Assembly (NCBI RefSeq): GCF_017351175.1 | Contig: NZ_JAFMPN010000007.1 | Location: 1-64,000, forward strand | Direction of reading: 5' to 3' | DNA length: 64,000 nt | From: Desulfovibrio sp. Huiquan2017 | GTDB taxonomy: Bacteria > Desulfobacterota > Desulfovibrionia > Desulfovibrionales > Desulfovibrionaceae | Shown here: positions 1 through 64,000 of the stretch, one piece after another | How the letters are laid out: each line of letters opens with the position of its first letter | Numbering within the stretch: position 1 is the stretch's first letter | Position numbers and translations under genes: made by a program | Notes under the pieces: generated by a model | The model's database searches: none | Told to the model about the DNA's origin: nothing | The model's input: the letters and a program-made list of their open reading frames with translations, nothing else

Positions 1-2
1 AA

Positions 3-704
3 GTCGGTTCCCTGCGCGTGGTTGCCGACGCGGACGGCGACGTGATAAAGGAAGTCCTCTACGATCCCTTCGGCGGGATCATCGAGGACACCAATCCGGG
101 CCTGCGCGCGGGCATAGGCTTTGCAGGTGGCCTGCATGACCGGGACCTGGGCTTTGTCCGCTTCGGCTGGCGTGACTACGACACCTTCACCGGCAGGTGG
201 ACCGCGCCCGATCCCATCGGGGACAGGGGCGGCGATCCGGACTGGTATGGGTATTGTTTGGATGATCCGGTGAACGCCAACGATCCGACAGGGCTGCTGC
301 CGTTTCTTCTGCCCTTTGCGGCAGGCATGGCAGGCGCGACCGCCATTGGTGCCACCGGATCGTACCTGGCGGCCAAGGCTGCGGATTGGTTCGGCAAGAA
401 GACCGACAAGGATTACGGCAAGGACAAGCCCACGGCCACCGAAGGCGTCCATGATGCCATGGACAAGGTGATCGGGATCAATTCCGGCATTGTCGGCGCG
501 GCAGGTGCGGCAAAGGCGGCTACTGCGGCAGCGGCTACTGCGATGCAGCATCCGGATAAGTTGGCAGCGGGCTCGAAAGCGGCAGCAGACTTCGCCTCCG
601 GTGCTTTGGAGCCGGGACCGCCTCCTGCGTCTTGGCCTGGCTATTGGGGCAGCGGGACACGTAAAGCGTATGATGAGTATAACGATTGGAGAAAGAAGAA
701 ATAA
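3..704 (+). CDS. RHS repeat-associated core protein, C-terminal end (5' truncated by window)
   Basis: The frame is already open at the first bases, so this is the end of a larger RHS/YD-repeat protein. The first ~95 residues carry the RHS-associated core: YDPFG, a RFGWRDYDTFTGRW segment, APDPIGDRGG, and the closing YGYCLDDPVNANDPTGL. In this family the core ends the beta-barrel cocoon and is followed by a variable effector domain. Here ~135 residues follow: a Gly/Ala-rich hydrophobic stretch, then an Ala-rich helix and a charged tail (WRKKK). I do not recognise a toxin fold in that tail. The stop overlaps the start of the next small membrane gene by one base, as in effector/immunity pairs. 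The core call is firm; a toxic function is inferred. Confidence 0.85.
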   Translation, partial: VGSLRVVADADGDVIKEVLYDPFGGIIEDTNPGLRAGIGFAGGLHDRDLGFVRFGWRDYDTFTGRWTAPDPIGDRGGDPDWYGYCLDDPVNANDPTGLLPFLLPFAAGMAGATAIGATGSYLAAKAADWFGKKTDKDYGKDKPTATEGVHDAMDKVIGINSGIVGAAGAAKAATAAAATAMQHPDKLAAGSKAAADFASGALEPGPPPASWPGYWGSGTRKAYDEYNDWRKKK

Positions 705-913
705 TGCGAGTGAAAGTGTCTGAAATAGGTCTGGGGCTGACCCTGGTTGCAGCAGGAACGTTTGGATTATTGAATGGAACTATGCACCATTACGATGTCT
801 CTATTATGTATCCGAAGCTGTTCGCATGGATGCTCATTGGGGTTGGAATAGCCGTCCCCGTTTTGGCCTGGTTTTTACGCTCCCCCTCACGTAGCAATCC
901 GAAAGATAAATAA
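704..913 (+). CDS. small two-helix membrane protein, possible immunity partner of the RHS effector
   Basis: 69 residues. Two hydrophobic segments are visible (about residues 8-24 and 40-57), separated by a short His/Tyr-containing loop and followed by a basic Ser/Pro-rich tail. The ATG shares its first base with the stop of the RHS gene (TAATG), suggesting translational coupling; a GGAG lies ~12 bases upstream, inside the RHS gene. I do not recognise a family. Position directly behind an RHS C-terminus is where cognate immunity genes sit, and a membrane immunity protein would suit a membrane-acting effector, but this rests on context only. Confidence 0.6.
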   Translation: MRVKVSEIGLGLTLVAAGTFGLLNGTMHHYDVSIMYPKLFAWMLIGVGIAVPVLAWFLRSPSRSNPKDK

Positions 914-1219
914 AAAAGTCGCCCTACCGAGATCTCGATAGAGCGGCTTGCATTTTGCCGTGTCGGGACGTTAGCAAGGCGTTCGTCTTTTCCCCCTTTC
1001 CGTTAGAGCGCAGCCTGAAAGGCCCCATGGGGGAGCAGCCATGTCCCTATCTTTTGCTTACGACAGTTTGTAGACCTGTTTCACCTTGGGCGTTCCCTCA
1101 ACGCAGGCAAAAACGATCTCGGCGAAGCGGGTTAATGGGTTCTGGATCAGGAAAAGCCGTCGGACGCCGCACCTGCGGGTAAAGGTGTCGGTTACGGCGA
1201 ACGGTGTCCGAAAACAACG
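914..1219. other. non-coding stretch after the RHS pair
   Basis: About 300 bases with no convincing gene. A weak inverted repeat centred on CGAGATCTCG (about 924-941) follows the small membrane gene but lacks a T-run. Short open frames exist on both strands, but none has a ribosome binding site, and the longest minus frame begins inside the terminator at 1220-1254. Confidence 0.4.
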
Positions 1220-1254
1220 AAAAAGCGCCTGTCCTTCAAAAGAAGGACAGGCGC
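1220..1254 (-). terminator. rho-independent terminator of the RRM gene
   Basis: Perfect 12-bp stem (1225-1236 with 1243-1254, GCGCCTGTCCTT) and a 6-base loop. On the minus strand it is followed by five Ts (1220-1224). It lies 28 bases past the RRM stop codon. Confidence 0.9.
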
Positions 1255-1282
1255 TCATGCCGTTCAGGGCGTAGTTCGCGAA

Positions 1283-1546
1283 CTACCAGCGGGGGCGTTC
1301 TTCGCGGGGTTTGGCTTCGTTGACCTTCAGATTGCGGCCACCGAATTCCTTGCCGTCGAGAGCCGCGATGGCTTCCCGAGCGCCGGCATCGTCCATTTCC
1401 ACAAAACCAAAGCCACGGGGACGACCGGTTTCACGATCTTCGACCAGCTTGACAGAAGTGACTTCGCCAAACGCTTCGAAGGCGGTACGCACTTCGGCTT
1501 CAGTAGAGGTCCAGGACAGGTTGCCGACATAAAGCTTCTTAGACAT
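1283..1546 (-). CDS. RRM-domain RNA-binding protein
   Basis: 87 residues, almost entirely one RNA recognition motif. RNP2 (KLYVGNLSW) is at the N-terminus and RNP1 (RGFGFVEM) near residue 45, both with the aromatic residues that stack on RNA; a short acidic/basic tail ends in RPRW. Length and layout match the small bacterial and cyanobacterial Rbp proteins, many of which are cold-responsive and act on mRNA in the cytoplasm. An AT-rich promoter region, a ~150-base leader and a terminator-like hairpin precede the gene (see separate entries), so expression is probably controlled after initiation. It is monocistronic, with its own terminator. Confidence 0.93.
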   Translation of the reverse strand: MSKKLYVGNLSWTSTEAEVRTAFEAFGEVTSVKLVEDRETGRPRGFGFVEMDDAGAREAIAALDGKEFGGRNLKVNEAKPREERPRW

Positions 1547-1590
1547 GCAAATTCTCCAAAATAATGAGGATGTATGGCGCCCGTGCGCCG

Positions 1591-1628
1591 AAAAAAGGGA
1601 GCCGCGTACAAGATGCGTACACGGCTCC
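1591..1628 (-). promoter_or_regulatory. terminator-like hairpin in the leader of the RRM gene (candidate attenuator)
   Basis: On the minus strand a GGAGCCG/CGGCTCC stem extended by GTAC/GTAC (1598-1628, one internal mismatch) is followed by six Ts (1591-1596). It lies downstream of a good promoter (1708-1736) and ~45 bases upstream of the RRM start. A perfect CCAGCGCTGG palindrome (1652-1661) precedes it. No gene lies between promoter and hairpin for it to terminate, so it looks like an attenuator. Confidence 0.65.
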
Positions 1629-1707
1629 TCGATAGACTTGTAAACTTAAAACCAGCGCTGGCCACAATTTGACCGCGCCTTCACGGGTGCGGCTGGTGCA
1701 AGGTGCA

Positions 1708-1736
1708 TTAATCGACTATTTATTGCTTCAAGTCAA
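1708..1736 (-). promoter_or_regulatory. sigma-70-type promoter for the RRM gene
   Basis: Minus strand: -35 TTGACT (1731-1736), 17-base spacer, -10 GATTAA (1708-1713). It lies at the edge of a very AT-rich tract (about 1715-1785) that could act as an UP element or bend. Confidence 0.6.
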
Positions 1737-1957
1737 GCCATATTCAATAAAAATAAAAATATTTATAAAAAATATCCAAACCCAGGAAAGCGGCTCAGGT
1801 CCCCCGGGATGTTTCACGAGGGGGAGACGGTGGCCCGTGGCCGGAAAGTTCCTGCGACGGGCGTCTTCGGGGATCGAAAAAGACCTCAACAACGGCGAAA
1901 GGACCGAGGCATCGCGACCCTCCCGGGCACGGGGCCCGGTACGCCCACCGGGCACGC

Positions 1958-2647
1958 TCAACTCAAACCGACCTCAGTGAAGCGTTCGTCGGCTTGCAGG
2001 TTGTCGAAGAACGAAACATGGTGCCGCTTGTTGTTCATCCTCAGGCTCAGATTCGCCCGGCATCTCCCCGTATTGGGCTGGCGGGAGACGCTACGCTCGA
2101 TGATCTCGCCCTGTTCCCCATGGATTCGATCCATCACTTCGTCGAGCAAGGCGAGGTCGCCCGTCCATTCGAGTCGCAGCGAAAAGAAGTGGTCCCCACG
2201 GATCGGAAGGCGATGGAGCGCGTACAGGGCGACCAGGACCAGCATGGTCAGCGGAACGGCGATGACGTATTCCCCCAGACCGACCGTCACACCGATGGCC
2301 GAAACAACCCAGATGGACGCGGCGGTCGTCAATCCGCGCACGAAATCCTGACTCTTCACTATGGTTCCGGCCCCGAGAAAACCGATGCCCGTGATGACGC
2401 CTGCCGCCGTGCGGGCGGGATCCATGCGGATGGCCGACTCCGCATCCATGTTCATTTCCATGGAAAGCTTCTGGAACGTCACAATGATGGCCGCAGACCC
2501 CATGCACACCAGAATGTTTGTCCGCAGTCCCGCAGCCCGTCCGCGCACCTGACGTTCCAACCCGACCAAACCGCCCAAGACCATGGCCACCAGTAAGCGG
2601 GCGACGAAAATCCAATCGTTGCTGATGATATCCATTATATATGACAT
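1958..2647 (-). CDS. MgtC/SapB family inner-membrane protein
   Basis: 229 residues from the chosen start. Four to five hydrophobic segments fill residues 8-150 and include the family signature (GGLVGLERQVRGRAAGLRTN and, later, GVITGIGFLGAGTIV). A soluble C-terminal domain of ~80 residues follows, like the ACT-type domain of MgtC proteins. MgtC proteins are linked to growth at low magnesium and to control of the F-ATPase in pathogens; in free-living deltaproteobacteria the role is open. The ATG at 2647 is chosen because the membrane domain begins there and an AGAGG lies just upstream; a frame open further upstream reads through the structured leader. Monocistronic. Confidence 0.9.
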   Translation of the reverse strand: MSYIMDIISNDWIFVARLLVAMVLGGLVGLERQVRGRAAGLRTNILVCMGSAAIIVTFQKLSMEMNMDAESAIRMDPARTAAGVITGIGFLGAGTIVKSQDFVRGLTTAASIWVVSAIGVTVGLGEYVIAVPLTMLVLVALYALHRLPIRGDHFFSLRLEWTGDLALLDEVMDRIHGEQGEIIERSVSRQPNTGRCRANLSLRMNNKRHHVSFFDNLQADERFTEVGLS

Positions 2648-2676
2648 GAAACCTCTCGCTTTTCCTCGCCGACGAC

Positions 2677-2752
2677 GCCACGGCCAAAGGGCTCCCTGGT
2701 GGTTGCAACGCAACCCCGGAACCATGCCGTGGCCGCCTTCCCGAAGGGGAAC
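2677..2752 (-). promoter_or_regulatory. multi-hairpin leader upstream of the MgtC-family gene
   Basis: Transcribed toward mgtC, this stretch can form an 8-bp stem GCCACGGC/GCCGTGGC (2677-2684 with 2726-2733). It encloses a perfect GGTTGC/GCAACC hairpin (2701-2715) and is preceded by a TTCCC/GGGAA hairpin. It matches no riboswitch consensus I know. It sits ~30 bases before the ribosome binding site, where metal-sensing leaders of magnesium genes usually lie. Confidence 0.4.
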
Positions 2753-2914
2753 CGGCACTTCTACCCATATGCCCCCGCACGGAGTCTGTCATCTTGAAAA
2801 AACAGCGTTTCAGCCAACATACGCCGGAAAAACAGCCGCCAGAGGAAATACATCGGCTGCCCGCCGTTTTTGGGCCGTGATTTGGAGATTGTCGTCGGAT
2901 CCGCACGCCGCCCG

Positions 2915-3549
2915 ATGGATCATATGAATATCCTCTATACCACTGTTGACCTGTCGCCGGGCGGGAAGATCTCCGATGACATGGAAATCCCGGATTGCTA
3001 CGCTTACCATGCAGGCACGACGACGATCACGTCCGGGACGCCTCAATACGGGCAGCCCACGAGAATATACGGGCACAAGGAAGATTTTCGAACAAGATAG
3101 ACGTCACCGGCTTGTCGGGAATCAGCTTGCAGGATCATGTTTCGGTCTCCCCGTCCCTGGAATTTTCCGGGGCAGAGAGCACAAGCAAGGCGGTCGATAT
3201 CGACTTCAAAATCGGCCTGGGTTTCTCCGCCGGCGGCGACAAAGGAAAAGGCAAGGCGTCCGGGGGCTTTTCCCATTCCTCAAAGCAGGAGGACTCCAAG
3301 TCCGAGACAACATCGACCACTCACTCCTTCACCCGGAATGTAACTTACACGGCGTCCCTGAACATCGATTTCCAGAAGGGCACGAAATATCTGGCCCGGA
3401 TAAGCGCCCAAATGCGGCCCGTCACTAGACCCTTCACGGCGACAGGCACGCTGTCCCTGCCGGGCGGCAAGACCTTGTCGCGTGAACTGAACGGGACCTG
3501 GAAGGGGTCTGAATTCATGCAGAGCAAGATCGAGCTTGTCGATTCCTAG
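2915..3549 (+). pseudogene. aerolysin/ETX-MTX2-like beta-pore-forming protein, frameshifted
   Basis: Two frames together read as one protein. The first gives MNILYTTVDLSPGG ... YGHKEDF and hits a stop at 3098-3100. The second continues SNKIDVTGLSG onward to 3549. The join is at the T-run 3085-3088; restoring one T would fuse the frames. The second part has the Ser/Thr-rich amphipathic stretch and alternating strands of aerolysin-fold toxins: SSKQEDSKSETTSTTHSFT, then NVTYTASLNIDF, then an ISAQMRPVTRPFTATGTL strand pair. It has its own terminator. The N-terminus lacks a good ribosome binding site and signal peptide, so it may be decayed. The family call rests on pattern, not on a catalytic signature. 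Confidence 0.5.
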
Positions 3550-3572
3550 GCCCGACCTTCCCACGCACCGGC

Positions 3573-3607
3573 AGGCGGCCCCGGATTCGCTCCGGCGGCC
3601 GCCTTTT
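3573..3607 (+). terminator. rho-independent terminator after the aerolysin-like gene
   Basis: AGGCGGCC (3573-3580) pairs with GGCCGCCT (3597-3604), with an inner CCGG/CCGG pair, followed by TTTT. Confidence 0.75.
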
Positions 3608-3625
3608 CATTGCGCCACGCGGAAA

Positions 3626-3991
3626 TCAACCCCAGATCTTCTCGGGCATGTATGGGTGGGTGCCCTCGACGACTTCCAGGCCGGACTTGGCCTGGATCTT
3701 GGTGATCACGTCGTCGGCGTGAGTACAATGGTCCGACAGACACGGGCCGATGTGTACCACGGTGGGCTGCTCCTTCAGGGGGACATTCCAGAGCTTGACC
3801 TGGGCCAGCCGCTGGACGATGGACGCGCCCGGACAGCCGCCGCAGTTGAGAATGCCCAGGACCTCGGCCTCTTTGCCCGCATAGCGCGCGAACTGGCCCT
3901 CGCGCCGGTTGAAGGCCACCAGGCAGCGGGAACAGCCGATACAGACGTCGTCCATGGTGTTGCGGCATCCGATGATAAGAATCTTTTCCAT
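3626..3991 (-). CDS. CGGC domain-containing protein (putative metal-binding)
   Basis: 121 residues. The CGGC signature is clear (LNCGGCPGASI, mid-protein). An upstream CIGCSRCLVAF pair of cysteines and a downstream GPCLSDHCTHAD segment give a conserved set of Cys/His ligands typical of the family. It begins MEKILIIGCRNT, a beta-strand followed by Cys. The exact function of CGGC proteins is unknown; metal or Fe-S binding is assumed from the cysteines. The start at 3991 has a strong AGGAGG upstream. It is soluble and cytoplasmic by sequence and sits alone between accessory genes. Confidence 0.9.
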   Translation of the reverse strand: MEKILIIGCRNTMDDVCIGCSRCLVAFNRREGQFARYAGKEAEVLGILNCGGCPGASIVQRLAQVKLWNVPLKEQPTVVHIGPCLSDHCTHADDVITKIQAKSGLEVVEGTHPYMPEKIWG

Positions 3992-4400
3992 ACGAACCTC
4001 CTGTGGGTAATCATCCTTCCTGCTTGTTTCATTTCGACGCATGAGTCAATATTCATACCTTACCGCGCGCCAACTCCTTTTCCTCGCTCCATCCGGGGTT
4101 GCCCAACCCGGCTTTTAGCACCGGTTCACGACCGTTCCCCCGGCATTGGGCGTCTACATGGGGCAAAGCTCCGGGGGCGAGAGCATCAGGCGGGGCCGGG
4201 TCAACTCCCGGCGGCCTCGTTTCGGCCTGCGCGCCGCAGGCGGACGGCGGATAGGGGGGGCAGTGGAACCGCCGGTTCCGTCGTGATTTTCGGGAGGATG
4301 TGCAACCATGTGCAATACTTGAAAGGAGTGGCAAGTTGTGGTGGACTGTACAGCATGTCGGTGCTAGGTTTCATCCCCCGGCAAGATTGGAGGTCTTTCC
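3992..4400. other. intergenic stretch between divergent genes
   Basis: About 400 bases with no credible gene. It must hold the promoters for the CGGC gene (minus) and the small gene at 4401 (plus). A CCTGCG/CGCAGG hairpin lies near 4227-4242. I could not pick a convincing promoter on either strand. Confidence 0.4.
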
Positions 4401-4589
4401 ATGTTTGGTTTCTTCACCAATTATAAAAAAGCGGCCATGAAGTTTCTTTCCCAGCATCAGGTTGGCCAACGACTTTTCTCCACCGGCGACGGCGGACGGA
4501 AAATGCGTTTCCTACGCGAAAAGGGCTATGTGATCTCCGAGCGGGTCTCGGAGAATCGCTGGGTCCATGAAATCGTGAAAAAGCCCTAG
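4401..4589 (+). CDS. hypothetical small protein, winged-helix-like
   Basis: 62 residues, basic, starting MFGFFTNYKK. A GGAGG lies 8 bases before the ATG, so translation is likely. The second half (MRFLREKGYVISERVSENRW) resembles the wing-and-helix end of small winged-helix or phage-type DNA-binding proteins, but I cannot assign a family. A GC-rich inverted repeat without a T-run follows. Confidence 0.65.
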   Translation: MFGFFTNYKKAAMKFLSQHQVGQRLFSTGDGGRKMRFLREKGYVISERVSENRWVHEIVKKP

Positions 4590-4897
4590 CCCCTTCCGGC
4601 GGGCGGGCCGACTCTTCGGCCGGTCCCGTTCCCCTCTTCTCCCCTTTCCGCCCGGTGCCCCCTTGATCCGCCCTTCTCCCTGATGGGAGTAGGGTCCGAT
4701 TTTCTTGTTCCCGAGCGATTCTCCTCTTTTTTCACGCCCTGCCGACGGGTATGTGAACTCCCTCGCAAAGCCCTTGCCAGCCTTGGCCTGGCCCCTTGTC
4801 ATGAGAACGATTTTCAAACAACCCACTCAACTGGTTCCTGTTTTATTTCAGGCTGTTGAATGGTGTTTGAGAACTATTCCCATCTCGTATTTTATGC

Positions 4898-4926
4898 TTG
4901 ACGAATCCCTGACATCTAACATACCG
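4898..4926 (+). promoter_or_regulatory. candidate hmc operon promoter
   Basis: TTGACG (4898-4903), 17-base spacer, ATACCG (4921-4926). An alternative is CTGACA (4910-4915) with TAGGTA 18 bases on, which would place the first palindrome over the -10 box. The region 4800-4975 is distinctly AT-richer than the flanks. Confidence 0.4.
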
Positions 4927-4933
4927 GGCAAGT

Positions 4934-4947
4934 AGGTATTAATACCT
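4934..4947 (+). promoter_or_regulatory. operator-like palindrome 1 upstream of hmcA
   Basis: AGGTATTAATACCT is a perfect 14-bp palindrome just downstream of the candidate promoter and ~172 bases before hmcA. It shares its half-site (AGGTATT) with palindrome 2, centred 25 bp further on. It is a likely repressor site; Rrf2, encoded at 15.3 kb, is the natural candidate by analogy with D. vulgaris. Confidence 0.6.
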
Positions 4948-4956
4948 CGTAGTTGA

Positions 4957-4974
4957 GTAGGTATTTTAACCTAC
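4957..4974 (+). promoter_or_regulatory. operator-like palindrome 2 upstream of hmcA
   Basis: GTAGGT-ATTTTA-ACCTAC, a perfect 6-bp inverted repeat with a 6-base A/T centre, 25 bp centre-to-centre from palindrome 1. Both share GTAGGTATT, so the same protein probably binds both. Confidence 0.6.
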
Positions 4975-5119
4975 CCAACCGGGGGAATTTAAGACCGGAT
5001 ATTTGCGCGGCGGGAAATGCCGCGTTTGGGGGCCGGAGGTTCCCGCAAACGGGACCAGGGGGAACGGGCCGAGGAGGCCGGTTCATTGCCATCAACGCTT
5101 TTGAGAAAGGGATCGACAC

Positions 5120-6721
5120 ATGGCAAACGGTAAACGGATATTGCGATTGACCGTCATCGTGATCGCGCTGGCCGGTGTGCTCGGCTTCCAGTTGGAAGCC
5201 ATGGGCATGCTCCACACGGCGGACCAGGCCGCCGGGCGACCTGACGTGATCAAGATCGACACCATCGCCAGACTGGAGACACTGGAGCAACCCGCGGCCG
5301 TGTTCCGGCACGACGCGCATACCAAGGCCCTGAAGGATCAGGGCATGAGCTGCGAATCCTGTCACAGGAAGGACGAAAAGGGCAACCTGATCCTGGCCTT
5401 CGACCGGCGGGAAGGCGAAGCGTCCCCGGAGACGACCGCGTCCGGGCTCAAGGATCTCTACCACAACGGCTGTATTTCCTGCCACGTCGCCAGCGAGGAA
5501 AAGGGCTTCAAGTCCGGCCCCAAGGCGGGCGAATGTCGCAGCTGTCACCAGGAGCGGCCCGAGGCCGCCGACCGGGTCGCGGCGGGCATGGACAACGCGC
5601 TTCACTTCGTCCACTGGAATTCCCAGCTCATCCCGGCCGACGCGGGCAAGGACACCAACTGCGGCGCATGCCACAAGAAGGCGGGCGAAGAGGACAGTTG
5701 GCGCTTCTCCGAGACGGCCAAGACCGAGCCCCTCAAGGACGTCTTCCACAACCAGTGCGTGACTTGCCATGAAACCTACATAGAAAAGAAGGCCGACCGC
5801 TCCGGCCCGGTGCAGTGCGCCGGTTGCCACGGCGAGAAGCAGACCGCCGAACGCGCGGTCGAGCTGGCCAAGAACCTGAAGGCCATGGGCGGCACCCTGC
5901 CGCGCCTGCCGCGCAAGCAGCCCGACGCCGTACTCCTGGCCCCCGAGACCAAGCCCGGGGCCGCCGCCGAAAAGCCGTCCGGCATGGCGCCGGTGGCCTT
6001 CGACCACAAACTCCACGAGGCCGAGACCGCGTCCTGCCTGACCTGCCACAAGGACGGCGTCAACGCCAAGCTGAATACCTCCTTCGACGCCCTGCACGAT
6101 GTGAGCGACCCGGCCACCTGCGTGGGCTGCCATGCCCAGGCGCAGAAGAAGCCCGAATGCGCGGGCTGCCATGACGCCCGTCCGGCCGCCGAGGCCCTGT
6201 CCAAGGACTCTTGCGCCACCTGCCACAACGCGGGCGCGGGCAAGTCCGTGCTTCCGCTCATGGCGAGCGCGCCCCTGAATCCCGCCGCCATGTCCAAGGA
6301 AGAGCGGGCGGCCGAGGCAGCCAGGGTCATCGCGGACCGTTCCGAAACCCAGGCCATGGTCGCCGAGAAGGACATCCCCGAGTTCGTGAACATCGGCGCG
6401 TTGGCCGATCAGTATCAGCCGAGCAAAATGCCCCACCGCAAGATCGTCATGAGCCTGTACAAGGGCATGCGGGGCAGCAAGCTGGCCGCGACCTTCCATG
6501 CGACCCCCGAGGCCGTGTGCGCCGGTTGCCACCACAACGCCCCGGCTACCCTGACGCCGCCCAAGTGCGCCTCCTGTCACGGCAAGGCCTTCGAAAGCGA
6601 AGGCAGGCCGGGACTCAAGGCCGCCTACCACGGCCAGTGCATGAATTGCCATAAAGAAATGAAGCTCGAAAAGCCCGCTGCCACCAACTGCGTCGCGTGC
6701 CACGAGAAGAAAACCAACTAG
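5120..6721 (+). CDS. hmcA: high-molecular-weight multihaem cytochrome c, HmcA
   Basis: 533 residues with an N-terminal export signal/hydrophobic segment (residues 7-25). I count 14 CXXCH motifs in four cytochrome-c3-like modules of 3, 3, 4 and 4 haems, each with upstream His residues for the sixth ligands. The first is C78-H82; the last is CVACH, eight residues from the C-terminus. D. vulgaris HmcA has 16 haems, so this one has fewer. HmcA is the periplasmic electron-entry subunit of Hmc and takes electrons from type-I cytochrome c3. It is the first gene of hmcABCDEF, with a GAGAAAGG site before the ATG and two palindromes in the promoter region. Confidence 0.95.
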   Translation: MANGKRILRLTVIVIALAGVLGFQLEAMGMLHTADQAAGRPDVIKIDTIARLETLEQPAAVFRHDAHTKALKDQGMSCESCHRKDEKGNLILAFDRREGEASPETTASGLKDLYHNGCISCHVASEEKGFKSGPKAGECRSCHQERPEAADRVAAGMDNALHFVHWNSQLIPADAGKDTNCGACHKKAGEEDSWRFSETAKTEPLKDVFHNQCVTCHETYIEKKADRSGPVQCAGCHGEKQTAERAVELAKNLKAMGGTLPRLPRKQPDAVLLAPETKPGAAAEKPSGMAPVAFDHKLHEAETASCLTCHKDGVNAKLNTSFDALHDVSDPATCVGCHAQAQKKPECAGCHDARPAAEALSKDSCATCHNAGAGKSVLPLMASAPLNPAAMSKEERAAEAARVIADRSETQAMVAEKDIPEFVNIGALADQYQPSKMPHRKIVMSLYKGMRGSKLAATFHATPEAVCAGCHHNAPATLTPPKCASCHGKAFESEGRPGLKAAYHGQCMNCHKEMKLEKPAATNCVACHEKKTN

Positions 6722-6736
6722 CCGAAGGAGTACACG

Positions 6737-7792
6737 ATGTTACGCAGAACCTTCCTCGGATTGTTGGGCGCCGCGGGCGCGAGCGCAGCGCTGGCCACCC
6801 CGGCCAAGGCCGCGAACAAGCACTTCGGCCCGCACCCCGACACCCATGGCGTGCTCTTTGACGCCACCCGCTGCATCGGCTGCCGTCAATGCGAACAAGC
6901 CTGCAACGAGGTCAACGAACTGCCCGCTCCGGCCAAGCCGTTCGACGATCTGACCGTGCTCGACGTCGAACGCCGGACCGACGACAAGACCTATACCGTA
7001 GTCAACAAATACCAGACATCCAAGGGCGTGTTCTTCCGCAAGAACCAGTGCAACCACTGTCTGGAACCGGCCTGCGCCTCGGCCTGCTTCGTCAAGGCCT
7101 TCAAGAAGCAACCCAACGGCGCGGTGACCTACGACGCCTCGGTCTGCGTGGGCTGCCGCTACTGCATGGTGGCCTGCCCGTTCTCGATCCCGACCTATGA
7201 ATATGACGAACCGCTGACCCCCCGGGTGCGCAAGTGCACCATGTGCTACCCCCGCCTCCAGGAGGGCAAGCTCCCCGGCTGCGTGGAGCGGTGTCCCAAG
7301 GAGGCCCTGACCTTCGGCCTGCGCGAGGAGTTGATCAAAATCGCCCGCAAGCGCATCGAGACCTACCCCGACCGCTACGTGGACCACATCTACGGCGAGC
7401 ACGAGATGGGCGGCACGAGCTGGATGTACCTGTCCGGCGTACCGTTCTCCGAGATCGGCATGCGCGAGGACCTGGGCACCGCCTCGGCCCCCGAACTGAC
7501 CGCCGGTCCCCTGGCCGCCGTTCCCATCGTGGTCGGCCTGTGGCCCGTGCTCCTGGGTGGCATCTACGCCGTCAGCCAGCGCAACGCCAAGGTGGCCAAC
7601 GAAGAACGCGTCAAGGCCGTCAAGGACGCCCTCAGACGGGCGGGCGACGAGGCCGAAAAGAAGCTTCACGAGGAGCTGGGCAAGGCCGAGCAGGCCAGCC
7701 AGCGGCGCATCGAGGTCGAGGTCAAGAAGGCCGTCGAAGAGGCGCTCGCTCCCAAGGAAGAGGACGCCGGAACCAACGAGGAGGAGTCCTAG
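6737..7792 (+). CDS. hmcB: Hmc complex iron-sulfur subunit HmcB
   Basis: 351 residues. The N-terminus is a twin-arginine-type signal ([15 protein letters not shown]). Four cysteine clusters for [4Fe-4S] centres follow: [11 protein letters not shown] at 46-56, [24 protein letters not shown] and CTMCYP...CVERC. This is the DMSO-reductase-B-like ferredoxin layout. A transmembrane helix near residues 255-280 ([19 protein letters not shown]) anchors it, and a highly charged ~75-residue coiled-coil tail ends the protein. It should pass electrons from HmcA to the membrane subunits. It starts 15 bases after hmcA behind GAAGGAG. Confidence 0.94.
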
Positions 7793-8968
7793 ATGTCTGT
7801 CGAAACCACTGCGGTGGCGAAGAAGTCCCTCTTCACGCCGTTCAATCTTATCGCAACCGTCATTCTCATCGCCGGGCTGGTGGTCACGGTGATGCGCTTC
7901 ACCGGCGGTCTGGGGACCGTCACCAACCTGGACCAGAACAACCCCTGGGGCCTCTGGATCGGCTTCGACCTGCTCTGCGGCGTGGCCCTGGCCGCGGGTG
8001 GATACACCACCTCCGCCGCCTGTTATCTCTTCGGCCTCAAGCGCTACCACGCAGGCGTGCGCCCGGCCATTCTGACCGCCTTCCTGGGGTATGCCCTGGT
8101 GGTCTTCGCCCTGGGCTACGACGTTGGCCGCCCCTGGCGGCTGCCCTATCCCATCTTCGTCCAGCAGGGCACCACGTCCCTGCTCTTCGAGGTGGGCCTG
8201 TGCGTCATGATCTACCTGAGCGTGTTGTTTGTCGAATTCACGCCCGCCCTGTTCGAATGGCTGGGCATGAAGAAGATCCGCAACATCGTGGTCAAGGCGA
8301 CCCTGGCCCTGACCATCCTGGGCGTGATCCTGTCCACGCTGCACCAGTCTTCCCTGGGCGCGCTGTACACCATCGTCCCCTCGAAGCTCCACCCGCTGTG
8401 GTACTCCCAGTACCTCCCGGTGTTCTTCTTCGTGTCGAGCATCTGCGCGGGCCTGTCCATGGTCATCTTCGAGGGCACCCTCTCCCACAAGCCCATGCAC
8501 CACTTGATGGACAAGGAGTACCTGGACAACCACGATGGCCTTATCCTGGGTTTCGGCAAGGCCGCTTCCCTCGTGCTGTTCGGGTACTTCGCCATCAAGG
8601 TTATCGGCCTGGCCTACGACAACAACTGGCACTACCTGGCCACCGGCTACGGCGCGTGGTTCCTGGTGGAGATGCTCGGTTTCGTGGCCCTGCCGTCCTT
8701 CCTGTACGCCGTGGGCGTGCGGGACAAGAATCTGACCGTGATCCGCTGGGCCGCCGGACTGACCGTGCTCGGCATCATCGTCAACAGGTTCAACATCTCC
8801 ATGGTCGCCTTCAACTACCAGCTCCCTGCCGCCCAGCGGTACTTCCCGAGCTGGGGCGAGATCACCATCTCCCTGTTCGTGGTGACCATCGGCGTGTTGG
8901 CCTTCCGGTTCATTTCCACCAAGATGCCCATCTTCTATGAGCATCCGGACTACAAGGGCGAACACTAG
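7793..8968 (+). CDS. hmcC: Hmc complex integral membrane subunit HmcC (NrfD/PsrC type)
   Basis: 391 residues with about ten hydrophobic segments, matching the NrfD/HybB family of quinone-interacting membrane subunits that carry no haem. The start ATG follows the hmcB stop directly (TAGATG), so the two are translationally coupled. In Hmc it is thought to link the periplasmic Fe-S subunit to the quinone pool and to the cytoplasmic side. Confidence 0.94.
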   Translation: MSVETTAVAKKSLFTPFNLIATVILIAGLVVTVMRFTGGLGTVTNLDQNNPWGLWIGFDLLCGVALAAGGYTTSAACYLFGLKRYHAGVRPAILTAFLGYALVVFALGYDVGRPWRLPYPIFVQQGTTSLLFEVGLCVMIYLSVLFVEFTPALFEWLGMKKIRNIVVKATLALTILGVILSTLHQSSLGALYTIVPSKLHPLWYSQYLPVFFFVSSICAGLSMVIFEGTLSHKPMHHLMDKEYLDNHDGLILGFGKAASLVLFGYFAIKVIGLAYDNNWHYLATGYGAWFLVEMLGFVALPSFLYAVGVRDKNLTVIRWAAGLTVLGIIVNRFNISMVAFNYQLPAAQRYFPSWGEITISLFVVTIGVLAFRFISTKMPIFYEHPDYKGEH

Positions 8969-8977
8969 GAGGTTGCC

Positions 8978-9109
8978 ATGGAATTCTACACTCTCCAAGA
9001 CTACTACACGTTCACCAAGGGGACCGTGTACCTGATCATGGGCGGCATCCTGGTGGCGGCGACGCTGTACTGGCGCTTCCTCATGGGCGGCAACAAGAAG
9101 GACGACTAG
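8978..9109 (+). CDS. hmcD: Hmc complex small membrane subunit HmcD
   Basis: 43 residues: MEFYTLQDYYTFTKG, one transmembrane helix (VYLIMGGILVAATLYWRFL), then a short polar tail GGNKKDD. An AGGAGG stands 7 bases before the ATG. It lies 9 bases after hmcC and 54 before hmcE, exactly where the tiny HmcD is placed in D. vulgaris. Function beyond complex assembly is unknown. Confidence 0.88.
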   Translation: MEFYTLQDYYTFTKGTVYLIMGGILVAATLYWRFLMGGNKKDD

Positions 9110-9163
9110 CCTCACGGGCCATCGTTTAAAAACCAACGATTTGACAATCAAGGAGTAGCGGAA

Positions 9164-9841
9164 ATGTATGATTTCCTGACCGGGCCGATGCTCTGGGCGA
9201 CGTTTATCGTCAGCTTTGGCGGCCTGCTCGTTCGCACCGTGATGTATGTCAAGGGCCTCAACTGGCAGCTCGACCGCGTGGCGTACCGTCCCAACATGAA
9301 ATACGGCATCCGGGGGGGCGTGCGCTCCATCCTGGCCTTCATCATCCCGTTCAAGGCCCGGCTGTGGCAGACCCGCCCCGGCTTCACCCTTCTCTTCTTC
9401 GCCTTCCACATCGGGCTGCTGGTCACCCCGGTCTTCCTGGAAGCGCACAACGTGATGTTCAGGAACGCCTTCGGTTTCAGCCTGCCCGCCCTGCCCACCG
9501 GGGTGGCCGACGGACTGGCCTGGGTCTGCCTGGTGGGGGGACTGTTCCTCCTGCTGCGACGCATAGCCTTCCCCGAGGTGCGCATCCTGACCACCTTCTA
9601 CGACTACCTGCTGCTGGTCATTTCGGTGATGCCCTTCATCACCGGCCTGATCGCCCGGTACGAGATGGGGAACTACGACTTCTGGCTCGCCGCGCACATC
9701 GCGAGCGGCGAAATCTGGCTCCTGGCCCTGCCCTTCACCAAGCTCAGCCACGTGGTGCTGTTCTTCATGTCCCGCATGCAGCTGGGCATGGACTACGGCA
9801 TCAAGCGCGGCGGCATGAAGGGTACGGACATGGCCTGGTAA
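9164..9841 (+). CDS. hmcE: Hmc complex membrane subunit HmcE (NarI-like)
   Basis: 225 residues with five hydrophobic segments resembling the gamma subunit of nitrate reductase/DsrM. His residues lie in or near the helices (e.g. FFAFHIGLL, EAHNVMF, AAHIASGEIW, KLSHVVLFF) and could ligate haem b. It begins MYDFLTGPML after AAGGAG. It is expected to exchange electrons between the membrane and HmcF. Confidence 0.92.
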   Translation: MYDFLTGPMLWATFIVSFGGLLVRTVMYVKGLNWQLDRVAYRPNMKYGIRGGVRSILAFIIPFKARLWQTRPGFTLLFFAFHIGLLVTPVFLEAHNVMFRNAFGFSLPALPTGVADGLAWVCLVGGLFLLLRRIAFPEVRILTTFYDYLLLVISVMPFITGLIARYEMGNYDFWLAAHIASGEIWLLALPFTKLSHVVLFFMSRMQLGMDYGIKRGGMKGTDMAW

Positions 9842-9873
9842 CCGGGCTTCAGCTTACATAACGGAGAACCGAA

Positions 9874-11265
9874 ATGCCTGAAGGTATATTTTGCAACAAG
9901 ACGCCGATCAACACCGAGGAACAGCTCAAGGCGACCCTCGGCGATAAGGGCGGCAAGCAATATTACGAAGAGATGAACCACCTGGATGTGGACACGGACA
10001 AGCTCTGGTCCACCATCCAGAAGACCATGAAATCCCGGACCAAGACATGGCTCGACATCTGCGCCCACTGCGGCCTGTGCGCCGAGTCCTGCTTCCTGTA
10101 CCAGGTCAACGGTCGGGTGCCCGAACAGGTCCCGTCCTATAAGATCCAGTCCACCCTCGGGGTGATGGTCAAGAAGAAGGGCAAGGTGGACAACGCCTTC
10201 ATGCAGATGTGCATGGAGACCGCCTGGTCCAAGTGCACCTGCTGCAACCGCTGCGGCATGTACTGTCCCCACGGCATCGACGTGGGCGTCATGTTCAGCT
10301 ACCTGCGCGGCCTGCTCTATTCCCAGGGCTTCGTACCGTGGGAGCTGAAGATCGGCTCGGGCATGCACCGCGTCTACCGCGCCCAGATGGACGTGACCAC
10401 CGAGGACTGGGTGGAGACCTGCGAGTGGATGGCCGAGGAGAACGAGGAAGATTGGCCGGGCCTGGAGATTCCCGTGGACAAGGTCGGCGCGGACATCATG
10501 TACACCTGCAACGCCCGCGAGCCCAAGCACTACCCCGAGGACATCGCCGAGGCGGCCATCCTCTTCCACGTGGCGGGCGAGAACTGGACCGTGCCTTCGG
10601 AGGGCTGGGAACAGACCTCCCTGTCCATGTTCGCCGGCGACTGGGAGTGCTGCAAGGACAACGTCCTGAACGTCTACTCCGCGCTGGAGCGCCTCAAGCC
10701 GAAGCGTGCCATCGGCACCGAATGCGGCCACGCCCACCGCGCCACGGTCATCGAGGGCCCCTACTGGGCGGGCCGTCCCGACGGACAGCCGCCCGTGCCG
10801 TACATCCACTACGTCGAATGGCTGGCCGAGGCCCTGCGCTCCGGCAAGCTCAAGATCGACCCGTCCAAGCGGATCAAGGAACTGGTCACCCTTCAGGACT
10901 CCTGCAACTACGTGCGCAACCAGGGGCTCAAGGACGTCACCCGCGAGATCCTCAGCTACATCGTCGAGCCCGGCTACTTCGTGGAGATGTCTCCCAACAA
11001 GGAGCACAACTACTGCTGCGGAGGCGGCGGCGGGTTCAACGGCATCGGCCTGTACCGAGCGCAGCGCAACGTGGCCCTGCGCAAGAAGATGGAACAGATC
11101 CTCGACACCGGCGCCAAGCTGGTCATCGCCCCGTGCCACAACTGCTGGGACGCCATCCGCGACCTGGAGGAAGAGTACAAGATCGGCATCCGCTGGTCCT
11201 TCCTCAAGCCGCTGATCATCAAGATGCTCGACGTGCCCGAGCACCTGCGCCCCACCGAGGAATAA
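9874..11265 (+). CDS. hmcF: Hmc complex cytoplasmic Fe-S subunit HmcF (HdrD/GlpC type)
   Basis: 463 residues, no export signal. Two ferredoxin clusters ([11 protein letters not shown] near residue 66; [14 protein letters not shown] near 120) are followed by two CCG-type cysteine-rich segments ([10 protein letters not shown] ... [11 protein letters not shown], plus an earlier WECCKDN). CCG domains bind the noncubane cluster in heterodisulfide reductases. HmcF faces the cytoplasm and is thought to exchange electrons with a soluble partner. It is the last hmc gene, 35 bases before the stress-protein gene. Confidence 0.94.
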
Positions 11266-11300
11266 CCCGGAGACCGTGTAACCAAAGGACGAGGTGAATT

Positions 11301-12194
11301 ATGTTCAAGAAGATTCTACTGGCGACCAGCGGTGCTCCGTCCACCTTCGGCGCCGCACGGGTGGCCTTCGACATGGCCAAACGCTACGGGGCCGAGGTGG
11401 TCGTCTTCCACGTCATGGGCGTGCCCACCAAGGCCTACTCCCAGGTGGTCAACGACGTGCGCACCGGCGAGGAGATCGAGGTGGACGACGAGTACCGCGC
11501 CTGGGTCGAGGAGGAACTGAAATCCACCTTCGAGAAGCAGATCGAGTCGGTCCAGTACGCCAAGATCGTGACCACCACGGGCGTGCCCAGCCGCGAGATC
11601 CTGCGCGCGGCGCGGTCCGAGGACGCCGACCTGATCGTCATGGGCGCGAGCTCCGGCGACTCGTCGGCCTACCGCAAGGGCTACCCCGGATCGACCCTCC
11701 AGCGCGTGGCCAAGGCGGCCCGCTGCCCGGTCATGACCGTGCACCGCGAGACCGCCTCCTACTGGGGCGGATTCGGCAACATCGTCTTTGCCACCGACTT
11801 CTCCAAGCAGGCGGACAGCGCCTTCAGGTTCGCCCTGAATTCGGCCAGGGAGCTGGACTGCGACCTGACCCTGTTCCACGCCCTGGACATCAGCGGCAAG
11901 GTCCTGGACCAAAACGCCATTGAGGACCGGCTCATCGCCGCCCGGGCCCGCATCCGCGCGGCCTACGTGCCGCTGATGGGCGATTTCAAGAACTTCGACA
12001 TCGAGGTCTGGGAAGGCGTGCCCTACGTGGAGATCGTCAAGATCGCCCGCGAGCGCAGCGCCGACCTGATCGTCCTGGCCCACCACTCGCTCGAACTCGA
12101 CCCGGAAAAGGCGCGCATCGGCTCCACCATGGAGCAGGTCATTCTGCGCGCCGGTTGCCCGGTGGTCAGCGTGAGCAAGCCGGACAAGGTCTAG
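11301..12194 (+). CDS. universal stress protein, two tandem UspA domains
   Basis: 297 residues. Domain 1 (about 1-148) starts KKILLATSGAPSTFGAA and has the ATP-binding pattern GASSGDSSAYRKGYPGSTLQ. Domain 2 (about 155-297) starts GNIVFATDFSKQADSAFRFA and ends with AHHSLELDPEKARIGSTME, a partly altered version lacking the first G-X2-G. So domain 1 probably binds nucleotide and domain 2 may not. It follows hmcF closely with a GAGG site and no terminator between, so it is probably the seventh gene of the operon. A hairpin follows it. Confidence 0.92.
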   Translation: MFKKILLATSGAPSTFGAARVAFDMAKRYGAEVVVFHVMGVPTKAYSQVVNDVRTGEEIEVDDEYRAWVEEELKSTFEKQIESVQYAKIVTTTGVPSREILRAARSEDADLIVMGASSGDSSAYRKGYPGSTLQRVAKAARCPVMTVHRETASYWGGFGNIVFATDFSKQADSAFRFALNSARELDCDLTLFHALDISGKVLDQNAIEDRLIAARARIRAAYVPLMGDFKNFDIEVWEGVPYVEIVKIARERSADLIVLAHHSLELDPEKARIGSTMEQVILRAGCPVVSVSKPDKV

Positions 12195-12207
12195 ACAGTT
12201 GAAAGAG

Positions 12208-12232
12208 ACGCGCCCGGCGTGTGCCGGGCGCG
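12208..12232 (+). promoter_or_regulatory. intergenic hairpin after the Usp gene
   Basis: ACGCGCCCGGC / GCCGGGCGCGT with a 3-4 base loop. There is no T-run, so it may reduce rather than end transcription into the response regulator, or protect the hmc mRNA 3' end. Confidence 0.5.
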
Positions 12233-12328
12233 TCGAGTGAAATATAAATGCCGCAGCCGGCCTTGGCGGGAGCGACTGCGGCAAATCAAGAATCAAGGAA
12301 TTGATTCGCGAGTACCAGGAGGAACATC

Positions 12329-12682
12329 ATGTCCAAGAAGATTCTCATAGTCGACGACGACCAGGAAATCCGCTCGTACCTGTCAGAATTGCTGGGCGAC
12401 AACGGCTACGCGACCGTAACCGCGAACGACGGCGCCGAGGCCGTGGAGATCGCCAAGGCCGAACAACCCGACCTGATCACGCTGGACCTGGAGATGCCCA
12501 ACGAATGGGGCCCGCGGTTCTACCGCAAGATCAGCCAGGATGATGCGCTCAAGCGCACCCCGGTGGTGGTCATCAGCGGCCTCAACGCGATCCAATACGC
12601 TATTCCGAAGGCCATCGCAAGCCTGACGAAGCCTTTTGAGCCCGCTCAGTTGCTGAAGATTGTCAAGGACGCCATCGGCTAG
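12329..12682 (+). CDS. single-domain response regulator (Rrf1-like)
   Basis: 117 residues, a receiver domain only. The acidic pocket (IVDDD), phospho-acceptor Asp in ITLDLEMP, the Ser of VVISG and the Lys of SLTKPFEP are all present, so it should be phosphorylatable. It has no output domain. In D. vulgaris a similar gene, rrf1, follows hmcF and affects hmc expression. A close paralogue lies at 12827; both share the unusual MPxEWGPRFYR segment after the phospho-site. GGAGG precedes the ATG. Confidence 0.9.
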   Translation: MSKKILIVDDDQEIRSYLSELLGDNGYATVTANDGAEAVEIAKAEQPDLITLDLEMPNEWGPRFYRKISQDDALKRTPVVVISGLNAIQYAIPKAIASLTKPFEPAQLLKIVKDAIG

Positions 12683-12705
12683 CGGGGCGGCCGGACACGG
12701 CCCCG

Positions 12706-12744
12706 TCGGCCCGCGAGCCGGACACGGCTCGCGGGCCGAATTTT
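12706..12744 (+). terminator. rho-independent terminator after the first response regulator
   Basis: A perfect 14-bp stem (12706-12719 with 12726-12739), 6-base loop, then TTTT after one A. It separates the first response-regulator unit from the second. Confidence 0.88.
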
Positions 12745-12749
12745 CCGAC

Positions 12750-12777
12750 TTGAACTCGCGCGCAGGTTGAGTATACC
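12750..12777 (+). promoter_or_regulatory. promoter for the second response regulator
   Basis: TTGAAC (12750-12755), 16-base spacer, TATACC (12772-12777), directly after the terminator and 50 bases before the ATG. Confidence 0.55.
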
Positions 12778-12826
12778 CTTGCAGGCGTAGCGGGATTGTC
12801 CCGCCACTCGAAACCAGGTTGAGCTC

Positions 12827-13183
12827 ATGCCAAAAAAAATCATGGTGGTGGACGACGATCCGGACATCGTCGATTACCTCGTCAGCGTATTCGAAGATCA
12901 CGGATACAAGACCTGCCGCGCTTCCGACGGAGTATCCGCGTTCGAGGTGGCCATGGCTGAAAAGCCGGACCTCATTACGCTGGACATCGAAATGCCCCAT
13001 GAATGGGGACCGCGTTTCTACCGTCGGCTGACCAGTGAGAAGGAGTTCTCGGACATCCCGGTGATCGTCATCTCCGGGCTGTCGGGAATCCATCTGGCCA
13101 TACGGCGGGCCGTGGCGACCATCAAGAAGCCCTTCGACCCGGCGGATGTGATCCAGATCGTACACGAGGCGCTGGGGGAATAG
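12827..13183 (+). CDS. single-domain response regulator (Rrf1-like paralogue)
   Basis: 118 residues, receiver only, with VVDDD, phospho-Asp in ITLDIEMP, Ser of VVISG and Lys of TIKKPFDP. It resembles the preceding regulator in most of its length (both carry MPxEWGPRFYR and end with a short amphipathic helix), so the pair probably arose by duplication. It has its own promoter. The hybrid kinase at 13271 follows 87 bases on and is the likely phosphodonor. Confidence 0.9.
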   Translation: MPKKIMVVDDDPDIVDYLVSVFEDHGYKTCRASDGVSAFEVAMAEKPDLITLDIEMPHEWGPRFYRRLTSEKEFSDIPVIVISGLSGIHLAIRRAVATIKKPFDPADVIQIVHEALGE

Positions 13184-13270
13184 CCCGGCCCGGTAATCCT
13201 GGACTGAAGAGCTTTCCGCAGGAAAGCGGTCGCGCGGGCGGCCGACGGGAACGCTCTCCCGGAGGGTATG

Positions 13271-15181
13271 ATGGACTTCAAACGACTGCTGCTCGTGGAT
13301 GACGAGGAAGGCGTCCGTCGCTTCCTCGGTCTCTCGCTGATGGATCTTGGCTACGAGGTGGAAACCGCCGCCAACGGCCGGGAAGCCCTCGACCTTTTCG
13401 ATTCCTTCCAGCCCAATATCATCTTCACCGACATCAAGATGCCCGTCATGGACGGCATCGAGCTCCTCAAGGCGGTCAAGGAACGCTCTCCGGACACCGA
13501 GGTGGTCATGATCACCGGGCACGGGGACATGGACCTGGCCATCGAATCCCTCAAATTCGACGCCTCGGACTTCATCACCAAACCGATCAACAACGACGTC
13601 CTCGAAATCTCGCTGGAGCGCGCCCGCGAACGCTACAGCATGAAGCTGCAACTGCGAGAGTACACCGAAAACCTGGAAAAACTGGTCGAGGAAAAGACCG
13701 ACCGCATCGTGGAGCTGGAGCGCCAAAACGCCGCCTGCCAGGTGGTCCAGAGCATGTCCACGGCCCTGTTCGACGCGGCTCAGGAGGCGGACACGAGCTA
13801 CGGAGTGTTCAACGAACTGCCCTGCCTGGTGTCCGTCCACAACCGCTACCTGGAAATCGTGGCCCACAACAGACTGTTCGAGGAACGGCTGGGCAATCAG
13901 GTGGGCAACAACAGTTTCGACATCTACTCGGACCGCACCTCGCCGGGCAACGCCTGCCCGGTGCAGCGCACCTTCCAGACTGGCAAGGGCCAGCGGAGCA
14001 AGGAAAATTTCCTGGGCAAGGACGGCGAGGAAATTCCGGTCACGGTCTACACCGCGCCCCTGCCCAACAAGGACGGCGAGATCGAACTGGTCCTGGACAT
14101 CTCCGTGGACATGACCGAGCTCAAGCGCCTGCAGGACGAGCTGTACACCACCCAATACAAATACCGCCGCCTGTTCGACGAGGCCCCCTGCTACATCACC
14201 GTGCAGGATGCGGACCTGAACATCGTCGAAGCCAACCGGCTGTTCAAGCGGGACTTCGGCGAGGTCGAGGGGCATTTCTGCTTCGAGGCGTACAAGCACC
14301 GCGACGAGCCGTGCGAGGGGTGCCTGGTGGATAAAACCCTGCTCGACGGTGAATCGCGCCAGCGGGAGACCGTGGTCACCACCCTGTCCGGCGAGCAGAA
14401 GCACATGCTCGTCCAGGCCGCGCCCCTGCACGACGCCTCGGGCCGCATCTTCCAGGCCATGGAGCTGTCCACGGACATCACCGAAATCCGCAAGCTCCAG
14501 GACCACCTGACCTCGCTGGGCATCATGCTCGGCTCCATGTCCCACGGAGTCAAAGGCATGCTGACCTCGCTGGACGGCGGCATCTACCGCCTGGAATCGG
14601 GGCTCCGAAAAGGAGACGCCGAGCGCGTGGACGCAGCCACCAAGACCTTGAAGTCCATGATCGGCCGGGTCAAGAAGATGGTCCTGGACATCCTCTATTA
14701 CGCCAAGTCCCGCGAACTCGAAACCGAGACCGTGGACGCGGCCCGGTTCCTGAACGACACGGCGGACGTGGGCGCTGCCCGGGCGGCATCCCACAGCGTG
14801 GAATTCGTCCGCGACATCCCCGCGGACCTGGGCACCGTCCAGGCCGATACCGCGGCCCTGTCCGCCGCCCTGGTCAATTTCCTGGAGAACGGCGTGGACG
14901 CCTGCGAGGGGCGGGAAAACGGCAGGCTGACCCTGTCCGCCCGGCGCGGGGAGGACGGCCTGGTCATCACCGTGACGGACAACGGCGCAGGCATGGACAG
15001 GGAGACCCGGGACAAGATCTTCACCCTGTTCTTCTCGTCCAAGGGCAAGCGGGGCACGGGCATCGGGCTGTTCATCTCCAACCAGACCATCGAGCAGCAC
15101 GGCGGGTCCATCCGGGTGGAGTCCACCCCGAACCAAGGCTCGACCTTCATCATCACCCTGCCCGCCCGGGCCGGGCAATAG
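13271..15181 (+). CDS. receiver-PAS-PAS histidine kinase
   Basis: 636 residues without transmembrane segments. The N-terminal receiver (1-120) has LVDDEE, phospho-Asp in FTDIKMP and the Lys of FITKPI. A coiled coil (~125-155) links to two PAS domains (~175-290 and 300-410), each with a Cys-rich loop (GNACPVQRTF; EPCEGCLVDKT). The kinase core follows: an H-box with SMSHGVKGML, then N-box FLENGVDACEG, G1 DNGAGMD, FFSSKGKRGTGIGL and a final GSTFII. The start at 13271 is preferred over the ATG three bases earlier because GGAGG is then 5 bases away. A receiver placed before a kinase suggests a phosphorelay with the two small regulators. Confidence 0.9.
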   Translation: MDFKRLLLVDDEEGVRRFLGLSLMDLGYEVETAANGREALDLFDSFQPNIIFTDIKMPVMDGIELLKAVKERSPDTEVVMITGHGDMDLAIESLKFDASDFITKPINNDVLEISLERARERYSMKLQLREYTENLEKLVEEKTDRIVELERQNAACQVVQSMSTALFDAAQEADTSYGVFNELPCLVSVHNRYLEIVAHNRLFEERLGNQVGNNSFDIYSDRTSPGNACPVQRTFQTGKGQRSKENFLGKDGEEIPVTVYTAPLPNKDGEIELVLDISVDMTELKRLQDELYTTQYKYRRLFDEAPCYITVQDADLNIVEANRLFKRDFGEVEGHFCFEAYKHRDEPCEGCLVDKTLLDGESRQRETVVTTLSGEQKHMLVQAAPLHDASGRIFQAMELSTDITEIRKLQDHLTSLGIMLGSMSHGVKGMLTSLDGGIYRLESGLRKGDAERVDAATKTLKSMIGRVKKMVLDILYYAKSRELETETVDAARFLNDTADVGAARAASHSVEFVRDIPADLGTVQADTAALSAALVNFLENGVDACEGRENGRLTLSARRGEDGLVITVTDNGAGMDRETRDKIFTLFFSSKGKRGTGIGLFISNQTIEQHGGSIRVESTPNQGSTFIITLPARAGQ

Positions 15182-15214
15182 CGGGGGAAGGAGGGCCCGT
15201 CGGAGACGGCTCGA

Positions 15215-15243
15215 TTGATTGTCGCGGTGTTTTTCCCTATGCT
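15215..15243 (+). promoter_or_regulatory. promoter for rrf2
   Basis: TTGATT (15215-15220), 17-base spacer, TATGCT (15238-15243), 52 bases before the rrf2 ATG. No copy of the hmc-type AGGTATT palindrome is visible here. Confidence 0.6.
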
Positions 15244-15295
15244 TCCCGGACGCGCACCGCGCGCCCACCACTTTTCACCGCCGGGGACACAGACC

Positions 15296-15739
15296 ATGAA
15301 ATTGACCACACGCAGCCGTTACGGCACCCGATTGCTCCTGGACATCGCCCTCCACTCCGAGAACGGCAGTCCGGTCCCGAGCAAAGATACGGCAGAACGC
15401 GAAGGGCTGTCCCTGAAGTATCTGGAAAAATTGATCAAGATGCTCAAGCAGGCGGGCTATGTGAAAGGCAAGCGCGGACCCAACGGCGGCAACGTCCTGG
15501 TGCGTGAGCCCGAGGACATTTCCATCGGCGAGGTGGCCCGCATCCTGGACGGCGAGGAACAGGTCCTGGGCTGCGAGGGCGACCCTTCCACCTGTCCGCG
15601 CGCGGCCGTCTGCCTCAAGCGGTCCATCTGGGACGACGCCTCCCTGGCCATGTACAAGATGCTCGATTCCTATTCCCTGGCCGACCTGATGAAGGACGCC
15701 TACCTCTGTCCCGTGAACCCGCCCAGGCGTGCCGACTAG
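15296..15739 (+). CDS. rrf2: Rrf2 family transcriptional regulator
   Basis: 147 residues. An N-terminal winged helix (MKLTTRSRYGTRLLLDIA, recognition segment LSLKYLEKLIKMLKQAGYV, wing KGKRGPNGG) is followed by three cysteines at 93, 100 and 106 (CX6CX5C), which in IscR/NsrR/RsrR relatives bind an Fe-S cluster. In D. vulgaris Rrf2, the family's founding member, lies next to hmc and represses it. Here it lies ~4 kb from hmcF, between two kinases. The start is the ATG at 15296, where homology begins; the site upstream (GGGGA) is weak. It is probably a redox or NO-responsive repressor. Confidence 0.92.
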   Translation: MKLTTRSRYGTRLLLDIALHSENGSPVPSKDTAEREGLSLKYLEKLIKMLKQAGYVKGKRGPNGGNVLVREPEDISIGEVARILDGEEQVLGCEGDPSTCPRAAVCLKRSIWDDASLAMYKMLDSYSLADLMKDAYLCPVNPPRRAD

Positions 15740-15770
15740 CCTGACCGGCCCGGACGGGCGGGAGAAAAAC

Positions 15771-18038
15771 ATGAAGGTGCTCAAGCGATTCCGCGAAAGC
15801 CTGATAGCGAAGATGATCCTGTCGGGCGGCGTGACGCTGACCCTGTGTATCCTCCTGTGGGCCGGATTCAACGTCTATTACTTCAAGAACAACGTGGTCT
15901 CCAACGTCATGTCCGACATCGAGATGGTGTCGGACACGATCATGCTCGCCCTGCACTACGCCATGATGCTCGACGATGAAGAGGACATCAAAGAGAACAT
16001 CAACAACATCGCCAAGCAGGAAGAGATCGAAAACATCCGGGTCTACAACAAGAAGGGACGCATCGTCTTCTCCAACATCCCGGGCGAAATCGGCACGGTC
16101 ATCGGCCAGGGGGCCCCGGCCTGCCGGGCCTGCCACCAGTACGAGCCGCCGCCCCCGGCCCTGCCCCTGCCCAAGCGCACCCGAATGATCGAGTCGGGCA
16201 ACAGCCAGCTCATGGCCATCATGACCCCCATCGCCAACTCCGAAGGGTGCTCCCCCGGCCCGTGCCATGTCCACTCCAAGGACGAGCAGGTCCTCGGCCT
16301 GCTGGACGTCACCGTGAACATGGACGCCAAGAATTCCATGATCCGGATGTTCGAGCGGGCCAACATGGGCATCGCCGCGATGGTCTTCACCGCCACCTTC
16401 CTGGCCCTGTTCGCCTTCACGTACCGGTTCATCTTCCGGCCCATCAAACGGCTCATCACCGCCACCCGGGGCATCAGCGGGGATTCCGACTACACGGACA
16501 TCGACATCGAGCAGGTGGACGAGATCGGCACCCTGGGCCAGGCCCTCAACATGATGGGCAAGCGGGTCGCGGACAAACACCGAGAACTTCTGGAACAGCG
16601 CGAGGAGTACCGCAACCTGTTCGACAACGTGCCCTGCCTGGTTTCGGTGGTGGATGCCGAATACCGGATTCTCCGCCACAACCTGGCCTACGAATGGCAC
16701 TTCGGCAGCCCCGGAAACAAGCGCTGCTGGCAGGTGAACAAGGGCCGCCTCGAAAAATGCAAGGCCTGCCCCGTGGACCGGACCCTCCGCGACGGCCAGT
16801 CCCACATGTCCGAAGAATCGGGCATGTCCAAGGACGGCCACCCGATCCACTGGATTGTGTACACCTCGCCGGTCAAGAACAAGCGGGGCGAAGTGGTGGC
16901 CGCCATGGAGATGATGGTGGACATCACCCACCGGCGCGAGCTGGAGTCCAAGCTGGCCGCCTCCGAGCACCGCTACCACGCCATCTTCGACTCCATTCCC
17001 AACGCGGTCTTCGTCCTGAACCGCAAGACGCTGGAGATTCTCAACAGCAACGAATCATCCCAGGAGATGTACGGCTGGAGCCAGCTTGAACTGCGCGGCC
17101 GGTCCTTCATGACCTTCTTCCGCGAGGACGAGGCCCGGGACTGGGAGGAGGCCGTACGCACCCAGGCGGAGATCGAGCTGTGCACCCACGTGGACAAGTC
17201 GGACAGGCCGTTTTTCGTCTTCCTGAGCATCTCCCCGGCCCGCTTCGAGGGCAACGATACTCTCATCGTCACCTGCACGGACGTGACCCGCAAGGTCGAG
17301 GTGGAACAGCAGCTCATCCAGGCCAGCAAAATGACCACGCTGGGCGAAATGAGCACGGGCGTGGCCCACGAACTGAACCAGCCCCTGACCATCCTCCAGG
17401 CCATCTCCAACCTGCTCTCGCACCGGGCCGAGAACGGGGCCGAAGTCTCCCCGGAGATCATGCGCGAACTGGCCGAGGGCATCTCCACCCATGTGGACCG
17501 GGCGGCCAAGATCATCGAACATATGCGCGAATTCGGGCGCAAGGCCGACCTGCGGACCATGCCGGTGCAGGTCAACGAGGTCCTGGAACGCGGCTTCGAG
17601 TTCTTCAGCCAGCAATTGCAGGTCCACAACATCCGGGTGGTCTGGGAACTGGAAGAGGACCTGCCCCTGATCATGGCCGATTCGAACCGGCTGGAACAGG
17701 TGGTCATCAATCTCCTGCTCAACGCCCGCGACGCCATTGCGGATCGCTGGAAAGACGACAAGAACGCGGACAAGCGCATCCTGCTCCGTTCCTTCAGCAC
17801 GCCCGAACGTATCGTCTTCCGCATCTGCGACACGGGCGCGGGCATCCCCCCGGCCATCCGCGAACGCCTCTTCGAGCCATTTTTCACCACCAAGAACGTG
17901 GGCAAGGGCACAGGGCTCGGCCTGTCCATCTCCTACGGCATCGTCACCGACTACGGCGGGAAGATCCGGGCCGACGCATGGGAGGAAGGTGGCGCCTGCT
18001 TCGAGATCGCCTTCCCCCGGGCCGAGTGCGGGCTGTAG
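15771..18038 (+). CDS. membrane histidine kinase with haem-c-type periplasmic sensor, HAMP and two PAS domains
   Basis: 756 residues. TM1 is at ~15-38, TM2 at ~200-222. The periplasmic part holds CRACH (C118-H122) and a second motif CSPGPCHVH (C160, C165, H166; CX4CH), both possible covalent haem sites, followed by VLGLLDV. This layout recurs in sensors of deltaproteobacteria. HAMP (~222-275), PAS 1 with a CKACP loop, and PAS 2 (~400-510) follow. The kinase has an H-box GVAHELNQPL and an ATPase domain with NLLLNARDAI, DTGAGIP and TKNVGKGTGLGL. It lies 31 bases after rrf2 and ends in a terminator; the next genes encode a cytochrome pair. It may sense periplasmic redox state or NO. No partner regulator with output domain is in view. 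Confidence 0.88.
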   Translation: MKVLKRFRESLIAKMILSGGVTLTLCILLWAGFNVYYFKNNVVSNVMSDIEMVSDTIMLALHYAMMLDDEEDIKENINNIAKQEEIENIRVYNKKGRIVFSNIPGEIGTVIGQGAPACRACHQYEPPPPALPLPKRTRMIESGNSQLMAIMTPIANSEGCSPGPCHVHSKDEQVLGLLDVTVNMDAKNSMIRMFERANMGIAAMVFTATFLALFAFTYRFIFRPIKRLITATRGISGDSDYTDIDIEQVDEIGTLGQALNMMGKRVADKHRELLEQREEYRNLFDNVPCLVSVVDAEYRILRHNLAYEWHFGSPGNKRCWQVNKGRLEKCKACPVDRTLRDGQSHMSEESGMSKDGHPIHWIVYTSPVKNKRGEVVAAMEMMVDITHRRELESKLAASEHRYHAIFDSIPNAVFVLNRKTLEILNSNESSQEMYGWSQLELRGRSFMTFFREDEARDWEEAVRTQAEIELCTHVDKSDRPFFVFLSISPARFEGNDTLIVTCTDVTRKVEVEQQLIQASKMTTLGEMSTGVAHELNQPLTILQAISNLLSHRAENGAEVSPEIMRELAEGISTHVDRAAKIIEHMREFGRKADLRTMPVQVNEVLERGFEFFSQQLQVHNIRVVWELEEDLPLIMADSNRLEQVVINLLLNARDAIADRWKDDKNADKRILLRSFSTPERIVFRICDTGAGIPPAIRERLFEPFFTTKNVGKGTGLGLSISYGIVTDYGGKIRADAWEEGGACFEIAFPRAECGL

Positions 18039-18064
18039 CCGCCTCGGCCCCAGGCGCCTCTTCC

Positions 18065-18092
18065 GGCCGGGAATAGCTTCCCGGCCTTTTTT
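18065..18092 (+). terminator. rho-independent terminator after the haem-type kinase
   Basis: GGCCGGGAA (18065-18073), TAGC loop, TTCCCGGCC (18078-18086), then six Ts. Confidence 0.92.
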
Positions 18093-18257
18093 CTGCCCAA
18101 TTTTCCGGCGGATGCGCGAAAACGCGAAGCCGAATGCGGAATATAACGTTTTCCTTCTGCCTCTTTTCCTTTTTTTATGCTACTTGGGCCTAAACCATCC
18201 CTTCCATCCGGTCCGGGGGCGAATGGACCGAAGGCGGGGAAACAACCGGGAGGAGGT

Positions 18258-18830
18258 ATGGAGCGAAAAACCAAGTCGATCCTGCTGGTCCTGTTCGGCA
18301 TCTTGATCGCCTTCCCCATCTTCAGCATGACCTATTACACCATGGTCAGGACTTCGACCCCGGAGTTCTGTGGGAGCTGTCACGAGATCCGTCCGGCGGT
18401 CATGGCCTGGAAGAGCTCGACGCACGTCAACAACGCGCAGGGATTCGTGGCCGACTGTATGGACTGCCACCTGCCCGCGCCCCAGGACACCGTCGATTTC
18501 TTCTTCACCAAGACCATGCACGGGATGAAGGACGTGTTCGCCCACTTCACGGGCGGAGCCGAGGACTACGACAGAGCGGTCATGCGCGAGCGCATCTGGG
18601 CGACCATGAAAAACGACCAGTGCATGAAGTGCCACCGGAACATCCTGCACCTGCCGGGCAAGCGCGGGGCCATGCTGGCCCACCGCCGGGTGCTCTACGC
18701 CGAAAACGGCCAGGAATACCGCTGCACCGACTGCCATCGGCACCTGGTCCACAACGACAGACAGTTCTTCGAGTACAAGCAGTTCCGCGCCCCCTATCGG
18801 GCCGAGGGGCTGCCCAACCTGGGTATCTAG
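18258..18830 (+). CDS. NapC/NrfH-type tetrahaem quinol dehydrogenase
   Basis: 190 residues. An N-terminal membrane anchor (SILLVLFGILIAFPIFSMTYY) is followed by four CXXCH motifs (CGSCH, CMDCH, CMKCH, CTDCH) with the NrfH/NapC spacing, including TPEFCGSCH and the late RHLVHND segment. Such proteins take electrons from menaquinol and pass them to a periplasmic reductase. The neighbour 10 bases on is an octahaem HAO-like cytochrome, so this is closer in role to HaoC/CycX than to a partner of NrfA. The ATG at 18258 is preceded by GGGAGGAGG; the frame is open further up, but without a signal. Confidence 0.9.
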   Translation: MERKTKSILLVLFGILIAFPIFSMTYYTMVRTSTPEFCGSCHEIRPAVMAWKSSTHVNNAQGFVADCMDCHLPAPQDTVDFFFTKTMHGMKDVFAHFTGGAEDYDRAVMRERIWATMKNDQCMKCHRNILHLPGKRGAMLAHRRVLYAENGQEYRCTDCHRHLVHNDRQFFEYKQFRAPYRAEGLPNLGI

Positions 18831-18840
18831 GAGGTAGTGT

Positions 18841-20226
18841 ATGTATCGCAGAATGACGTTCACCCTCGCCGCCGTGTTGGCCGTCATCGCCCTGACCGCC
18901 ATCGCGTCCGGCGCGCAGAATTTCCCCAAAGTCCGCGAACTGCGCATGGACCGGGCCACCCCGCCCCAGGGCACGGCCTGCATCGAATGCCACAAACAGG
19001 AGACCCCCGGCATCTTCGCCGACTGGGCCATGAGCCGCCACGCCTCGGCAGGCATCACCTGCCTGGACTGTCACCAGGCCCAGCCCGGCGAACAGGACAT
19101 CAGCGTGGCCCATGAGAAATACTACTCCATGGGCAACCTGCCCATGGGCGAAAAGCAGTACTTCGTGCCCGTTGCCGCGGCGGTCACGCCCAAGGACTGT
19201 TCCCGCTGCCACCCGGACGAGGCCAAGCAATACGCCAAGAGCAAGCACGCCAACACCATCGAGATCATCTGGAAGCTCGACCCGTGGCTCAACGGCGGCA
19301 TGAACTCCGACAACGAACGCAAGACCGGCTGCTATTACTGCCACGGCACGGTGCTCAAGATGAAGGACGGCAAGCTCGATCCCGACACCTGGCCCAACGT
19401 GGGCGTCGGCCGCCTGAACATGGACGGCTCCCTCGGCTCCTGCACCAGTTGCCACACCCGGCACCGCTTCTCGGTCATGGAGGCGCGCAAGCCCGAAACC
19501 TGCGGCCAATGCCACCTCGGCCCGGACCATCCGCAGATCGAAATCTACAACGAGTCCAAGCACGGCGACATCTACCAAGCCTTCAAGCAGGAGTATAACT
19601 TCGACTCCGCACCCGGCGCCTGGACCCCGGGCGTGGATTACCGCGCCCCGACCTGCGCCGCCTGCCACATGTCCGGATCGGGCGATGTGGCCACCACCCA
19701 CGATGTGACCGAACGCATATCCTGGGAGACCCAGGCCCCGCTGACGGTCCGGCCGTCCGAGTTCAAGCCGCTGCCGGCGGCCACGGACTGGAAGGTCGAA
19801 CGCGACAAGATGAAGAACATCTGCAGCCAATGCCACGGCCAGTCGTGGATCGACGACTTCTACACCCAGCTCGACACCTCGGTGAAGGAGTACAACGAGG
19901 TCTACTTCAAGCCCGCCAAGAAGACCCTGGACGAACTCTATGAAAAGGGACTGCTCGACAAGACCAAGTACTTCGACGAGCACCTGGAGGTGGAGTTCTA
20001 CGAACTGTGGCACCACGAAGGCCGCCGGGCCCGCATGGGCACCGCCATGATGGCCCCGGACTACGCCTGGTGGCACGGCTTCTACGAGTGCAAGCACCGC
20101 TACAACCGGTTCATGGAAGAGGCCCGCCACCTGATCGAGACCAACACCAAGGCCTACCGCTATCCCGACTTCCCCAACGCCACCGGCGACACAACCCGCC
20201 CGGCGCAGATCTTCGGCAAGCAGTAG
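18841..20226 (+). CDS. octahaem HAO-like multihaem cytochrome c
   Basis: 461 residues with a cleavable signal peptide (cut near IASGA). Eight CXXCH motifs: C47, C74, C120, C164 (CYYCH), C201, C221, C272 and C328. The segments YAKSKHANTIEI, KTGCYYCHGT, GSCTSCHTRHRFS and ETCGQCHLGPDHPQ match the hydroxylamine oxidoreductase/epsilon-Hao family, with haem 4 as the active site. There is no CXXCK, so it is not NrfA. Whether the Tyr that makes the P460 crosslink in ammonia oxidisers is present needs an alignment; non-ammonia oxidisers usually lack it and reduce hydroxylamine or nitrite. AGGAGG precedes the start; it pairs with the quinol dehydrogenase upstream. Confidence 0.88.
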   Translation: MYRRMTFTLAAVLAVIALTAIASGAQNFPKVRELRMDRATPPQGTACIECHKQETPGIFADWAMSRHASAGITCLDCHQAQPGEQDISVAHEKYYSMGNLPMGEKQYFVPVAAAVTPKDCSRCHPDEAKQYAKSKHANTIEIIWKLDPWLNGGMNSDNERKTGCYYCHGTVLKMKDGKLDPDTWPNVGVGRLNMDGSLGSCTSCHTRHRFSVMEARKPETCGQCHLGPDHPQIEIYNESKHGDIYQAFKQEYNFDSAPGAWTPGVDYRAPTCAACHMSGSGDVATTHDVTERISWETQAPLTVRPSEFKPLPAATDWKVERDKMKNICSQCHGQSWIDDFYTQLDTSVKEYNEVYFKPAKKTLDELYEKGLLDKTKYFDEHLEVEFYELWHHEGRRARMGTAMMAPDYAWWHGFYECKHRYNRFMEEARHLIETNTKAYRYPDFPNATGDTTRPAQIFGKQ

Positions 20227-20249
20227 GACGACATCCGGAAAACCGTTAC

Positions 20250-20277
20250 CGGGGGGGCACTCGCCCCCCTTTTTTTG
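20250..20277 (+). terminator. rho-independent terminator after the HAO-like gene
   Basis: A run of seven Gs and C, loop ACTC, then GCCCCCC and seven Ts. It closes the two-gene cytochrome operon. Confidence 0.92.
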
Positions 20278-20306
20278 TTCCGGTCCCGCCCAAAATCTCG
20301 CACACA

Positions 20307-20335
20307 TTGACCTTCCGCAAAAAAAACGCGATATT
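20307..20335 (+). promoter_or_regulatory. promoter for the PAS/GAF/GGDEF gene
   Basis: TTGACC (20307-20312), 17-base spacer containing eight As, GATATT (20330-20335); the ATG is 41 bases on. Confidence 0.5.
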
Positions 20336-20376
20336 GATAATCAGAAGTCGCCGGACATTTTGGAGGGGAGATTCAG

Positions 20377-22719
20377 ATGGACGATACTTCGGCACGCAGG
20401 CAGTTGAAACAGGCGCAACAGCGCATCGCGGAACTCGAAGCCGACCTTGCGCGTGCCGCCGAGGAGGCGTGCGAGGACCGCTACCATCTGGTCTTCGACC
20501 ACGCTCCCGGCGGCATGGCCATCATCACCGAAAGAGGAGACATCCTCCTGTCCAATGCCGAAGCCAAGCGGTTCCTCGGCCTGTCCGGGCCCGACGGCAA
20601 GCACGACGCCCGGAATTTTTACGTCAACGTCAACGACCGCGATCAGCTCATCGAACTACTTCGGGAAAAGCAGCACATCCGCAATTTCCCCGTGCCCATG
20701 CGCCGCCTGGACGGCACGCCCATGTGGGCCAGCCTGAGCGCCCGGTCCATCGACTATGGCGGAGTCCGGGCCAACCTGATTTCCTTCACCGACATTACCG
20801 AGTACCGCCAGGCCCTGCACCGGCTGGAGCTGGACGAGATCCGCTTCGAAAAGCTCTATGCCCTGTCCGAAATGACTCAGCGACCGGAAAGCGAGATCCT
20901 CGACTTCGCCCTGGAGGCGATCACCGAGGTGACCGACAGCGAGATCGGCTACATCTACCGATTGAGCGACGACGAGTCGGAACTGCACCTCTATGCGTGG
21001 TCCAAGAACGTCTTGAAACAGTGCGCCATGAAAAATCCCCCCGAGGTTTACCTGGTCCGGGACACCGGCCTCTGGGGCGATCCAGTGCGGCAGCGCAAGC
21101 CCGTACTGACCAACGACTACCCCAACCTGCAATCCAAGCGGGGCTGCCCCGCGGGGCACGTTCCGGTCCGCAATCACCTGGGCGTCCCGATCCTCGACGA
21201 GAACCGTATCATCTACCTGGCCGGGGTAGGCAACAAGCATAGCGACTACACCGAAGACGACGTCCGGCACATCGAACTGATCATGAACGGCACCTGGCGC
21301 ATCCTCCAGCGCCGCCGGTCCCGGGCGGAACTGAGAACAGCCCGGGCCGAACTCGAGGAAAAGGTCCGGCGTCGCACGGAGCGCCTCCAGCAGGTCAACC
21401 GCGAACTGGCCGGACTCAATCTCGAATTGATGAAAAAGGATCAGGAACGCGAACAGGCCCGCATGGAGCTTGTGCGCTACCAGCGGATCATCGAGACCAA
21501 CCCGGACCTCATCTCGCTCATCGACAACAAATACCGCTACGTTATCGTCAACCAATCCTACACCCGCATCTTCGGCCTGGACCGGGAGGCCATCGTGGGG
21601 CAGTCCGTAGGCATTCTTTTCGGCAGCCAAGCCTTCGAGGAGCAGTTCCAGCCAGCCATCGACCGGGCCCTGGCAGGCGAAACCCTGACCAAGGCCACCT
21701 GGCTGAACCTCCCGGACCGGGGTGACCGGTACATGTCCATCACCTACCAGCCCGTGCGGGTGGAGAACGACGACACCCAATACGTCTCCTTCGAGGCCCG
21801 GGACATGACCGACCTCAAGCGTAGCGAAGAGGACCTCAAGGCCATCGCCGAGCGCCTGGACCTGGCCACGGACGCCGCCCACCTGGGTATCTGGGAATGG
21901 GACCTGCGCACCGACGACCTGCTCTGGGACCGTAAGATGTTCGATCTCTATCAAGCCGCGCCCCTGCCTCCGGAGGAGCTTTTCGACTTCTGGCGCAGTT
22001 GCATCCACCCGGACGACCTGGCCGCCACCGAACACCATTTGGCCCGCTCCATTGAGACCAAGGAGCCGCTCTATCTGGAATTCCGGATCATCCGAAAGGA
22101 CGGCGAAACCCGCCACATCCGCCTGGAGGGACTGGTCCAGATGGACGACAGGGGCATGCCCATCCGGCTCATCGGCATCAGCATGGACGTCACCGAACAG
22201 CGCCAGATGGAGGACGAACTGCGGACCCTGGCCTCCACCGACCCCCTGACCGGGGCCAGCAACCGCCGCCAGTTCATGTCCCGACTGAACGAGGAATTCG
22301 AACGCTGCAAGCGATACAACACCTCCCTGGTCCTCCTCTCCCTGGACATCGACCACTTCAAGCGCATCAACGACACCTACGGCCACCCGGCCGGGGACGA
22401 CGTGCTGAAGGACCTGGTCGCCCTGTGCAAGTCAACCCTGCGCACCACCGACCTCTTCGGCCGGGTCGGGGGCGAGGAATTCCAGGCCGCCCTGACCCAG
22501 ACCCGCATCGGCGCGGGCGAGAACACCGCCGAGCGGCTGCGGCGACGCGTGGAGCGGCATGAGGTCAAGACCCACGGCCAAGCCATCACCTTCACCATCA
22601 GTATCGGCGTGACCGCCCTGGCCGACGACGACAAGTCCATCGAAGGATTGCTCAAGCGGGCCGATGACGCCCTGTACCAGGCCAAGCGAAGCGGGCGGAA
22701 CCGGGTCATAGTGCTCTGA
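20377..22719 (+). CDS. diguanylate cyclase with PAS-GAF-PAS-PAS sensory array
   Basis: 780 residues, no membrane segment. Order: short coiled coil (5-30), PAS 1 (~30-145), GAF (~165-310; GYIYRLSDDESELHLYAWS ... GCPAGHVPVRNHLGVPI), coiled coil (~315-365), PAS 2 (~370-485), PAS 3 (~490-610, with the PAC-like FRIIRKDGETRHI), GGDEF (~615-780). The active site is GGEEF; an inhibitory RXXD site (RTTD) lies five residues before it, so the enzyme should make c-di-GMP and be product-inhibited. Metal and substrate residues (DIDHFKRIND) are intact. A soluble multi-PAS sensor suggests intracellular redox or ligand sensing. GGAGGGG lies before the ATG; it stands alone. Confidence 0.93.
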   Translation: MDDTSARRQLKQAQQRIAELEADLARAAEEACEDRYHLVFDHAPGGMAIITERGDILLSNAEAKRFLGLSGPDGKHDARNFYVNVNDRDQLIELLREKQHIRNFPVPMRRLDGTPMWASLSARSIDYGGVRANLISFTDITEYRQALHRLELDEIRFEKLYALSEMTQRPESEILDFALEAITEVTDSEIGYIYRLSDDESELHLYAWSKNVLKQCAMKNPPEVYLVRDTGLWGDPVRQRKPVLTNDYPNLQSKRGCPAGHVPVRNHLGVPILDENRIIYLAGVGNKHSDYTEDDVRHIELIMNGTWRILQRRRSRAELRTARAELEEKVRRRTERLQQVNRELAGLNLELMKKDQEREQARMELVRYQRIIETNPDLISLIDNKYRYVIVNQSYTRIFGLDREAIVGQSVGILFGSQAFEEQFQPAIDRALAGETLTKATWLNLPDRGDRYMSITYQPVRVENDDTQYVSFEARDMTDLKRSEEDLKAIAERLDLATDAAHLGIWEWDLRTDDLLWDRKMFDLYQAAPLPPEELFDFWRSCIHPDDLAATEHHLARSIETKEPLYLEFRIIRKDGETRHIRLEGLVQMDDRGMPIRLIGISMDVTEQRQMEDELRTLASTDPLTGASNRRQFMSRLNEEFERCKRYNTSLVLLSLDIDHFKRINDTYGHPAGDDVLKDLVALCKSTLRTTDLFGRVGGEEFQAALTQTRIGAGENTAERLRRRVERHEVKTHGQAITFTISIGVTALADDDKSIEGLLKRADDALYQAKRSGRNRVIVL

Positions 22720-22723
22720 CCCC

Positions 22724-22752
22724 TTGACTCGCCTCCCTCGCCTTCCTACATT
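22724..22752 (+). promoter_or_regulatory. promoter for the thioredoxin-reductase fusion gene
   Basis: TTGACT (22724-22729), 17-base spacer, TACATT (22747-22752); the ATG is 38 bases on. Confidence 0.65.
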
Positions 22753-22790
22753 TTCCGATAACGATTACCGTCACCAATGCGAGGTTCTTC

Positions 22791-24473
22791 ATGTCCATAT
22801 CCACTAAAAGCGACCATGACTGGTTCCTGCCCGAAGACGTCCGCAAACAACTGACCGAGACCTTCAAGGCTCTCAATAAACCGGTTTCACTGGAACTCTT
22901 CATCCAGCCCGGGGTCAACGACGAGTTTTCCGACTACACCGCCAAATTCTGCGCCGACCTGGCCCGGCTCAACGACAAGATCACTTTCAAAAAACAGGAC
23001 ATCCCGTCCGACCGCGCCCGGGACCTGGGCGTGACCGCCTCGCCCACCCTGTGCCTCAACCCGGACGAATACCACATCCGCTTCCTGGGCGCTCCCCTGG
23101 GCGAGGAAGGCAAGACCTTCATCACCGCCATTATGCTCGTCTCCCTGCGCGCAAGTGGGCTGTCCGAGGCCTCCCTGGCCCTGCTCGATCCCCTGGACAC
23201 CGAACGGCTGGTCCAGGTCTTCGTCTCACCTTCCTGTCCCTACTGCCCGGGCCAGGCCATGCACGCCATAAAGGCCGCCATCGCCCGGCCCGGCCTGGTC
23301 AAGGCCGAGTGCGTGGAGATGAACGAAAACCGCGAGCTGACCGAACGCTACAACGTCGGCTCCGTGCCGCACACCGTCATCAACCAGGGCGAGCACGACG
23401 GCCTGGGACTCATGCCCGAGGAGCGGTTCGTGGTCGAGATGGTCCACCTCAAATCCGCCGAGGAACTGCTTAAGGAAGGCAAATTGCCCGGCACGGAAGG
23501 CATGCAGACCGCCACGGGCTACGGCAGCATCGACCCCGGAGCCGTGGACCTGGTCATCATCGGCGCGGGCCCGGCCGGACTGACCGCCGGCATCTATGCC
23601 GTGCGCGCCGGACTCAAGGCCGTGGTCCTGGAAAAGTCCATCGTCGGCGGCCAGGTGGCCCTGACCCCGGTGGTCGAGAACTATCCCGGCTTCACCGCCG
23701 TGCCTGGCAAACAGCTCATGGACATCATGAGCGAGCACGCCCGCCAATACGTGCCCGTGCATGAGGGCGAAGGCGTGGAGTCCGTCACCGTCGGCGACCC
23801 GGCCAAGGACGAACCCATCACCGTGACCACCGCGCGCGGCGAATACCCTGCCAAGGCGGTCATCCTGGCCACGGGCGCCTCCTACCGCAAGCTCGGCGTC
23901 CCCGGCGAGGAAACCTACTTCGGGCGCGGGGTCAACTACTGCGCCTCCTGCGACGGCTACCTGTACAAGGGGAAGGCAGTGGCCATCGTCGGCGGCGGCA
24001 ACACCGCCCTGACCGACGCCCTGCACCTCAAGAACCTCGGCGTGGATGTGACCATCATCCATCGGCGCGACGAATTCCGGGCCCAGAAGCCGCTTGTCGA
24101 TTCCGTGGAGCGCGAGGGCATCCCGGTCCTCTGGAACACCGAGGTCGAGGAGATCAAGGGCGACGGCCGGACGGTCACCGCCCTCAAGCTGCGCAACCGC
24201 ATGACCCAGGCCAAGACCGAACTGCCCGTGGACGGCGTATTCATGGCCATCGGCCAGAAGGCCGCCACCGAACTGGCGCAGGCCATGGGCGTGGCTCTCA
24301 ACGACCAGGGCTACGTCCAGACGGGCCCGGACAAGCGCACCAACGTGCCGCGCGTCTACGCCTGTGGCGACCTGGTAGGCGGCCTGCAACAGATCGTCAC
24401 CGCCATCGGCGAGGGCTCCGTGGCCGCCATGTCCGCCTTCGAGGACATCTCGCACCCCTATTGGAAAAAATAG
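22791..24473 (+). CDS. glutaredoxin-like (PDO) domain fused to thioredoxin reductase
   Basis: 560 residues. Residues ~15-235 form two thioredoxin folds like protein disulfide oxidoreductase. The first lacks the CXXC; the second has CPYC (C149, C152) and a cis-Pro segment (GSVPHTV). Residues ~250-555 are a low-molecular-weight thioredoxin reductase: FAD site IIGAGPAGLTAG, redox pair CASC in NYCASCDGY, a second dinucleotide site IVGGGNTALTDA, and a final ACGDLVGGLQQ. In the NAD(P)H region, the HRRDEFRA segment has the Arg pair often used to bind NADPH. The arrangement resembles AhpF but with no AhpC nearby. It probably transfers electrons to its own PDO domain and then to a peroxidase or disulfide target. 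Own promoter and terminator. Confidence 0.9.
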   Translation: MSISTKSDHDWFLPEDVRKQLTETFKALNKPVSLELFIQPGVNDEFSDYTAKFCADLARLNDKITFKKQDIPSDRARDLGVTASPTLCLNPDEYHIRFLGAPLGEEGKTFITAIMLVSLRASGLSEASLALLDPLDTERLVQVFVSPSCPYCPGQAMHAIKAAIARPGLVKAECVEMNENRELTERYNVGSVPHTVINQGEHDGLGLMPEERFVVEMVHLKSAEELLKEGKLPGTEGMQTATGYGSIDPGAVDLVIIGAGPAGLTAGIYAVRAGLKAVVLEKSIVGGQVALTPVVENYPGFTAVPGKQLMDIMSEHARQYVPVHEGEGVESVTVGDPAKDEPITVTTARGEYPAKAVILATGASYRKLGVPGEETYFGRGVNYCASCDGYLYKGKAVAIVGGGNTALTDALHLKNLGVDVTIIHRRDEFRAQKPLVDSVEREGIPVLWNTEVEEIKGDGRTVTALKLRNRMTQAKTELPVDGVFMAIGQKAATELAQAMGVALNDQGYVQTGPDKRTNVPRVYACGDLVGGLQQIVTAIGEGSVAAMSAFEDISHPYWKK

Positions 24474-24491
24474 ACCGCCCCGAGGGGCGAC

Positions 24492-24537
24492 AAAAAGGGA
24501 GCGGGAGCCCGGTGCAACGGGCTCCCGCTCCCTTTTT
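24492..24537. terminator. bidirectional rho-independent terminator
   Basis: A perfect 15-bp stem (24497-24511 with 24518-24532), loop GTGCAA, flanked by AAAAA (24492-24496) and TTTTT (24533-24537). Confidence 0.95.
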
Positions 24538-24645
24538 GTCCGGGCTTTGCCCTCCGCCGCCTCCCCCGGCCACGCCACGGAAGACACGGCGAAGCGTTCC
24601 CGTTGATTTTCCTCCGGTCTTTTGCCGTTTTCCACCGGGCCGGGG

Positions 24646-24674
24646 TTGACTCTTGGCCGCCCCCCTGCTACCTC
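24646..24674 (+). promoter_or_regulatory. promoter for the TetR-TRAP unit
   Basis: TTGACT (24646-24651), 17-base spacer, TACCTC (24669-24674). The three operator repeats begin 15 bases downstream, around the expected transcription start. Confidence 0.55.
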
Positions 24675-24688
24675 TCGCTTTACCGACG

Positions 24689-24738
24689 TGACCGTCGGTC
24701 ACTTTTTGACCGCAAGTCGCAAGCTGACCGTAGGTCGC
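24689..24738 (+). promoter_or_regulatory. three tandem TetR-type operators with 18-bp period
   Basis: Site 1 TGACCGTCGGTCA (24689-24701) is a perfect inverted repeat; site 2 TGACCGCAAGTCGC starts at 24707; site 3 TGACCGTAGGTCGC starts at 24725. Starts are exactly 18 bp apart. They lie between the promoter and the TetR gene, so autoregulation by road-block is likely. Confidence 0.75.
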
Positions 24739-24775
24739 AATAAAACCCAGCGATTCCGGGGAACAAGGACGAAGT

Positions 24776-25369
24776 ATGGCGACCAAGCAACAGGAAAAAT
24801 CCCAACAGACCATGCAGGAGCTTATGGCTTCGGCCATCGAGCTGTTCGGCACCAAGGGGTTCGCCAACACCTCGGTGTCCGAGATCACCGACCACGCGGG
24901 CTACGCCAAGGGAAGCTTCTACCGCCACTGGAACTCCAAGGACGAGCTCTTTCTCCAGATCGTGGAACAGAAATTCAAACAGTACCGGGCCACCCGCCAC
25001 GACCGGGTGCAAAAGGCCGCCGACCTTGAAGAGGCCATGAACATCATCTGGGACTTCCTGGAAACCATCGTGGCGGACCGCAACTGGTCGGCCATCTTCC
25101 TGGAGTTCACCATCCACGCGGCCACCAGCGAAGCCCTGCGCAAGCTCCTGAACAAATCGGACTACCGGCTCTCGGACCGGGTCTTTGCCGAACTGGTTCG
25201 CAGCCACGTGACCAGCGAGTTTCCCCCCGAGAAGATCGGGGCCCTGAACACCGCCCTGTTCGAGGGATTCCTCATCCACCGGGCGCTCGGCACCGAGACC
25301 CTCACCCTCGGGGAAGTGCGCGAAGCGGCCATCGACCTGGCCGTGAAGAACGGAACCAAGCGGGACTAA
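24776..25369 (+). CDS. TetR family transcriptional regulator
   Basis: 197 residues. The N-terminal helix-turn-helix (~residues 15-60) reads ELFGTKGFANTSVSEITDH then AGYAKGSFYRHWNSKDELFL, typical TetR. The C-terminal ligand domain is helical and unassigned. Three operators precede it, and the TRAP transporter genes follow 43 bases later without a terminator, so it very likely controls itself and the transporter in response to the transported acid or a relative of it. Confidence 0.92.
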   Translation: MATKQQEKSQQTMQELMASAIELFGTKGFANTSVSEITDHAGYAKGSFYRHWNSKDELFLQIVEQKFKQYRATRHDRVQKAADLEEAMNIIWDFLETIVADRNWSAIFLEFTIHAATSEALRKLLNKSDYRLSDRVFAELVRSHVTSEFPPEKIGALNTALFEGFLIHRALGTETLTLGEVREAAIDLAVKNGTKRD

Positions 25370-25412
25370 GTCCCGCCGAGCCCATATCACTTCATTACAA
25401 GCGAGATGCACC

Positions 25413-26420
25413 ATGCGTAAGATCCTGTTGACCCTGGCGGCCCTGGCCTTCATTGCCGCGGGCCTGGCCGTCCCGGCGCACGCCGAGTCCGTGCGCCTGA
25501 CCTATTCGAGCTTCTTCCCGCCCACGCACATCCAGTCCAAGCTGGCCGAGCAGTGGTGCCAGGAGGTCGAGATGCGCACCAATAAAGACGTCATCATCGA
25601 CTTCTACCCAGGCGGCACCCTGAGCCCGGCCAAACAGTGCTACGACGGCGTGGTCGAGGGCATCTCGGATATCGGCCAGTCCGCCCTGGCCTACTCGCGC
25701 GGGCGCTTCCCGGTCATGGCCGCCGTGGACCTGCCCATGGGCTACAAGAACGGCGTCCAGGCCACGGCCGTGGCCAACACGGTCTACGCCAAGTTCTCGC
25801 CCGCCGAATTCGACGACGTGCAGCCCATGTACTTCCACGCCCACGGCCCGGGCCTGCTCTTCACCGTGGACAAGCCGGTCCACACCCTGGCCGACCTGCG
25901 CGGCCTCAAGATCCGCTCCACCGGCAACTCGGCCAAGCTCATCGAAGCCCTCGGCGGGACCCCGGTGGCCCAGCCCATGCCCGCTTCCTACCAATCCCTG
26001 CAAAAAGGCGTGGTGGACGGCTCCGTCCACCCCATGGAATCCAACAAAGGCTGGAAGCTCGGCGAAGTGGTCCGCCACTGCACCATGACCGTGCCCGTGG
26101 GCTATACCACCACCTTCTTCATCGTCATGAACAAGGCCAGGTGGAACGAGATTTCCCCCAAGAACCAAAAGATCATCGAACAGATCAACAGGGAATGGTC
26201 AATCAAGCACGGCCAGGCCTGGGACGCCTCCGACGCCGAGGGGCGCAAGTTCCTGACCGCCAAGGGCGGCGACTTCTACGAGCTTGAGCCCGCCGAGGCC
26301 GAGCGATGGGTGCAGGCCGCCCGGCCCGTGCTGGACGGCTACGCCGACGGCGAAGGCAAGAAGGTGGACGGCCGCGCCGTGGTCGAATTCATCAAGGCCG
26401 AAATGACCAAGGCGCAGTAG
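25413..26420 (+). CDS. TRAP transporter solute-binding protein, DctP type
   Basis: 335 residues with a signal peptide (ILLTLAALAFIAAGLAVPAHA). The mature protein starts ESVRLTYSSFFPPTH; family marks include GLKIRSTGNSAKLIEALGGTPV, in which the Arg of IRST normally binds the substrate carboxylate, and a GVVDGSVHPMESNKGWKL helix. So the ligand is probably an organic acid; which one cannot be read. The ribosome site is weak. A stable hairpin separates it from the permease genes. Confidence 0.92.
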   Translation: MRKILLTLAALAFIAAGLAVPAHAESVRLTYSSFFPPTHIQSKLAEQWCQEVEMRTNKDVIIDFYPGGTLSPAKQCYDGVVEGISDIGQSALAYSRGRFPVMAAVDLPMGYKNGVQATAVANTVYAKFSPAEFDDVQPMYFHAHGPGLLFTVDKPVHTLADLRGLKIRSTGNSAKLIEALGGTPVAQPMPASYQSLQKGVVDGSVHPMESNKGWKLGEVVRHCTMTVPVGYTTTFFIVMNKARWNEISPKNQKIIEQINREWSIKHGQAWDASDAEGRKFLTAKGGDFYELEPAEAERWVQAARPVLDGYADGEGKKVDGRAVVEFIKAEMTKAQ

Positions 26421-26462
26421 GCGACCGCCTCCCCGCCCATCGGGCGACAGACAACCGAAACC

Positions 26463-26492
26463 GGACGGGGCGGGCGATGGTCCGCCCCGTCC
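26463..26492 (+). promoter_or_regulatory. intercistronic hairpin between dctP and dctQ
   Basis: An 11-bp stem GGACGGGGCGG / CCGCCCCGTCC with an 8-base loop and no T-run. Such structures often protect the 3' end of binding-protein mRNA and lower permease expression. Confidence 0.6.
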
Positions 26493-26512
26493 GTCGTGAA
26501 AAGGGATAGACA

Positions 26513-26998
26513 ATGGAAGAAGCCAGAGGGCCGCTCCATATCACCGAAAAAATCATGCGCATCATCGCGGCCGCCTGCCTGGCGGGCATGGCCGCCATGA
26601 CCGGCGCGGACGTGTTCTTGCGCGGGGCCTTCAACACCCCCATCTTCGGCTGCGAGGAGATCGTGGCCATCCTCGGCGTGATCGCCGTGGGCTTCGCCCT
26701 GCCCTACTCCCACTACCAGAAGAGCCACATCGGCGTGGAAATCCTGGTCCGCCGCCTGCCCAGGCGAACGCGCGAGGTCCTGGGGTTGCTGACCAACCTG
26801 GCCACCCTGTGCCTGGTGGGAATCATCACCTGGCGCATGTTTCTCTACGCCGGGACCCTGGCCGAGTCCGGCGAGGTCTCCATGAACCTGGAGCTGCCCG
26901 AGTACTACGTGGTCTACGTCCTGTCCTTCGGCTTCTTCGTCTACGCCCTCTGCCTGCTGGCGGACGTGGCCGAATTCTTCAGGAAACGGGGGGCCTAG
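26513..26998 (+). CDS. TRAP transporter small permease, DctQ type
   Basis: 161 residues with four hydrophobic segments (about 18-36, 48-66, 90-110, 130-150) as in DctQ. It carries the usual charged Tyr/His segment YSHYQKSHIGVEILVRRLP between helices 2 and 3. It works with DctM and DctP in Na+-driven uptake. It starts 92 bases after dctP; its stop is 2 bases before dctM. Confidence 0.9.
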   Translation: MEEARGPLHITEKIMRIIAAACLAGMAAMTGADVFLRGAFNTPIFGCEEIVAILGVIAVGFALPYSHYQKSHIGVEILVRRLPRRTREVLGLLTNLATLCLVGIITWRMFLYAGTLAESGEVSMNLELPEYYVVYVLSFGFFVYALCLLADVAEFFRKRGA

Positions 26999-27000
26999 CC

Positions 27001-28314
27001 ATGGATCCGACCACCGCCGGAATCATCGGCATCTGCGTCATGGTCCTGCTGTTCATGACCCGGATGCCCGTGGCCTTCGTCATGATGCTCGTGGGATTCG
27101 TGGGTTTTTCGCTCCTGACCTCATGGAGGGGCGGGCTCAATCTCATGAGCCGGAACGTCTACGACGCCTTCGCCTCCTACGAGCTGTCCACCATCCCGCT
27201 GTTCATCCTCATGGGCCAAGTGGCCTTCAACAGCGGCATCTCGCGGCGGCTCTACGACACAGCCTACCGCTTTCTGGGCAGTACCCGGGGCGGGCTCGCC
27301 ATGGCCACGGTCTCGGCCTGCACCGCCTTCGGCGCGGTCTGCGGGTCCAGCCCGGCCACGGCCGCGACCATGTCCACAGTGGGCATACCGGAGATGAAGC
27401 GCTACGGCTACGCCAACTCCTTGGCCGCCGCCTCGGTGGCCTCGGGCGGAGGGTTGGGCATGATCATGCCGCCCTCGGTGGTCCTGATCATCTACGGCGT
27501 GCTCACCGAACAATCCATCGGCGCGCTGTTCGTTTCGGGCATACTCCCGGCCATCCTGCTGACCGGCCTGTTCATCGCGGGCATCCACATCCAGTGCCGG
27601 GTCAACCCGGCCCTGGGGCCCAAGGGCGAATCCTTCTCCTGGGGCGAGCGGCTCCGGTCCCTGACCAACCTCATGGACACCCTGCTCGTCTTCGCCCTGG
27701 TCATCGGCGGCCTGTTCTGGGGCTGGTTCACCCCCACCGAGGCCGCGTCCATCGGAGTCATCGGCGTGCTGGCCCTGGCCGTGATCAAGCGCCAACTGAC
27801 CTGGAAGGCCTTCGTCAACTCCCTCTACGAGACCCTGCGGACCTCCTGCATGGTCCTGGTGCTCATCGCGGGCGCGGTGGTCTTCGGCAAATTCCTGGCC
27901 GTGACCCGCATCCCCTTCGACATCGCCAATTGGGTGTCCGCCTTCGACATGCCGCCGTTCGCCATCATGGGCACGATCATCCTGATCTACTTCATCGGCG
28001 GCTGCTTCATGGATTCCCTGGCCCTGATCATGCTGACCATCCCGGTCTTCTACCCCGTGGTCACAGGCATGGGCTTCGACCCCATCTGGTTCGGCATCAT
28101 CATCGTCCTGGTCACCGAAATGGGCGTGATCACCCCGCCGGTGGGCATCAACGTGTACGTGGTCTACGGCATGTGCCGCAAGATCGCCCCGGACGTGACC
28201 CTGGAGGACGTGTTCAAGGGCATCCTGCCGTTCATGCTCTCCATCGTGGTCGGCATCGCCCTGCTCTTCCTCTTCCCCCAGATCATCCTCTTCCTGCCGG
28301 GATTAATGTACTGA
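27001..28314 (+). CDS. TRAP transporter large permease, DctM type
   Basis: 437 residues with about twelve hydrophobic segments. DctM marks include VSACTAFGAVCGSSPATAA, GGGLGMIMPPSVVLIIYG and GVITPPVGINVYVV, the Gly/Pro-rich hairpins of the ion-transporter superfamily that bind Na+. The ATG at 27001 follows the dctQ stop by two bases; homology starts here, though the frame is open further up. A strong terminator follows. Confidence 0.94.
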   Translation: MDPTTAGIIGICVMVLLFMTRMPVAFVMMLVGFVGFSLLTSWRGGLNLMSRNVYDAFASYELSTIPLFILMGQVAFNSGISRRLYDTAYRFLGSTRGGLAMATVSACTAFGAVCGSSPATAATMSTVGIPEMKRYGYANSLAAASVASGGGLGMIMPPSVVLIIYGVLTEQSIGALFVSGILPAILLTGLFIAGIHIQCRVNPALGPKGESFSWGERLRSLTNLMDTLLVFALVIGGLFWGWFTPTEAASIGVIGVLALAVIKRQLTWKAFVNSLYETLRTSCMVLVLIAGAVVFGKFLAVTRIPFDIANWVSAFDMPPFAIMGTIILIYFIGGCFMDSLALIMLTIPVFYPVVTGMGFDPIWFGIIIVLVTEMGVITPPVGINVYVVYGMCRKIAPDVTLEDVFKGILPFMLSIVVGIALLFLFPQIILFLPGLMY

Positions 28315-28332
28315 CGGCGGGCGGATGCGCAC

Positions 28333-28362
28333 AAAAACCCCGGTTCGCGAACCGGGGTTTTT
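28333..28362. terminator. bidirectional terminator between convergent dctM and the MCP gene
   Basis: A perfect palindromic stem AAAAACCCCGGTTCG / CGAACCGGGGTTTTT serves both convergent genes. Confidence 0.95.
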
Positions 28363-28379
28363 CTGTGTGCGGGACGAAA

Positions 28380-30428
28380 TCAGTAGCGCTTCAGACCCTC
28401 CCGAGGCGCCTCCCCGGGAGGCAGGGAGGCCAGAGCCGCCGCCGGGGGAAGGCAATCCCGCCCTTCCCGGCCGCCGCACTTGAACCAAGCCATCATCTGG
28501 CGCAGAGACTCGGCCTGACCCGAAAGTTCCTCCGACGTGGACGCCACCTCCTCAGCAGCCGAGGCGTTGCCCCGGGTGGCGGCCTCCATCTGACTCACGG
28601 TGCCGCCGATCTGTTTGATGACCACATCCTGTTCGGCGCACACCGCGCTGATCTCCCCAACCAGATCCGAGGTCCGCTCTATGTCCGGGACCAGTTTCTC
28701 AAGCATATGCGCGGCCCGGTCCGAAACCTCCACGGTCGAATCGGACAACTGGCCGATTTCGCCCGCCGCCACGCCGCTGCGCTCGGCCAGCTTGCGGACC
28801 TCGGCCGCAACCACGGCGAATCCCTTGCCGTGCTCCCCGGCCCGGGCCGCTTCAATGGCCGCGTTCAGCGCAAGCAGGTTGGTCTGCCGGGCTATCTCCT
28901 CGATGATGGATACTTTCGCGGCGATCTCCTTCATGGCCCCCACCGCCTGTCCCACTGCCCGACCGCTCTCGGCGGCCTTTTTCGCCGCACCGGTGGCTAT
29001 GGATGCGGTTTCGCGGGAATGCCCCGCGTTGCGCGTGATGGAATCGGAAATTTCATTGATGGACGTGGACAGCTTCCGTGCGCCCGCAGCCTGATCGGCG
29101 GCTCCCTGAGACAGGGTCCCGGCCGAGGCCGAGAGCTCCCCGCTGCCGGCGGCCACGGTCTCCACGGCCCCGTTCACGCCGAAGACCACGTCGCGCAGCC
29201 GGACGACCATGTCTCCCATGGCTTCGAGCATGCGGCCGATCTCGTCGCGACCGCGCGGCCGCACCTGGTCGCGCAGGTCGCCTTCGGCCATGAGCGAAGC
29301 GATGCGCAGGGTTTCGCCCAGAGGACGGGTGATCATCCGCGACAAAGCCAGGCCGATGACCAGGGCCAGGATCATGGACACGCCGACACCGCCATACACG
29401 GCCAGACTCGCGGCCGTGATCGTATGGGCCTGGCGGCGTTCGGCGATGGCCTCCACCTTGCGCAGGGAATCCAGGATGCTTCCGCCCATCGCGTCCACGC
29501 GGGTGTCCGAATCGTCGATCTCGCTCAGGAACCCCATGTATTCACGATGCCGGGCCATGGCCTCCAGCGCCGCAGGACGAAAGGCCTCCCGGTACAGCCG
29601 GGCCAGTTCATCCACGCGGGCCGCCACGGCCGGATCGTCCACCGGGGTTATCACCTCGCGGTCCACGCTGCCGCCTTCCCTGAGAACGCCGATCACGTCG
29701 TCGAACGCGGTCACGGTCTCCGCATAGCGGGCAGCCAGCGCGTCGCGGGCCTCGGCGGTGTCGGGCTGAACGTACTCCTCAAGGACGATGCGACTCAAGC
29801 CGATGTCGGCCTCCAGACGCATGCCCATATCCGCCCAGGAAACTTCCCGGGACAGGATGTCGAAAGCGTCCGCGCCGTTGTTCAACCGCCGGTCGAGAAC
29901 AGTCGCCACCTCGGCCTGGAACGCCGCGCAGGCCTTCAGGACCTCGGCGTGGGCCCGGGCCATGGCGGTCATGGCCTCCCGCCGCTTGCGGATGGCCTCG
30001 AACGCGGCGCGCTTGAGATCGTAGGTCCGCCGGATGGCCGCCGCAAACTCGTCCGCATGGGTCGTCTTGATTCCGGAAACCAGTCTCCGAATCTCCGGGT
30101 CGTCCGAAGCCGTCACCCGACCGCTGGCCGAATCCAGCCCGGACAGGATGCCCTCGGCGAACAGATTGAAATCCCGATCCACGGCCTCGTGCTCGGCCCA
30201 ATTTTCATCCAGCGCCTTGCCATCCTCGGCGTCGAGAAACTCCATGACCATCTGCTGATCGTAGCGGACGGCGTATTTCAATTGCATGGCTGCGTCCATG
30301 ATGGACGAAGACGCCAACATGCCGTCCTGGGCCGACTTCACGTACACTCCCGTAAACAGGAACAGGAGAACGATGACCAGGAATCCGCCGATGATCTTCG
30401 GCCCGATGCGAACGTCTGCCAGCTTCAT
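28380..30428 (-). CDS. methyl-accepting chemotaxis protein
   Basis: 682 residues. TM1 is at ~12-30; a large helical periplasmic domain (~32-350) of the helical-bimodular type follows, with no PAS or Cache marks; TM2 is at ~355-378; HAMP at ~375-430. The signalling hairpin tip reads [22 protein letters not shown], with the conserved tip. It ends without an NWETF-type receptor tether. The GGAGG site lies 6 bases before the ATG. A TATAAT-like box sits upstream in the gap to the CoA-ligase gene, so it may be transcribed separately from it. Confidence 0.93.
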
Positions 30429-30537
30429 GTATTCCTCCGCAAGAGAATATGGTCGAAGACGCGGGCCATGCGGGGCACGGACCGCCCACTTCTCACAGGC
30501 TAGGCCATAGTCGCTAACGGAGAAATTATAATATTCG

Positions 30538-32976
30538 TTACTCCAATACGTCGTCCGAGATCTGGTGCGCGCGAATCCGGGCCGCGTTGAGCCGCCCGTC
30601 CATGTATTGAGCCAGGGCGGCCACGGCCTGATCCGAGGTGCGGAAGGTGCACAGCCCGGCCTGTTTCAGACGATCCACCAGGGGATCGTATTGACGGCCG
30701 CCGTCCACCACGCCGATGACCGGAGTATCGAGCTGGGGCAGCAGGTCGGCGAGCAGCGCGGCTATGGAGCGCTCATCCTCCATGGTCATGGGCGTGTCCG
30801 GATCGGCCAGGGTGCGCATGACCGGCGACATGGGCACGAGCCCGGCCACCACCGCGTCCACGCCCGGGTCCGTGGCCAGGAGACGGATGGCTTCGGCATG
30901 GACATGGTCATCGGCCGCCGGGGTGATGTCCAGGGGATTGGTCACCGTGACCAGTCCGGCCAGCCGGTTGGCGGCCACCAGGTCTTGCAGGGCCTCGCGG
31001 GTCCCGGCGGCCAGGGGGGCCAGGGTCATGGAATAGTCATCGCCATGGATGGAATCGGCCATGCCCACGGCCTCGAACCCCGCGCCGGAAACGGCGGCCA
31101 GGCGATTGCCGCCGATGGTCTTGCCGTTCAAGCGCTCGGCCAGCATGAACAGGTTTTCGAACTGGGTGAAGGAGTGGGCCACGATGGCCCCGGCCTGGCG
31201 CACGCAGGACTCGCAGACCGCATAGTCCCCGGCCAGGGAGGCAGTGTGGCCGCTGGTGGCGGACTTGCCCTCCGGGGTGCGGCCCGCCTTGTAAAAGACC
31301 ACATCCTTGCCCGCCAGCACGGCTCGGCGCACGCCCCGGCAAAAATTCAGTCCATCCAGATCGTTGAACCCCTCGGCATAGACCGCGATGACGTCCACGT
31401 CGTCGGCCTCGGCGAAATGCGAGACCATGTCGCCCAGGGTCAGGTCGGTCTGGTTACCCATGGAGACCATGTAGGCCGGGTTCAGGAAGGGGCATTGGGA
31501 AAGACGGGTGAGCATGAACGCGCCCGATTGGGAGATAAAGGCCGCCCGTTGGTGATCGCCCGGGGCCAGGGGAGGCAACTTCTCCTCGGGGATGAACCAA
31601 GTGTCGTAGTGGCCGGGCCGGGAGACCACGCCCATGCAATTGCCGCCCAGGAAGACCGGGCCCGCGCCCGCGGCATGGGCCTCGTCGATGCGGGCGATCA
31701 CCCCGGCAGCGCGTTCGCGGCTTTCCGCGGTCTCGCCCAGTCCGCCCGGAATGAGCATGACCGACTCGGCGCAGTCCAGGGCCACCAGTTCGTCCACCAG
31801 GGCCGGAACCTGATCCGCGCCCACGGCCACCACGAACAAGTCCAGCCGCCGATCCAAAGACTTGAGATCGGGTACGCAGGCCACACCGTCGATCTCGGTC
31901 TCGCCCGGTTTGACCAAACGCACGTCCTCGGCAGGGAATCCGGCTTCAAGCACGTTCTTGAGAATGATCCGCCCGAAATTCATACGCGAGGCCGAAACCC
32001 CAACAATGCCGATGGAAGACGGCTTAAGCAGCTTGGCAATGCGTTCCACCGGGCGCGGGGCGCGGACTCCGCTGCGGCCCGTGAACCGGCACAGGCCGTC
32101 CAGGGGCACCATCAGGTAGTCGGCGTAGGCAAAGGGGTTGATCTCCAGTTCCTCTATGTGGAAGGGCGCGTCCGGATTGTCCGGAGAGTAGTGGTTGGCC
32201 ATGTCGATGAACGAGGAAAAGCATTCGATAAGCTGCTCGTCAGTGACGATGCGCCGTTGGCCCCGGGTCAGCCCGGCCAGTTTACGATAGGAAATGGTCT
32301 TGCGGAAAAGCTCGAAGAAGCGGCCCCCGTCGGTCAGGGCGGTGGAGGCGATGGTCAGGGCCTGGCCCTTGCGGAACCGCTCGGCATAAAGCTCGGTGTC
32401 GGTGCCGCCCAGCCCGGCGGTGATGACCATGCCGAACTCGCGGGTCTTGCGGATGCCCACCAACAGTTCGTTGCCGAAGGCGGTGGAGTCCGGCTCCATG
32501 AACTGGACCATGAGCACCCCGCGCAGGTCCCGGGTCACGGCCTCGACCAGAGGCTCGCCCGTGAGCCCGCGATAGGGCTCCGGAGCAGAGCCGGGATCGC
32601 GCTCCAAGGCTGCGGCATAATTATCCGGGACCTCGTAGAGCATGCGCCGCACGGCCGAGCGGATGGCGTCCGGGCGGTTCTCGACCACGCGCACCCCGCC
32701 CGCCTCGGTCTTGTGCGCGATGGAGGGTGATACGATCTTAAGGACGACCTTATCGCCTGACAGGACCGAGAGCTGCTCATCCGAAAACCGGCCCGACCGT
32801 TCCAGCAGAACGCAAGGGGGGGGCGTTTCCGCGCCCGAAGCCTTGAGCAGGTCGTAGACCTCGTACTCGAACAGGGAGTCGCGTCCCTGGGCATGGGCCC
32901 GTTCGAACAGGGCGTCGATGGCCTCGAAATTGATCTCCACCTGAACCGAACCAAAGGCAAAATAGGCATCCGACAT
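30538..32976 (-). CDS. ADP-forming acetate/acyl-CoA ligase family protein
   Basis: 812 residues. An ATP-grasp domain (beta-subunit-like, ~45-270, with [18 protein letters not shown]) comes first. A CoA-binding Rossmann domain (~300-430; [16 protein letters not shown]) and succinyl-CoA-ligase-like domains follow (~440-790), with the phospho-His motif [10 protein letters not shown]. So the order is beta-alpha, the reverse of the more usual alpha-beta fusion. Such enzymes convert acyl-CoA, ADP and Pi to the acid and ATP; the substrate is unknown. The ATG at 32976 has GGAG 7 bases up; the longer frame overlaps the binding-protein gene and is not credible. It follows that gene by 43 bases. Confidence 0.88.
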
Positions 32977-33019
32977 GCCGCGCTCCACAAATTTTTCGGA
33001 CGGACCGCCGTCCGGTTGA

Positions 33020-33811
33020 TTATCGTTCGTCCTCGGCTCGGTCGTAGGCCAGGACGATGTGTTCGTATTCTCCGTCGGCCCGGATGGTCGCCAATCCCCG
33101 ATCGAACCGCTCGCATAGGGACTTGTCGGCAAAGGCCACCTGCCGTTCCTGAACCGGAAAGATACGGCTGAAACGCACGGGCTGGGCCAGATCCACGGCC
33201 TGGGCCGCCGGGGAGGACTTGAGACGGTTGCGCCAATAGAGAAAAACACGCTTCTCGGAGATGACCACGTCCACCCGCTTGGAAAAGAGCATGCGCACCT
33301 GCAGGGACTGGTCGGACAACTCGTTATAGAGAGGGTTGCCTTGGGCCATGGCCGCGAACTCGGGGCCGAGGTAGCGGGCCGCGTCCTGGAAACCGAGGAC
33401 CACGTATCCCGCCAGGTCTCCGATGGAGCCTATGTTCAGGCTCCGGTCAGCCAGGGTCACGGCGTAGTTCTGGAATATCAGGGTCGGCGCGGAGTAAAAG
33501 ACCGGCCACTTGGTGCATTCGGCCATGTCGTACCCCACGCTGGTGGACAGACAGTCCACCTCCCGTCCGGCAAACGCCAAAGGCAGCCGCAGGTTGGGCA
33601 GATAGGAGAACCGCGCCACCATCCCGACAGCTCGAAAGGCCGCCCGGATGATATCCACCTCAAGACCGGCGTCCTGCCCCCGGAGGACATAGGGCGCGAT
33701 GGCGAAGCCGACGCCCACCCGGACCTCCCGGGCATGGGCCGCGACGGAGCCGCTCAACAGCATGGCGGCCAGCACGGCCGAACACCAAAAGAAACGCAGC
33801 CCCGTCAGCAT
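33020..33811 (-). CDS. periplasmic substrate-binding protein (SBP family 3)
   Basis: 263 residues with a signal peptide (AVLAAMLLSGSVAAHA). The mature protein starts REVRVGVGFAIAPYVLRGQ and has GLEVDIIRAAFRAVGM, the usual family-3 first-lobe pattern, then FSKRVDVVISEKRVFLYW. No permease or ATPase is nearby, so it may feed a sensor or be an orphan receptor; the MCP at 28380 is a conceivable partner. It lies between the nitroreductase and CoA-ligase genes, all on the minus strand within 50 bases of each other, but its ribosome site is weak. Confidence 0.85.
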   Translation of the reverse strand: MLTGLRFFWCSAVLAAMLLSGSVAAHAREVRVGVGFAIAPYVLRGQDAGLEVDIIRAAFRAVGMVARFSYLPNLRLPLAFAGREVDCLSTSVGYDMAECTKWPVFYSAPTLIFQNYAVTLADRSLNIGSIGDLAGYVVLGFQDAARYLGPEFAAMAQGNPLYNELSDQSLQVRMLFSKRVDVVISEKRVFLYWRNRLKSSPAAQAVDLAQPVRFSRIFPVQERQVAFADKSLCERFDRGLATIRADGEYEHIVLAYDRAEDER

Positions 33812-33861
33812 CCGGCGACCCTACCGTGGGTCCAGGAAGGAATCCGGCCAAAGGCGGATGA

Positions 33862-34680
33862 TCACAGCCAGTCCACCTTCGGGGCCGGACGCGGGGGTAG
33901 GGCCGTATAACGGCGTGCCGGGCGGCCGAGCATGAGCGCCCCGTAGACCGCCTCGCCGTCGTCCAGGCCGAGGTATGCCCGCACTCCGGCGTCATGCGAT
34001 GTGGCGGGCAGCAGGTACCCGCACCAGCATGCGCCGAGCCCTCCGGCCGAGGCGGCCAGTTCCAGGTAGGCAGTGGCGATGACCCCGTCCTCCCGGGGCG
34101 TGATGCCCGACTTCGGCCCCACGGCCACGGCCAGGGCCGGAGCGTTGTGGCAGATGAGGTCCATGCCCGCGTCCCAGACCCGGACGATGCCGGGCAGGTG
34201 CAGGGCGCGGGCCAGATCCGATTCCGCTTCGGCCTCGGCGCGCATCCAGGCGACCACGGCCCCGGCGATCCCGGCGACCTTGTCGCGGCCCAGGGCCGCC
34301 ACCCACCGGGTGGGTCGGGCGTTGTGCCCCGAAGGACAGTACCCGGTCACGGCCAGAAGCCGGTCAAAGGTTTCGCGGTCCACGGGCTCGTCACGGAAGA
34401 AACGCACGGACCGGCGACCCTTGAGGAACTGTTCGGCCCGGTCAAAAGAGATGTCCAGAGTCCGGTCCAGGGGGTCGCTCCTCCGGTCGAAACGGGCCAG
34501 TTGGATGGCGTCCGCCGGGCAGACGGCCATACAGTGGCCGCAGTCCAGGCAGTAGGCCCATTTCTTCTCATGAGGCTCGGGCAATCCGCCCTTTTCGAAC
34601 ACGATGCACCCGGCCGGACAGTCGGCGGCGCACAGGCCGTCCCGCTTGCAGCGGGTCTCGTCTATGGTGAATAGCGGCAT
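33862..34680 (-). CDS. nitroreductase with N-terminal 2x[4Fe-4S] ferredoxin domain
   Basis: 272 residues. Residues 1-60 hold two ferredoxin clusters (CKRDGLCAADCPAGC and CLDCGHCMAVCP). Residues ~85-265 are an FMN nitroreductase fold (RRSVRFFRDEPVD, CPSGHNARPTRW, and a C-terminal MLGRP). This fusion is common in anaerobes; electrons go from ferredoxin to FMN, substrate unknown. AGGAGA precedes the ATG. It heads a probable three-gene minus-strand unit. Confidence 0.92.
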   Translation of the reverse strand: MPLFTIDETRCKRDGLCAADCPAGCIVFEKGGLPEPHEKKWAYCLDCGHCMAVCPADAIQLARFDRRSDPLDRTLDISFDRAEQFLKGRRSVRFFRDEPVDRETFDRLLAVTGYCPSGHNARPTRWVAALGRDKVAGIAGAVVAWMRAEAEAESDLARALHLPGIVRVWDAGMDLICHNAPALAVAVGPKSGITPREDGVIATAYLELAASAGGLGACWCGYLLPATSHDAGVRAYLGLDDGEAVYGALMLGRPARRYTALPPRPAPKVDWL

Positions 34681-34746
34681 GGCAGGTTCTCCTTGAAATC
34701 CGTCCGCCCAGTGTGTCCGTTTGCGCCCTGGCAGGCAAGCATTGCG

Positions 34747-34775
34747 TTGACCGGCAAGCGGTTTTCCCGTATTTC
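34747..34775 (+). promoter_or_regulatory. promoter for glnS
   Basis: TTGACC (34747-34752), 17-base spacer, TATTTC (34770-34775); ~83 bases of leader before the ATG. Confidence 0.55.
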
Positions 34776-34858
34776 CGTGCCACGGGCAGGATGGGGAATC
34801 TTGCCCTATTTGCGACGGCTCGACCGAAATACGGTCAATTCATACAACGAGGTTTTTC

Positions 34859-36631
<1,773 letters not shown>

Positions 36632-36652
36632 CCTTGAATTACAAATATTCAA

Positions 36653-36682
36653 CAAAAAGACCGCGTTACGCGGTCTTTTTTT
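36653..36682 (+). terminator. rho-independent terminator after glnS
   Basis: AAAAAGACCGCG, loop TTA, CGCGGTC and seven Ts. Confidence 0.95.
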
Positions 36683-36722
36683 ATGTCCGGCACGCGGCGA
36701 ATAAAAAAAAGCCATTTCTCGC

Positions 36723-36778
36723 TTGACATTGATTGTTTGGTCAATCTATAGCTTTCTCAACGGCTGATTGCACAATCA
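36723..36778 (+). promoter_or_regulatory. promoter with two TetR-type operators
   Basis: TTGACA (36723-36728) and CTATAG (36746-36751). GATTGTTTGGTCAATC (36731-36746), with 5-bp arms GATTG/CAATC, fills the spacer. A perfect TGATTG-CA-CAATCA (36765-36778) lies near the start site. Shared half-site GATTG suggests one repressor, most likely the TetR protein encoded next. Confidence 0.7.
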
Positions 36779-36824
36779 ATCGATCGTGAACCGGACAGTC
36801 AATCAATGAAGGGAACAGACCTGC

Positions 36825-37460
36825 ATGACCAAGAAGGAAGCCATACTCAACGCCGCCCAGGAGGCCTTCGGGCAACTGGGATTCCACGCCGCCACCGTCA
36901 AGGACGTGGCCGGGCGGGCCGATGTTTCCTTCGGCTTGGTCTCCCACTACTTCGGCAGCAAGCAGGAGTTGTTCCTGGCCGCCGGGTTCGACATGGCCGA
37001 CCGGTTGATCCTGCGCCTGAGCGAGGCCACCGCCAAGGCCAAGAACGGCATGGAGGCCATCCGGGCCTACATGAGCGCCTATTTCGATTTCACTGAAGAA
37101 CATCGGACCCGCTTTCCCGTGCTGTTGCGTTGTTCTCCCTTCAGCCACATGGAACCTGGCGTGGACGGCGCCAAGGTGATGGAGAAGTTCAGCATCTTCA
37201 TCGACGAGCTCAAGCGTTGCGTCGCCTTGGGCATCGAGGACGGGACCATCCGTTCCCTGCCCCTGGAGCAGACCGCGCTGATCATCTACGGCAACATCGT
37301 CGGCTCGGTCCGTACCAGCCTCCTGTCGCCTTACGATTCCACGGGCCTGTTCGAGGAAACCATCAACCACGTGGAACGCAGCATCATCGTCATCCCGGAG
37401 AGCTCGTCCGTGGATCATCCGCTGGCCCTTTACCGGTGCAGCGAAACGGAACGGCAATAA
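36825..37460 (+). CDS. TetR family transcriptional regulator
   Basis: 211 residues. The helix-turn-helix is clear: AILNAAQEAFGQLGFHAATV, then DVAGRADVSFGLVSHYFGSK. The C-terminal helical domain is of the type seen in fatty-acid or multidrug-responsive TetR regulators, but the ligand cannot be read. The promoter carries two palindromes sharing GATTG. No transporter or enzyme follows, only a 40-residue reading frame and then a terminator, so the regulated partner is either that small protein or lies elsewhere. Confidence 0.92.
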   Translation: MTKKEAILNAAQEAFGQLGFHAATVKDVAGRADVSFGLVSHYFGSKQELFLAAGFDMADRLILRLSEATAKAKNGMEAIRAYMSAYFDFTEEHRTRFPVLLRCSPFSHMEPGVDGAKVMEKFSIFIDELKRCVALGIEDGTIRSLPLEQTALIIYGNIVGSVRTSLLSPYDSTGLFEETINHVERSIIVIPESSSVDHPLALYRCSETERQ

Positions 37461-37478
37461 TACGGACGGAGAAAAGAT

Positions 37479-37601
37479 ATGTTCAAGGATCTTACCGCCG
37501 CAAGAATTTTGGAGATCGTCCTGGGCAGCCGTGCATGGCTGAACTACATGGACTCCTACAAGTCCTGGTCGGAAGACTGGGCCAAAATACAGCACCCTTA
37601 G
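37479..37601 (+). CDS. 40-residue microprotein downstream of TetR
   Basis: MFKDLTAARILEI..., 40 residues, 18 bases after the TetR stop, with GGAG 7 bases before the ATG and a strong terminator after it. It is amphipathic, Trp/Tyr-rich in the second half (RAWLNYMDSYKSWSEDWAK) and has no signal peptide. It could be a real small protein co-expressed with TetR, or the N-terminal remnant of a longer gene. I do not recognise it. Confidence 0.6.
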   Translation: MFKDLTAARILEIVLGSRAWLNYMDSYKSWSEDWAKIQHP

Positions 37602-37706
37602 TCCCGAACGGATCAACACCTCCTAAGGCGCACAGAAATGGACCGCAACCCACACCTGACAGCCTGACAGATACGTTTCGGACACCCCGGCACAGCCGGG
37701 TATCAA

Positions 37707-37736
37707 GGGAGCCGCGAAAGCGGCTCCCTTTTTTTT
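37707..37736 (+). terminator. rho-independent terminator of the TetR unit
   Basis: GGGAGCCGC, GAAA tetraloop, GCGGCTCCC, then eight Ts. Confidence 0.95.
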
Positions 37737-37765
37737 GCGTGCGCGACACGCCGGCCGCTCACCAG

Positions 37766-37835
37766 GTGTCGCACACGCAACGCTTGTGTCGCACAATGTC
37801 GCACAATGCGACACATGAGACAGCCGTGCGACACA
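37766..37835 (+). promoter_or_regulatory. cluster of TGTCGCAC repeats, likely enhancer-binding sites
   Basis: TGTCGCA-CAA-TGCGACA (37797-37813) is a perfect 17-bp palindrome. Around it lie GTGTCGCACAC (37766-37776), TGTCGCACA (37787-37795) and inverted GTGCGACA (37826-37833). The cluster is ~80-145 bases upstream of the sigma-54 promoter, the usual distance for an NtrC-type activator. Confidence 0.7.
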
Positions 37836-37911
37836 ATTCGCGCTGCGCTGTATTCTTTAGACTTTTTATAACCCGTGGGAACGACAGATTATAATACAAA
37901 TAATGTGTCGC

Positions 37912-37927
37912 TGGCACGCCGGTTGCT
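37912..37927 (+). promoter_or_regulatory. sigma-54 promoter
   Basis: TGGCACG-CCGG-TTGCT matches the -24/-12 consensus TGGCACG-N4-TTGCW at every position. Transcription should start near 37938, 40 bases before the regulator gene. Confidence 0.85.
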
Positions 37928-37977
37928 AATACCTGGATACTATTTGCCAAGAACTTCAAACACTGCGGGAGGGCATG

Positions 37978-38226
37978 ATGTTTGCGAAAAACGTAACCAA
38001 GGTTGTTCAGGATTGCATTCTCGACAGCGGCATTCAGGCCAAGGTCGTGGCCCAAAAAATCAACAAGCCGTATTCGACCCTGATGCGGGAAATCAACCCC
38101 TTCGACGCCAGCGCCAAACTGGGCGCGGAGACCTTGCTCGAAATCATGAAGGTCACACGCGACATTCGTCCGCTCCAGTTCATGGCCTCGGAGATGGGCT
38201 TCAACCTGGAAACAGGCAACGCTTAA
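37978..38226 (+). CDS. phage CII-like (Phage_CP76) regulator 1
   Basis: 82 residues. It matches the small phage-regulatory CII family: ...VAQKINKPYSTLMREINPFDASAKLG... followed by IRPLQFMASEMGF. The helix-turn-helix is the KPYSTLMREINP part. The ATG at 37978 is preferred over the one three bases earlier: GGGAGGG is then 4 bases away, and MFAKNV aligns with MFEKDL of the paralogue at 44215. It is driven by a sigma-54 promoter, unusual for a phage-type regulator, and no phage genes are near. Confidence 0.85.
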   Translation: MFAKNVTKVVQDCILDSGIQAKVVAQKINKPYSTLMREINPFDASAKLGAETLLEIMKVTRDIRPLQFMASEMGFNLETGNA

Positions 38227-38248
38227 TCCCCCTGGGGGATCGATTTTC

Positions 38249-38276
38249 GGCCGGGCCCCACGCCCGGCCTTTCTTC
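38249..38276 (+). terminator. terminator after CII-like regulator 1
   Basis: GGCCGGGC, loop, GCCCGGCC, then TTTCTT. It is flanked by two further hairpins: AATCCCCC/GGGGGAT at about 38226-38240 and GGGGATTA/TAATCCCC at 38277-38297. Confidence 0.8.
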
Positions 38277-38297
38277 GGGGATTATTCCCTAATCCCC

Positions 38298-38571
38298 GGG
38301 GAAAACCAGCAGACGGTGCAAGCCGCTTCGCGACGCGATCCAGGCGATCTCGCCGAGGGCGGGCAACGACTCGTTCTTGCATCCCCTTTCTGCATTTTCG
38401 GCGCGATTTTTCCGCCACGCAGCCTTTCGTCCACAAAAGGCCATAGCCATACACGCCCCTTTCCGACCGTGTCGCACACACTCGGGAAAACGGCTTGGCA
38501 CCTTGCCAATATCGCCCGTTCGGCTTAGAAATACCGAAGTATTCTCCAACCCGAGGACGGACGCGAGCCCC
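38298..38571 (+). promoter_or_regulatory. upstream region of the kinase cassette, with GTGTCGCACAC and an NF1-like palindrome
   Basis: GTGTCGCACAC (38469-38479) repeats exactly the 11-mer at 37766-37776. TTGGC-ACCTT-GCCAA (38495-38509) is a perfect inverted repeat 16 bases later. I see no sigma-54 or sigma-70 promoter with confidence; the kinase ATG is at 38572. Confidence 0.45.
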
Positions 38572-40590
38572 ATGACCACACATCCCGGAGACAGGCTGCC
38601 GAGAGCCGATTCGCTCAGCCGCCGGGCCAAGCTGGCCCAGTTGGCCTTCATCTCGGCCATCGTCCTGATCTTCTCCTGCGCGCTCATCCTGTTCAATGCC
38701 TATCGGCTGCACGTGCGCCTGTCCGAACGCGCGGACAGCATCGCCCACCTGGCCCGGACCAGCCTGGCCAGCGCGGTCTGGCAGGTAGACTACGCCTCGG
38801 CCCGCGACTTCATCGACGCCGTGCTCCAGGACGACACCGTGGCGTTCGCCCAGGTGGTCACCGGCCGCGAGGTCATGGCGGCCAAAAGCCGCCCCCGTTT
38901 CGCCGGGCACGGCTTCGAGTACTTCACCAAGGACCGGCGGTTCCTGACCAAGTCCGTGGAAATCCGGAAATACGGCGACTGGATCGGCTCATTCAACTTG
39001 GCCGTATCCACCGAGGGCAACCTTCAGGAAATGGCCATGTACGTGGGACTGACCTTCGCCCTGGCCCTGCTCCTGATCCTGACCCTGACCCTGGCCGCGG
39101 TCCGCTACATGCGCAAACATTTCCTGACTCCGCTCATGGACCTGGAGGAATCGGCCACGACCATCGCGGACGGCAACCTGGACGCGCCCATCGACACCTC
39201 GGCCTCCAACGAATTGGGCAGCCTGGCCCGGGCCATCGACGACATGCGCCAGTCCGTCCGCCACCTGATCCATGACCTCCAGGAGGCCAACAACAAGCTC
39301 CAGAACCATCAGAACAGCCTGGAAAGCATGGTCAAGGAGCGCACCGAGGAACTCAAGCGCAAGAACGACTCCCTGAACGGAGCCCTGGAACAGGTCCGCC
39401 GGGCCAAAAAGGCCGCCGAGGTGGCCAACACGGCCAAAAGCAGCTTCCTGGCCTCCATGAGCCATGAGATCCGCACGCCCATGAACGCCATCCTGGGCAT
39501 GGCCGACATCCTTTGGGAGACCGATCTGTCCGAAGATCAGGCGCGCTACGTGGAGGTCTTCCGCACCGCGGGCGAGAGCCTGCTTGAAATCCTCGACGAC
39601 ATCCTGGACCTGTCCAAGATCGAGGCCGGGCACCTGACCCTGGAAAAGACCTGGTTCCCGCTGACCGACATCCTGGACCGGACCTGCGGCGTAATCCAGG
39701 CCAAAGCCTCGCAAAAGGGCCTCGGCCTGAGCTGCGTCGCCGCCCCGGAGGTTCCGGCGCGCATCAACGGCGACCCCAACCGGCTGCGCCAGGTGCTCTT
39801 CAACCTGCTGGGCAACGCCATCAAGTTCACGGACTCGGGCTCGGTGGCCCTGAACGTGGATACGGCCTCGCGCGACGACGATTCCGTTCTGCTCCATTTT
39901 TCCATCACGGACACCGGCGTGGGCGTGTCCGGCGACAAGCTCAGGGCTATCTTCGAGGCCTTCACCCAGGCGGACAGCTCCACCACCCGCCAATTCGGCG
40001 GCACCGGCCTGGGGCTGGCCATCAGCAAGGAATTGGTCCACATGATGGACGGCCGCATCTGGGCCGAATCCATGCCGGGCAAGGGCAGCACCTTCCATTT
40101 CACGGCCCGCTTCGGCACACCTCGCCCCGGGGACGTCGCTCAGCCCGAGCCGCCCCGGCCGCCCGAGGAACCCTCCCTGCCGCCGCTGAACATTCTCATG
40201 TTCGAGGATTCCCGGTACAACGCCTTCGTGGCCCGGACCTACCTCGACGCCACCCCCTGCCGCCTGACCGTGACCGAGGACGGCAAGTCCGGGGTCGAAC
40301 TGTTCAAGAAAGGCGGCTGGGACCTGGTTCTCATGGATATCCAAATGCCGGTCATGGACGGCCTCGAGGCCACCCGGACCATCCGGCAGTGGGAGCGCGA
40401 ACAAGGGCTCGACCCTGTGCCCATCGTGGTCATGACCGCCTTTGCCATGGACGACGGCACGCGCCGCTGCCTGGAGGCGGGCGCGGACTCGCACCTGCCC
40501 AAGCCGGTCAAGAAGAGCGCCTTGTTCGAAGCCATTCGCAAACTGGCCGACAAAAATGCACGAAAAGGAGAGGAATCGGATCATGACTGA
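38572..40590 (+). CDS. membrane hybrid histidine kinase with C-terminal receiver
   Basis: 672 residues. TM1 is at ~25-45, a ~120-residue periplasmic domain follows, TM2 is at ~162-182, HAMP at ~182-235, then a coiled coil (~240-290). The kinase core has FLASMSHEIRTPMNAILGM as H-box, NLLGNAIKF as N-box, DTGVGVS and FGGTGLGLAIS. The receiver (~540-660) has phospho-Asp in LMDIQMP and Lys in PKPVKK, though its acidic pocket reads MFEDSRYN in place of VDDN. It is first gene of a coupled cassette; its stop overlaps the next start. The separate binding protein two genes on may be its ligand-presenting partner. Confidence 0.9.
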   Translation: MTTHPGDRLPRADSLSRRAKLAQLAFISAIVLIFSCALILFNAYRLHVRLSERADSIAHLARTSLASAVWQVDYASARDFIDAVLQDDTVAFAQVVTGREVMAAKSRPRFAGHGFEYFTKDRRFLTKSVEIRKYGDWIGSFNLAVSTEGNLQEMAMYVGLTFALALLLILTLTLAAVRYMRKHFLTPLMDLEESATTIADGNLDAPIDTSASNELGSLARAIDDMRQSVRHLIHDLQEANNKLQNHQNSLESMVKERTEELKRKNDSLNGALEQVRRAKKAAEVANTAKSSFLASMSHEIRTPMNAILGMADILWETDLSEDQARYVEVFRTAGESLLEILDDILDLSKIEAGHLTLEKTWFPLTDILDRTCGVIQAKASQKGLGLSCVAAPEVPARINGDPNRLRQVLFNLLGNAIKFTDSGSVALNVDTASRDDDSVLLHFSITDTGVGVSGDKLRAIFEAFTQADSSTTRQFGGTGLGLAISKELVHMMDGRIWAESMPGKGSTFHFTARFGTPRPGDVAQPEPPRPPEEPSLPPLNILMFEDSRYNAFVARTYLDATPCRLTVTEDGKSGVELFKKGGWDLVLMDIQMPVMDGLEATRTIRQWEREQGLDPVPIVVMTAFAMDDGTRRCLEAGADSHLPKPVKKSALFEAIRKLADKNARKGEESDHD

Positions 40591-41116
40591 TGCGCCGAGT
40601 TGCCGCTTGTTGTGGTGTCACGGCTCCCTGAGCAGCCCCTGGGGAACCAAGAGTCTGGCCTTGGCCGATGTGGCCGGGGAATTCGGTTTGACCATGGAGG
40701 GGCCCGATTTCAGCGATCTCGCCGCCCCGGACGAACGGGTGGAACGCCTGTTGGCCATCCTGGCCGAGGATGACCGGCCCACCATCCTGGCCGGATCGTC
40801 CATGGGCGGTTACGTGGCAGCGGCCGCGTCCATGCACGCCCGGGTCCCGGCCCTGTTTCTCCTGGCCCCGGCCTTCTATCTCCCCGGCTACGCCGTGCAC
40901 GTCTTCCCCAGCCTGCCCGGCCGGGTCACCGTGGTCCACGGCTGGGACGACGACGTGGTCCCGGTGGACAACGCCATCCGCTTCGCCCGGACCCACAAGG
41001 CGACTCTGCACGTGCTCGCCGACGGCCATCGGCTGGAGAAGTCCACCGAAACCTTATGCGTCCAGTTTGCCCGATTTCTGGCCTGCGCCAAGGCGGACTT
41101 GGAGAAAAACGCATGA
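40583..41116 (+). CDS. alpha/beta hydrolase
   Basis: 177 residues, small for the fold and similar in size to YqiA/YcfP-like esterases. The nucleophile elbow is GSSMGGY, the acid is in HGWDDDVVP and the His in ADGHRL, so the triad looks complete. The N-terminal strand CRLLWCHGSLSSPWG forms the oxyanion loop. No signal peptide, so cytoplasmic. Substrate unknown. It overlaps the kinase gene by 8 bases and the next gene by 4 (ATGA), indicating tight co-translation. Confidence 0.85.
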   Translation: MTDAPSCRLLWCHGSLSSPWGTKSLALADVAGEFGLTMEGPDFSDLAAPDERVERLLAILAEDDRPTILAGSSMGGYVAAAASMHARVPALFLLAPAFYLPGYAVHVFPSLPGRVTVVHGWDDDVVPVDNAIRFARTHKATLHVLADGHRLEKSTETLCVQFARFLACAKADLEKNA

Positions 41117-42090
41117 CCCGAGCCCCCTTCGCAGCGAGGTTGGCCGTGCTGTGCGCCGCTCTCCTGCTCCCGGCCCTTGCGGCCGCCCAAGGGCCGGTCC
41201 CGGAAAAGGCGTCCCTGATCCTGCAATGGCTGCCCCAGGCCCAGTTCGCGGGTTACTTCGTGGCCAAGGACAAGGGGTTCTACGCCGAGGAGGGCATCAA
41301 CCTGACCATCTTGTCCGGCGGCCCGGACATCCTGGCCAGCGAAGAACTTGAGAACGGCAAGGCGGACTTCGCCACCATGTTCCTGACCACCGGCCTGCAG
41401 CGACGCGAGTCCCTGCCCCTGGTCAACATCGGCCAGATCGTCCAGCATTCGGCGCTCATGCTCATCGCCAAGGCGTCGTCCGGCATCAAAACCTTCCGCG
41501 ACCTGGACGGCAAAAAAGTCGGGTTGTGGGCCAACGAATTCCAGATCCAGCCCCTGGCCCTGTTCCGGCGCGAGAACATCCACGCGACCGTGGTCCCGCA
41601 GACCTCGTCCCTGGACCTGTTCATGCGCGACGGCGTGGCCGCCTGCTCGGGCATGTGGTACAACGAATACCACACGCTCCTGACCTACGGACTGGACGAG
41701 AAGGACCTGCGGCCCCTGTTCTTCACCAACGAGGGCCTGAACTTCCCCGAAGACGGCATCTACTGTCTGGAGCGGACCGCCGCCGAGCGCCCCGAGCTGT
41801 GCCAAGGGCTGGTCCGGGCCACCCTCAAGGGATGGCGCTATGCCTTTGAGCATAAGGACGAGGCCCTGGCCATCGTGCTTAAGCGCATGGAAGCGGCCCG
41901 GGTCCCGGCAAGCCGAGCGCACCAGCGCTGGATGCTCGAACGCATGGAGGACGTAACCATGCCCGACGGGGCCGCCATGGGCGTGCTCCGCCGCGAGGAT
42001 TTCAAGCGAGTGGTCGGGGCCCTGCTCGGGACCGGGTTCGCGACCCACCCCCCGAGCTACGAGGACTTCTACAAAGGAGCAATGCAATGA
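41113..42090 (+). CDS. THI5/NMT1-like periplasmic binding protein
   Basis: 325 residues with a signal peptide (AVLCAALLLPALAAA). The mature protein has the family pattern LILQWLPQAQFAGYFVAKDKGFYAEEGINL and an FRDLDGKKVGLWANEF segment. Relatives bind thiamine precursors, aliphatic sulfonates or nitrate-like anions, usually for an ABC transporter. None is here, and it sits between a hydrolase and a phosphatase gene with ATGA overlaps on both sides, so a sensory role is likely. In other proteins this same domain occurs as the sensor of GGDEF proteins and kinases. Confidence 0.88.
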   Translation: MTRAPFAARLAVLCAALLLPALAAAQGPVPEKASLILQWLPQAQFAGYFVAKDKGFYAEEGINLTILSGGPDILASEELENGKADFATMFLTTGLQRRESLPLVNIGQIVQHSALMLIAKASSGIKTFRDLDGKKVGLWANEFQIQPLALFRRENIHATVVPQTSSLDLFMRDGVAACSGMWYNEYHTLLTYGLDEKDLRPLFFTNEGLNFPEDGIYCLERTAAERPELCQGLVRATLKGWRYAFEHKDEALAIVLKRMEAARVPASRAHQRWMLERMEDVTMPDGAAMGVLRREDFKRVVGALLGTGFATHPPSYEDFYKGAMQ

Positions 42091-44021
42091 GGCGGTATCC
42101 CATCGCCCTCAAGCTGACCTTTCTGATCCTGTCCTGCGCCCTGGTCATCCTGGCCGCCATCGTGGCCTACAACTACGTCGCGTCGCGAGCCGTCATCCTG
42201 CGCCAGGCCGAGGACAATTCCCGCCTCCTCGTGGCCGGGACCGCCGGACGCATCGACTCGGTCCTGTCCGGGGTGCAAAAGGTGGCCGAAAACGTCGCCT
42301 TTTCCATGGAAGACACCACCCTGTCCAAGCAGGAGATCCTCGACCTCGACCGGCGGGTCCTGGCCAACAACCCCGAGATATACGGGATGGCCATCGCCTT
42401 CGAGCCGTACTTCGTGCAACGCGACAAACGCTATTTCGCGCCCTACCACTACCGTTCGGGCGGGCGCATCGGCTTCACCATGCTCGGCGACGCCAATTAC
42501 CGTTATTTTTACATGGACTGGTACCAGATTCCCAAAGAACTGGGCCGCAGCGTCTGGACCGAGCCCTACTTCGACGAGGGAGGCGGCGGCGTGCCCATGG
42601 CCACCTACTCCGTGCCCTTCTACCGCACCGTGGACGGCAAGTCCGTGTTCGCGGGCGTGGTCACGGCGGACATCTCCCTCAACTGGCTACAGGATCTGGT
42701 CAGATCCATTCGGCTATACGACTCGGGCTACGCCTTTCTCCTGTCCCGCCACGGCACTTTCATCACCCACCCGGACAAGTCCCTGGTCATGAACCAGACC
42801 ATCTTCTCCCTGGCCGAGGAACGCGGCTCCAAGGAACTGCGCGAACTGGGCCAGCGCATGCTCTCGGGCAAGGCCGCTTTCATCCCGGTGGGCACGCTTC
42901 TCTCGCCCGAGGAAAGCTACATGTTCAGCGACAGGCTCGACTATGGCGGCTGGAGCCTCGGCGTGGTCTTCCCCCGCGACGAAATGCTCGGCGACGCTTA
43001 CCGCCTGTCCAAGTCCATGCTCGCCATCGGCGCGGTCGGCTTTGTGCTCCTGGCCCTGGTCACCATGGGCATCGCCCGGCGCATCACCCAGCCATTGCGC
43101 GAACTGTCCGAGTCGGCCCGTAAAATCGCCTCCGGCAATCTGAACCTCACCCTCCCGGAAAAACGCGCCAACGACGAGGTCGGCGATCTGACCGACTCCT
43201 TCAAGTATATGAAAAACTCCCTCAAGGAGTTCATCCACGACCTGACCGCCACCACCCAGGCCAAGGAGCGCATCGAGTCCGAACTGCGCATCGCCCGGGA
43301 AATCCAAATGGGCATCCTGCCCAAACTCTTCCCGGCCTTCCCGGACCGCAAGGAATTCGAGGTATTCGCCTCCATCGAACCCGCCAAGGAAGTGGGCGGC
43401 GACCTCTATGATTTCTTCTTCGTGGACGAGACCCATTTCTGCTTCCTGGTGGGCGACGTCTCGGGCAAAGGCGTGCCCGCCGCCTTCTTCATGGCCGTGA
43501 CCAAAACCCTGCTCAAGGTCGTGGCCGAACGCGGCCTGGACCCCGGCGAAATCCTGACCAAGGTCAACGCCGACCTGGCCGCCAAAAACGAGTCGTGCAT
43601 GTTCGTGACCCTGTTCCTGGCCATCATGGACATCGAGACGGGCGAGACCCGCTATGCCAACGCGGGCCACAACCCGCCGGTCTTCCTGCCCTGCGGCGGC
43701 ACGCCCGAAATCGTTCCGCCCCTGGGCGAACCCGTGGCGGGCATCATGGAGGACATGCGCTATTCCACCAAGACCATGACCCTCAAGCCCGGCGACCTGC
43801 TCTTCATCTATACCGACGGCGTGACCGAAGCCATGAACCCCGAGGGGGCCCTGTTCGGCGAAAAACGGCTGATCAGGCTGCTGGCCGAGCAGCGCGAACC
43901 CCTCGCGCCCGAACTGGTCAAGGACGTGGGGGCGGCCATCCATGCCTTTGCCCGGGGCGCGGAACAGTCCGACGACATCACCATGCTGGTCATGCAGTTC
44001 ATGGGCCAATGCGCCCCTTAG
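42087..44021 (+). CDS. SpoIIE/RsbU-type phosphatase with Cache and HAMP
   Basis: 644 residues. TM1 is at ~10-30, a double-Cache periplasmic domain spans ~40-305 (with YFYMDWYQIPKELG and WTEPYFDEGGG, typical of dCache_1), TM2 is at ~308-330, HAMP at ~330-385. A coiled coil leads into the PP2C-like SpoIIE domain: EVGGDLYDFF, VGDVSGKGVPAAFFMA, NAGHNPP, IYTDGVTEA and SDDITML supply the metal-binding Asp residues. Such phosphatases act on an anti-sigma antagonist, but no STAS or anti-sigma gene is next to it. It is the last gene of the cassette. Confidence 0.93.
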   Translation: MRRYPIALKLTFLILSCALVILAAIVAYNYVASRAVILRQAEDNSRLLVAGTAGRIDSVLSGVQKVAENVAFSMEDTTLSKQEILDLDRRVLANNPEIYGMAIAFEPYFVQRDKRYFAPYHYRSGGRIGFTMLGDANYRYFYMDWYQIPKELGRSVWTEPYFDEGGGGVPMATYSVPFYRTVDGKSVFAGVVTADISLNWLQDLVRSIRLYDSGYAFLLSRHGTFITHPDKSLVMNQTIFSLAEERGSKELRELGQRMLSGKAAFIPVGTLLSPEESYMFSDRLDYGGWSLGVVFPRDEMLGDAYRLSKSMLAIGAVGFVLLALVTMGIARRITQPLRELSESARKIASGNLNLTLPEKRANDEVGDLTDSFKYMKNSLKEFIHDLTATTQAKERIESELRIAREIQMGILPKLFPAFPDRKEFEVFASIEPAKEVGGDLYDFFFVDETHFCFLVGDVSGKGVPAAFFMAVTKTLLKVVAERGLDPGEILTKVNADLAAKNESCMFVTLFLAIMDIETGETRYANAGHNPPVFLPCGGTPEIVPPLGEPVAGIMEDMRYSTKTMTLKPGDLLFIYTDGVTEAMNPEGALFGEKRLIRLLAEQREPLAPELVKDVGAAIHAFARGAEQSDDITMLVMQFMGQCAP

Positions 44022-44145
44022 ACGCATGGACGGAAAGCCCGCAATCCGTCATCTCGGCAACCATGAAAAACAGGATGTTATAGCGATATAGCCCGGCCAT
44101 CGCACGCGCCGAATTCGATTTTTACCCCCCCTTTTTCAAATTTCG

Positions 44146-44174
44146 TTGACGAAAAAGGGAAAACTGGGCTAACT
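44146..44174 (+). promoter_or_regulatory. promoter for CII-like regulator 2
   Basis: TTGACG (44146-44151), 17-base spacer, CTAACT (44169-44174). The -35 box lies inside a TTTCG-TTGA-CGAAA inverted repeat (44141-44154) that could be an operator. Unlike regulator 1, there is no sigma-54 box. Confidence 0.6.
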
Positions 44175-44214
44175 TCCATTACTAGGCAGAATATCCAACA
44201 TGTGGGGGGTAAAC

Positions 44215-44523
44215 ATGTTCGAGAAAGACCTGACCAAGAAAATGCAGGACATCGTTCTGGAAGGACACATCCCGGCCAAGGAAGTGTCCAAGCTGATCAA
44301 GAAGCCGTATTCCACATTGCTTCGGGAACTCAACCCGTTCGACGCCCACGCCAAGCTCGGGGTCGAGACCATGTTTGAAATCGTCAAGGCGACACACAAC
44401 ATCTCGGTCCTTGAGTTCATGGCCAGAGAACTGGGGTACACGCTCCGGCCGCTCGACGCCATCCAGCCCGCCAGGCAGGGGACCAGTTCCCGCCGTGTTC
44501 ACAAGCAGGAAGCGACCATGTGA
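44215..44523 (+). CDS. phage CII-like (Phage_CP76) regulator 2
   Basis: 102 residues. The first ~80 align with regulator 1: VSKLIKKPYSTLLRELNPFDAHAKLG and ISVLEFMARELGY. A 20-residue basic Ser/Arg tail (SSRRVHKQ) is extra. The ATG at 44215 is taken because it aligns with the paralogue start and has GGGGGG upstream; another ATG lies at 44200. With regulator 1 it brackets the kinase-hydrolase-binding protein-phosphatase cassette. Confidence 0.85.
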   Translation: MFEKDLTKKMQDIVLEGHIPAKEVSKLIKKPYSTLLRELNPFDAHAKLGVETMFEIVKATHNISVLEFMARELGYTLRPLDAIQPARQGTSSRRVHKQEATM

Positions 44524-44547
44524 GAACCGCATCCGGCAAAACACCAC

Positions 44548-44581
44548 ACTGCCCGGGACGTGCGTGCCATGCCCGGGCAGT
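44548..44581 (+). promoter_or_regulatory. inverted repeat after regulator 2
   Basis: ACTGCCCGGG / CCCGGGCAGT with a 14-base loop. There is no T-run, so termination here would be weak or factor-dependent. Confidence 0.5.
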
Positions 44582-44619
44582 ACCGCGTGAGGAACCGGAC
44601 GCCCCCCGCCCCTTTCATT

Positions 44620-44648
44620 TTGACTTTGCCCATTGATTGGTTTCTACT
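44620..44648 (+). promoter_or_regulatory. promoter for the class II aldolase gene
   Basis: TTGACT (44620-44625), 17-base spacer, TCTACT (44643-44648); the ATG is 33 bases on. Confidence 0.65.
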
Positions 44649-44681
44649 GCCGCAAGCACAAACGTTCCAAGGAGGAAGGGC

Positions 44682-45947
44682 ATGTCCCAGGATACATTCA
44701 AAAAAGCACTCGCCGTCGGCCGTCCGCCGAACGTCGTCAAGAATTTCCCCAACTCGCAGGCGCTCATCGTCAGCGGCAAGGTCATCGACCGCGCCATGCT
44801 GGCCAAGGGCCAGTGCATGACCATCGCGGCCAATGGCCGGAACATCTTCGTCATCGAAGGCGCGCTCCGGGCCGCCCAGAAGGCCAACGCCGCCATCATC
44901 ATCGAGATCGCCCGCAGCGAAGCCACCTACTGCCCGACCACCCTGTGGAACGTGGCCCGGCGCGTGGACTACCTGTGCAACAAGCTCGGTATCACCGTGC
45001 CCGTGGCCGTGCATGCCGACCACTACTTCATGAAGAAATGGGACGACGTGGCCGTGGCCAAGGCCGAAATCCCGTCCGTGTTCGACTCCGGCGTGACCTC
45101 CATCGCCATCGACGCCTCGCACATGACCGACGACCTCAACCTGCTCGGCAACCTGGCCGTGTCCCCGTCCATTCCGGCATGGGCCGGCTATGAGACCGAG
45201 ATCGGCGAGATCAAGGGCGAGTTCGGCCTGTCCAGCCCGGTGGAGGCCAAGTTCCTCATCCAGGGCCTCAACGCCCACGGCCTGTGCCCGGACTGGATCG
45301 CCCTGAACAACGGCACCACCCACGGCATCGAGGCCTCGGGCGAAGGCATCCAGGTGGACCTGACCGCCGAAATCCACGCGGCCCTCAAGCCGTACGGCAC
45401 CTCCGGCGCGCAGCACGGCACCTCGGGCAACGATTCCGCCCGTCTGCGTGAAATCGCCGCCAGGACCGCCACCACCAAGGCCAACGTGGCCACCGCCCTG
45501 CAAATGATCTCCTGGGGTGTCAAGGTCAACGACTTCGGCAACGCCATCATGGACGGCGACAAATTCGCCAAAATCCCCGGCCAGGGCGTGGAAGACACCC
45601 TCTGGGATGAGATGGTCGCCTACGCCGACGCCAACGGCATCACGGGCGGCAACTACAAGAAACTCAACCTCGTCTTCGAACGCCGCTGGCTCGGCCAGAG
45701 CGAATCCGTGCGCGAACGCATGGCCGGAGCCGTCGAGGACTTCGTCTTCGACTTGCTGGTCAACGTTTTCAATGCCAAGGACACCGCGCCCATCGCCTGC
45801 GACCTGATCCTCAAAGCCGGTTCCTACGACCTCGGTCTCAAGGCCGAACGGTGCGAGGACCCCGCCGACTGGACCGAAGAAAAGATCAAGGCCAAAGCCG
45901 CCGCCATCGACACCGACAAGGGCCCTCAAGGACACTTCGACGACTAG
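44682..45947 (+). CDS. fba: class II fructose-bisphosphate aldolase family protein
   Basis: 421 residues, longer than the ~350 of typical class II enzymes. Zn-ligand and active-site marks: HADHYF, IAIDASHM, ETEIGEIKGE, ALNNGTTHGI and SGAQHGTSGN, so three His ligands and the catalytic acidic region are in place. It cleaves or forms fructose-1,6-bisphosphate in glycolysis/gluconeogenesis; a related sugar-phosphate substrate cannot be excluded. AAGGAGG precedes the ATG; it has its own promoter and terminator. Confidence 0.85.
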   Translation: MSQDTFKKALAVGRPPNVVKNFPNSQALIVSGKVIDRAMLAKGQCMTIAANGRNIFVIEGALRAAQKANAAIIIEIARSEATYCPTTLWNVARRVDYLCNKLGITVPVAVHADHYFMKKWDDVAVAKAEIPSVFDSGVTSIAIDASHMTDDLNLLGNLAVSPSIPAWAGYETEIGEIKGEFGLSSPVEAKFLIQGLNAHGLCPDWIALNNGTTHGIEASGEGIQVDLTAEIHAALKPYGTSGAQHGTSGNDSARLREIAARTATTKANVATALQMISWGVKVNDFGNAIMDGDKFAKIPGQGVEDTLWDEMVAYADANGITGGNYKKLNLVFERRWLGQSESVRERMAGAVEDFVFDLLVNVFNAKDTAPIACDLILKAGSYDLGLKAERCEDPADWTEEKIKAKAAAIDTDKGPQGHFDD

Positions 45948-45977
45948 CCGCGCGCAGCCAACCACGTAAAAGAAGAA

Positions 45978-46005
45978 GGGCGTTCCCAAGGGAGCGCCCT
46001 TCTTT
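45978..46005 (+). terminator. terminator after the aldolase gene
   Basis: GGGCGTTCCC, short loop, GGGAGCGCCC, then TTCTTTT. Confidence 0.88.
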
Positions 46006-46318
46006 TGCGGCCTCCGGCGGCCGGGGCGCCGCCCCGGACCCCGCCAGAGAACCTTTTGAAAAAGGTTCTCTGGACTCTCCAAAACTTCTTGGGTGCCTTC
46101 GGCAAGGACGTGCTCACGCAAAAACATATGCTTTTCCATGAAGGAAAAGAACGATCTAATCCAAATGACGCCGCCCGGCCTCGCACCCTGCGAAGCAGCG
46201 ACAAAAAGTTTAGGAAGGAAAGGGAGATGGGGGTCCGGGGGAAGGGGGAAAGGAAAGCCCTTTTCAAAGGGTTTCCTTTCCCCCTTCCCCCGGCCGCCGG
46301 AGGCATTCTCCTCCGACG
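46006..46318. repeat. intergenic hairpin-rich element between the aldolase and ychF genes
   Basis: No gene. It has a GGGGCGCCGCCCC palindrome, then a stem AGAGAACCTTTT/AAAAGGTTCTCT (46046-46071), and a 22-bp perfect stem at 46235-46256 with 46272-46293, extended inward by CCCTTT/AAAGGG. The arms are almost pure purine and pyrimidine (GGGGGAAGGGGGAAAGGAAA). A looser relative lies at 47520-47590, so it looks like a dispersed intergenic element. It separates convergent genes and may stop transcription both ways. Confidence 0.6.
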
Positions 46319-46324
46319 TCCGGA

Positions 46325-47422
46325 CTAGACGTTGAACAGGAAGTGGACCACGTCGCCGTCCTTCATGACGTACTCCTTGCCTTCGACGCGGAGCACGCCT
46401 TCGCTGCGGCATTTGGCCTCGGAGCCGTGCTTGACGAAGTTGTCGTAGGAAATGACCTCGGCTCGAATGAAGCCGCGCTCGAAATCGGTATGGATGACGC
46501 CCGCGGCGCGGGGGGCCTTGTCGCCGTCGTGGATGGTCCAGGCGCGGACCTCCTTTTCCCCGGCGGTGAAATAGCTGATCAGGCCAAGGGAGTGGAACCC
46601 GGTGCGGATAATCTGGTCCAGGCCGGACTCGGCGATGCCGTAGGACTCCAGGAACTCCTGATAGTCCGCGTCCTCAAGCCCCACAAGCTCCTCTTCCATC
46701 CGAGCGGAAATCTTGACGAACTCCGCACCACGCTTCTCGGCCAGACCGCGCACCGCCCGAATGTAGTCGTTGTCCTCGGTCAGGCCGTCCTCATCGACGT
46801 TGGCGCAGTAGATCACGTTCTTGGCGGTAATCAGTCGCAATTCGCCGAGCAGCTCGGGCAGGGCCTTCAGATCGCTCTCAAAGGTGGCGGCCGGAAGCCC
46901 CTGGTCCAGGTGAGCCATGAGCTGCTTGGCGGCCTCGATCTTCGGGGCCAGGGTCTTGTCGCCCTTGAGCATCTTTTCCATGCGCTCGATACGGTTCTCC
47001 AGCACCTGGACGTCGGCCAGGATAAGCTCGGTCTCGATGATATCGATGTCGCGCAGGGGATCCACGGAATTGGCCACGTGGATGACGTCGTCATCGTCGA
47101 AACAGCGGACCACGTGCAGGATGGCCTGGGTCTCGCGGATATTGGCCAGAAACTTGTTGCCCAGCCCTTCGCCCTTGCTCGCCCCGGCCACCAGCCCGGC
47201 GATGTCCACAAAATCCACTGTGGAATTCATCACCCGCTGGGGATTGACCAAATCGGCCAGCACCGTCAGCCGACGGTCCGGCACCGGCACCACCGCCTTG
47301 TTCGGCTCGATGGTGCAAAACGCATAGTTCGCGCTCTCGGCGTTCTGGGCCTTGGTCAGCGCATTGAACAACGTGGACTTGCCCACATTGGGCAATCCGA
47401 CAATACCTATACTCAGCGACAT
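46325..47422 (-). CDS. ychF: redox-regulated ATPase YchF (Obg family)
   Basis: 365 residues, standard length. Walker A GLPNVGKSTLFNAL, switch DFVDIAGLVAGASKGEGLGN, the NVDE specificity segment (in place of NKXD, so ATP over GTP), and the C-terminal TGS domain (IHTDFERGFIRAEVISY). It binds the ribosome and is linked to oxidative stress. The ATG at 47422 begins MSLSIGIVG; upstream sequence in frame is non-coding. Confidence 0.97.
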   Translation of the reverse strand: MSLSIGIVGLPNVGKSTLFNALTKAQNAESANYAFCTIEPNKAVVPVPDRRLTVLADLVNPQRVMNSTVDFVDIAGLVAGASKGEGLGNKFLANIRETQAILHVVRCFDDDDVIHVANSVDPLRDIDIIETELILADVQVLENRIERMEKMLKGDKTLAPKIEAAKQLMAHLDQGLPAATFESDLKALPELLGELRLITAKNVIYCANVDEDGLTEDNDYIRAVRGLAEKRGAEFVKISARMEEELVGLEDADYQEFLESYGIAESGLDQIIRTGFHSLGLISYFTAGEKEVRAWTIHDGDKAPRAAGVIHTDFERGFIRAEVISYDNFVKHGSEAKCRSEGVLRVEGKEYVMKDGDVVHFLFNV

Positions 47423-47799
47423 GAAAACTCCCCGAAAAAAAGATTGCCGGAACAAAATCCCCGGCGCGGCCCTCTCCTTACCCGTCTTCCAGTCTTGAGG
47501 CAAGGGCGGGAACAACCGCGCCTCCGGCGGCCTTCGGGGGGACCGGAAAACCCTTTTCAAACGGCTCTCCGGACTCTCACGATTTTTTTGTGCGGCAGGT
47601 GGCGAAAGGGGGCAGCCCAAACGCCCGCTCCCGTCCCCGCAAAGAGAAGACGGCGGTTTCAGGCGGAAGGGATCCCCGGCCGGGTCTCCCGTGTCCGCAC
47701 AGACTTGAGCGAAGCGAACCGGGATTCTCAAGACCCTCGGCCTTGAGCGGGGGCAGGGCGGCGCCCTGCCCGCCGGTCCCCCCGGGTCCGCCCTCCTTC
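47423..47799. repeat. intergenic stretch with repeat remnants
   Basis: No gene. CTCCGGCGGCC..., AACCCTTTTCAAACGGCTCTCCGGACTCTC (47550-47580, in pieces) resembles the hairpin element at 46006-46318. GGGCAGGGCG/CGCCCTGCCC (47751-47771) is a near-perfect palindrome just past the GH65 gene stop and may end its transcript, though without a T-run. Confidence 0.45.
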
Positions 47800-50700
47800 C
47801 TACCGCTGCTTCGGTCGTCGGGCTTCGATGGTCTTGCCCGGCTTGAGTTCGAAGGATTGGCCAAAGATTTCCACGGGCACGATCTTGTCGCCTTGGTGGA
47901 AGGCGGTCATGTTGACGCGATCCTGCTCGACGACCAGATCAAACCAGATGGACCGCCAGATGAACGACAGGCGCATCTCGCCCCAGTGTGCGGGCGGGTC
48001 GGGATCGACCTTCATGGGCATGGCGGACAGATTGAGCCCGGCGTAGTCCTGCTTGAGGACTTCGAGGGTCCCGGCCATGACGCCGGTGTGGATCCCTTCC
48101 ACGGTGGTGCCGCCCTGGGTGTCGTAGATGTCGGATTCCATGGCTTCCATGAACCAGTCCCAAGACACGTTGCTCGGATAGATGTACCGGGCGATGACCG
48201 CGTGGACCACTTTGGACAGGGTGGAACCGTGGCTGGTCCGCTTTTCGTAGAAGTCGTAGTTGTCCTTGAGCAGCTTGAGGGGGTCGGGCACGTCGTGGCC
48301 GAGCTTGCGCAGTATGCGGGCCACCTCCTCGGGTTCGAGGATGTACCAGGTCATCAGGGTGTCGGCCTGCTTGGCGACCTTGTAGTTATCGGGCGAATCG
48401 CCTTCGGCCTTGAGGATGCGGTCCATGCGGTGGATGGAGTAGAACCGCTGGCGGTAGGAATCCCAGTCCAATTCGGGCAGGTCCATGTAGCCGTCGAACT
48501 GGCTGATGATGCCGTCCTCGGTGACAATGACGTTGAGCTTGGTGGTCATATCCCGCCACTTGGCCACATCCTCGTCGGACAGGCCGAGACGCGCGGTGAT
48601 CTGGCTCTTGACCTTGGGCGGCAGGGTATCGAGGACGCCTAGTGCCTTTTCGAGCAGCCAGACGACCATGATGTTGGTGTAGGCATTGTCGCGCAGGCCC
48701 GGCTCCGTGGAGCCCGGGAGTTTCTCGTGGAACTCGTCCGGGCCCATGACCCCGTCGATGTGGTATTTGCCGGTCGCTTCGTCAAAGGTGGCGATGGAAC
48801 CCCAGAAGCGGGCGATGTCGAGCATCAATTCCGCGCCGTATTCACGCAGGAAGGCATGATCCCCGGTCCAGGACACGTAACGCCAGGTATTGACGAAGAC
48901 CGCTATGGACACGTGCCGCTGGCGGCGGGACAAGTCCGGCCCCCAGTCCTTGGACTCGGGATTGTAATGGACCTCCTGGGTCTCCTCGCTGCCGTCGTCG
49001 GCGGTCTGCCAGGGAAACATGGCCCCGGCGTAGCCGTTCTCGCGGGCGTATTCGCGGGCCGCGTCCAGACGGTTGTAGCGATACATGAGCAACGCCCTGG
49101 AGATATCCGGGAAATTGGCGTCGAAGAAGGGCAGGATGTAGACCTCGTCCCAGAAGATGTGTCCCCGATAGGCCTCGCCGGACAGGCCCCGGGCGGGCAT
49201 GCCCGCATCGCGGCCCACGTTGTGCGGGCTGGCCGTGACCAGCAGATGGTAGATATGCAACCGGAGCACCCGCTGGACGAAGCGATCGCCCTTGACCCGG
49301 ATGTCCGCCTTTTGCCACAGGTTTTTCCAGAATTTCGCATGGGGGCCGTAGACGCCCTTGAAGGTCTTCACGGACTTGAGCCCGTCCAGGCACATCTCGC
49401 GCAGGTCGCCGGGCTCACGGTCCAGGGAAGTGCGCACGTAGACGAATTTCTCCAGGCCGTAGCAGTGGTTTTCCCTGACCTGGACGCAGATTTCCTCGGA
49501 GACTTGGGAGCGATCCTGGACCACTTCCTTGCGCACCTCGATGGGCTTGGCGTCTTCGAGCATCCTCGTCTTGGCGGTCATGACGATCTGGTAGCGCGAA
49601 TGGGAGGTCTCCATGTGCAGGTAGATGCCATCCCCGGCTTTGCCGCCGCCCACCCGGTTCAGATGATGTGTGTTCAGGCTGGAATAACGGGCCACGCCCT
49701 CGTTGCTGACGTTGCCGTCCAACGACGAGCGGAAGGTCAGTTTGGCCGAGTAGTTGAGCGGGGTGAAATCGAATTGCATGGCCAACAGATGCGGGTCGGC
49801 CATGGAGGCCACGCGCCGGGAAGAGATGCGGGTGATGCGGCCCACCTGATCGCGGACCACCAAATGGCGTTCCATGACCGCTTCACGCATATTCAGGCGA
49901 TGGGAGTAGCTGAGAATCTCCATGGACAGGGGCGAAACGAACTCGCCGTTGCCGATCTTGAAGGCCACGGGCAGCCAGTTGGGGCAGTTGACCAGGTCGT
50001 TGTTCCAGATTTCGCGCCCCTCCACGTCGCTGGGGGTCTTGTTGAAGATGCCGGAGATGTAGGTGCCCGGGTAGAAGTAATAGGACGAGCACTCGCACTC
50101 GTAGGCCCCGCGCGAGCCAAGGTAGCCGTTGCCCACGCAGGTCAGGGTCTCGCGCAGCTTCTCGTCGCCCGGCTCGAAGCCGTGGTAGGTCAGGTACCAT
50201 TCGTCCGTGGCCATGCCGGACTCGAACCACTCCATGAGGTCGGACACGGTGATCTCGCCCAGGTCGGACACGACCATGTCGGCCCCGAACCGCTTGAGCA
50301 TCTCGCCGCCGATGTTCCGGGCCACACCCAGGGTCAGACCGAAATTGCCCGCGCAGCCTGCCTGGACGCCGGACAGGGCGTCTTCGACCACGGCGCACTC
50401 GCCGGGCTCAAGCCCCATTTTTCGGACGGCGGCGACGAAGATATCCGGCTCGGGCTTGCCCTTGAGGTCGAGTTCGGCCGAGACCACGCCATCCACGTGC
50501 GCGTCGAACAGGGTGGTCAACCCGGCCAGTTCGAGGACAAGCATGCCGTTGCGGCTGGAGGTGGCCAACGCCACGAGCACGCCGTTGCGCTTGAGTTCCT
50601 TGACCAGGGCCACGGAGGTGTCGAAGACCTCGGGCCCCTGCTCTTTGAGGATCTCCTGGAACAGCGCGTTCTTCTTGTTGCCGATGGCGCAGACCGTGTC

Positions 50701-50973
50701 GAAGCCCGGCGGGTCGTCCGGATCGCCGGGGGCCAGCCGAATGTTGCGGGACTTGAGAAAACTGAGCACACCCTCGAAGCGAGGCTTGCCGTCCACGTAA
50801 TTCTGGTAGTCGCTCGTGCGGTCAAAGGGCTCGAACGGAGTGCCGGTTTCCTCGGCCTGGTGCTTGAGGAACTCGTTGAAAGATGCTTCCCAGGCCTGAG
50901 CATGTACCCTTGCGGTCCGAGTGATGACGCCGTCCAGGTCGAAGACCACGCCCTTGAGTGTGATTGCTGCCAC
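47800..50973 (-). CDS. beta-phosphoglucomutase-type HAD fused to GH65 phosphorylase
   Basis: 1057 residues. Residues ~5-245 are a HAD hydrolase of the beta-phosphoglucomutase type (FDLDGVITRTARVH nucleophile motif, ATSSRNGM, KPEPDIF and VVEDALSGVQAG). Residues ~260-1045 form GH65: N-terminal beta-sandwich, (alpha/alpha)6 barrel with DGVMGPDEFHE holding the general-acid Glu, and TSHGSTLSKVVHA near the phosphate site. GH65 members phosphorolyse trehalose, maltose or kojibiose; the product beta-glucose-1-phosphate would be turned into glucose-6-phosphate by the fused domain. It starts with GTG after AAAGGAG. With the HAD phosphatase upstream it suggests trehalose-type sugar turnover. Confidence 0.9.
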   Translation of the reverse strand: MAAITLKGVVFDLDGVITRTARVHAQAWEASFNEFLKHQAEETGTPFEPFDRTSDYQNYVDGKPRFEGVLSFLKSRNIRLAPGDPDDPPGFDTVCAIGNKKNALFQEILKEQGPEVFDTSVALVKELKRNGVLVALATSSRNGMLVLELAGLTTLFDAHVDGVVSAELDLKGKPEPDIFVAAVRKMGLEPGECAVVEDALSGVQAGCAGNFGLTLGVARNIGGEMLKRFGADMVVSDLGEITVSDLMEWFESGMATDEWYLTYHGFEPGDEKLRETLTCVGNGYLGSRGAYECECSSYYFYPGTYISGIFNKTPSDVEGREIWNNDLVNCPNWLPVAFKIGNGEFVSPLSMEILSYSHRLNMREAVMERHLVVRDQVGRITRISSRRVASMADPHLLAMQFDFTPLNYSAKLTFRSSLDGNVSNEGVARYSSLNTHHLNRVGGGKAGDGIYLHMETSHSRYQIVMTAKTRMLEDAKPIEVRKEVVQDRSQVSEEICVQVRENHCYGLEKFVYVRTSLDREPGDLREMCLDGLKSVKTFKGVYGPHAKFWKNLWQKADIRVKGDRFVQRVLRLHIYHLLVTASPHNVGRDAGMPARGLSGEAYRGHIFWDEVYILPFFDANFPDISRALLMYRYNRLDAAREYARENGYAGAMFPWQTADDGSEETQEVHYNPESKDWGPDLSRRQRHVSIAVFVNTWRYVSWTGDHAFLREYGAELMLDIARFWGSIATFDEATGKYHIDGVMGPDEFHEKLPGSTEPGLRDNAYTNIMVVWLLEKALGVLDTLPPKVKSQITARLGLSDEDVAKWRDMTTKLNVIVTEDGIISQFDGYMDLPELDWDSYRQRFYSIHRMDRILKAEGDSPDNYKVAKQADTLMTWYILEPEEVARILRKLGHDVPDPLKLLKDNYDFYEKRTSHGSTLSKVVHAVIARYIYPSNVSWDWFMEAMESDIYDTQGGTTVEGIHTGVMAGTLEVLKQDYAGLNLSAMPMKVDPDPPAHWGEMRLSFIWRSIWFDLVVEQDRVNMTAFHQGDKIVPVEIFGQSFELKPGKTIEARRPKQR

Positions 50974-51012
50974 GGATCACTCCTTTGAATGGTTGATTCT
51001 CCGGTGTCCGGG

Positions 51013-52209
51013 TCACAGGGTACCCAGAATCGTCACCAGCATGTCCGGCTCGGGCACGATCAGCGCCGCGTCGGTCAGGCGGGTTACCCGCGCTTCCAAC
51101 TCCTTGTCTTCAGTTACAAAAATAGTTTTTGTATCGGGTGAAAAATCAAGCGCCGCCTCCAGCATGGGCACATCCGAGCCGGTGTCGCCGCAAATGAGAT
51201 TCGCCCCGTGGGCCATGCCCAGGCCCAGCTCGCCGTCGAGGAACCGGACACCGTCGCCCTTGTCGAAATCCTTGAGTCCCTCGCCTTCGGTCTCCACCGT
51301 AAGGATGATCTCCACGTCCAGGCCGGTATCCTCGATGCGGAAGTTCTCCTCCGACGGGTCCAGTTCGGCCACCAGGGTCTCTAACGTGGTCAGAAAGGCC
51401 TTGGACTCGGCCGGGTCGATAGATCCGCCGATGTCCTGCCGGGCCACGGTGGACTGACCGAACTTCTCCTGCAACCCCGAGCCGATCAGGGTGAACTTCT
51501 CATACTCGGGCCGTCTGGTCAGTTCGGTCAGGCGGGCGTTGAGCGCATCCATGGCCGCCTGCTTTTCCGGAGTGATGGCCAACCGCCGAACCCGGCCGTC
51601 GCGGCCCAGGCACTCGCGCCCCTTGGAGGCCGCGTAAAAGAACTCGCCTTCCGGGTTGACCGAGATCCGGACCAGTCCCTCCAGGGGGGCGGAGGTCAGG
51701 ATGACCGGCCTGGCCACGCGGGTCCGTGCGAAACGGGTCAGGAATACCGCGTTGTACACGGATTGGATGGAGGTCAGGTAGCGGGCGCAATAGTTGTTGA
51801 CCGTGCCGTCCCGGTCCGTGACCAGGCAGCCCAGTTCCGCGCCGTGAAGCAACTCGCGCCCCCGGGCCACGTGTTCGTCGAAGCCGGGATGGAAATCGGC
51901 GAGCATATCCAGGAAGGCATCTTCACCCTCCTCAAGGAAAAAGATATCCTTGCGCGTCTCGTCGATCTCGTAGCCCATGTCCAGAGCAATGCTCCGGCCA
52001 CCGCCGAGGGCGAGGCGCTTGCCGCCGTCCACATCGGGGACTTCCTCCAGCGAAGCCAGAAGGTTGGAGAGTGAAACCGGGATGTCCCCGTCAACAGTTT
52101 CGCCGTCGAGCAACGCAGCCGCAGCCCGCCGCCGGATCGCGACGGAAGCGGCCATGAGCGCGTAGAAATCCTTTAGCGTCCTCAGTTCGACGTGATCAAT
52201 CCCGGCCAT
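51013..52209 (-). CDS. HAD phosphatase, trehalose-6-phosphatase-like
   Basis: 398 residues. The HAD nucleophile is in VTDRDGTVNNY, with motif II ILTSAP, and motif IV in CGDTGSDVPML; residues ~1-140 form an unassigned N-terminal extension. The Cof/T6PP-like cap reads LIGSGLQEKFG. Position 39 bases upstream of the HAD-GH65 gene makes a sugar-phosphate substrate likely; trehalose-6-phosphate or a glycosyl relative is the best guess. AAGGAGG precedes the ATG. Confidence 0.78.
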   Translation of the reverse strand: MAGIDHVELRTLKDFYALMAASVAIRRRAAAALLDGETVDGDIPVSLSNLLASLEEVPDVDGGKRLALGGGRSIALDMGYEIDETRKDIFFLEEGEDAFLDMLADFHPGFDEHVARGRELLHGAELGCLVTDRDGTVNNYCARYLTSIQSVYNAVFLTRFARTRVARPVILTSAPLEGLVRISVNPEGEFFYAASKGRECLGRDGRVRRLAITPEKQAAMDALNARLTELTRRPEYEKFTLIGSGLQEKFGQSTVARQDIGGSIDPAESKAFLTTLETLVAELDPSEENFRIEDTGLDVEIILTVETEGEGLKDFDKGDGVRFLDGELGLGMAHGANLICGDTGSDVPMLEAALDFSPDTKTIFVTEDKELEARVTRLTDAALIVPEPDMLVTILGTL

Positions 52210-52218
52210 TTCCCCTCC

Positions 52219-53637
52219 TTATGAGTACTCGAAGCGTACGGTGTAGTTGACCGCCTTTCCCTCCGTGCCGGCGGAAGGCGCGACGTTCTTCAGATCGAAT
52301 TCGATGGTGCCCGCGTCCGTGGGCACGTAAGGTGTGTCCGCGTTCAGGATGGTCCATTGTCCGGCCAGGGATTCCCGGAGCTTGATGTCCCGGGACTCGG
52401 CCGAGCCGTTGCGCACGGTGATTCTCCAGCTTATCTCGGCGGCGTTCTTGCCGATGCGCTTGAAGCTGGTCTGCGTGCGCTCCACATTGACGTCGAAGGA
52501 TCGGCCGATGACCAACCGGACCTCCTCGCCCTCGGCCGCGTGGCCGATGCGCGCCTCGCCCGCCAGGAGCTTGGTTCCGCTCGCCATCGGCATATACACC
52601 CGGACCACGCCCGCAGGCATCGGCTTGCCCAGGTTGTTCGCCGCTGTGTTGGTCAGGATCAAAGCCGATTCCACGCTCTGATTGATCTTGCCTGCGCGTT
52701 GGTTGGGTCCGCTGCGAAAAAGGCTGGACAGCTCGGTCCGCACCGGGATGTTCGCGGCCGAGAACAGCCCGACCTGCTTGGACCCGGACGCCGGGATGGA
52801 CACATACCGGCCCGGATCATAGACGTGGTACTGAGAAAAGGATTCCTCGGCGGCCATGGCGGGAGCCGGAGCAGTATCCATGACCATGGCCTCGGCCATC
52901 ACGGCATTCCCCCGGGCTAACATCTTGGGCGCGGCCGCCCGCTGCACGTCCCCGGCGACCAGGCGCAGGTCCGCGCCGGGGAAGGCGTGGTCGGAATTGT
53001 TGGTTACCGTGGCCCAGGCGTCCAGATCGCAGGTCTCACCGGCCTGGCCGACGGTCAGGTTGTAGTCCGCGCGCCACCCCAGGCCGTCCATAAGGTAGCT
53101 CAGGGCCACGTTCTTGCGCCCGGCCACGGAGCTTCTCGTGGTCAGGGTCAGGGTCGGCTCGGCGTCGAATCCCTTGGGCATCTCGGGCAGAAGCAAGGCC
53201 TCGTAGGAGCCCACGTAGACTTCCTTGCCCATGGCGAAAATGGGCCGGTCCGCGTTGGCCAACAGCTTGGCCTTGCGCAGGATGCGCGCGTTGGCGTCCG
53301 CCGGGTCGGGCAGGATCACGGACAGCTCCTTGCCGATGTAGGCGTTCAGCAAATTGGCGGCGGTGATGGGCCGGTAGGCGTATTGGACGTCCTCCACGGT
53401 CATGTCCGGGGCCGTGGCCCGGATGGAGGACGGGTCCAGGGTGGACGGGATATCGGTGAAGACCACGGCGGCGGCCCCCTCGGGCAACGTCACCACGCGG
53501 GATTCCGTCACTTGGGCCCGACCGGAATTATACACGGCCAACACCGAACCAGCGGCCTGTGCCGGACCGGCCAGGGGAAAGAGGAGAAAGAGTGCGAGTG
53601 CGAGCAGCGGAGCGTTGGAAAAGCTTGGCCGATTCAT
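52219..53637 (-). CDS. DUF4139 domain-containing exported protein
   Basis: 472 residues with a signal peptide (LLALALFLLFPLAGPAQA). It begins GSVLAVYNSGRAQVTESRVV, the N-terminal domain of DUF4139 proteins, and the domain itself fills ~200-470 (LSYLMDGLGWRADYNLTVG; VTNNSDHAFPGADLRLVAGDV; GVVRVYMPM). These are periplasmic beta-rich proteins of unknown function. It lies 9 bases upstream of the HAD phosphatase on the same strand, so these three genes may form an operon, odd for an exported protein. GGAGG before the ATG. Confidence 0.88.
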   Translation of the reverse strand: MNRPSFSNAPLLALALFLLFPLAGPAQAAGSVLAVYNSGRAQVTESRVVTLPEGAAAVVFTDIPSTLDPSSIRATAPDMTVEDVQYAYRPITAANLLNAYIGKELSVILPDPADANARILRKAKLLANADRPIFAMGKEVYVGSYEALLLPEMPKGFDAEPTLTLTTRSSVAGRKNVALSYLMDGLGWRADYNLTVGQAGETCDLDAWATVTNNSDHAFPGADLRLVAGDVQRAAAPKMLARGNAVMAEAMVMDTAPAPAMAAEESFSQYHVYDPGRYVSIPASGSKQVGLFSAANIPVRTELSSLFRSGPNQRAGKINQSVESALILTNTAANNLGKPMPAGVVRVYMPMASGTKLLAGEARIGHAAEGEEVRLVIGRSFDVNVERTQTSFKRIGKNAAEISWRITVRNGSAESRDIKLRESLAGQWTILNADTPYVPTDAGTIEFDLKNVAPSAGTEGKAVNYTVRFEYS

Positions 53638-53884
53638 CGGTCCTCCGAGGTTGATTTGAGATTGTGCAGGGACAACGTGCCAATGCCTAGTCTGTAAGAT
53701 ACACGGCCCTGGCCGTTTTTGCAAAAATATAACAAAGAATATCATTCCGGCCATGGCCGAACGCAATCGGCCCCCAGCCCGGCCCACGAGCCCGGATCCC
53801 GGCCCACGGAGACCGGCCTGCACTGCCGCCTCCGCGCATTTGCCGTCTCGCGTTCGCCGTCAATCTCTGCTACGTTGAAGCCGC
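53638..53884. other. divergent promoter region
   Basis: About 250 bases between the DUF4139 gene (minus) and the GGDEF gene (plus). It contains an AT-rich patch (AAAAATATAACAAAGAATATC, in part, 53720-53745). On the minus strand TTGGCACG resembles a -24 box, but the GC that should follow is two bases too far. No promoter is called. Confidence 0.35.
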
Positions 53885-54865
53885 ATGAAAATTCTCATTA
53901 TCGATGATGCCCCGAACTCTGCGGACCAGTTGACCGAAATGCTGCTGGGCGCAGGCTACACCGATGTATCGGACGTGGACTCCCTGGACCGCGCCCTGCG
54001 CTTCATGCAGCGCAGCCTGGCCAGGGAAACGCCCGTGGACCTCGTGCTCATTGCGCTCGAAAACCAGGACATCGACGGCATCGCCGCCATCCTGACGCTC
54101 AAGTCCCACCGCGAGTTCGAGGACATCCCGATCATCGCCATCGCCGCCGAGGATAATTCGGACGAACTGGACCGAGCCTTCGCAGCCGGGGCCTCGGACT
54201 ACATCGTCAAGCCCGTGGGGCGCACGGAACTGCGCGCCCGGGTGCGCTCCGCCCTGCAATTGCGCCGCGAGATGATCAAGCGCATGCTCCGGGAACACGA
54301 ACTGGAACGGCTGGCCCGCAAGCTCGAACGCATGTCCAACCAGGACGGGCTGACCGGCCTGGCCAACCGCCGCTGTTTCGACGACACCCTCATCCGCGAA
54401 TGGGTACGCAACGGCCGCGAGGACAATTCCCTGGGGTTGCTGATGATCGACATCGACCATTTCAAGGCCTACAACGACGCGCTCGGCCATGTGGACGGCG
54501 ACATCTGCCTGCGCAGCGTGGCCCGGGCCATCCGAGCCGCCACCAACCGGCCCGGCGACCTCGTCGCCCGTTACGGCGGCGAGGAGTTCGCCATCATCCT
54601 GCCCAACACCGAGTTCGACGGCGCGCGCGTAGTGGCCGAGAACATCCACGCCAACCTGGCCAAATCGTGCATCCGCCACCCCGATTCCCGGGTATCCTGT
54701 ACCGTCACCGTATCCATCGGCGTGGCCGCCGCCGTGCCCACCTGCGACACCACCCCCGAGCACCTCATTCAGGCCGCCGACCGCGCCCTCTACCAGGCCA
54801 AACAATCCGGGCGCAACCGGACCGAGTCCATCTGCCTTCCCGACCCCGATCAACTGCGCCAATAA
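53885..54865 (+). CDS. diguanylate cyclase with degenerate receiver domain
   Basis: 326 residues. Residues 1-120 are a receiver: IIDDAP at the acidic pocket and K109 in IVKPVG, but the phospho-acceptor position is Ala 57 (LVLIALENQDIDG; codon GCG at 54053-54055), so normal phosphorylation is impossible. Residues ~125-150 form a coiled coil, ~155-320 GGDEF with active site GGEEF and an RXXD inhibitory site (RPGD) five residues before it. Activity is probably controlled by partner binding or by c-di-GMP itself, not by a kinase. Confidence 0.93.
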   Translation: MKILIIDDAPNSADQLTEMLLGAGYTDVSDVDSLDRALRFMQRSLARETPVDLVLIALENQDIDGIAAILTLKSHREFEDIPIIAIAAEDNSDELDRAFAAGASDYIVKPVGRTELRARVRSALQLRREMIKRMLREHELERLARKLERMSNQDGLTGLANRRCFDDTLIREWVRNGREDNSLGLLMIDIDHFKAYNDALGHVDGDICLRSVARAIRAATNRPGDLVARYGGEEFAIILPNTEFDGARVVAENIHANLAKSCIRHPDSRVSCTVTVSIGVAAAVPTCDTTPEHLIQAADRALYQAKQSGRNRTESICLPDPDQLRQ

Positions 54866-54884
54866 TTCCGCCCCCCTCTTCAGC

Positions 54885-54927
54885 TCTGGAGCGACTCGGG
54901 TGCCCCCGGCACCCGACAGCGCCTCTC
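54885..54927. repeat. 43-bp direct repeat, copy 1
   Basis: It starts TCTGGAGCGACTCGGGTG and holds a CGGGTGCC/GGCACCCG hairpin, and ends CGACAGCGCCTCTC. It differs from copy 2 at few positions, mainly in the loop. It lies 20 bases after the GGDEF gene. Confidence 0.7.
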
Positions 54928-54973
54928 CGGCCCCGTCACCAAAGCACAAAGCTCACCCCTCCCCCTCTCCAAA

Positions 54974-55016
54974 TCTGGAGTGACTCGGGTGCCTTCAGCA
55001 CCCGACAGCGCCTCTC
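54974..55016. repeat. 43-bp direct repeat, copy 2
   Basis: The same element 89 bp on, starting TCTGGAGTGACTCGGGTG. The loop of the hairpin has changed (CTTCA for CCCCC), while the stem keeps CGGGTGC/GCACCCG. Confidence 0.7.
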
Positions 55017-55033
55017 GTCCCCGCACGAAGTCC

Positions 55034-55153
55034 GGCTTTCGAGAGTGGGTCAGCCGTGCATTTTCTTCCGGGTGGCTTTCACCGCAGCGTAGCCGTCTAC
55101 GTGAGGATGAAAGCCGCCCGGAAAAAATGTGCGGATGGCCCGCTCTCGAAAGC
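55034..55153 (+). ncRNA. 120-nt long-hairpin element, possible structured RNA
   Basis: A long inverted repeat with ~50-base arms: GGCTTTCGAGAG (55034-55045) pairs with CTCTCGAAAGCC (55142-55153), and pairing runs inward through CATTTT/AAAATG and CCGGG/CCCGG. A small CGTAG/CTACG hairpin forms the tip. Five of the imperfect positions are G-U pairs in plus-strand RNA but would be A-C on the other strand. It could be the 3' part of the GGDEF transcript, a separate RNA or a small transposable element. Confidence 0.4.
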
Positions 55154-55274
55154 CGCGCCCCAGAATACAAGCAGAGGGCCATGGCTCCGGGGGGAAGCGC
55201 ATGGCCCTCAACAGGGATGAGGACGGCCGCCCGCAAGGTTCAGGCGGCCGCAAGGAACTATGAAGACGGGAAAA

Positions 55275-55439
55275 CTAGCGAAGGAAATGAATGGACAGGT
55301 AGCTGCCGCAGCAGGGGCAAACCTTGACCGGAGTGGCCTTGCCCAGATCGTCACGGATAACCGCTTCCCAGGGAATGAAGCCGTCAAGCGTATATTGAAC
55401 CATCAACCTGTGACCACACTTGCAAAACCGTTCTTGCAT
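55275..55439 (-). CDS. small zinc-ribbon protein
   Basis: 54 residues: MQERFCKCGHRL..., then LDGFIPWEAVIRDDLGKA, ending VCPCCGSYLSIHFLR. Two Cys pairs (CKCG and CPCCG) ~33 residues apart form a zinc ribbon as in Com-like or other small regulators. GGAGAG lies before the ATG and a strong TTGACA-17-TTATTA promoter upstream. Too short to appear in many gene calls. Function unknown; RNA, DNA or protein binding are all possible. Confidence 0.85.
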   Translation of the reverse strand: MQERFCKCGHRLMVQYTLDGFIPWEAVIRDDLGKATPVKVCPCCGSYLSIHFLR

Positions 55440-55506
55440 GACTCTCTCCTTGCCGTGTATAGCGCCGAGGCGCGTGTGTCGTAATCGTTGACTGAACGTG
55501 ATTCTT

Positions 55507-55535
55507 TAATAAACAGTCTCCAGGCTTTTTGTCAA
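55507..55535 (-). promoter_or_regulatory. promoter for the zinc-ribbon gene
   Basis: Minus strand: TTGACA (55530-55535), 17-base spacer, TTATTA (55507-55512). Just upstream lies ACAAATTGTTGTTT (about 55546-55559), similar to AACAATTGTTTATT at the S24-repressor promoter. Confidence 0.75.
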
Positions 55536-55612
55536 CTAATATTTTACAAATTGTTGTTTTTTCGCAGACAACATGCACAAACAAAGAATCATATGTCATT
55601 CCAAGCAAATAC

Positions 55613-55646
55613 AAAAAATCCCCCGCAACGTGCACCGTTGCGGGGG
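55613..55646 (-). terminator. terminator of the S24 repressor gene
   Basis: CCCCCGCAACG (55620-55630) pairs with CGTTGCGGGGG (55636-55646), followed on the minus strand by six Ts. Confidence 0.92.
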
Positions 55647-55671
55647 ATTGATGGGCGAGTTTCAACGAGAG

Positions 55672-56334
55672 CTAGCGGTATTCCCGGGACGCCCACAGGA
55701 CCTGGCCGATGACGCGCACGTTGTCGAGCTCGTCGCCGGACAGGTGGACTGGAGAATAATCCACATTGTCGCTACGCAAAACCAGGGTGCCGGGGAGGCG
55801 CTCCACACGCTTGACCATGACCGTGTCCTCCACGCCCACGGCATAAATGCCGCCAGACAGGACGTCGGTACGCGACTGGTCGATGAGGACCATGTCCCCT
55901 TCCTTGATCTCCGGCTCCATGGAGTTGCCGATGACCTCCATGAGGACCATGTTGGCGGGGTTGCCCCGGTGAGTCAGCCAGTCCGAGCGGAAGGAATAGT
56001 ATCCCTCAACCTGGCCTTCGGTCTCAAACGAGCCGCCGCCCGCGCAGAGGCGGGCGCGCACCTTGGGGATCTCCTCGTAGCACGCCCCGTCCTCGGCGGC
56101 GGCGGCCAAGGCCGCCTCGGGCCGGGGAAAGCCCTTGCCCTGTTCCAGCCACAGCGGGTTCAACCCGAACCGGGCCGACAGGTCCAGAATCCAACGCGCG
56201 GGCACCGAGCCCTTGCGCTTGGCCAGGGACACCGCCGCCCGGCCCACATCCAGTTCGCGAGCCAGTTGGGACTGGTTCTTGATCTCCGTCTCGGAACAGA
56301 GCCTCTTGAAAAACGCTTCAAATCCGTTGCTCAT
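55672..56334 (-). CDS. S24 (LexA/CI-like) repressor
   Basis: 220 residues. An N-terminal helix-turn-helix (~10-60; NQSQLARELDVGRAAVSLAK) is joined by a linker with several Gly/Ala to a S24 peptidase domain (~110-215). The nucleophile is in IGNSMEPEIKEGD and the catalytic Lys in VMVKRVE. No canonical Ala-Gly cleavage pair stands out in the linker, though EDGACYEE and LCAGGG are candidates. It may respond to RecA like CI, or act as a non-cleaved regulator. No phage genes are near. Its promoter has symmetric elements suggesting autoregulation. Confidence 0.9.
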   Translation of the reverse strand: MSNGFEAFFKRLCSETEIKNQSQLARELDVGRAAVSLAKRKGSVPARWILDLSARFGLNPLWLEQGKGFPRPEAALAAAAEDGACYEEIPKVRARLCAGGGSFETEGQVEGYYSFRSDWLTHRGNPANMVLMEVIGNSMEPEIKEGDMVLIDQSRTDVLSGGIYAVGVEDTVMVKRVERLPGTLVLRSDNVDYSPVHLSGDELDNVRVIGQVLWASREYR

Positions 56335-56369
56335 CGTTGCGCCTTGGTTAATGAATGTTGCTGAACAAT

Positions 56370-56398
56370 TGTTTATTATCGATTAACGACACTGTCAA
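56370..56398 (-). promoter_or_regulatory. promoter of the S24 repressor with operator-like symmetry
   Basis: Minus strand: TTGACA (56393-56398), 17-base spacer, TAAACA (56370-56375). AACAATTGTT (56364-56373) is a perfect palindrome over the -10. Outer arms GTTGCT (56357-56362) and AGCAAC (56398-56403) are inverted around the whole promoter. Confidence 0.75.
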
Positions 56399-56438
56399 GC
56401 AACGAACCCATTTTTGTCGTCTTTCAGACGCCGCGCGC

Positions 56439-56484
56439 AAAAAAACCGGAGCCGACGCGTGGTCGATTCCACGCGCGAATCCGG
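56439..56484 (-). terminator. terminator of the lpxK-rnr operon
   Basis: CCGG...CGCGTGG, loop, CCACGCG...CCGG on the minus strand, then seven Ts (56439-56445). Confidence 0.85.
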
Positions 56485-56541
56485 ATTTTCGCGGCAACGG
56501 TGAGGATGGTCGTTCACCGGCAGCCCGGGGAGCCTTCTTCC

Positions 56542-58737
56542 CTAGATGAGATCCTTGTAATCCTTGGCCGCAGCCGCCACGGACTTGAGGTTGAAGTTCA
56601 GCTCCAGCCGTTCCACGCTGGCCTCTTCGAGAACCACCTCCACGGCCTGCCCCAGGTAGAAGGACCGTCCGGTGCGCTCGCCCACAAGCATTTCACGCTG
56701 AGGCCAATAGGTGTAATAATCGTCGTCCATGGTGGACAGCCGGATCAGCCCCTCGGCCATAACTTCCTTGAGTTCCACGAAAAAGCCGAAGTCGGTGATG
56801 TGCGAAATGACCGCGTCAAAGGTTTCACCCACCTTGTCGCGCATGAACAGCACGGTCACCCGCTTGAGGATCTCGCGTTCGGCGTCCATGGCCACCCGTT
56901 CGCGGCTGGACAGGTGGTTGGCCACGTTGAGCAGCTTCTTGCGGCCCGGCACGGGCGCGGGCACGCCCTCTCCCTCGTGCAGGGCGGCCTTGACCAGCCG
57001 GTGAAGCACCAGGTCGGCATAGCGCCGGATGGGCGAGGTGAAGTGGGCGTATTCCTCGCTGGCCAGACCAAAGTGCCCCTCGTTGTCCGGCGAATACTTG
57101 GCCTGCTTCATGGAGCGCAGGAGCATGCGGTTGACGATGTATTCCTTGTCCGTCCCCGCCATGGAGGCCACCAGCATCTGGAGCTTCTTGGGAGTGATCT
57201 CCTTGGGCATGACCACGGACTTGTCCGTGCGCGACAACAGCCGGAACAGATTTTTGAGCTTTTCCTCGTCCGCCGGGGGATGGATGCGGAACAGGCAGGG
57301 CAACCCGCGTTCGACCAGGAAATGGGCCACGGCCTCGTTGGCCGCGATCATGAATTCCTCGATGAGCTGATGGGCGAAGTTGCGCTTCCGGGGACGGATG
57401 TCCGAGGTCTCGCCGTGCACGTCGAAGAATATCTCCGGCTCGGGCAGGTCGAAGTCCAGGGACCCGCGCTGGGCGCGCAACACGTTGATCTTGCGGGCTA
57501 GTTCCTCGGCCAGCTCCAGCATGGCGATCAACTCGGGCGACATCCCCGCGCGCGCCTCGGCCCGCTTCTCCATGACCGCCTCGAAGACCTGGGTATAGGT
57601 CAGCCGGGCGTGGCTGCGGATGACTGCGGGAAAGACCTGGGTCTGCCGGGTGCGCCCTTCCTGGTCGGTGTCCATGCAGACCACCATGGTCAGGCGCGGC
57701 ACGTCCGGGTTGAGCGAGCACAATCCGTTGGACAGTTTTTCCGGGAACATGGGTTCCACGGACCTCGGGAAATAATAGGAATTACCGCGTTCAAAGGCCT
57801 CGCGGTCCAGGGGCGACCCCTCGGGCACGTAGTGGGAAACGTCGGCAATGGCCACCCACAAGCGGTAGCCACCCTTGCGCCGCTCTACCAGCACGGCGTC
57901 GTCGAAATCGCGTGCCGTAGCCCCGTCGATGGTCACGAACTGCTTGTCGGACAGGTTGCGGCGGCCCTTGAAATCCTTGCCGGACGGCTCCGGCGGCAGG
58001 GTCTCGGCCTGGTTCACGGACCCGGACGGGAACCGGGTACGGATGTTGTGGTTGGACTTGACCAGCGCCTCCTGCACGGCGATGTCGGCCTCCTCGCCAA
58101 GCGACTTGGTGATCTCCCCTTCCCACATGGCCGGGTCGATGCGCTCGCCGGGCGCGCACAGGGCGATCTCGCCCGGCTTGACCTTGATCGAGGGGTCCTT
58201 GAGAGTGGCGATGATCCCGAAACCGAGCCTCGGGTCGGACGGACGGCAGAGCCATTCGCCGCCGGTCATCCGCTTGACCACCTTGACCGGCAGGACCTTG
58301 CGGCCGCGCTCCAGGATGCGCACGATGCGCCCTTCGGCATTGCGTCCCGCCTTGGGTTCGCCCACCACCGAGACGACCACGCGGTCGCCGTGCCAGGCTT
58401 CGTTCAGGTCCCGCTGATTGACGAAGACGTCCTTGCGCCGGGAGTCCTCGGGCACCACGAAGCCGTACCCCTGGCGCTGGATCTCCAGCCGCCCGGTGAT
58501 GCAGTGCATGGACTCGGCCAGGCCGTAGCCGCGCCGGATGCGCACCAGCTTGCCCTTCTGGACCAGGTCGCGGAGCAGGTCCTTGACCACGGCCTTGTCC
58601 TTTTTCTTGAGCTTGAGCTGGCGGATGACCTCGGCCCGGGACATGGGCCGCTTCATCTCCTTGAACAATTTGAGCAGCGCGGCCGCCGACAGGGGCGGTG
58701 CGGAAGGTCCGGGACCGTTGCGTTTTTTTCTAGTCAT
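56542..58737 (-). CDS. rnr: ribonuclease R
   Basis: 731 residues. Order: N-terminal winged helix (~20-75), cold-shock domains (~80-235), RNB catalytic domain (~265-590; TIDGATARDFDDAV with the metal-binding Asp cluster, YYFPRSVEPMFPEKLSNGLCS), and an S1 domain (~640-715; ISHITDFGFFVEL). It degrades structured RNA 3' to 5'. The short basic C-terminal tail of E. coli RNase R is absent. Its start overlaps the lpxK stop by 8 bases. Confidence 0.96.
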   Translation of the reverse strand: MTRKKRNGPGPSAPPLSAAALLKLFKEMKRPMSRAEVIRQLKLKKKDKAVVKDLLRDLVQKGKLVRIRRGYGLAESMHCITGRLEIQRQGYGFVVPEDSRRKDVFVNQRDLNEAWHGDRVVVSVVGEPKAGRNAEGRIVRILERGRKVLPVKVVKRMTGGEWLCRPSDPRLGFGIIATLKDPSIKVKPGEIALCAPGERIDPAMWEGEITKSLGEEADIAVQEALVKSNHNIRTRFPSGSVNQAETLPPEPSGKDFKGRRNLSDKQFVTIDGATARDFDDAVLVERRKGGYRLWVAIADVSHYVPEGSPLDREAFERGNSYYFPRSVEPMFPEKLSNGLCSLNPDVPRLTMVVCMDTDQEGRTRQTQVFPAVIRSHARLTYTQVFEAVMEKRAEARAGMSPELIAMLELAEELARKINVLRAQRGSLDFDLPEPEIFFDVHGETSDIRPRKRNFAHQLIEEFMIAANEAVAHFLVERGLPCLFRIHPPADEEKLKNLFRLLSRTDKSVVMPKEITPKKLQMLVASMAGTDKEYIVNRMLLRSMKQAKYSPDNEGHFGLASEEYAHFTSPIRRYADLVLHRLVKAALHEGEGVPAPVPGRKKLLNVANHLSSRERVAMDAEREILKRVTVLFMRDKVGETFDAVISHITDFGFFVELKEVMAEGLIRLSTMDDDYYTYWPQREMLVGERTGRSFYLGQAVEVVLEEASVERLELNFNLKSVAAAAKDYKDLI

Positions 58738-59884
58738 GGTCGTCTCCCTTGGCGAACGCGTCCGCCTCGTGCCGCATGAGGTAATCCGCCGCGAGCTCGG
58801 CGCGGTCCGCGCGGCGCAGCCGGAAGGACTCGTAACGTCGGTCCCACCAGGTTGAAAAAGTCGAGCGTTTGCCCAAAGTGGACGGCCCGAACGTCAGAGT
58901 CAGATCAAACTGCCAGAACAGGTCGGTGCACATGGCACCGAGCTTGACCGCGTCCTTGGGCGTGCACAGGATCGCCGTACAGCCGAGCCGGGCGGCCTCC
59001 TCGGACAGGGCCGTCACGTCCCGCTTGGTGTAGGTATAATGGTCCCGAAAAACCACGTGCCGCTTTGGCTCATAGCCCAGGTACGCCGTGGCCGTGGCCC
59101 GGACCTGAACGGGATCCCCCACGCCTGTGGCCAGCAGGTACGGCGCGTCCTCGAAATCGTGCGCCCGCTCCCCGCCGATGACCCGGCGCACCCCTGTGGG
59201 GACCAGCCGGAAGCTGAACACCGGCTTGCCGAAGCGCTTGAGGCGCTCCTCGATGCGCATCCCGAGCAGGGCGAATTCCTTGGGGCTGGCCTTGATCAAA
59301 AAGGCGTCGGCCCGCTTGAGCGCGGCCTCGGGCTCGCGCCAGGAGCCCGCCGGGATGACCCTATTCCACCCCTCTCGCAGGTCGTCAGGCCGGAGCAGGA
59401 CCAGGTTCACATGCCGTTGCACGGCCATGTGTTGAAACCCGTCATCCAGGACGATCAGCTCGGGCCGGGCCTTGACCACGGCCTCCCGGCCCGCGCGGGT
59501 GCGGTTCGGGTCCACCAGGATGAGCGCCCTGTCATGGGCGCGGGCGAGCATGAGGGGCTCGTCCCCGGCCTCCTCGGCCAGGGCGCCCGGCTTGACCTCA
59601 TAGGGCAGATGCCGGGGCTTGGCCCGGTAGCCGCGCGTCAGCAAAGCCACCGGAATGGACTTGGACTCGGCCCAGCCCAGCAGCCAATCGGCCACCGGGG
59701 TCTTGCCCGTGCCGCCCCAGCCGATATTGCCCACGGACACGGTCAACGCGGGCGGCTCCCAGCGCTTGAGCAGCCCCCGGCCGTACAGCCCGGCGCGCAC
59801 GCGCATGGCCCCGGCGTACAGCCAGGAAAAAGGACGCAGCAACGGGTACAGTGCGCGTTGCAGATCGGTCACGGTCTCGGACAT
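58730..59884 (-). CDS. lpxK: tetraacyldisaccharide 4'-kinase
   Basis: 384 residues. An N-terminal amphipathic membrane-associating helix (LQRALYPLLRPFSWLYAGAM) is followed by VSVGNIGWGGTGKTPVADWL (Walker A), RGYRAK, and the DDGFQH motif of LpxK. It phosphorylates the lipid A precursor at the inner membrane. It shows that this bacterium makes lipid A. It is transcribed with rnr. Confidence 0.95.
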   Translation of the reverse strand: MSETVTDLQRALYPLLRPFSWLYAGAMRVRAGLYGRGLLKRWEPPALTVSVGNIGWGGTGKTPVADWLLGWAESKSIPVALLTRGYRAKPRHLPYEVKPGALAEEAGDEPLMLARAHDRALILVDPNRTRAGREAVVKARPELIVLDDGFQHMAVQRHVNLVLLRPDDLREGWNRVIPAGSWREPEAALKRADAFLIKASPKEFALLGMRIEERLKRFGKPVFSFRLVPTGVRRVIGGERAHDFEDAPYLLATGVGDPVQVRATATAYLGYEPKRHVVFRDHYTYTKRDVTALSEEAARLGCTAILCTPKDAVKLGAMCTDLFWQFDLTLTFGPSTLGKRSTFSTWWDRRYESFRLRRADRAELAADYLMRHEADAFAKGDDHD

Positions 59885-60183
59885 GGTACACCGGGGAAAA
59901 GATTCGTCATTGAAGAAGCATACGTCCCCCGCACCGAACTGGCAAGGGGAGAGGCGACACGGCCGCGACCGGCACGAAACTCCGCCGCCCCTCCCCCGGC
60001 TTCGCCCTGGATTGCGATGACGACACCACGTCCAGCGTCACCTCCTTCGCGGGCTTCAGCCATCAGCACTGGAAGGCGACGCAAGCCGGTAAAATCAAGA
60101 GGTCGGAGGTTGCGCCACGCGCCCTTCCGCCACCCCCGAGAAGCGATCGCGCCAAAGCATCGACCCCTCGCCCGCCGACCACG
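59885..60183. other. intergenic stretch between lpxK and the BI-1 gene
   Basis: About 300 bases without a credible gene. On the minus strand it must hold the lpxK-rnr promoter; I see no clear -35/-10 pair. Confidence 0.4.
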
Positions 60184-60214
60184 AAAAAGGCCGCACCCCG
60201 GAGGGATGCGGCCT
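60184..60214 (-). terminator. terminator of the Bax-inhibitor-like gene
   Basis: Minus strand: AGGCCGCATCC, loop, GGTGCGGCCT and a T-run (60184-60188). Confidence 0.9.
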
Positions 60215-60245
60215 GTTCGGTGCATTGTAACTGTCGGAAAGCGGA

Positions 60246-60980
60246 CTACCTGCGGTCGCCCATGAGACGGAGCAGCATGAGGAACAGGTTGTAGAAGTCC
60301 AGATACAAGGTCAGGGCGCCCAGGATGGTGCCGCGCCGGATGGCCGCGGTGTCGCCCATGGGCACGTTCTCGCCCATGGTCTTCAGCTTCTGGGTGTCGT
60401 AGGCGGTCAGGCCCACGAAGATGATCACGCCGAGGACCGAGATGGCGAAGGACATGCCCGGGCTTTGCAGGAACATGTTCACCACCATGGCGATGATGAT
60501 GCCGATCAGCCCCATGAAGAGCAGGCTGCCCCAGCCGGTCAGGTCTTTCTTGGTGACCATGCCGTAGATGGACATGGCGCCGAACATGCCCGCGGTGGTG
60601 ACGAAGGTCGTGACCACCGAGGCCGTGGTGTAGGCCAAGAGAATCGGGGCCAGGGAGAAGCCGTTCAGGGCGCTGAAGGCCATGAACAGGCCCGTCGCCG
60701 TGCCGGGATTCATGGTCGAAATCTTGAAGCTCATGAAGAAGACCATGCCGAAGGCCGCCAGCAGGGCGATCATGGGCAGCATGGTGGGCGCGTACGTGCC
60801 GGTCTGCGGATTGTAGGCAAAGGCCAGGTTGGTCAGGGCCGGGACGGTCAGAGTGGCGAAGGCCACCAGGGCGGTCAGGCCCAGGCCAGCGCTCATCCAG
60901 CCGTAGACGCCGCGCATGAAGGCGTTCAGGACCTCGACGCGGGAGGTCTCCGTCCGTTGCATGCTGGGATACTGAGTCAT
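60246..60980 (-). CDS. Bax inhibitor-1/YccA family membrane protein
   Basis: 244 residues with seven hydrophobic segments and the C-terminal GLTAYDTQKLK and LYLDFYNLFLMLLRLMG segments typical of bacterial BI-1/YbhL proteins. The acidic pair in the last helices fits the proposed pH-dependent Ca2+ leak of BsYetJ. Cellular role here is unknown. GGAGG before the ATG; an 8-bp hairpin (61013-61030) lies in the leader. Confidence 0.93.
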   Translation of the reverse strand: MTQYPSMQRTETSRVEVLNAFMRGVYGWMSAGLGLTALVAFATLTVPALTNLAFAYNPQTGTYAPTMLPMIALLAAFGMVFFMSFKISTMNPGTATGLFMAFSALNGFSLAPILLAYTTASVVTTFVTTAGMFGAMSIYGMVTKKDLTGWGSLLFMGLIGIIIAMVVNMFLQSPGMSFAISVLGVIIFVGLTAYDTQKLKTMGENVPMGDTAAIRRGTILGALTLYLDFYNLFLMLLRLMGDRR

Positions 60981-61038
60981 TGGTATTCCTCCGAATTGAT
61001 GACGTGCTTGTGGCCGGGAATCTTCCCGGCACTGCTTC

Positions 61039-61067
61039 TATCTAATCAGCTTTCCCGACCGTGGCAA
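61039..61067 (-). promoter_or_regulatory. promoter for the Bax-inhibitor-like gene
   Basis: Minus strand: TTGCCA (61062-61067), 17-base spacer, TAGATA (61039-61044). Confidence 0.65.
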
Positions 61068-61101
61068 GGGAATGCATGAAATTGCACAACGTCTCGGGAA
61101 G

Positions 61102-61539
61102 CTACCGGTCCACGCGGACGCCGTAAAGCCGCTCGGCTTGTTCCACCGTGACCACGGTCATGCCGATAGGGGCCAGGGTAGCGGCGGCCAGCTTGAGATG
61201 CTGCCAACCCCACGGGATGCCGAGGATGGTGATGAAGCAGCCCAGGGCGGACAGGATATGGCCCAGGGCCAGCCACCAGCCCGCGAAGACGAACCATACG
61301 ATGTTCCCCAGCGTGCCCCAGTTCGAGGTGCCGAGGTCCTGCCGTCCGGTGAGCACGTCGCGGCGGATCAGGGTCCGGCCGAAGGGCATGAACGAAAATC
61401 CCGCGATGACGAAGGCGGCCCGCGCCCAGGGCAAGCCGATGATGGAGATGGCCATGAGACAACCGGCGAACAGCCAGCCGATAGCCATGAAGACGCCGCC
61501 GATGATCCACCAGATCAAATTACCGAGAAACGAAAGCAT
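61102..61539 (-). CDS. YccF domain-containing membrane protein
   Basis: 145 residues, MLSFLGNLIWWIIGG start. Two YccF repeats are seen (GNLIWWIIGGVFMAIGWL and GNIVWFVFAGWWLALGHI), each followed by a helix pair and an IIGLPW or ILGIPWG turn; a short charged tail ends the protein. The family's function is unknown. The ATG at 61539 has AAGGAG upstream; a much longer open frame runs through but overlaps the YibE gene in a different frame. Confidence 0.9.
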   Translation of the reverse strand: MLSFLGNLIWWIIGGVFMAIGWLFAGCLMAISIIGLPWARAAFVIAGFSFMPFGRTLIRRDVLTGRQDLGTSNWGTLGNIVWFVFAGWWLALGHILSALGCFITILGIPWGWQHLKLAAATLAPIGMTVVTVEQAERLYGVRVDR

Positions 61540-61595
61540 GGGGACTCCTTCTGCTTGATGTGCAAGCATGCTATTGGCCCATCCCGGCACGTTCG

Positions 61596-62747
61596 TCAAT
61601 GGCGGAGAACGTCGGCCGGGCGCTCTCCGGAGGTCAGGAGCAACCCGCCCGCCAGGGCCGTGAACGGCGCCACGGTGACCAGGCCGAAGCTGCCCACCAG
61701 GGTCTTGAGGACCTCGGCGGCCACGTAAATGAAATTGAAGGTGGTATCCAGCGGAATGCCCTGGGCCATGAAGGCCATGAGCAAGGTCACGAACCCGCCC
61801 GAGTAGGCCAGGAGCAGGGTCGTGGTCATGGTCCCGACCACGGCCCGGCCCACGCGGATGCCCGACCAGATGGCCTCCATCCGGGAGATACCCGGTTTCT
61901 TGGCCACCACTTCGCTCATGGCCGAGGCCACGTCCATGGCCAGATCCATGACCGCGCCGCAGGAGGACAGGAAGACCCCGGCCATGAACACGCGCGTCAG
62001 GTTCAGGTGACCATAGCCCGCGTAGAGCAGGGTCTCGGCAAAGGGCATGACCGCCCCGTGCACGTGGAACCGGCCGGTGAAGTAGACGCCCAGGGCGCAA
62101 CTGGCCACCACCCCGAGGAAAGCCCCGAGAAAGGCGGTCAGGCCGGTACGGTTCACACCGGCCACCAGGAAGATGATCACCGCGCTGAGCAGGGCGACCA
62201 CGCCCAGGGTCAGCCAGACCGGGTCCGTGCCCTTGAGCAGCAACGGGACCAGGATCTTCCACAACAGCAATCCGGTAAAGACGAAGGACAACAGCGCCTT
62301 GAACCCTGTCAGCCCGCCGAAGGCCAGGAGCAGCGCGGCGAACAGGCCGAGCAGAAAGAGTTCCAGCCCCAATCGGTAATGGGCCTGCGGGTTGACGTAG
62401 ATGACCTTGCCCCCGCTGTCCACGGTCAGAATGACGTAGGCCGTGTCCCCGGCCTTGAAGAGCTTGTCGCGATCCAGTTGGCCCAGGAGCTGGTTGCTGG
62501 CCGAGAAGGTCTCGCCCTTGAACGGCCCATCCAGGATTTCGAGCGTCACGGCCTGCTCGCCCGCGCGGATCATGCCCAGGCTCTGGATGTTGGCGTCGTC
62601 CACGGCCGTGATCCGGGCCGTGCAATGGACCGCGTCCCGGTCCTTGTTGGTCTCGAACCCGGTCGGCACGTAATAGAGGGCCACGGAAACGACGATGAAG
62701 ATGATAACCAGGGCCCAATCGCGGGACGTCTTGTTGAGTGCGTGCAT
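61596..62747 (-). CDS. YibE/F family membrane protein
   Basis: 383 residues. A signal-anchor helix (~10-28), a ~100-residue periplasmic beta domain (~30-130), then seven or eight hydrophobic segments with YibE/F marks (VFLSSCGAVMDLAMDVASAM; GTMTTTLLLAYSGGFVTLLM). A transport role is guessed for the family; substrate unknown. It follows the phosphatase gene after a terminator whose T-run ends 11 bases before its ATG. Confidence 0.9.
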   Translation of the reverse strand: MHALNKTSRDWALVIIFIVVSVALYYVPTGFETNKDRDAVHCTARITAVDDANIQSLGMIRAGEQAVTLEILDGPFKGETFSASNQLLGQLDRDKLFKAGDTAYVILTVDSGGKVIYVNPQAHYRLGLELFLLGLFAALLLAFGGLTGFKALLSFVFTGLLLWKILVPLLLKGTDPVWLTLGVVALLSAVIIFLVAGVNRTGLTAFLGAFLGVVASCALGVYFTGRFHVHGAVMPFAETLLYAGYGHLNLTRVFMAGVFLSSCGAVMDLAMDVASAMSEVVAKKPGISRMEAIWSGIRVGRAVVGTMTTTLLLAYSGGFVTLLMAFMAQGIPLDTTFNFIYVAAEVLKTLVGSFGLVTVAPFTALAGGLLLTSGERPADVLRH

Positions 62748-62757
62748 GATCTTCCTG

Positions 62758-62793
62758 AAAAAGGGGCGGGCGGACCGTGGAGGCCCGCCCGCC
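62758..62793 (-). terminator. terminator between alkaline phosphatase and YibE/F genes
   Basis: Minus strand: GGCGGGCGG / CCGCCCGCC stem (62765-62793), then five Ts (62758-62762). Placed so close to the YibE/F start that some read-through is probably its source of transcript. Confidence 0.85.
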
Positions 62794-62814
62794 GAAGGTT
62801 GGATGAAACGCTGT

Positions 62815-64000
62815 CTAGTTGGCGGCCACGCGCGCGGCGGCGATGTCGGCAAACACGGCCTTGGCGGGCATGCCCATGGAGGCCATGAGCTTGGTGGCCA
62901 CGTCCTTGTTGTCGTAGCTGCCGTTGAAGGCCTGGCAGTTCACGCCGATGGCGGAAGTGGAGACCGGCACGCCGGTGTGCTTGTAGGAGGTCCAGCCCAG
63001 ACCGGCCTTCTGGTTGAGCACGTGGGTCAGGGTCACGGACAGCGGGTCGTACTCGCCGTACAGCAGGTAGTCCCCGCCCTTGACCTTTTCCCCGGCCATG
63101 GAGCGGCGGAAGGCCTGCTCGATGTCGGCGGCTTCGTAATCGGCCAGGACCATGGGGTCGGTCTTGGCATCGCCGGTGAACTTCAGGCCGAAGTCGGCGG
63201 TGATGATCGGTTTCATGGCGTTGAAATCGCCGCCCTTCTTCTTGAAGTCCACCAGGGTCTCGTCGGTGAATTTCTGGAAGGAGACCTTCTGGTGGCTGAG
63301 GATATCGTAGTGGGAACCATACTTGGTACCCGCGAAGCCCAGGGTCAGGCCGCCGCATTCGTGGTCGCCGGTGACCACGATCAGGGTCTCGTCGGGGTGC
63401 TTGTCATAAAAGGCCAGGGCCTTCTGCACGGCCTTGTCGAAAGAAATGGTGTTGTCGATGGATGCGGCCGCGTCGTTGGCGTGGCAGGCCCAGTCGATCT
63501 TGCCGCCCTCGACCATCAGGAAGAAGCCCTTGTCGTTGTCGAGCATCTCGATGGCCTTACCCGTGAATTCGGGCAGGGTGATGTCCTTGTCGGTCATGTC
63601 CATGACATAGGGCAGAGCCTTGCCGTCCTGGAGCCAGGCGTTCCAGGCGATGACCTTGCCGTCGCCGGGCGCAAGCGCCATGAAGCCCTTCTTGTCGGTG
63701 ACGACCTTGTAGCCGTTGGCCTTGGCCTTTTCCAGGGCGTCGCCCATGGGGGCCTTGGACTTCTTGCCCGCCGGGTCCTTGAGCCCGCCGCCCGCGAAGA
63801 AGTCGAAGCCGGAGTCGGCCAGGGCATGATCGATCTCGTGGTACATGGAGCGATTCTTGACGTGGGCGTAGAACGCGGCCGGGGTGGCATGGTCAATGGA
63901 CACGGACGAGACGATGCCGACCTTCATGCCCCTGTCGCGGGCCATTTCGGCGATGGTCTTGACCGGCCTGAACTGCGGGTCCACGCCGATGTAGTTGATG
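62815..64000 (-). CDS. alkaline phosphatase (5' end beyond the window)
   Basis: 395 residues visible of a PhoA-type enzyme; the N-terminus with signal peptide and catalytic Ser lies beyond 64000. Visible marks: SSVSIDHATPAAFYAHV, FFLMVEGGKIDWACHANDA (metal-binding Glu, Asp, His), TGDHECGGLTLG (Asp/His ligands), and a late HTGVPVSTSAIG with the last metal His. It hydrolyses phosphate esters in the periplasm. The visible frame continues unbroken to the last base. Confidence 0.93.
   Translation of the reverse strand, partial: INYIGVDPQFRPVKTIAEMARDRGMKVGIVSSVSIDHATPAAFYAHVKNRSMYHEIDHALADSGFDFFAGGGLKDPAGKKSKAPMGDALEKAKANGYKVVTDKKGFMALAPGDGKVIAWNAWLQDGKALPYVMDMTDKDITLPEFTGKAIEMLDNDKGFFLMVEGGKIDWACHANDAAASIDNTISFDKAVQKALAFYDKHPDETLIVVTGDHECGGLTLGFAGTKYGSHYDILSHQKVSFQKFTDETLVDFKKKGGDFNAMKPIITADFGLKFTGDAKTDPMVLADYEAADIEQAFRRSMAGEKVKGGDYLLYGEYDPLSVTLTHVLNQKAGLGWTSYKHTGVPVSTSAIGVNCQAFNGSYDNKDVATKLMASMGMPAKAVFADIAAARVAAN

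Follow-up and report, generated by a model that had tools for sequence, protein, structure and literature searches.

A hybrid kinase, an alpha/beta-hydrolase, an NMT1/THI5 binding protein and a dCache-HAMP-SpoIIE phosphatase are encoded one after the other on the + strand of Desulfovibrio sp. Huiquan2017, bracketed by two CII-like genes, here called CIIa and CIIb. The question raised by this locus is which of these genes belong to one signalling system, and what such a system may sense. The window, which is the whole stretch of DNA analysed, is 64,000 nucleotides long, and an overlapping four-gene run between two related CII-like genes had been predicted in it. All parts of this arrangement were recovered and the overlaps were confirmed:

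37912-37927, + strand: sigma-54 -24/-12 promoter-like site upstream of CIIa, with 11 of 11 consensus bases
37975-38226, + strand: CIIa, CP76/CII-like regulator (PF06892, 37.7 bits)
38572 (likely start) to 40590 (stop), + strand: hybrid histidine kinase (Pfam HAMP, HisKA, HATPase_c and Response_reg)
40583-41116, + strand: cytoplasmic alpha/beta-hydrolase (UPF0227, 26.3 bits, cut-off 21)
41113-42090, + strand: NMT1/THI5 (ThiY-like) periplasmic binding protein (PF09084, 126.2 bits)
42087-44021, + strand: dCache-HAMP-SpoIIE (PP2C) receptor phosphatase (SpoIIE 174.2, dCache_1 73.5 and HAMP 55.2 bits)
44200 or 44215 (start) to 44523 (end), + strand: CIIb, CP76/CII-like regulator (PF06892, 34.2 bits)

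The kinase and hydrolase genes overlap by 8 nt (40583-40590), the hydrolase and binding-protein genes by 4 nt (41113-41116) and the binding-protein and phosphatase genes by another 4 nt (42087-42090). The N-terminus of the binding protein, judged by eye, resembles a signal peptide.

The genus was surveyed in 36 genomes, the window genome included. The kinase was found in all 36 (E 1e-150), whether the pair of binding-protein and phosphatase genes was present or absent, and the binding protein in 29 (E 1e-30), leaving seven genomes without a match. The pair is located between the kinase and CIIb in 24 genomes and away from the kinase in five (G012, G014, G017, G018 and G024). The four genes are thus not adjacent in this genome only, since kinase, binding protein and phosphatase adjoin in 24 of 36 genomes, and the full four-gene set was detected in 22 of these 24 loci; a hydrolase match behind the kinase was missing in L048 and L060. 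Because the six-gene arrangement recurs across the genus, it is beyond chance.

This shared neighbourhood in 24 of 36 genomes, together with the stop/start overlaps of 4-8 nt, favours a single pathway in which binding protein, kinase and phosphatase read one signal and the hydrolase acts on the signal molecule. Several observations make such a pathway unlikely. Twelve genomes keep the kinase without a binding protein behind it, five of them carrying the pair elsewhere and seven having no match. The gap between kinase and CIIb is 569-1252 nt in 10 of these 12 genomes, which is room enough for the hydrolase; it is 3825 nt in G032, and in G008 the kinase and CIIb are on separate contigs. Among the relatives, a secreted double-rhodanese gene stands after the hydrolase and before the binding protein, and so separates the two halves of the run; 20 of 24 loci have it (the window counted among the 24, and lacking the gene together with L041, L048 and L053). 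The kinase match is interrupted or short in G015, G027, G029 and G031, three of which retain the pair. Finally, neither kinase nor hydrolase matches were seen with the pairs outside the genus, in the stretches examined. The single system of kinase, hydrolase, binding protein and phosphatase in the original prediction was not supported by these comparisons. With the kinase genus-wide and the pair absent or placed elsewhere in 12 of 36 genomes, the kinase neighbourhood and the pair are probably separate modules: the former forms the backbone in the genus, and the latter behaves independently of it. The larger six-gene grouping is a genus-level neighbourhood, and its kinase, hydrolase and CII-like genes appear to make up a genus-level set apart from the pair.

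The kinase was also considered as a member of the TorS/LuxQ family partnered by the binding protein, and this candidate was rejected. It scores below the cut-offs of these families (for the TorS equivalog model TIGR02956, 445.9 bits against 676.5). No Pfam domain was matched in its periplasmic part, and against the PDB its residues 1-305 matched nothing but HAMP, coiled-coil or kinase structures.

CIIa and CIIb are paralogues, with 70% identity over a 202-nt stretch and a CIIa-CIIb match at 56%. At least two CIIa/CIIb matches were present in 35 of the 36 genus genomes and one in the fragmented genome G008, and CII-like genes occur in genomes with and without the pair. The distance between CIIa and the kinase is at most 500 nt in 25 of 36 genomes; G003, G004 and G016 have CIIa on the far side. 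CIIb keeps its place upstream of a class II aldolase gene. A sigma-54-type promoter precedes CIIa in 19 of 19 loci. A terminator-like hairpin (38249-38269) lies 3' of CIIa, weak evidence in itself as the whole region holds 8 such sites against 7.4 expected, and CIIa is probably outside the kinase transcript. CIIa is not part of the binding protein-phosphatase pair, and a role of the CII-like genes as cassette-specific regulators is unsupported, as they are present regardless of the pair and a terminator-like site follows CIIa.

The pair itself extends far beyond the genus. A contig scan with the binding-protein alignment alone detected at least 573 encoded relatives, and the best 80 loci were taken; these were chosen by similarity, are mutually related, and include five (L095-L098 and L174) that repeat genus genomes. 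They are labelled Desulfobacterota, Omnitrophota, Kiritimatiellota, Lentisphaerota, Verrucomicrobiota, Planctomycetota, Chlorobiota and others, labels that may be wrong for single loci because nearly all are metagenome-assembled. Among these best 80, a Cache-HAMP receptor directly follows the binding protein in all 78 evaluable loci, at -32 to +100 nt from where the BLAST match ends; in L150 and L167 the contig edge lies just past the binding-protein gene. A second sample across phyla comprised 148 genomes, the window genome included, and 20 of them encoded the binding protein at E 1e-60. The receptor adjoins it in all 19 genomes other than that of the window; in L222 the contig ends within the receptor. 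Of these 19, L210 and L212 were already among the best 80 and 17 were new. As a control, the eight further NMT1-family proteins of the window genome were taken with their surroundings, seven regions in all, and these gave no receptor, STAS or RsbW match. The conserved unit is accordingly a binding protein followed by a Cache-HAMP receptor, and the pair is probably an undescribed two-part small-molecule sensor present in many bacterial phyla.

What follows the Cache-HAMP front is not always a phosphatase. Outputs were assessed in 76 loci, the receptors of L124 and L145 being cut off. A class III cyclase domain (PF00211, 79.5-97.1 bits) replaces SpoIIE behind the same front in eight of the 76, and the other 68 were called phosphatase-type by their match to the SpoIIE receptor throughout, not by individual Pfam scans. 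STAS and/or RsbW genes were located within about 3.5 kb of 48 of the 68 phosphatase-type pairs and of none of the eight cyclase-type pairs (Fisher p 0.00016), and in long-flank loci only, of 33 of 45 and none of five, respectively (p 0.0029), p values which are a guide only because the rows are related. The remaining 20 phosphatase-type pairs had neither gene close by, and 12 of these have long flanks to either side. Mapped on the binding-protein tree, the cyclase type requires two changes, and it formed one group in 0 of 200 bootstrap trees; the well-supported branches alone are compatible with a single origin. The second sample added three cyclase-type receptors (L218, L221 and L223, assigned by similarity and, for L223, also by inspection of the sequence), none of them near STAS or RsbW genes, and 15 of the phosphatase type, with such genes near seven and none near eight; one receptor was cut off. 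The coupling of an orphan binding protein to a partner-switching Cache phosphatase, as had been proposed, was supported.

The likely mechanism is that docking of the ThiY-like protein on the Cache domain controls an interchangeable output, in most cases a partner switch. Genes 41113-44021 would then encode a two-protein transmembrane sensor. The periplasmic protein would bind a small molecule, probably a heterocycle or a small anion, and would dock on the dCache domain of the receptor encoded next to it, from which HAMP would relay the change inward and switch the SpoIIE/PP2C phosphatase. Where the set is complete, this phosphatase would dephosphorylate a STAS protein that an RsbW-type kinase had phosphorylated, and the phospho-state of STAS would decide what the RsbW-type kinase protein holds. 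The output is exchangeable, a class III nucleotide cyclase standing behind the same front in some lineages. A thiamine-like candidate ligand fits the fold of the binding protein. A wider proposal, offered tentatively although it could well hold, is that such pairs are modular and widespread binding-protein-gated Cache receptors, acting through a PP2C partner switch or a class III cyclase and sensing a pyrimidine- or purine-like ligand. A three-subunit Mo-hydroxylase set was seen near the pair in 11 of 116 loci and is a lead towards the ligand.

Docking on the Cache domain would be expected to leave a trace of co-variation. Across 69 phosphatase-type pairs, binding-protein distances correlated with those of the Cache half (r 0.77) and of the PP2C half (r 0.53), and the partial correlations were 0.69 and 0.29, respectively, each exceeding all 2000 permutations. 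With 57 non-redundant pairs the partial values were 0.69 for Cache and 0.19 for PP2C, and the difference was positive in all 500 subsamples. At the 42 loci with all parts, the binding protein gave partial values of 0.77 with Cache and 0.05 with PP2C, and STAS 0.43 with PP2C and 0.22 with Cache; RsbW displayed no PP2C preference (0.40 with Cache, 0.31 with PP2C). As far as sequence distances can tell, this roughly matches what docking on the outside and phosphotransfer on the inside would predict. Against this reading, the Cache domain could bind a ligand of its own, the binding protein correlates also with PP2C beyond all 2000 permutations, and RsbW lacks the preference for the PP2C half.

A different explanation is that the binding protein serves an unlinked ABC importer, that the Cache phosphatase senses a different ligand alone, and that the genes are merely co-regulated. 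NMT1-family proteins are commonly transport proteins, and the Cache fold matches direct small-molecule binders such as PctD with choline and a uracil chemoreceptor. However, the permease and ATPase genes expected beside the binding protein of an ABC importer were absent from the eight neighbouring window genes scanned, and no permease of this kind was recognised by eye in the gene clusters shared by five or more of 75 loci; a LolD-like ATPase occurred at scattered offsets in 10 of the 75. Since, in addition, the co-variation is stronger with the Cache half and the pairing persists through the output swap, this explanation appears improbable, and docking on the Cache domain is retained as the preferred reading.

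The original prediction had left the STAS target of the phosphatase to be found, and relatives of the window provided both STAS and RsbW-type genes. STAS and RsbW-like HATPase genes follow the phosphatase in 11 of the 24 loci where the pair lies behind the kinase and in all five pair copies located elsewhere (L061, L062, L063, L068 and L069); over the 29 pair-bearing genus genomes they are present at the locus in 16 and absent in 13. Residues S54/S55 of STAS, with the phospho-acceptor Ser, are kept in 20 of 20 rows, and the RsbW-like HATPase keeps E43, N47, D77, G102, G103 and G105 of the N- and G-box in 21 of 21; PF13581 (HATPase_c_2) was detected in the one relative's HATPase scanned.

At the window locus itself the rhodanese, STAS and RsbW genes are all absent, STAS/RsbW having been lost from it in the window lineage. 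Together with the complete lack of the pair in the close relatives G007 and G010, these absences could mean that the pair of the window lineage is a decaying remnant. We find this very unlikely, as both genes are open, with 77-80% (binding protein) and 83-85% (phosphatase) identity to the three nearest relatives, and all five PP2C Asp residues are kept in the window phosphatase, as they are in the 22 other PP2C rows of alignment A4.

With the local STAS/RsbW gone, the window phosphatase may act on a STAS protein encoded on contig C4 or on another target. In family searches the window genome had matches to STAS (five), STAS_2 (three), SpoIIE (four) and HATPase_c_2 (17, of which nine exceed the cut-off). 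On C4, a small free-standing STAS protein of 110 aa is encoded beside an 866-aa HAMP-SpoIIE-HATPase protein; the other STAS matches sit in open frames of 430-919 codons, and on contig C15 a HATPase_c_2 match and a SpoIIE match are about 8.5 kb apart. The C4 STAS would be the likeliest present substrate of the window phosphatase. Relocation of STAS/RsbW within the window genome was not supported, as STAS and RsbW had only one distant match apiece, both on C4, the HATPase there being part of a SpoIIE protein; another partner may lie among the family matches off C4, such as those on C15. A closer STAS-RsbW pair was located in G033, at a site separate from its cassette.

Receptors stimulated by solute-binding proteins are exemplified by TorT-TorS and LuxP-LuxQ, and the likeness to the present pair lies in a periplasmic binding-protein gene adjoining a transmembrane receptor gene. 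In dCache amino-acid receptors an Arg stands two residues before a conserved WY, a position at which Arg occurs in 0 of 26 rows of alignment A4. Compared with the ThiY/THI5/thiamin-binding proteins, 3ix1 and 4nmy display W-x-P-N-x-x-H where the family studied here has W-x-P-Q-A-Q-F, with Q42, Q44 and F45 invariant in 33 of 33. In four further proteins a related NMT1 sequence is the leading part, followed by GGDEF in one, by a PAS-kinase in two and by PAS-GGDEF-EAL in one; these fusions are single polypeptides, whereas the window binding protein and receptor are two. A 2022 survey (PMC9602780) lists, in the text available from it, chemoreceptors, kinases, diguanylate cyclases/phosphodiesterases and Ser/Thr kinases as activated by binding proteins, and names phosphatases and adenylate cyclases as receptor types outside that list. 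No description of the binding protein-Cache phosphatase pair was found in the open-licence literature, nor in the available portions of PMC9602780, PMC4641369 and PMC7647112.

If the proposed mechanism is true, indirect sensing via periplasmic binding proteins would come to include PP2C phosphatases and class III cyclases, a defined input would be gained for partner switches, for which the signal is often unknown, and a cross-phylum two-gene system would be at hand for direct tests of docking and output swapping. SiaABC (PMC7647112) is the nearest described partner switch; the abstract of that paper mentions no binding protein, and the window phosphatase reaches only 94.2 bits with the NCBIfam SiaA model against a cut-off of 700. 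Like an RsbU/V/W-type module, the window has a PP2C phosphatase with its Asp residues, but the STAS and kinase genes are missing from the locus. From both RsbU-RsbV-RsbW and SiaA-SiaB-SiaC the pair differs by the binding-protein gene in front, the presumed input. As far as our searches of the open-licence literature go, it is a real, conserved and undescribed union of two known principles, namely the pairing of a binding protein with a receptor and output by a partner-switch phosphatase or a cyclase.

The gene of CIIa, one of the two CII-like paralogues that flank the kinase, hydrolase and binding protein-phosphatase genes, is preceded in the window by a perfect sigma-54 −24/−12 promoter-like site and by five TGTCGCA/TGCGACA repeats.

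37766-37927: upstream region of CIIa, with the sigma-54 site and the repeats

The promoter-like site was found before CIIa in all 19 genus loci, with 10-11 of 11 bases matching, where a score of 9 bases was reached in 4.5% of random 420-nt stretches. The repeats were likewise present in 19/19 loci, at 1-7 per locus, and none occurred upstream of the second paralogue, CIIb, or of the binding-protein gene. In the published study of the D. vulgaris sigma-54 regulome (PMC4641369), a term search of the main text returned neither GTCGC, GCGAC nor CII.

Two inverted repeats were located 3′ of the aldolase gene that follows CIIb.

46230-46298: 33-nt inverted repeat, arms 88% complementary and 3 nt apart
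46010-46026/46288-46304: 17-nt perfect inverted pair

Among the genus genomes, the kinase match was broken or short in four (G015, G027, G029 and G031), and in G009 the match to the binding-protein gene was split into two overlapping pieces. Genome G033 carried a cassette-like STAS-RsbW pair (locus L176) distant from its own binding protein-phosphatase genes.

Some genes recurred among the 116 loci compared: a three-subunit, xanthine dehydrogenase-like Mo-hydroxylase set near the binding protein-phosphatase pair (11 loci, in different lineages), a possible hint of a heterocyclic ligand, and a Lactamase_B_2 metallo-hydrolase gene near the phosphatase receptor (13 loci). A different MBL-fold gene was near the receptor in 9 of the 116.

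Mo-hydroxylase set: L065, L101, L102, L105, L107, L125, L126, L137, L148, L161, L171
Lactamase_B_2 gene: L103, L106, L109, L112, L113, L114, L116, L118, L120, L127, L128, L143, L153

Domain fusions were also observed. The receptor of locus L119 (8965-11322) has an RsbW-type HATPase_c_2 domain fused onto Cache-HAMP-SpoIIE, and related NMT1 domains, 30-33% identical, form part of single-protein fusions in L075, L076, L077 and L078, with GGDEF, PAS-histidine kinase or PAS-GGDEF-EAL as partners.
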